The position numbers and the translations under genes are program-made. Positions 1 to 21,984 of a stretch of DNA of 21,984 nt are shown in pieces. Positions within the stretch are counted from its first letter, which is position 1. Each line of letters opens with the position of its first letter. The stretch is from a virus, in IMG/VR virus record IMGVR_UViG_3300010392_000636, positions 1-21,984 of that record; one strand, 5' to 3'. Below the pieces are notes generated by a model. It did no database searches and was not told the DNA's origin. It saw only the letters and a list, made by a program, of their open reading frames with translations.

Positions 1-3000
1 AAATCTATTTTTCCCTCCAAACCTATTGTTTTTTTTCTTTCTTTTTGTTTTCTTTTTCTTTTTCTCCTCTGGAGTATAATTGTACTCTTTATCTCTCTCT
101 TGTTGCAATAATTTTCTTTCAAGTTTTTTAGCTTCTCTTTCAGCTTCTCTTTCTTTGTATCCGGGAGATTTTTCTCCGTATGTCATTTCCCATAACTCTC
201 TATCATATCTTTTCATTTCAGATTTATTCTTATATCCCTGAAGTTCCCTTTTTTCATCTTTTTGCTGTTCTTTTTTATAAGACTTGACATTGTATTTAAT
301 AATAGATCCTGCTTCAGATGGAAGAACCCCGAGACTATATAAAAAATAAGCTAATGCATTAAGAGCGATTGGTCCTCTTAACGATGGATCAATTTTTTTC
401 TCATTACCATAATTATCCGTGTAAGTTCCAGTAGACCCCATACCTATCATTTGAAATAAATCCTCAGCAGTTTTAAGCGGTATACCTAAAACACCTGCTT
501 GTTCTATAAATGTTTTTTCATCTTTTGCAAAAAATTGAAAAGGGTCATCTCCATCACTAGCTGTTCTTATGACCTTATTGATCAACTGTAAGGTTATGTC
601 ATCTAAAGGAGGTATAGGTGATAAAACATCCTTAACTACATTACCCGCCCTACCTTTTAATCTATTTTGAAACGCTTTTTCTTTATCTTCCTCGTCGTCA
701 TCTCCAGTAATCGCAGATGACATTAACGCTAAAGCTTGAGTAACAGCAAGACCTATTAAGTTAAATGTAGCGGTTTCTACTCCAAGACCAGCTAAAGAAC
801 GATACGCGCTTCTTTTATCTTCTTTTGTAGCTGTTTTACTAAGCGCTATATTGAAGTCAGTATACATTCTTGTCTTTTGATTTAACAAGAAATTAGCGAA
901 TGGAAAAAATATTTTACGCGCAACTTGATTCACAGCGTTTTTACTTCTAAATAAGTCACCCTGTAAGTCTATATCGGAAACATTCTGTTGCCTTCCCACT
1001 TGTTGTTCAGCAAAAGCGCCTGCTTGTTTATTTACTTTATGATTTGACCAATCAATATTAGAAGGATCTACACCTTGTTTTTTTAAGTCATTCATATAGT
1101 AAGCCATCCAAGAGGCTTGAGCTGCAAATTTATCTGGACTTACTAAAAACTTTTGTAAATAAAATTTATTAGCTTCTAACAAAACATTACCAGCCTGCTC
1201 CCATTTACCTTCAGCAGCCTTATCCATTTTTGTGTTAGTCCCTTCTAAATTTGTTATAGACTGTAAGCCACGATTAGCAATTTCATAACCTGACTTATTT
1301 AACCAAATTCTAGCATCAGGATTTGAAGTTATTAAAGATATTCCTTGACCAACAGAACCAAGATCAAACATTAAATTTGTCGCTGTATTCACTAAAGGGG
1401 TTAACTGCTTTATAAATTGAGTTGGTCCACCTAAAACTCTAGAGACACCAATTCCAGCTATTTGATTAAGAAGCTTTATAGTCTCCTTATCTTCAATTTT
1501 TTCACTTGCCCCTCTTTTGGAGTTTACGTAATTCTGAAACTTGCTAAAAATAAGGTTTCTATTATCTACATCAGGAACTAATTTTTTAAACTCAGGGTTC
1601 AAATTTTTTGAAGTCCCCATAAATCCTTTCATTACCTGTATACTTTCTGCTGTTTCAAGATCTGTTAAAGCATCTTTTAGATTGCTTATATTGGAAGAAT
1701 CAAACCCGAGATTTACAACTCTTCCAGTTGTAAGTCTTTTAGGTCTAACAACATCCATTAAAACACCTGATTCTTTATCGTAAATTTTTTGTGAAGTACC
1801 TTGAAATTGAGGGCTTCCAATCTCCTGGTCAGTACTACCAGCTTGATCTTTCAATAAACTAAATGAGTCTGGTGTGTAGTTTATATCTTTACCTAAAACT
1901 TTGTTATATACGTTTAAAGATACATTTTCTAAATCAGGTCTAATTTTTGACCACTCAGCAGTCATCCACTCAACAGCTTCTTTATTTGTAGGGTCAACCT
2001 TATTTTCAATATCTTGTATACTATTAGATCCTGACAGTATTTTATCAGCAGCTTCTTTAATAAGTTGAGCTTTTTTTGTTTCTCCTGAGTCGTTTAAGGT
2101 TTTAATAGTTTCTTCAACTAAGCCTTTACGTCTTTCAAATTCAATTCTTTGATCCTCTTTAGTTCCATCTACCGTTCTTCTCATGAAAGCAAATAAACCT
2201 CTTTCTGTATCATTAGCCGCCGTGTTAAAATCTGTGCCGTTGGGCTGTGTTCTTGTAATGCCTTTTATTGCATTAAATTTACTTGTGGGCTTGATGAACT
2301 TATCTACATAATCCTGAGAAATATCATTTGTTAACCTTTCAGCTTTTGCAACTCCGTTTCTAAACCCATCAAACCCAGATAACTTATTAAATATTCTAGC
2401 CGTAGACGTTCCTTTAAATAAGTTTTCCATTATTCTAGGCATTGCACCTAGTTTTTTGTACCAAAAATTAGCAACCTTTTTAGAACCAAATAATTTCAAT
2501 GGTCTAGCCGGCCTTAATAATTTATTTGCCTTGATAACGTTCTTCATTCCTTCGTTACTCTTAGTTGTAGCAACCATTCCGCCCGTCCCTTGATTAACGA
2601 CAAAATTAACCATAGCATCTAAAGCTTGTAGTTTATCTTTGGTGGTATTCATTAAGTCAAGATCTATATTCATAAAATCTTTTATGATTTTTTGATCTTG
2701 TTTACTTATATTTATTTTTTCTCCAGTAAAAGGGTCAATGTTGTTTTTTATAATATCATTAACTATTCCTTGATAAACACTAAAAGCTTTCTTTACACCT
2801 TTATTTATAATAGACTCCTTAGCTATTAGCTTGTCCTCCTTAGCTTGTATATCTTTATCTCCATCTCCTTCTTCAAGAATTTCACGCATTTCTTCAAGAG
2901 TAAATTCGTTAGAATTTAATCCAGTTAAATCACTGAATGCCAAGGCTTCAGCTTTTCTTATTATTTTATTTTCCTTAGCTATCTCCTTAGATGTATACTT

Positions 3001-6000
3001 GTCAAGGGCTTTTATATCCACGGCGTCAGCTACAATAATATTACCATCTTTATCAGTCTTGCTTTTTGTTAGACCATCTACAACTTTTTGTGCGTTTTCT
3101 AAATATAAATCTAAATCACTCACTAATGCTGGATCAATTTTTAAAAATTGTTTTGCAGAAATCGAAACCTCTCCATCTAAACTTTCGCTTTTTAAAAGCT
3201 TTTTTATTTTTCTAGATAAGCTATCAGCATCACTAAACTTCTTAGCGTTATTCGCGTCTGTATTAACTTTATCGACATATTCTAAAACTTGACTCACTAG
3301 GCGGGGGTTGTTTAAATTCACACCCGACACCTTGTTAATTAAGGAGTTTGCTTTTTTTAAGGTTATTGATCCTAACTTTTCTAAAGATTTTATGGCATCA
3401 GACAGAGATTTTCTTCTTTTAGTCTGATCTAATTTTGAATCTTTTGCTGCTTTTACTTCAAGATTTATTTGATCTTTTAAAGCTTGACTCTCGTTAACAG
3501 TAACAATTTTAGGCTTTCCATCAGTTACGCTCTTTGTTGTTGGACCTTTCTTTTTGCCAAATATTCCAGGCTCTTGAGCTTCTTTTTCTAATTTAGACTT
3601 AACATTTTCTTCAACAATACTTAACGGCTCTCGATTAGGATCAACTTCTAATACGGTATTTACATTTGTTGGCGTTGCCTCTAGACCTGTTAAAGATTTA
3701 AATTTGTCTTTTAAATTTCTTAAGGTTTCAGTTGAAGCTGTTATACCCGTAAGCTCTTTTATGGCTTGATTATTAGGATTGTTTTTCATAAACTCAACAA
3801 CCTCCTCTAAAGTTACATTTTCTTGTCCAACAGCATCAACCCATCCGTCTTCTAAACTGACGCCGTCTTTACTGATCCAGGTACTTGTGAGACCAAATTC
3901 CCCAGGATCTACACCCGTTACTCGTCTCCAGCTTTCTGGAGTAAACTTAAGCCCGATGATGCCTGTTACTCCTGTATTAGATCCAAATAATTCTTGACTC
4001 TGCGCCTTACCTTCTTTTATTAATTTCTGCTCATTAACAATTGTCTCTGCAATCTCTTTAGCACTATCGCTTGACTCTGCAATCTCTTGGTTTATTTGAT
4101 CCGGAGAAACACCCTCATTTAATTGAGATCGCTGACCTTGATTAACATCAATAATAGACTCTAAATATATTTTTTCTGCAACTTTACGCGCCTTTTCTGA
4201 CACAGGCTTACCTGTTCTTGTGTTAATTACAGATTCAATTTTACCTTCTTCATTAAAATTTATCTGAGTACTAGTCTTTCTTCCTGTCAAAGATCTAACT
4301 ATAAAAGGTTCTTTAATAGATGGCTTAGTTATAAAGCCAGGGTCTTTTTTGTCCGATACAGCTTCTGTGGTAGTCTCTAAACCAATCGCTTTCTTCTGAC
4401 GTGAAGATAATGCGTCAATTTTTTTCTGAGACATTACTTCTGTAATAGGCTTTGATTTAGAAGTTATAACTTCTCCATAACTAGCTTCTATGTAATCTTT
4501 ATTAGACAGAGTATTTTCTTTTGATACTTCTGTTCCGCTTCTTTGACCATCAATAATCATGGTAAATTCTCTTGATCCGTCTAAATTTGTTTTAACCTCT
4601 ACAGTTGTATTAGTTCCGTCTGAACTTTCCATATCAACCTCAAAAACCTCAGCTTCTTTTGCTACTTGATTATCTCTAAGTCTTTCTTCTTCTAACGCAG
4701 GAGCTTCTTGAATAGTTCCTTCAAAACTTTGTTCCCCCTCAGGTGTAGTTGTTAATTCACCCTCTGGATTAGTAATTTGTTTTGATTGCTTGCTATCTCT
4801 TTCTTGAACTGCTTTTATTTCCTCATCTACGTTAGCAATCTGTTCATCTATAGTTTCTTTTAAAGGCCCTTCTAGTCCTTCCTTTTGCTTTACAAGGTTT
4901 AGTCTTTGCTGAAGTAAGTCCGAAGCCTCTAACATATTGTCAGAATTTATAATCGTACCGTTTGTTCTATTTATTGCAGTTTGCATTGCATAAATTTCAT
5001 CGTAAGCCTCCTTGCCTTGTTCAGGAGTTAACAACTCTTTATTTACTAAATCTTCAATAGACTGGTCTAGATCACTCACTTCACTAGCCACAAATCTTAT
5101 AGCGTCACTCCTTTGGTTTGATGTAAGCAATTGAGAGCCTCCTAAGCCAGTTGTTGCGCCTATGGTTAAAGCAATAGTCTCTATAATTTCACTCTTTTTA
5201 ACACTACTACTTCTAACATCAAGACCAGTGGCTGCATTTACAATTGCATTAATACCTTTTTCTGAAAAATAAACAGGCAGTTCTTCAACAACAACTTCTT
5301 TAAGGTTTTCTGCGGCAAGGGTTTTTATTTTACCGTATAATTTCTTCTTGCTGAAGTCTTTACCTTTGTTCTTTACTATATCTATTATTTGAGATTTAAT
5401 AGTTTTTAAACCACCACCTATTAGGTTAATATTTGACCCTGCTAATCCTGAAAAAAGACCATCTAAAGAGGCAATAGCATTTCCCGCCATAACAGCCTTG
5501 CCTAAGGCCTCATCTTCAGTTAGTCCTGCCTTAACAAGGTCAGCTCTCATATCTTCTACTGATTGAGCCACTGTGCTAGCGTAAGAAGCCGATCCCATTC
5601 CTATCGCCCCTTTGACTTTACTAGAAAGTTTAACGCCCTTTAAACCACTACTAAATATTTTTCCGCTATATATTAAAGCAAAAAGATTTGCAACCGTTTG
5701 TACTCCAGATTGAACAAAAGCTCCACCGTCATAAAAAGTTTCAGAATTATTTATGCTCTTTGCCCGATCTTTTATTTGCTTAATCTTTTCCTCTGACAAT
5801 ATTCCAAAAACACTTACATGAGTAGTATCATCTATCACATCTCCCTCATCGGTGACAATAAACTCCTTTCCGTTTACAGTAACCTTTTTTCCACTAATAA
5901 ACCCAGATCTTCGAACAGAACCAATATCTTTTTCAGCTGCTTCGCTAGAGTCTAAAAACGCTTCAGTAATTCCGGCTAATACTCCTTTTTTATCAGCCCC

Positions 6001-7068
6001 TAAAGATGCTAATCCTTGATCAAGAAGACTGGGAATCGCAGCAACTGTTCCTGTAGCAAAGCTAGCTATGGTGTTAGGAATAGTTTTTAAAATTTCAGCC
6101 CCTTCATACGCAGCTTGTGTAAATCCACCTATTTGTCCGGCTGCATATATTTTTTTACGTCTTTGTAAATCTAAATCCGAAGTGTATTTTTTATATGTGG
6201 GGAACAATTCACCCATCTTGCTTAGAAGATTAGTTTCTTCTATAAGCTTTTCCCCTAATTGTTTTTTAGCTCTAAGAAGCAAAACCTGCTCTTGAGGATT
6301 TTTAGACAATATTAACTTCGAGTTGATAGTGGTTAAGTCGTCACTAATTTTTTTTATTACCTCCCCTTTATATGAGAGTAATTTTTCAGAGTCTTTTTTT
6401 TCTCTTAAATACTCTTCAGCTTCATCTGTTGTCGGTGAGTATTTTAAAAATTCAAAAGAGTCAGACTCTTCTCTTTGAGTTAATTGCTCCCATTTAGAGT
6501 AATCTTCCTGATTAATATTTAGCTTGCTAAGTATATTTTTATCAACTTTAGTAGGTTTAATTTCCAAACCTTCTTCTAAATCTCTTGGTAAAGATGTTAG
6601 ATTGGGCATAGATAAATCAGTTTGTACTTCTCTAGACCCAGTTTCGTTTAAGAAAGTGTTGTATTGTCCAGAAATATTCCCTGAATCTACTTCAATCCCT
6701 TGTTCCTCTAAAAATAGTTTTTGAGATTTTTGTAAACTTGACAAAGCCAAAGAACCATCCTCCGACCCGGATTCCGTATTGGCTTCTTCTTTTTTTTTTA
6801 ATGAACCGTCATCAATTAAAGACTGTGAACGATTTCCATATTTTTTAACAATATCTATTCCTTTTATTTCAGTACCATTAGGGCTAATATAAAACGAATC
6901 AAGATCAAAATCAATCTCAACTTCTTCTTTTTTATCAGCGGTTTTATCTGTTTGTTTAAGATTTCCGCTATCTACCAATCCTTGAAATCTATCTCCATAT
7001 CTAGATTTAGCTTCACTCTCAGTAATTACAGATCCATTAGGGGATTCAAATAATAATTCGTCTTCCAT
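1..7068 (-). CDS. Giant virion/ejection-type protein, 3' end outside window (partial, >2356 aa)
   Basis: Reading the minus strand from the ATG at 7068, the frame stays open for 2356 codons to the left edge, so the stop lies beyond the window. Residues 7-37 and 60-90 are two copies of one motif (SPNG ... YG-R-Q-L-D-G-L). Residues about 100-300 are charged and helical. Hydrophobic, Gly/Ala-rich stretches lie near 457-476, 517-556 and 597-640. A Gln/Glu/Leu-rich coiled coil follows near 700-790. A small helical region with WRRVTGVDPG and TLEEVVEFM lies at 1037-1100. A long helical region at 1837-2136 contains PFANFLLNQKTRM and resembles the C-terminal part of other marine phage giant proteins, possibly LPD38-like. 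Residues from 2260 to the edge are very Lys/Arg-rich. I saw no lytic transglycosylase motif. It follows the 536-aa gene by 15 bases. Size and last place in the set suggest a T7 gp16-like internal ejection protein; that role is inferred. Confidence 0.85.
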   Translation of the reverse strand, partial: MEDELLFESPNGSVITESEAKSRYGDRFQGLVDSGNLKQTDKTADKKEEVEIDFDLDSFYISPNGTEIKGIDIVKKYGNRSQSLIDDGSLKKKEEANTESGSEDGSLALSSLQKSQKLFLEEQGIEVDSGNISGQYNTFLNETGSREVQTDLSMPNLTSLPRDLEEGLEIKPTKVDKNILSKLNINQEDYSKWEQLTQREESDSFEFLKYSPTTDEAEEYLREKKDSEKLLSYKGEVIKKISDDLTTINSKLILSKNPQEQVLLLRAKKQLGEKLIEETNLLSKMGELFPTYKKYTSDLDLQRRKKIYAAGQIGGFTQAAYEGAEILKTIPNTIASFATGTVAAIPSLLDQGLASLGADKKGVLAGITEAFLDSSEAAEKDIGSVRRSGFISGKKVTVNGKEFIVTDEGDVIDDTTHVSVFGILSEEKIKQIKDRAKSINNSETFYDGGAFVQSGVQTVANLFALIYSGKIFSSGLKGVKLSSKVKGAIGMGSASYASTVAQSVEDMRADLVKAGLTEDEALGKAVMAGNAIASLDGLFSGLAGSNINLIGGGLKTIKSQIIDIVKNKGKDFSKKKLYGKIKTLAAENLKEVVVEELPVYFSEKGINAIVNAATGLDVRSSSVKKSEIIETIALTIGATTGLGGSQLLTSNQRSDAIRFVASEVSDLDQSIEDLVNKELLTPEQGKEAYDEIYAMQTAINRTNGTIINSDNMLEASDLLQQRLNLVKQKEGLEGPLKETIDEQIANVDEEIKAVQERDSKQSKQITNPEGELTTTPEGEQSFEGTIQEAPALEEERLRDNQVAKEAEVFEVDMESSDGTNTTVEVKTNLDGSREFTMIIDGQRSGTEVSKENTLSNKDYIEASYGEVITSKSKPITEVMSQKKIDALSSRQKKAIGLETTTEAVSDKKDPGFITKPSIKEPFIVRSLTGRKTSTQINFNEEGKIESVINTRTGKPVSEKARKVAEKIYLESIIDVNQGQRSQLNEGVSPDQINQEIAESSDSAKEIAETIVNEQKLIKEGKAQSQELFGSNTGVTGIIGLKFTPESWRRVTGVDPGEFGLTSTWISKDGVSLEDGWVDAVGQENVTLEEVVEFMKNNPNNQAIKELTGITASTETLRNLKDKFKSLTGLEATPTNVNTVLEVDPNREPLSIVEENVKSKLEKEAQEPGIFGKKKGPTTKSVTDGKPKIVTVNESQALKDQINLEVKAAKDSKLDQTKRRKSLSDAIKSLEKLGSITLKKANSLINKVSGVNLNNPRLVSQVLEYVDKVNTDANNAKKFSDADSLSRKIKKLLKSESLDGEVSISAKQFLKIDPALVSDLDLYLENAQKVVDGLTKSKTDKDGNIIVADAVDIKALDKYTSKEIAKENKIIRKAEALAFSDLTGLNSNEFTLEEMREILEEGDGDKDIQAKEDKLIAKESIINKGVKKAFSVYQGIVNDIIKNNIDPFTGEKINISKQDQKIIKDFMNIDLDLMNTTKDKLQALDAMVNFVVNQGTGGMVATTKSNEGMKNVIKANKLLRPARPLKLFGSKKVANFWYKKLGAMPRIMENLFKGTSTARIFNKLSGFDGFRNGVAKAERLTNDISQDYVDKFIKPTSKFNAIKGITRTQPNGTDFNTAANDTERGLFAFMRRTVDGTKEDQRIEFERRKGLVEETIKTLNDSGETKKAQLIKEAADKILSGSNSIQDIENKVDPTNKEAVEWMTAEWSKIRPDLENVSLNVYNKVLGKDINYTPDSFSLLKDQAGSTDQEIGSPQFQGTSQKIYDKESGVLMDVVRPKRLTTGRVVNLGFDSSNISNLKDALTDLETAESIQVMKGFMGTSKNLNPEFKKLVPDVDNRNLIFSKFQNYVNSKRGASEKIEDKETIKLLNQIAGIGVSRVLGGPTQFIKQLTPLVNTATNLMFDLGSVGQGISLITSNPDARIWLNKSGYEIANRGLQSITNLEGTNTKMDKAAEGKWEQAGNVLLEANKFYLQKFLVSPDKFAAQASWMAYYMNDLKKQGVDPSNIDWSNHKVNKQAGAFAEQQVGRQQNVSDIDLQGDLFRSKNAVNQVARKIFFPFANFLLNQKTRMYTDFNIALSKTATKEDKRSAYRSLAGLGVETATFNLIGLAVTQALALMSSAITGDDDEEDKEKAFQNRLKGRAGNVVKDVLSPIPPLDDITLQLINKVIRTASDGDDPFQFFAKDEKTFIEQAGVLGIPLKTAEDLFQMIGMGSTGTYTDNYGNEKKIDPSLRGPIALNALAYFLYSLGVLPSEAGSIIKYNVKSYKKEQQKDEKRELQGYKNKSEMKRYDRELWEMTYGEKSPGYKEREAEREAKKLERKLLQQERDKEYNYTPEEKKKKKTKRKKKNNRFGGKNRF
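6799..7050 (-). repeat. Two-copy protein motif at the N-terminus of the giant protein
   Basis: Residues 7-37 and 60-90 of the giant protein align without gaps at an offset of 53 residues. They share 13 of 31 positions: S-P-N-G, I, Y-G, R, Q, L, D, G and a final L. Charged, Lys/Glu-rich linkers follow each copy. It looks like a small binding or docking module that was duplicated; its function is unknown. Confidence 0.7.
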
Positions 7069-7083
7069 TATTGTATGTTATTA

Positions 7084-8694
7084 TTATTTTATTTGTATTC
7101 CAATGTCATCTACCTCAACTTCCCTTGCTGTACCTTTCCCTGGGGTGTTTTTTGTTTCAGAAGACCTTGTTTCATCTATTGTCAATGATCTGTTAAAACC
7201 GCTCTTAGAATAAAGAGGATCATCGAGTACGCTATTATAGTTTTTTCCGGTTAACGCTTGCCCAGCAGACAATAAAAATTCAGCCTCACTTTTTAATTTT
7301 TTTATTCGTTTTTCATTACTCTTAACCACTGGCTTCTTCGGATCATAACCAGGTTTACCAAGTTCATTACCTTTAGTCTCTGGCTTCTTCGGATCATAAT
7401 CAGGGTTATCAACTTCAGCATAAAAAGAAATTGCTTTAGTTATAGTTCCGCCTTCTCCATCTCCAACTATTAAATTAATACCATTCTCATTTCTTTCTAC
7501 ATATTTAACATCATTAGTACCTTTATAGTCTCTAAAGTAATCTAAAGAAGAAACTATTTGCTCTGGAGTCCCGGAATACAAAATAGACACTATTTCTGCC
7601 TCTTCATTTAATTCTATCTCTTTATCTTCATCTCCTTTATTAAACTCCTTTCGTCTTTGTTTTAACTTGGCCCATTCAATTGCTGACCTGTCTTTCTCTT
7701 GTTCAGTAAGTTCTTCTCTTTCTGTTATTTTCTTATCCAACCCTGCCTCAAATAAACTCTCAACATATGCTGTCGCCTCTTTATCTTGAGCTTCTGTAAA
7801 TTTAATTGAACCGTCAGGTAACATTAAAAGTAATTTAGAGTCCTTTTTAGCTTTTTCTTCATCGTATGTAAAGCCATACCCCATACTATCAGAAAGGATG
7901 CTTGACTTCTGATTATCATTGGCTAAAACACTTTCTATTAAATTAACTTTAGCGTCATTCATCAAAGCTACAGACTTTTTGTCTTTATATAAATTATTAA
8001 AAGCCATCTCGGTTGTAACTCCCATTTTATCCTTTATCATGATAGTGCCTAGATTTTCAATAACACCCGTGATGTTTCCTTGAACGTCAAATTTATCATA
8101 TTCTTGTGTAGATAATCTTAATAGTTCTGAGGCATTAGCAAAACTGCCTGGCGTGGTAGATAAAGAAAATGTGCCGTCGTCATTTTTCGTTCTTTCAGCT
8201 ACATTAATTTCTCCTGTTAAAGGATTTATATAAGCACCACTCTTACTAAACTTCAAGAAACCCTCCATCTGTTCGCGTAAAAAAATCTCTTTGTTACTAC
8301 TAATTCCATCATTAGCTCTTTTCATAGATTTATCAAAGTTGGCATTAAAAGATTTACCCGCCTTAAACATTATATCTACACCCTGTGTCGTGTTTGCTCT
8401 TTTCTTGTAATAATCTCTCTCAGATAACCTTCCGTTTCTCAAGTCATCTATATCTTTAGCCATTTGAGTACCAGCATCTTTAGAAAGGTCTGCCATAAAC
8501 CTATTGGTCTCGGCATTAGCCCCTTGAGGCTGGTCTAATAAAGATAATGCGAAATCCGCGTCTATTTTATCAATAGAGGCTTTGCGATTTTCTCTATCAG
8601 TAACTTCGTCTTCAAGAATCTTAGTCATGTCGTTACCAACCTTATTCCAATCTACTTGCGTGGGCGCATCGTCCCTTACATAACCGTATGCCAT
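7084..8694 (-). CDS. Charged virion protein, probable internal/ejection protein (T7 gp15 position)
   Basis: A 536-aa protein with no signal peptide or membrane segment. It is rich in Lys, Glu and Asp and looks largely helical. The first 120 residues are strongly charged and contain DWNKVGNDM. Residues 330-370 (EREELTEQEKDRS and on) are probably coiled coil. Residues 427-455 hold a short repeat around YDPKKP, and the last 40 residues are Ser/Thr/Lys-rich and probably disordered. I do not recognise a family. The gene sits between the small Ala-rich protein and the giant protein, 25 and 15 bases away, so all are likely co-transcribed. T7 gene 15 occupies the same place among the internal virion proteins, hence the suggestion. 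The start has the A/T-only leader AAAATTATAAT-ATGG common in this window. Confidence 0.9.
   Translation of the reverse strand: MAYGYVRDDAPTQVDWNKVGNDMTKILEDEVTDRENRKASIDKIDADFALSLLDQPQGANAETNRFMADLSKDAGTQMAKDIDDLRNGRLSERDYYKKRANTTQGVDIMFKAGKSFNANFDKSMKRANDGISSNKEIFLREQMEGFLKFSKSGAYINPLTGEINVAERTKNDDGTFSLSTTPGSFANASELLRLSTQEYDKFDVQGNITGVIENLGTIMIKDKMGVTTEMAFNNLYKDKKSVALMNDAKVNLIESVLANDNQKSSILSDSMGYGFTYDEEKAKKDSKLLLMLPDGSIKFTEAQDKEATAYVESLFEAGLDKKITEREELTEQEKDRSAIEWAKLKQRRKEFNKGDEDKEIELNEEAEIVSILYSGTPEQIVSSLDYFRDYKGTNDVKYVERNENGINLIVGDGEGGTITKAISFYAEVDNPDYDPKKPETKGNELGKPGYDPKKPVVKSNEKRIKKLKSEAEFLLSAGQALTGKNYNSVLDDPLYSKSGFNRSLTIDETRSSETKNTPGKGTAREVEVDDIGIQIK
7330..7416 (-). repeat. Imperfect 36-base direct repeat, 51-base spacing, in the 536-aa gene
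   Basis: Copies at 7330-7365 and 7381-7416 match at 32 of 36 bases, and the first 19 bases of each are identical. They encode residues 444-455 and 427-438, which share PxYDPKKP. The 51-base spacing keeps the frame, so this is an in-frame duplication in a probably disordered stretch. Confidence 0.8.
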
Positions 8695-8719
8695 ATTATA
8701 ATTTTATTTCTTACTTACT

Positions 8720-9463
8720 TTAAAAAATCCTTCCAAAAATATCTTTAATTCCTCCCCCTACAGCCGCCAAAGCATTCCCTACATTAGTTCCGCCGCCGCC
8801 CTGACGAAAATCAGATCGGCTTAATGTATAGTCACTAACATCATTGTCAGCCATTGTTTGTTTATAATCTCCATAAGATAAATTTGGAGTGCTAGGGTTG
8901 TCTATGTTTTCACTTCCATATAGACCAACCATTCCAAGACCTTGTTTAGCTAAATTTCCAACCTGTTGAAAACCGGCTGTATTAGCTGCGTTTGCGGCTG
9001 CCCTAGCGTCTGCTGCCATCATTTGAGCGCCTGTTGCTGTTGCTTGATCTATTGTCGCTCTTTTTCCCGCCAATCTAGAGTCTTCTTTAGCGGCTAACTT
9101 ATCTAAATCGAAAAGTTCTTTTCCCATAGCAACTCTCTGTCCAGCCTGTCCAGTTTGTTGAGCTAGTGCTACTCGTCCTATCGCTTCTGCAGCTCCGCGC
9201 CCTCCTTCTCGTGCAGCCTGTACAGATTGAGCACCACCCTGAAGTAAAGCATCTCTTTCTAATTCATAGCCCTCTTTTTGAATAGACAACCCTTCATAGT
9301 AGTTAACGGAAAGTTCTTGCTTTGCGGACTCCATAGCCTTAACGGCGGCTTCTTCTGCTTCTGTTTGCTTTTTTCTTTGTTTCCCCGCTTGTACAAAGCT
9401 TGCTGTTGCTGTTCCTGCAGATATTGCTAAACCTGCTGCTGCGATTGCTGTTGCTGCTGCCAT
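8720..9463 (-). CDS. Ala-rich small internal virion protein (T7 gp14-like)
   Basis: A 247-aa protein. Residues 1-28 form a hydrophobic, small-residue helix rich in Ala, Gly and Ser, with no cleavage site that would suggest export. A Lys/Glu/Gln coiled coil spans about 29-60, and Ala/Gln/Gly-rich helical sequence continues to about 175. The last 65 residues are polar and end in a Gly-rich run before DIFGRIF. This composition, the length and the place before a mid-size and a giant gene match T7 gp14-type proteins, which enter the outer membrane during DNA ejection. The match is one of style and gene order; no diagnostic motif is seen. The start lies 1 base after the GNAT stop (TAATATG), suggesting translational coupling. 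The coding DNA carries GCT/GCA-rich runs. Confidence 0.88.
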   Translation of the reverse strand: MAAATAIAAAGLAISAGTATASFVQAGKQRKKQTEAEEAAVKAMESAKQELSVNYYEGLSIQKEGYELERDALLQGGAQSVQAAREGGRGAAEAIGRVALAQQTGQAGQRVAMGKELFDLDKLAAKEDSRLAGKRATIDQATATGAQMMAADARAAANAANTAGFQQVGNLAKQGLGMVGLYGSENIDNPSTPNLSYGDYKQTMADNDVSDYTLSRSDFRQGGGGTNVGNALAAVGGGIKDIFGRIF

Positions 9464-9464
9464 A

Positions 9465-9875
9465 TTATATTGATTTTATCATTTCCTGTGTGTAGTTATC
9501 TCCGGATACGTATCCCATTTTTTCGTAAGTTTTAATCAATCCATTATGTTTTAATAAAGCATAAATAAATTTACTCCCAGAAGACTCACAAGTTTTAGTT
9601 AAACTTTCTATTAAAATATCCAAAGCTCCCTGGCGTTTTTCTTTTTCTTTGTATTCCTTATTAGAAATAATCCAGTCTACCCAAGCTACTTTTGAATTTG
9701 TCATATATATAAAACCTGCGCAAACAGGTGTTTCTCCGTCTAAAACTATTAGTCCTCCTTCTCCATTTTCAGGTAAGAAATCTTTTAATGGAGCTTCCCA
9801 CTCCCAATCTCTCCACCATTTGACTAAATAATCGTCATAATCAGAAGCTTTTAACTTTCTTATATTAAATTCCAT
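9465..9875 (-). CDS. GNAT-family acetyltransferase-like protein (T7 gp13 position)
   Basis: A 136-aa protein, about the length of a minimal GNAT domain. GNAT-like features are an N-terminal strand and helix (FNIRKLKASDYDDYL), a central strand pair ending in AGFIYMTNSKVAWVDWIISN (residues 53-72), a Lys/Arg-rich loop before a helix (about 76-92) where the acetyl-CoA pyrophosphate would bind, and a C-terminal N-GLIKTYEKMGY motif (111-122). The loop lacks the classical Q/R-x-x-G-x-G/A, so catalytic activity is uncertain. Similar proteins are common among marine phage structural genes. T7 gp13, an assembly protein at the same place in its gene order, belongs as I recall to the same fold superfamily, so a structural rather than enzymatic role is possible. 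A TATCTTTG box lies 22 bases upstream. Confidence 0.85.
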   Translation of the reverse strand: MEFNIRKLKASDYDDYLVKWWRDWEWEAPLKDFLPENGEGGLIVLDGETPVCAGFIYMTNSKVAWVDWIISNKEYKEKEKRQGALDILIESLTKTCESSGSKFIYALLKHNGLIKTYEKMGYVSGDNYTQEMIKSI

Positions 9876-9897
9876 ACTATTAAATTAGATTCAATAG

Positions 9898-9905
9898 CAA
9901 AGATA
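9898..9905 (-). promoter_or_regulatory. Candidate Bacteroidota -7 box (TATCTTTG) before the GNAT gene
   Basis: The minus strand reads TATCTTTG, matching TAnnTTTG, 22 bases before the GNAT start. It lies in a 37-base gap between genes. I see no clear TTTG -33 element about 20 bases further upstream, which would fall inside the previous gene. It could give the ejection-protein genes their own transcript. Confidence 0.45.
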
Positions 9906-9912
9906 CTAATTT

Positions 9913-11304
9913 TTAAGGATAACTTTTCATAACCTGAGACTCTACGGCAAATAATTCGGTAGCTGTAGTGTCTGTATTTTCGATAGTAAACAAACAATAA
10001 TGTCCTAATATTCCGTGAGACTCTGCTAATGTGTTTTTGTAAGCTAATATAAAAGCATTCTCGGTGGTTGGAGCTGTCGATCCTTCTATAGTGGCATCAA
10101 CTGTAATTCTACCTGGAACTATTCCTGCTATTTGACCAGCTAAAGCGGGAGTATTGGTATTGTCATTGTTGTAATACAAGTAATCTCCAACGCTAATTAT
10201 AGAATCTATAGCTACTGTTAAGTTAAAAAACCTCTGAGTATCCGGCCCACTAAAACTAGTTATCCTTCCTATTCCGTTTACAGATCTTAAATTAAAAGTA
10301 TCTAATATTGCAGGAACTTGAGTTGTGTTTTTTACAGAAGCAAACCAAGCCCCCTCCTTCTTTTCAAACCAATTTGAGCTAATGAAGCTATTGTTCTGAA
10401 TGTTAGTGGATAATGCTGCACTCCAAGAGCTATTTGATTGTAAGGTTAATGTTTTAAATAGTTTATTAGTTAATGGCTCTTTATTAATAACGCTAGTCAT
10501 TCTAGAGTTATATTGAGCTCCGTAATAATTATTATGCACCTCATTTGTGTTATGTCTATATAAATTACCTCCAGAAAAACTGTAGAAATAATTATTCATT
10601 CCGATCATATAGTCAGGACTAAAAGAAAAAAACGAAGGCCACCCTTTAACCCCTTCGCTATAAGACAAAGTATATTGCTGACCTAAAGGCACTATCGGAG
10701 CTGGCACAGGATTCGTAGGAACAGGAGTCGGAGCTGGTGTCGCTGTAGGAAGTGGAGTTACGGTTGCGGTAGGTATGGGTGTTGCTGTTGGTAAAGGCGT
10801 CGGACTTGGTGTCGGCGTTGGCGGTATTGTTGGCGATCCACCTGGAGTAATTGGATTAGTTCCTGACAGTACGCCAGAAACGGCAATAGTACCTGACCCT
10901 GTGACGTTAGAGCCACCACTTGATAGTAATGGGAACAAATAAATAGTGTAATTTCCAGCCGGCAAACTGTTATAACTTCCTAACGCTCCGGTAATTATCC
11001 CTGTAGTGCTTACTGGTGTGTTCCCTGAAGACGCGGTAGCGTCTGACGTACTTCTATAAAAATTAATAACCTCTTCCCCTGCTGCATTTATAACAACCCC
11101 TCTTGCAGTCACATCTCCACTTCCATTATCCCATCGTGCGGATATAAAAGGAGTGTCTCCGTAAGTAGGAGATGCAGCTAAAGGTAGTGAAAGAAAAAAC
11201 TCCTTAACAGCTACCACGCTATAAGTAACATTTCCTCTGCCTATATATTCAAATCCAGTGTTGGGATTAAATGAAGTTGTAGTAAGTTCGGTATAAAAAT
11301 TCAT
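9913..11304 (-). CDS. Tail protein with Pro/Thr linker and conserved C-terminal virion domain
   Basis: A 463-aa protein in three parts. Residues 1-148 are a beta-rich head with a segment (PAGNYTIYLFPLL) typical of Ig-like or adhesion folds. Residues about 151-205 are a linker of almost only Pro, Thr, Ala, Val and Ser. Residues 206-463 begin with YTLSYSEGVKGWPSFFSF, followed by MNNYFYSFSGG, LYRHN and NYYGAQYNS, then a region ending in KLFKTLTLQSNSSW. That pattern recurs, from memory, in large tail proteins of flavobacterial, marine and crAss-like phages. No signal peptide or membrane segment is seen. It lies 70 bases after the HtrL-type glycosyltransferase. A distal tail or receptor-binding part is likely. 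The Pro/Thr linker makes it a candidate substrate of the neighbouring transferases, which is inferred. Confidence 0.88.
   Translation of the reverse strand: MNFYTELTTTSFNPNTGFEYIGRGNVTYSVVAVKEFFLSLPLAASPTYGDTPFISARWDNGSGDVTARGVVINAAGEEVINFYRSTSDATASSGNTPVSTTGIITGALGSYNSLPAGNYTIYLFPLLSSGGSNVTGSGTIAVSGVLSGTNPITPGGSPTIPPTPTPSPTPLPTATPIPTATVTPLPTATPAPTPVPTNPVPAPIVPLGQQYTLSYSEGVKGWPSFFSFSPDYMIGMNNYFYSFSGGNLYRHNTNEVHNNYYGAQYNSRMTSVINKEPLTNKLFKTLTLQSNSSWSAALSTNIQNNSFISSNWFEKKEGAWFASVKNTTQVPAILDTFNLRSVNGIGRITSFSGPDTQRFFNLTVAIDSIISVGDYLYYNNDNTNTPALAGQIAGIVPGRITVDATIEGSTAPTTENAFILAYKNTLAESHGILGHYCLFTIENTDTTATELFAVESQVMKSYP
10690..10854 (-). repeat. Pro/Thr low-complexity linker (degenerate ACNCCN repeat) in the 463-aa gene
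   Basis: Encodes residues 151-205, with units such as PTPTPSPTPLPTATPIP. The DNA is a degenerate run of CCN-ACN codons, richer in G/C than its surroundings. It shares short words (TTCCTACAGC, CGACTCCTGT) with the linker at 14463-14552. Confidence 0.85.
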
Positions 11305-11322
11305 AGGTAAATATTCTAGCTA

Positions 11323-11330
11323 CAAAATTA
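11323..11330 (-). promoter_or_regulatory. Candidate Bacteroidota -7 box (TAATTTTG) before the 463-aa gene
   Basis: The minus strand reads TAATTTTG, matching TAnnTTTG, 18 bases before the start of the 463-aa tail gene. It lies in the 70-base gap at 11305-11374, the longest in the window. No TTTG is seen at the expected -33 distance. The rest of the gap is AT-rich with no convincing hairpin. Confidence 0.4.
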
Positions 11331-11374
11331 CGATTTTATTATTAATGTATTCAGATTCTTGTAAAGTCAAAGCT

Positions 11375-12130
11375 TTATGATAAAATATCAAAATACTCTC
11401 TCCAATCAGATTTTATAAGCTCTATTTTATCTTTATTATCATTCCACATAAGATCAAATATCTTCTCATCAGACCCAATATATCCTTTCATAATACAAGC
11501 CTCTACCTTATAAGCAAAAGCATCACACATCCATTTAAGGTCTTTCTTAGGTATAGAGAAACAACCTCCCTGTATATTCCTAAATTGACTAAGAGAATGG
11601 TCTTCGTCGTTTTTATAAATATGCACTGGTGTGTTATGACTAAAAAACATAGGTTTATCACTGAGCTTGGCTGGGTTTGGCCACTTTACATTGTATTCAC
11701 TAGCGTCTTTATCTCTAAAACAACCCGCATCTACCCACACATAATGAGTCCCATCAGTTATAGTTGAGGCGTCTAACATCCACCTTAACTTGTTAAACAT
11801 GAGTATATTGTACCATACTTCGCACATCTCAGGAACTTGAGGAAATACCACTTTGTTTTTAAATTCAACTGAATTCATCAATATATTTAATTCGTAAAAA
11901 TGTTTTAAAGTAGAATACAATACAGGTTTGCGTAGTTCAATTATATCTATATTACTAGGCCTTAAAGCTTCAATCTCATCTTTTAATTTTTCAGTATAAC
12001 AAACAATTTTATTCTTAACCTGAAGAAGATTGTTCATCCAATACAAATAAGTATCTATGGATAGATTATATTCTTTCCATTTATCCCTTTCAATATCATA
12101 CAACGCGGTAACTATAATAGGCTTGTTCAT
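11375..12130 (-). CDS. HtrL/YibB (WlaTC)-type glycosyltransferase
   Basis: A 251-aa cytoplasmic-type protein with no membrane segment. Its N-terminus, IIVTALYDIERDKW (residues 5-18), and YVWVDAG (130-136) fit the HtrL/YibB family, whose members include Campylobacter WlaTC, linked to lipooligosaccharide. The Asp of VDAG is probably the metal/nucleotide-sugar site, as in DxD transferases. A second conserved patch, NIQGGCFSIPKKDL, lies in the C-terminal third, and the end (GYIGSDEKIFDLMW) resembles acceptor-side sequence of GT-A enzymes. The sugar and acceptor cannot be read from the sequence. It starts 2 bases after the GT60 stop, so the two are coupled and probably work together, perhaps adding sugars in sequence. 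Possible targets are phage tail proteins, which I prefer from context, or host surface sugars. Confidence 0.8.
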   Translation of the reverse strand: MNKPIIVTALYDIERDKWKEYNLSIDTYLYWMNNLLQVKNKIVCYTEKLKDEIEALRPSNIDIIELRKPVLYSTLKHFYELNILMNSVEFKNKVVFPQVPEMCEVWYNILMFNKLRWMLDASTITDGTHYVWVDAGCFRDKDASEYNVKWPNPAKLSDKPMFFSHNTPVHIYKNDEDHSLSQFRNIQGGCFSIPKKDLKWMCDAFAYKVEACIMKGYIGSDEKIFDLMWNDNKDKIELIKSDWREYFDILS

Positions 12131-12132
12131 AA

Positions 12133-13362
12133 TTATATTTCAAACACCCTTTTGTTTATCCACCCTTTAGACGTGCTGTAAGGCCATAACACCCACTGAT
12201 GGGGGTCAGGTCCATTATACTCTCTTCGTACAGTAGAACTCTCCTGTGTGCCTACAAACAGATTGTTTATCTCTACCTTGCTTAAATCCTCTCGATTTAA
12301 AGGCTCTCCGTTTTTATCTTCAAAAATTAAAGCAGCAAACTCATAATCATCTTCTGGAAAAAAATCTTTACGTAAAGTTAACTGATGTTTTGATTTTAAA
12401 AAATAAGGCTCATTTAATCCCTTAGAAGGAAGTGTGTTTTTTGAACAGCTGTTAGTTATAGCCCTGTCCTTAAAGCGTATGCCACTGTATTTTTCATAAT
12501 CCATAATAGTTCTATGACTACCAATATCATAACCTTTAAATGCGTTTTTATTACAAGGAGAGCAAACCTCACCGTCAACCCCTAAAAGTCGCCTAGTTCT
12601 AGAATGAGCAATTTCATTTTTTGAATGCCAATCCTTGTCATCATCCCACTGCTTCACTCTACCCACCCTAGTATACTCGTGCCAATTAATTAATTTATGA
12701 GGGTGAAACAAATCATACCCCCAAGTGTAAGCCCTTACCGCTATTGTTATCTCTTCTCCGTGGAAATAAAACATAGGATCGTGCTGAACTTCTTTACAGA
12801 AATCTCCAACAGTAAAAGCAAAATGAGCAGAATAGAACCTAGCCGGAATAGGGGATGTAACAGTTTCGTCTAAATAATATGGTAGAAAAAATACAACTCC
12901 TTCTGGAGTAAATCTATCAAACTTCATTCCACAAGGCTTATCACCTCTTTCAACTGGATCTTTTTCTGGAAAATAAGAAGGCATATACCCCGTAAGCAGA
13001 GGTTTATTATAACCTTCATCTTGAAGAGACTTCAGCATATCTATGCATATAGTGTCCCAGCCTTTTACAAATCTGTGATGAGAGTCTATTTGAAGTGTGT
13101 ATTTTTCTCCGTTATAATGTTGTTGTATTTGATTTCTAGCCCAGCAAGCGCCCAAAGAATCGCCGTAAGGAATATCTATAATTATAAACCTATCATCATT
13201 AGCATATTTTAGAAGCGTGTCCCATTCATCTTCATTACTATGTTGATGTGCAATACATATTTTTAGACCACTTGAATTGTCTGCGTTCTCCAGCATATTA
13301 TCAATCGTGGGAATAAGTTCCGGATCTCGATAACTAGCAATCTGTATAAAGATTGTTTCCAT
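12133..13362 (-). CDS. GT60-type (GlcNAc-transferase family) glycosyltransferase
   Basis: A 409-aa protein. Residues 1-235 match the GlcNAc family (CAZy GT60), whose eukaryotic members add GlcNAc to hydroxyproline of Skp1. Visible signatures are IFIQIASYRDPELIPTI (4-20), a conserved S-x-GACWAR-x-Q (69-79), LQIDSHHRF (90-98) with DSH as the DxD-like metal site, GWD (101-103), and HGEE (201-204) near WGYD. The C-terminal 130 residues form a separate domain of unknown role, beginning near YSGIRFKDR and ending in a Trp-rich segment. A paired CSPC lies at 267-270. No signal peptide or membrane helix is present, so it would act in the infected cell's cytoplasm. Its position between two Pro/Thr-linker tail genes suggests virion protein glycosylation. 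That acceptor is inferred; host or phage glycans are alternatives. Confidence 0.88.
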   Translation of the reverse strand: METIFIQIASYRDPELIPTIDNMLENADNSSGLKICIAHQHSNEDEWDTLLKYANDDRFIIIDIPYGDSLGACWARNQIQQHYNGEKYTLQIDSHHRFVKGWDTICIDMLKSLQDEGYNKPLLTGYMPSYFPEKDPVERGDKPCGMKFDRFTPEGVVFFLPYYLDETVTSPIPARFYSAHFAFTVGDFCKEVQHDPMFYFHGEEITIAVRAYTWGYDLFHPHKLINWHEYTRVGRVKQWDDDKDWHSKNEIAHSRTRRLLGVDGEVCSPCNKNAFKGYDIGSHRTIMDYEKYSGIRFKDRAITNSCSKNTLPSKGLNEPYFLKSKHQLTLRKDFFPEDDYEFAALIFEDKNGEPLNREDLSKVEINNLFVGTQESSTVRREYNGPDPHQWVLWPYSTSKGWINKRVFEI

Positions 13363-13384
13363 TATATTAAATTTAATTATAAAA

Positions 13385-13392
13385 CAAAATTA
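13385..13392 (-). promoter_or_regulatory. Candidate Bacteroidota -7 box (TAATTTTG) before the GT60 gene
   Basis: The minus strand reads TAATTTTG, 22 bases before the GT60 start, in the 53-base gap at 13363-13415. A 12-base AT palindrome (ATTAAATTTAAT, 13366-13377) lies between box and start; in such AT-rich DNA it may be chance. No clear -33 TTTG is present. Confidence 0.4.
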
Positions 13393-13415
13393 CTAATTAT
13401 ATTGTAAATTAAAAA

Positions 13416-14726
13416 TTATAAAACCTGAATACTTATCTGACACGTGTCTAATACTACCCCGGCATTATTACCCTCTTTTAACTGCATCTGTACAAGACCT
13501 GTTGCATTTGGATTACCGTCAAAATAAATATTAACCGGCCCTCCGCCTGGACCGCCTGTATTTGAATCTACAGTAAAAGAAAGATAAGCGTTGCCTCCAC
13601 TAGCGAAGTTAATGTAATAGTTTGTATTACAGTTTACGGTAGCAAATAAAGTTGTCGCAGAACCTCTAGCCACGCCTAAAACATTAGGGAAAAATGTACA
13701 GTTAGGAGTTACCGGAGGCTCAGTTGCTGTAGCATTAGCGCTACATGGTATTAAAGCGCCATTATTATTAATAGGAGTGTCGATACCACTTCTGTCAACA
13801 GACGTCGCTGTAATTCTAATGTTAGCACTATACGCTTGAGGTTGAGATCCAGACTGATAAGTAGAAGGAGTAATAGCCCCTTCAATATTCCCATTAACAA
13901 TACTTGCGCTAACCGACTGACCAACAGTCCCGTCTTCTACGGTAAATGTTGCATCACTACAAACAAAAGCAACAGGATCTGGAGGTAAAGCAGGGCATCC
14001 CGTTAAGCATATACCATTTTCTTGAACACAAGCCACGCCCGACAACTCTGTCCAAGTAGCTCCCACAGAACTAACACTCGCCTCAACAGTGTAAAACACC
14101 CCTGTAGCTGAAGATTGTTGCACCCTAGTGTCTATACCAAACTCAACTTCTGTAGTAAAGAAAAATTCAGTCTCATTAGTTAAACAAGCCCTAAGTTGAT
14201 AAGTAAATGTAGTCGAAATAGCTGGACATCCAAATAAACCTGTTAAAGCCTCTAGGCTAGACGGAAGTATCAAGCTCTGATTAACTGAAGGCAAGGCTGG
14301 AAATGTATTGTTATACGTATAAAACTTAGACGGAGTAGCACTACTATCAACATACCTTTGAGTATTACCAGGTTCGTCCGCAGGCAAAGAAGCAATATAT
14401 CCGGAATCTGGAGTTACTCCTGCACTATCAACACAACCAACTAACGTGTAGTAAACAACAGATGGCCCTGGTGTCGGAGTTGGGACAGGAGTCGATGTAG
14501 GCGTCGGTGGAATAGGTGTGGCTGTAGGAACTGCCGTTGGTGTAGGCGTTGCCGCGCAGTTAGGGCATAAAACAGCTGTAAGTAATCTACATCCTAGCAA
14601 TTGACGAGATATAATTCCATCAGAATAATACCCATCTCCTGCACAAATAGTTAAATTTGCATCTGTAAAAATTGAAGTAGCACTTGCAAAAGTAGCCGTG
14701 TCAAAATAATAAGTTCCTTGTGCCAT
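13416..14726 (-). CDS. Cys-rich modular tail protein with Pro/Thr linker
   Basis: A 436-aa protein. Residues 1-57 form a short module (TFASATSIFTDANLT, DGYYSDGIISRQLLGC) ending in CPNC; I recall such modules at the ends of marine Bacteroidota phage tail proteins. Residues 59-88 are a Pro/Thr linker. Two related modules follow, about 91-168 and 174-245, each with a Y-x-L-x-x-C start, an SSAT-x-x-FYT core and a GCPA end. Residues 255-436 are beta-rich, Gly/Ser/Asn-rich sequence with spaced Cys. Cys is unusually frequent for a phage protein, suggesting disulfides or metal sites. No signal peptide or enzyme motif is seen. It follows the tube protein by 10 bases and precedes the glycosyltransferases. 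A tail fibre or tip protein is likely; the exact role is unknown. Confidence 0.87.
   Translation of the reverse strand: MAQGTYYFDTATFASATSIFTDANLTICAGDGYYSDGIISRQLLGCRLLTAVLCPNCAATPTPTAVPTATPIPPTPTSTPVPTPTPGPSVVYYTLVGCVDSAGVTPDSGYIASLPADEPGNTQRYVDSSATPSKFYTYNNTFPALPSVNQSLILPSSLEALTGLFGCPAISTTFTYQLRACLTNETEFFFTTEVEFGIDTRVQQSSATGVFYTVEASVSSVGATWTELSGVACVQENGICLTGCPALPPDPVAFVCSDATFTVEDGTVGQSVSASIVNGNIEGAITPSTYQSGSQPQAYSANIRITATSVDRSGIDTPINNNGALIPCSANATATEPPVTPNCTFFPNVLGVARGSATTLFATVNCNTNYYINFASGGNAYLSFTVDSNTGGPGGGPVNIYFDGNPNATGLVQMQLKEGNNAGVVLDTCQISIQVL
13992..14456 (-). repeat. Duplicated ~75-residue module in the 436-aa tail protein
   Basis: Residues 91-168 (14223-14456) and 174-245 (13992-14207) share a YTL/YQL-x-x-C opening, a T-Q/R-x-V-x-x-SSAT-x-x-FYT core and a GCPA ending. 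Identity is low outside these points, so the duplication is old or the modules were acquired separately. Confidence 0.5.
14463..14552 (-). repeat. Pro/Thr low-complexity linker in the 436-aa gene
   Basis: Encodes residues 59-88, with units such as PTPTAVPTATPIPPTP. It has the same style as the longer linker at 10690-10854 and shares VPTATPIP/LPTATPIP and short DNA words with it. It separates the N-terminal module from the two Cys modules. Confidence 0.8.
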
Positions 14727-14736
14727 TTATATTAAT

Positions 14737-17700
14737 TTAAGTTGGACAGTTTAATGTTGTACTCCATGAGTTATTACTTAACGGTGAATACACTTCCACT
14801 GTAGCAAATGTTGTTGCTGTAGATTTAGTAAATGTTCCCGTTCCAATACCAACTCCAGAAATAGTCTCGGGAGGTAATCCTCTTCCTGAAAGAGCATTGT
14901 TTAACGCTCCTTGTTGAGTAGCATCCCCTCTATATCCAGTGTTTATAACTTCAACCCCGTCAAATTTAACTATTACTTTAGAAGGAACTTCTGTAATATT
15001 AAAATCTAACAGTACTCCTCCAAGTGTAGCTCCTAAAGTAATATTTGATGTTTGAGGAAAGACAGCACCTCCGCTATAACTATTCGCTACGCCACAAGCT
15101 ATTGTAGGTCCTATAGGCGTCGCTGGGCAGCAAGCATCTATGTAGTTACTATCTTTATTTAATATACCGCTAGTTGAGCTTCTATAATCCCAAATTAAAT
15201 ATAATTTATTTTGAGTTGTAGTTCCAACAGGCATAGTAAAATTAGCAAAATTTTGACCTCCATTTGTTACAATTGGAGTGGCTTCAGAAGATGCGGTTAT
15301 TAACGACAATATATCTGATGAAGTATTATTATATACAATATCTGTTCTTAAATACCTAAACTTATTAGATGTGGTATTAAACACAAAATCATCAGTAGTT
15401 AATTTATTGCTTATTATATTCACTAAAGCTCCTTCACTAGGAACTACTCCTGCTCCAATAGGACCTGATACGGTACTATATTGAGATACAATAGGAATTA
15501 AATCGCTCGCCGCAAAATCAACTTGATTGGAATGTAATGGTGAAGAAAATACACCATCTGTCCAATTATATTGATTATGAATAGTTTGAGTTGCTTCATT
15601 ATTGCTAGTAACACTAATATTATATATTGTTATTATATCCTGAATAGGGCATTCAGTTGTTATTTGTATAGTGTCCGCAACTAAAGAAGTTGTAGAAACC
15701 GCCAAGGTAATTTCTGAAACATCTACTATATTTTTAGGTATAGTAATAGTCCCGCTTACAAATACTAATCCGCTAGTATATTCAACTCCATTGTAGTAAG
15801 CCTTAATAATATAACCATCCGAACCACTGCTTGTAGATTGAGAAACAATATCAAGACCAGATTCAGTCTGAACATCTTCTAATCCGGGAGATACGGGGGT
15901 GTTTATTTCGCTAACAACATCTTCTAGCGCAGCGTTAGGTATAACATAATCAATAACTACTGATCCTATATCTTGACCTACATTCACACAGTATATAGTC
16001 TCTTCTTCTGGATTTACTAAAACATTTTCTGTTACACCACAAGCCAAACAATTACTCATACCTGGGATTGTTTGAGAATTAGTAGCTAAAACATACTCGT
16101 TCATGTAAGGGTCAAAAGCTCCAAGCTTCTGATTAGTAATGGTATTTATAAAGAAATCTCTAAACCAGCCACGCATCCCAAATTCAGAAATAACCTGTAA
16201 TTGTTCTTGCCCAACATCGTTTCCTGTTAATTGTATTACAGCACCTCTTTTTGAATCCGTAAAATATTTATTCGCTCCATAAGAAACAAAACTTTCAGGA
16301 TTAGAGCTTATACCAAACTCTTCAATTCTAGGAACTTGCGATCCTAAAACTTCAGGAACAGACGTCAAGACTCCACCTCCAGAGGCATCTGTAAGTAAAT
16401 TTACACCTGTCATCACGTAAGATATTTTATCCTCTTGAAGCGTTAGTATGTCTTTTTTCCTAGAGTATAATTTATTTATAGGACCAAAAGAATCCTCTAA
16501 ACTTTTAAAATTTAGAAGACCTAAATTAAATTCATTAAGCTTATTTACGTTGCTTTCATCATTAAATATACCGCTATAAGTTAGGTCCGCAAACCTGTGA
16601 GCCTCCTTGTATATTTCTGCAGATGTAGTGCTTACTCTATTTCCAAAATTTAATGGCTTCCCCGTTAAAGAGTCTCTGACTTTATAACTTTCAATTCCAT
16701 TTCCAAATGATATACAATTGTAAAATCCAGTGTCAATAATAGCATCTTGAGGAGTTGTAGTTCCTGCGTTATTAAAATTAATAAGCTGATTAGAAACATT
16801 TCCCGTGTGCTGACCTAAATCGTCAATAGCAAAAGACAAGTCGTTTTCATACCAAACATCAGGTAAAGCTTCAACTGGCTCTGTCTCAAAAGCAATAGTA
16901 GAACCGTCGGTTCTATCTACTATTATCTGAACATCAACAGAAGCCTTGCTTCGACCAAGATTGCCAACACAACCCACTCCTCCAGCAACAATTAAAAACA
17001 ATTGATTAGTCGTGGTGTTTCTAAAAAACTGATAACTAATGTTATTTATATTTGCATTAGGAAAATCAGTCCCATTAGGATTTCTAGCCGCAGTAATAAG
17101 TGTATTATAGTAAGTACTAATGAAGGGACTCCCAGTTTCATCTCCATCATAAGTACCCTGTCCATTATCTATTAGTAAATTAATACTTTCACCTTCCCAA
17201 TAATCTTTAAAGTTATTATAATCAGCCCTAGCTCGAACGTCTAAATTTAATTTATAAGTTCTTCTTCCGCAGCTATTACTTCTACCCCACCTATTAAATA
17301 AAAAATTAAATCTACCGTTTGATCCATTATTTACAGTGTAGTCAATATAATCATAAGGAGCTCCTGAAGTGTTCACTACATTTACTGGGTATGCCACGGC
17401 AGGTCTTCCGTTTACTCTATTTTGTATATTTCCTGGATCAACCAAAACCCCTCCCGCATCATCAGCAGAAGCTATCGAAAAGTTGGTAGTATTTATCTTC
17501 ATGTAAGCTCCAGCAGGAACGTTAATTGTTCCTGCAGGATCACTTCCAGCAGCAGGATTTAAGGGATCTTCTATATTTATAAAGTTAATTCCTTTTGCTT
17601 CTTTCTCTAATACTGTTGCGTATGTGCAACTCCTTAAGTATTCGTTGCTATCTCTTTTTACTATTAACCTATCTCCAGTCTGGACCTTAGCCGCATTCTC

Positions 17701-19230
17701 TCCCTCTAATAAGAAAAAAGTAGCGTTACTATCTGGATCTTTATAGTATGTGCTAACATAAATAGTATTATAAGTTGTTTTGTCAGGCTTAATGACAAAT
17801 TTATATCTTTTTGCCCATGAAGGCGCTATTTGAGGTGGAGAAACTGACGTAGAATTAGGTCCAGATCCACCTGGAATAGTAACCTGTATAGTGTTTACTG
17901 CAGCTGAATATTCGCAAGCAACATGAACAGTGTTGTTTAAAGAAACTTGAGTAGTGGAAGATCTATTGAACTCATCCATGTAGACAATGCCTATTTCATA
18001 TCCTCGATTACTATGTAGACTATAATTATTAGATGACTTTACATAGCGAGCTTCAACTGAATTTATCTGATAATACTCATATAAAGTTTGAGTGGGAGTG
18101 TTTATATCATCCACAAACTTCATAGCCGGTATTTGAAAACTAATAACACTACTTCCAGGGCTGCTTATTATTTCAATAGCTTGATCTACAGCAGAAATTC
18201 CACTTGCAGTTTTAACAAACGTTGTCCCTGAGTTAGATAAGTTAGTTGGTATAATACAATTAAACTCATCTGTAACCGTAACTCCAATGCACGAATTTGC
18301 TACAGTTTTAATAGGAGGCCCAATTATCGCTATAAAATCAGCGCTTGTCGCTAAGTCATGAACGCTATTAAAGTTTTGAGACAAAACATAATCAATAGTG
18401 ATAACTTTTGCTGTAGTCGTTGTGTCTGGAAAGGGGGCTTGACCTGAAAAAGAATAATGAAAAAATTGAATTTCAAAATTTATACTTGAACCTTGAATTA
18501 ATTCTGAGTCAGATAAATCTACACTAACAATAGAGTCAGGTATTGTCTCTGAAGTTCCACCTATAGTATATACACCACTATTAGTGGTATCTGTAAGAGT
18601 TACTAAGCCTACATCTTTTGACTCTAAGTTAACGCTATAATTAAAATTAATAGGGTTATTAAACCTATCTAATAAATTGTATCCTTCTACGTAATTTCCA
18701 TACACAAGTCTGTTTCCTATTAAAGTTTGAGCTTGAGCTATTTTAGGAACATTATCATAAAGCCTTAATATTTCATATTCAGGAAGTATGGTAAATATTT
18801 TTTGATTATCAAAAATATAAACTTCTGTATTGTCGTTTCCAAGTCCTGCTGCCGCTTTGTCTATTTTTTCTATAACTTTAATAGTAGGATTATCCATCTC
18901 CTTAAATAAAAGTTCTATTCCCGTAACTAAAGCTCCTCCAGTGTTGTAAGATATTCGCACAGCATTTGAAGAGTTTATCATCCCCTCATTTAAAAAACTT
19001 TCATAACTAAAAGTAAAAAATTTAGATGTAAACGCAGGGTCACTAAATTGTGAAGTTGCAGAAAACTCTCCATTCTGATATTGATACCTGTAAGCAAAGC
19101 AAATAAACCGATCCTCTAAAAAGTTATTTTCAGTAGGCAAGGAAAATGCGCTAACAGTCGGTGCAGAGACGGGTGGCTTTTTTATTACTAAAAGGCTTTC
19201 TGCGCTAAAATCATCTATATATGCAGCCAT
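14737..19230 (-). CDS. Large tail tube/stabilisation-type protein, second part (1497 aa)
   Basis: The N-terminus (IDDFSAESLLVIKKPPVSAPT, then FICFAYRYQYQNGEFSATSQFSDPAF at 42-67) looks like the middle, not the start, of P22 gp10/T7 gp12-like tube proteins of crAss-like and flavobacterial phages, as I recall them. IAQAQTLIGNRLVYGNYVEG (164-183) follows. Residues about 885-1010 hold the most recognisable block: ADLTYSGIFNDESNVN, LQEDKISYVM, GISSNPESF, YFTDSKRGAVIQL and GMRGWFRDFF. Residues 1378-1497 form a separate beta module ending in a Cys (GVANSYSGG, VKFDGVEVINTGYRG, CPT). The protein is beta-rich throughout, with no export signal. The start ATG lies 2 bases after the 352-aa stop. Adding one base to the A run at 19235-19237 would join the two into one frame of about 1851 codons, so this may be the larger part of a broken or recoded gene. 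Confidence 0.85.
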   Translation of the reverse strand: MAAYIDDFSAESLLVIKKPPVSAPTVSAFSLPTENNFLEDRFICFAYRYQYQNGEFSATSQFSDPAFTSKFFTFSYESFLNEGMINSSNAVRISYNTGGALVTGIELLFKEMDNPTIKVIEKIDKAAAGLGNDNTEVYIFDNQKIFTILPEYEILRLYDNVPKIAQAQTLIGNRLVYGNYVEGYNLLDRFNNPINFNYSVNLESKDVGLVTLTDTTNSGVYTIGGTSETIPDSIVSVDLSDSELIQGSSINFEIQFFHYSFSGQAPFPDTTTTAKVITIDYVLSQNFNSVHDLATSADFIAIIGPPIKTVANSCIGVTVTDEFNCIIPTNLSNSGTTFVKTASGISAVDQAIEIISSPGSSVISFQIPAMKFVDDINTPTQTLYEYYQINSVEARYVKSSNNYSLHSNRGYEIGIVYMDEFNRSSTTQVSLNNTVHVACEYSAAVNTIQVTIPGGSGPNSTSVSPPQIAPSWAKRYKFVIKPDKTTYNTIYVSTYYKDPDSNATFFLLEGENAAKVQTGDRLIVKRDSNEYLRSCTYATVLEKEAKGINFINIEDPLNPAAGSDPAGTINVPAGAYMKINTTNFSIASADDAGGVLVDPGNIQNRVNGRPAVAYPVNVVNTSGAPYDYIDYTVNNGSNGRFNFLFNRWGRSNSCGRRTYKLNLDVRARADYNNFKDYWEGESINLLIDNGQGTYDGDETGSPFISTYYNTLITAARNPNGTDFPNANINNISYQFFRNTTTNQLFLIVAGGVGCVGNLGRSKASVDVQIIVDRTDGSTIAFETEPVEALPDVWYENDLSFAIDDLGQHTGNVSNQLINFNNAGTTTPQDAIIDTGFYNCISFGNGIESYKVRDSLTGKPLNFGNRVSTTSAEIYKEAHRFADLTYSGIFNDESNVNKLNEFNLGLLNFKSLEDSFGPINKLYSRKKDILTLQEDKISYVMTGVNLLTDASGGGVLTSVPEVLGSQVPRIEEFGISSNPESFVSYGANKYFTDSKRGAVIQLTGNDVGQEQLQVISEFGMRGWFRDFFINTITNQKLGAFDPYMNEYVLATNSQTIPGMSNCLACGVTENVLVNPEEETIYCVNVGQDIGSVVIDYVIPNAALEDVVSEINTPVSPGLEDVQTESGLDIVSQSTSSGSDGYIIKAYYNGVEYTSGLVFVSGTITIPKNIVDVSEITLAVSTTSLVADTIQITTECPIQDIITIYNISVTSNNEATQTIHNQYNWTDGVFSSPLHSNQVDFAASDLIPIVSQYSTVSGPIGAGVVPSEGALVNIISNKLTTDDFVFNTTSNKFRYLRTDIVYNNTSSDILSLITASSEATPIVTNGGQNFANFTMPVGTTTQNKLYLIWDYRSSTSGILNKDSNYIDACCPATPIGPTIACGVANSYSGGAVFPQTSNITLGATLGGVLLDFNITEVPSKVIVKFDGVEVINTGYRGDATQQGALNNALSGRGLPPETISGVGIGTGTFTKSTATTFATVEVYSPLSNNSWSTTLNCPT

Positions 19231-19232
19231 GT

Positions 19233-20291
19233 CTAAATATTAATTGTGTAAGTTACATTATTAACTAAAGTTATACTTGTAAAGTTAAGTAATCCTGTCG
19301 ATTCTGGCTGTATATTTATACCTGATCCATCATTAAATATTGATCCAGGCGCATAATTTACCGACCAAGTTCCACTTGACCCGTCATCTCCAGTTATAGT
19401 GCCCGACAAAGTTCCTGAGCCTGGATTACCAACTCCTGAAGAATTAATTATACCAAAACCCCCGGTACTATCTCCATATACAAATGAAGTTAAAGCAAAA
19501 TTAGAAGCGTTTCCGCTGCCTTGGAGGCCATATCCTTTGGTAACCGTAAGCACTGACCCTGAAATAGGAATTGTATAACAGTCTGTACCCGGCAAAGCAA
19601 TTTGAGTTGTAGTAGGCGCTACTCCCGCACCTATACCTCCAATAGGATTAGGGCAAGGAAGAAGAGTCCCTCTATGAAATCCATAAACGTCCACTAACAC
19701 AGCGTTAGTAAATCCAGCAGTAAATTTCCACGCTAAACTTGGAACTGAAGCAGGAGTACCGGTAACTGGATCACCATAATTATTATTTATATTTATAGAT
19801 CTAGGGGGATTTAAATTATCTGTAAAAAATAATAAATTTTCAATTAAATTTATACCTGTTATTAAGTTTTGAGGATTAAAATTTAAAGTAGTAAGTATTC
19901 CTCCTCCGTCATCAAGACTAATAACATGATAATTTAACTGAGTTGTTATCGTGTTAAAAGAAACTATCATATCACATTTTCCAGTATTTCCTAAAGGAAA
20001 TTCAGGATCATGAACAAACCAATATATAGTCTCATTCGCACCATCATCATAAGCTCCCAAGGTTCTTGCTGCGGAACTTAAAGGTGTCTCAACAAGTGTT
20101 ACCCTGTCTGTAAATATTAAAGACGTTAAAACGGTGTTTCCTTTAGTATTTTCCACAGAGCCATATTCAGAATCTTCCGTAGAACCTAAGCGAACATTTA
20201 ACGCGTCAATATATTCACCATCAATTATAAGCCTTTCATCAAGGCTTTTATTCATCCTTCCCTTAATGAAGTTTCTTTGAATTTTTGCCAT
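19233..20291 (-). CDS. Tail tube/stabilisation-type protein, first part (352 aa)
   Basis: The N-terminus is typical of the stabilisation/tube family: FIKGRMNKSLDERLIIDGEY (8-27), DALNVRLGSTEDSEYGSVENTKGN, then a beta-propeller-like pattern with GAYDDGANETIYWFVHD (79-95), a Phe/Asn strand near 110-125 and FFTDNLNPPRSININ (155-169). The second half (about 175-352) is Gly/Ser/Thr/Asn-rich beta sequence without recognisable motifs and ends in NVTYTINI before a TAG at 19233-19235. In related proteins, as I recall, the NPPRSIN region leads within one chain into IDDFS-like sequence, which here opens the next gene. The protein is therefore either a real separate subunit, or the N-terminal part of a gene split by one base. 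It starts 1 base after the 306-aa stop (TAAAATG). Confidence 0.82.
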   Translation of the reverse strand: MAKIQRNFIKGRMNKSLDERLIIDGEYIDALNVRLGSTEDSEYGSVENTKGNTVLTSLIFTDRVTLVETPLSSAARTLGAYDDGANETIYWFVHDPEFPLGNTGKCDMIVSFNTITTQLNYHVISLDDGGGILTTLNFNPQNLITGINLIENLLFFTDNLNPPRSININNNYGDPVTGTPASVPSLAWKFTAGFTNAVLVDVYGFHRGTLLPCPNPIGGIGAGVAPTTTQIALPGTDCYTIPISGSVLTVTKGYGLQGSGNASNFALTSFVYGDSTGGFGIINSSGVGNPGSGTLSGTITGDDGSSGTWSVNYAPGSIFNDGSGINIQPESTGLLNFTSITLVNNVTYTINI

Positions 20292-20292
20292 T

Positions 20293-21213
20293 TTATTTTA
20301 TCCACTTATTCTGACCTCGCATACTCATAATTAGTCTACTAGGATGAATATTGCTTAATCTAATTTTTGCATTTCTTAAAAGTGCTGATTTGTTTTTTCT
20401 AGCTCTATTAATAATATATTCTTGCACTCCAAATTTACTATTTAAAATAGCGTAACTTATATATGCGTATATATACTCTTCAAACATTTTATTGACCGTA
20501 ACCAAACTATCATCTCCGTTTTCCATACCATCAGAAATGTATTGTAAAATACAGCTTTGATTAGCCATAGTGGAATCAAAATTAATTACACCTGCTTTTT
20601 TATCAATAGTAAAAGTTGGATTTATGTTAGCAGTCTCAGTATTTAAACCATATCTCGCGCCAATTCTAGAATTATATATATCACTATCAAAATTGTTGAC
20701 CCCTGGGTTTACATTTTCGTCTATTGAATCATTTAAATATATGCTCTGTAAACTTCCATCTAATCTTTGTGTATCAATAGCAGAGGTTTCTGTGTTTACA
20801 TTATCATCAGAATCATAAGTAAATGCTGCGGTAGCTGTTTGAATATAAGAAACGGCAGACTGTACTTGTATATTTTCAGTAAGATCTCTTACTACGCCAT
20901 CTTTAAATAAAGATAGCTTAACCCAATTCACGTAATCTGAAGGTAATACAAACCTTAAATCGTCATAAACAGTAAGCTCTAAAGATTTTATTTCTTTAAA
21001 TGCATCGTAGTTTAACTCCTGTATACTTCGCTTTGCGTGAAATAATATTTTATATCTATTCTCGTTATTTACTAAAGAATGGTTTCCGTCATACATCAAC
21101 AGAAAATTAGTAACTATATCAGCTAAACTAACATATTGATACGAACCCCAGTTAGAATCTGTAGGTGCGACACCATCGTTTGTGTAATATTTTTTTTGAT
21201 CTATATATGCCAT
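20293..21213 (-). CDS. Head-tail connector/tail tube type protein (T7 gp11/P22 gp4 position)
   Basis: A 306-aa protein. Residues about 30-110 (VSLADIVTNFLLMYDGN, YKILFHAKRSIQELNYDAFKE, then SLELTVYDDLRFVLPSDYVNWVKLSLF) show a helical bundle leading into a strand pair, as in T7 gp11/P22 gp4-type gatekeeper or connector proteins. The middle is polar and variable (DSDDNVNTETSAID). The C-terminal part, from VNFD-like sequence to a basic tail (NRARKNKSALLRNAKIRLSNI), is helical and likely packs in the ring. It lacks a signal peptide. It starts 2 bases after the stop of the 242-aa gene and is followed 1 base later by the tube gene, so the three are coupled. The role is inferred from motif style and gene order. 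Confidence 0.82.
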   Translation of the reverse strand: MAYIDQKKYYTNDGVAPTDSNWGSYQYVSLADIVTNFLLMYDGNHSLVNNENRYKILFHAKRSIQELNYDAFKEIKSLELTVYDDLRFVLPSDYVNWVKLSLFKDGVVRDLTENIQVQSAVSYIQTATAAFTYDSDDNVNTETSAIDTQRLDGSLQSIYLNDSIDENVNPGVNNFDSDIYNSRIGARYGLNTETANINPTFTIDKKAGVINFDSTMANQSCILQYISDGMENGDDSLVTVNKMFEEYIYAYISYAILNSKFGVQEYIINRARKNKSALLRNAKIRLSNIHPSRLIMSMRGQNKWIK

Positions 21214-21215
21214 GT

Positions 21216-21944
21216 TTATTGCTGTTGATTTTGAATTTGTTCTTCCATCTGTCCAAATTTAACTACATCTCCTTCTCTAATAGATATGCCCGCATATTGC
21301 AATATCTTTGCCACTAAATCATTACCGTCATCTATAGGTAACTCGAAGTCTTGAAAATCCGGTTGACTTTGATCAAAAATAGGGTCTCCATTAGAAATTG
21401 AAGTGAATGTCCATTTAGGGTCTTTAGGATACCTGATATACTGCGCTTGAACATCTCCAAAAGTGTTATATGTACTTGGATATATAGTTATACTAGAAGC
21501 CTCCTGACTATAGGCAGGATAAGTTATAGAGGGCGTTGTAAGTATTGAGCTATTAAGTAAAGTTATTTTACTTTGACCCACTTTTTCTGCTTCCCCTTTA
21601 TAAACACCTCCTGTTGAACATAAGACTTTATTTAATAGGTAATAATCAGAACCTGTGGTAGATGCGCTAGGAAGGAAAAAAATGTTATTAGCGTTTTGAG
21701 ACAAAGATTGTGTAACTGAAAACGTATCTATTACCTCTTCTATCCCCTTTTTTAAATCGGCATATCCAGTTCCTGATATACGTGAATTTTCTTTATTGAT
21801 TTGTTGATTATATGAATAAAAATACTCATCAAATAAATCTAACTGAGCTTGCTTCGCAAACAAGTTAAAATCCGATGGAGATATATACCCGTAGTTATTT
21901 TTATTTATAATCGCTAAAACTGTATTTCGTACAGAGTTTATCAT
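21216..21944 (-). CDS. Neck/connector structural protein (marine flavobacterial phage type)
   Basis: A 242-aa protein. The N-terminal 75 residues are a helical block with GYISPSDFNLFAKQAQLDLF (19-38), EYFYSYN and NKENSRISGTGYADL; I recall this arrangement from structural proteins next to the portal/tail region of marine flavobacterial phages and crAss-like ring proteins. The middle is beta-rich, with YYLLNKVLC and SITIYPSTY. Around 165-180 lies IRYPKDPKWTF, followed by an acidic segment (DFQDFELPIDDGNDLV) and a helix ending in a Gln-rich tail. A ring or adaptor between portal and tail tube is the best guess. It is the first gene here and has a TATCTTTG box 16 bases upstream. The leader lacks a Shine-Dalgarno sequence. 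Its upstream neighbours are outside the window. Confidence 0.82.
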   Translation of the reverse strand: MINSVRNTVLAIINKNNYGYISPSDFNLFAKQAQLDLFDEYFYSYNQQINKENSRISGTGYADLKKGIEEVIDTFSVTQSLSQNANNIFFLPSASTTGSDYYLLNKVLCSTGGVYKGEAEKVGQSKITLLNSSILTTPSITYPAYSQEASSITIYPSTYNTFGDVQAQYIRYPKDPKWTFTSISNGDPIFDQSQPDFQDFELPIDDGNDLVAKILQYAGISIREGDVVKFGQMEEQIQNQQQ

Positions 21945-21960
21945 TGCTACTTATTTTAAA

Positions 21961-21968
21961 CAAAGATA
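21961..21968 (-). promoter_or_regulatory. Candidate Bacteroidota -7 box (TATCTTTG) before the first gene
   Basis: The minus strand reads TATCTTTG 16 bases before the 242-aa start, identical to the box ahead of the GNAT gene. A T-rich run lies just upstream at 21972-21980 and continues toward the edge. The -33 region falls outside the window, so the promoter cannot be completed. It could drive the tube genes and, by read-through, most of the window. Confidence 0.4.
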
Positions 21969-21984
21969 AGCAAAAAAAAAGAGG

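What the first reader, a model, noticed from the sequence alone, without database searches (positions are those of the whole stretch)
9913..14726. Two glycosyltransferases between two Pro/Thr-linker tail proteins: a possible virion glycosylation cassette
Seen: the order is tail protein with linker, GT60-type transferase, HtrL/YibB-type transferase, tail protein with linker. The two transferases are 2 bases apart. Known: eukaryotic GT60 enzymes add GlcNAc to hydroxyproline, and Pro/Thr-rich linkers are common O-glycosylation targets. Inference: the enzymes decorate the linkers (55 and 30 residues) of the flanking proteins, the HtrL-type enzyme perhaps extending or capping the sugar. Such decoration could protect the linkers from proteases or shield the tail. 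No prolyl hydroxylase is seen here, so either Thr is the acceptor, a hydroxylase lies elsewhere, or the target differs.
Basis: partly seen in the sequence, partly recalled or inferred. Interest (0 to 1): 0.72.

Follow-up and report, generated by a model that had tools for sequence, protein, structure and literature searches.

The report
Phage tail-tip stalk glycosylation cassette
A crAss-like phage carries, between two tail-tip proteins with proline/threonine-rich stalks, a gene pair that very probably sugar-coats those stalks much as animal and protist cells coat mucins; in related phages such stalks were found only where a protein-modifying cassette sits in that same slot.

Summary
The window is a fragment of a crAss-like (Crassvirales) phage; the flanking 'tail proteins' belong to its muzzle (tail-tip) operon. 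P0003 is a GT60-family transferase whose confident model matches polypeptide GalNAc-transferases (mucin-type initiators) above all else. P0002 is an HtrL/YibB protein with a GT-A fold nearest to sugar-extending enzymes. Among 71 muzzle loci, 38 of 41 with a modification cassette in this slot have Pro-rich stalks, against 0 of 30 without; one close relative lacks both. The cassette's contents changed at least 12 times on the tree. GT60 beside Pro/Thr proteins, usually with HtrL genes, recurs in unrelated large phages, including isolates XacN1 and RAS14. The 'missing' prolyl hydroxylase exists in sister phages, in this very slot, but in no record of the window's clade; since GT60 enzymes also use threonine, Thr is the likelier acceptor here. 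Not shown: any sugar on a virion, donor, linkage or function. Caveats: cassette gain/loss is only 2-3 independent events; in one other clade Pro/Thr proteins occur without GT60 nearby. New variant of a known kind (phage virion glycosylation).

The parts
13416..14726 (-). P0004: tail-tip protein; conserved 58-aa N-terminal domain, Pro/Thr stalk, variable C-terminal domain; directly follows the muzzle gene
   Evidence: the N-domain homologue follows the muzzle in nearly all relatives where the gene is held
14457..14558 (-). Pro/Thr stalk of P0004 (residues 57-90): proposed glycan acceptor
   Evidence: 12 Pro, 10 Thr of 34; mixed codons
12133..13362 (-). P0003: GT60-family polypeptide HexNAc-transferase (proposed initiator)
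   Evidence: PF11397 1.4e-67; AF2 pLDDT 93.8; the 29 best structural matches are all pp-GalNAc-Ts, Z 19.7-22.9
13078..13086 (-). invariant D93-S94-H95 (DxH) motif of P0003, likely metal/UDP binding
   Evidence: invariant in 41 aligned homologues
11375..12130 (-). P0002: HtrL/YibB-family GT-A enzyme (proposed extender or capper)
   Evidence: PF09612 3.3e-15; AF2 pLDDT 88.4; nearest LARGE1 Z 14.3, PBCV-1 capsid GT Z 12.7, GT6 Z about 12
9913..11304 (-). P0001: N-terminal domain, Pro/Thr stalk, muzzle C-terminal-domain anchor
10684..10860 (-). Pro/Thr stalk of P0001 (residues 149-207): proposed glycan acceptor
   Evidence: 22 Pro, 15 Thr of 59; mixed codons
10330..10536 (-). crAss_MUZ_C domain within P0001 (residues 257-325)
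   Evidence: PF25729 8.4e-16
14737..19230 (-). P0005: main muzzle (tail-tip) protein, used as anchor for comparing loci
   Evidence: phrog_14478 5e-177
19233..20291 (-). N-terminal muzzle piece, a separate ORF here
   Evidence: PF25731 2.4e-9 over residues 5-172

Best explanation
This is a phage-encoded protein O-glycosylation cassette in the crassvirus muzzle operon. During infection the GT60 enzyme (P0003) transfers a HexNAc, most likely GlcNAc from the host's UDP-GlcNAc, in the cytoplasm onto threonines (perhaps some serines) of the Pro/Thr stalks of P0001 and P0004. HtrL-type P0002 then adds one or more further sugars. The decorated, stiffened stalks join the muzzle-anchoring part of P0001 (muzzle C-terminal domain) and the conserved head of P0004 to variable outer domains, giving mucin-like bristles at the tail tip. 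Supported by computation: family, fold, motif, gene order, co-occurrence of stalk and enzymes. Inferred: activity, donor, acceptor residue, stalks as substrate, and biological role (stalk rigidity, protease protection, or shielding/adhesion).
For: Family and fold: PF11397; model pLDDT 93.8 with the 29 best solved structures all polypeptide GalNAc-transferases, Z 19.7-22.9, next class at most 17.3; invariant DSH motif and conserved E203/E204/H228. Precedent: GT60 TcOGNT1 makes GlcNAc-alpha-Thr in mucins (PMC9472816; PMC3769586). Slot test: 71 muzzle loci, stalk in 38/41 with cassette, 0/30 without; maximum Pro per 20 aa 6-14 vs 3-6; tracts in 69/123 slot genes vs 8/383 other genes of cassette loci. 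L327, inside the window's clade, lacks the cassette and has only a 13-residue remnant. Cassette contents change at least 12 times on the muzzle tree while the stalks persist. Generality: 21/28 independent GT60 clusters have a Pro/Thr gene within 10 kb (control about 9%) and 10/25 directly upstream (controls 1%). Reverse: GT60 in 8/50 records chosen by TPTPTPTP vs 0/50 by GTGTGTGT (p 0.006). HtrL in 21/28 GT60 clusters vs 0/120 control loci; in L063, an unrelated phage, the order is also GT60, HtrL, Pro/Thr protein. Neighbours in other cassettes include GT2, GT10 and GT7 enzymes.
Against: Gain/loss of the cassette is only 2-3 independent events on the muzzle tree; a phylogenetic sign test cannot reach significance. 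In the L391 clade 3 loci keep GT60 with no stalk and others have very short, Thr-poor ones. In a T4-like clade Pro/Thr proteins occur in 29/31 loci with no GT60 nearby; 9 of 22 such records have GT60 elsewhere. Most records chosen by TPTPTPTP lack GT60 (42/50), though they are fragments. Among the muzzle loci HtrL is found in this slot only in the window's phage. No biochemical or virion data.
Confidence: 0.74

Rival explanations
1. Hydroxyproline route: prolines of the stalks are hydroxylated by a phage or host prolyl 4-hydroxylase and the GT60 enzyme glycosylates hydroxyproline, as on Skp1 and as in plant extensins.
For: In sister phages the same slot holds a true P4H homologue (PF13640; PDB 5iax, 2jig and 7zsc matched) next to GT-like genes, sometimes with GT60 (L359, L362, L369, L470). 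P4H cassettes have long tracts, down to 13-15% Thr of non-Pro residues in four O-FucT loci.
Against: No PF13640 in the window or in any of 18 records of the GT60 clade, the longest 58.6 kb. GT60-only stalks are on average Thr-rich (39% of non-Pro residues, window 43%).
Confidence: 0.13
2. The pair modifies the host or the genome instead: serotype/receptor conversion of LPS or capsule, or DNA hypermodification; its place between tail genes is a cargo ('moron') insertion site.
For: Phage glycosyltransferases often modify DNA or O-antigen (discussed in PMC12619734); PHROGs files this GT under 'moron'; XacN1 and RAS14, which carry the cassette, have thymidylate synthase-family genes.
Against: Does not explain stalk gain with the cassette or the polypeptide-transferase fold. 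No thymidylate synthase/hydroxymethylase in 27 crass-like records. The same slot takes O-fucosyltransferase, P4H and carbamoyltransferase, of which the first two are protein-modifying families.
Confidence: 0.09
3. Coincidence of lineage: stalks and GTs are each common in tail-tip operons of some clades and are hitch-hiking, with no enzyme-substrate relation.
For: Few independent gain/loss events; Pro/Thr tail proteins are ubiquitous in the L063-type clade with or without nearby GT60.
Against: The association recurs in 28 diverse GT60 clusters, in the reverse search, and in L327, where cassette and stalk are missing together. The enzyme set turned over at least 12 times with stalks kept.
Confidence: 0.12

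Closest known systems
Protist mucin-type O-glycosylation (GT60 pp-alpha-GlcNAcT, e.g. T. cruzi TcOGNT1) and animal pp-GalNAc-Ts (GT27)
   Same: Same Pfam family (GT60), same fold (Z up to 22.9 to GT27), Thr/Pro-rich acceptor segments, further GTs for extension.
   Different: Phage-encoded, necessarily cytoplasmic rather than Golgi; acceptors are tail-tip stalks; activity unproven.
Skp1 hydroxyproline GlcNAc-transferase Gnt1 (GT60) pathway
   Same: GT60, cytoplasmic, GlcNAc first and then extended by further GTs.
   Different: Needs prolyl hydroxylase; none found in this clade. Sister phages do pair P4H with GT60-like enzymes.
Virion glycosylation of mycobacteriophages (Freeman et al. 2023, as cited in PMC12619734)
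   Same: Glycans on phage capsid and tail proteins.
   Different: There the C-termini of capsid and tail-tube subunits (per PMC12619734); here GT60/HtrL and Pro/Thr stalks of a podovirus tail tip.
phiCrAss001 muzzle (gp44; PMC10172136)
   Same: Homologous muzzle and muzzle C-terminal domain at the tail tip.
   Different: Here the C-terminal domain is on a separate protein behind a stalk, with a GT cassette between; the phiCrAss001 paper describes no glycosylation (no 'glycosyl' in its text).

Membership tests
GT60 polypeptide GlcNAc-transferases | Pfam GlcNAc (PF11397) over curated cut-off | tested here: met
   229 bits vs cut-off 21
GT60 polypeptide GlcNAc-transferases | GT-A fold related to pp-GalNAc-Ts, with DxH metal motif | tested here: met
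   Z 22.9 to GalNAc-T2; D93-S94-H95 invariant. That pp-GalNAc-Ts use a DxH motif is own knowledge
GT60 polypeptide GlcNAc-transferases | UDP-GlcNAc donor, retaining alpha linkage to Thr or Hyp | not testable with these tools
   needs enzyme assay
HtrL/YibB family | PF09612 over cut-off | tested here: met
   56.9 bits vs cut-off 24.1
HtrL/YibB family | glycosyltransferase fold | tested here: met
   GT-A matches LARGE1, PBCV-1 GT, GT6; Pfam itself lists the function as unknown
Crassvirales muzzle operon | muzzle and muzzle C-terminal domain homologues in conserved order | tested here: met
   PF25731, PF25729, phrog_14478; order conserved in relatives
Mucin-like domain | Thr/Pro-rich disordered segment | tested here: inconclusive
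   Thr/Pro composition met; disorder was not predicted
Mucin-like domain | dense O-glycosylation | not testable with these tools
   needs glycoproteomics
Hydroxyproline-linked glycosylation | prolyl 4-hydroxylase acting with the transferase | tested here: not met
   no PF13640 in the window or its clade's records (records are fragments); met in sister cassettes

The most novel reading that the evidence does not exclude
Crassviruses and other aquatic phages carry interchangeable, eukaryote-like protein O-glycosylation cassettes (GT60 mucin type; prolyl 4-hydroxylase plus GT, extensin type; O-fucosyltransferase plus carbamoyltransferase type) that build glycosylated stalks on the virion's tail tip: mucin-like and hydroxyproline-rich glycoproteins in viruses of bacteria.
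Probability: 0.5. Interest if true: 0.9.

Novelty: new variant of a known kind. Interest (0 to 1): 0.77.

Why it matters
If true, phages make mucin-like (and, in sister phages, hydroxyproline-rich) glycoproteins with cassettes resembling protist and plant pathways, placed on the machine that touches the host first. It would explain a class of orphan phage glycosyltransferases, bears on where GT60/GT27 mucin-type initiation came from, and supplies small cytoplasmic enzymes for making mucin-like proteins in bacteria. It is testable now, because isolated phages (XacN1, RAS14) carry the cassette.

Tried and rejected
HtrL relatives by the search for related loci gave only the window's twin contig; a local profile search replaced it. 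GT60 in 84,980 species genomes by peptide patterns: only a Saprospiraceae MAG contig and Niabella aurantiaca, neither with Pro/Thr neighbours, so no bacterial precedent. Sequence searches of the PDB with P0003, P0002 and their alignments found nothing usable; only folds did. Pfam did not identify the 276-aa gene of P4H cassettes; calling it a hydroxyproline transferase would be a guess and is not claimed. The claim 'a Pro/Thr tract requires GT60' was rejected by the L063-type clade. DNA glucosylation was looked for via the thymidylate synthase family: absent in crass-like records. The comparison of tract length with P4H presence points the expected way but rests on 1-3 independent contrasts. 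No paper linking GT60 or HtrL to phage tails was found; the library holds only open-licence papers, and Freeman et al. 2023 itself was not readable.

Full report
What is there. The window is a 22-kb virus record read on the minus strand. Upstream to downstream: tail genes, a muzzle N-terminal piece (19233-20291), the main muzzle protein P0005 (14737-19230), P0004, GT60 P0003, HtrL P0002, P0001, a small acetyltransferase-like gene (9465-9875), then virion and cargo-like genes. PF25731 and PF25729 identify crassvirus muzzle parts. In phiCrAss001 the muzzle is a hexameric assembly of about 1 MDa at the tail tip that probably contacts the cell and gates ejection (PMC10172136). Coordinates, gene order, 2-base gap and linkers of the finding are all correct. 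The stalks use mixed Pro and Thr codons, so they are not a DNA repeat artefact.

The enzymes. P0003 scores 229 bits to PF11397. Its AlphaFold model (41 homologues, pLDDT 93.8) matches polypeptide GalNAc-transferases in all 29 best PDB entries, Z 19.7-22.9, clearly above other GT-A enzymes (at most 17.3). D93-S94-H95 is invariant in the alignment. A shared fold does not prove function, but the whole top class acts on peptide Ser/Thr. Reviews state that CAZy GT60 includes T. cruzi TcOGNT1, which makes GlcNAc-alpha-Thr on mucins (PMC9472816; PMC3769586; PMC8724618). P0002 is HtrL_YibB; its model (pLDDT 88.4) is a GT-A enzyme nearest to LARGE1, to the PBCV-1 GT described as involved in glycosylating that virus's major capsid protein, and to GT6 enzymes (Z 11.6-14.3), which fits an extender but does not prove it.

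Test in relatives. Eighty muzzle relatives, later enlarged, were read with a mechanical gene caller. Order is muzzle, P4N protein, [slot], MUZ_C protein, acetyltransferase. Among 71 non-redundant loci with the whole interval, a Pro-rich tract (at least 7 Pro in 20 aa) is present in 38/41 with modification genes in the slot and 0/30 without. Maximum Pro per 20 residues is 6-14 against 3-6, and outside the slot proteins only 8/383 genes of cassette loci have tracts. L327, sister to L335 within the window's clade, lacks GT60 and keeps only a 13-residue remnant. The tree shows few independent gains or losses of a cassette (3 in 50 rows; 2 in 70 rows), so the huge Fisher significance overstates independence. 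The cassette's content, however, changes at least 12 times: GT60 alone, GT60+HtrL (window), GT60+GT32, P4H+276-aa gene, P4H+radical SAM+GT60, P4H+GT32, 2OG/P4H+O-fucosyltransferase with or without carbamoyltransferase. Different enzymes, same slot, stalks kept.

The hydroxylase. Sister phages have one in this slot: PF13640, up to 6.8e-19, with PDB matches to bacterial, algal and human prolyl 4-hydroxylases. Their tracts are long, and in four O-FucT loci poor in Thr (13-15% of non-Pro residues). The window's clade has none in 18 records, up to 58.6 kb, and its stalks are Thr-rich on average. I infer Thr as acceptor here and hydroxyproline as a likely acceptor in the sister phages.

Generality. 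Of 79 GT60 loci in IMG/VR, 28 clusters at 80% identity remain; 21 have a Pro/Thr gene within 10 kb and 10 of 25 directly upstream, against about 9% and 1% in control loci. In reverse, 8/50 records chosen by a TPTPTPTP DNA pattern contain GT60 and 0/50 chosen by GTGTGTGT. HtrL genes accompany GT60 in 21/28 clusters and 0/120 controls; in L063 the order GT60, HtrL, Pro/Thr protein is the same as in the window. L019 adds GT2, GT10 and GT7 enzymes. Isolated phages XacN1 and RAS14 carry GT60, carbamoyltransferase and two HtrL genes; XacN1's giant ORF325 beside a baseplate gene has two PTPTPTP tracts, RAS14's giant ORF one in the part read.

Limits. In the L063-type clade Pro/Thr tail proteins occur with and without nearby GT60, although 9 of 22 such records have it elsewhere; most TPTPTPTP records have no GT60. 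In the L391 clade some GT60 loci have no stalk. So GT60 predicts stalks better than stalks predict GT60. Records are fragments, the GTGT control differs in lineage, and no virion has been examined.

Verdict. Observation confirmed. Interpretation supported in its core, corrected on the acceptor, and widened: the window is one member of a family of interchangeable stalk-modification cassettes. The protease or shielding role remains speculation; stalk stiffening and display of variable outer domains fits the domain order equally well.

Noticed in passing
L343:16243-17415, L366:10172-11314 and 7 further muzzle records: Prolyl 4-hydroxylase homologues with a second, 2OG-oxygenase-like C-terminal half by eye, directly beside PVPVPVP/PTPSPSP tail-tip proteins.
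   Followed up: partly
L359:10001-10909 (also L362, L369, L470): Radical SAM/SPASM gene between P4H and a short GT60-like gene: a possible further peptide modification of the stalks.
   Followed up: no
L365:15897-17063 and 16966-18510; L460, L446: GDP-fucose protein O-fucosyltransferase family (PF10250) and a carbamoyltransferase in the same slot, with Ala/Val/Pro tracts.
   Followed up: partly
window 19233-20291 and 14737-19230: The muzzle is split into two ORFs here, while relatives such as L391 encode one 1912-aa protein. The 352-aa piece ends in a domain (GTITGDDGSSGTWSVNY) that by eye resembles a separate slot ORF in L373.
   Followed up: no
window 9465-9875: Small acetyltransferase-like gene (phrog_17252) conserved after the MUZ_C gene with or without a cassette; annotated as N-terminal acetyltransferase in MW202828.
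   Followed up: no
L003:13143-13694 (MW202828): Gene annotated 'putative glycosidase' is a P4N-domain tail-tip protein in the position of P0004; the annotation looks doubtful.
   Followed up: partly
L004:11992-18949 (XacN1), L005:12001-18350 (RAS14): Cultured jumbo phages with GT60, carbamoyltransferase and two HtrL genes, most of them annotated as hypothetical.
   Followed up: yes
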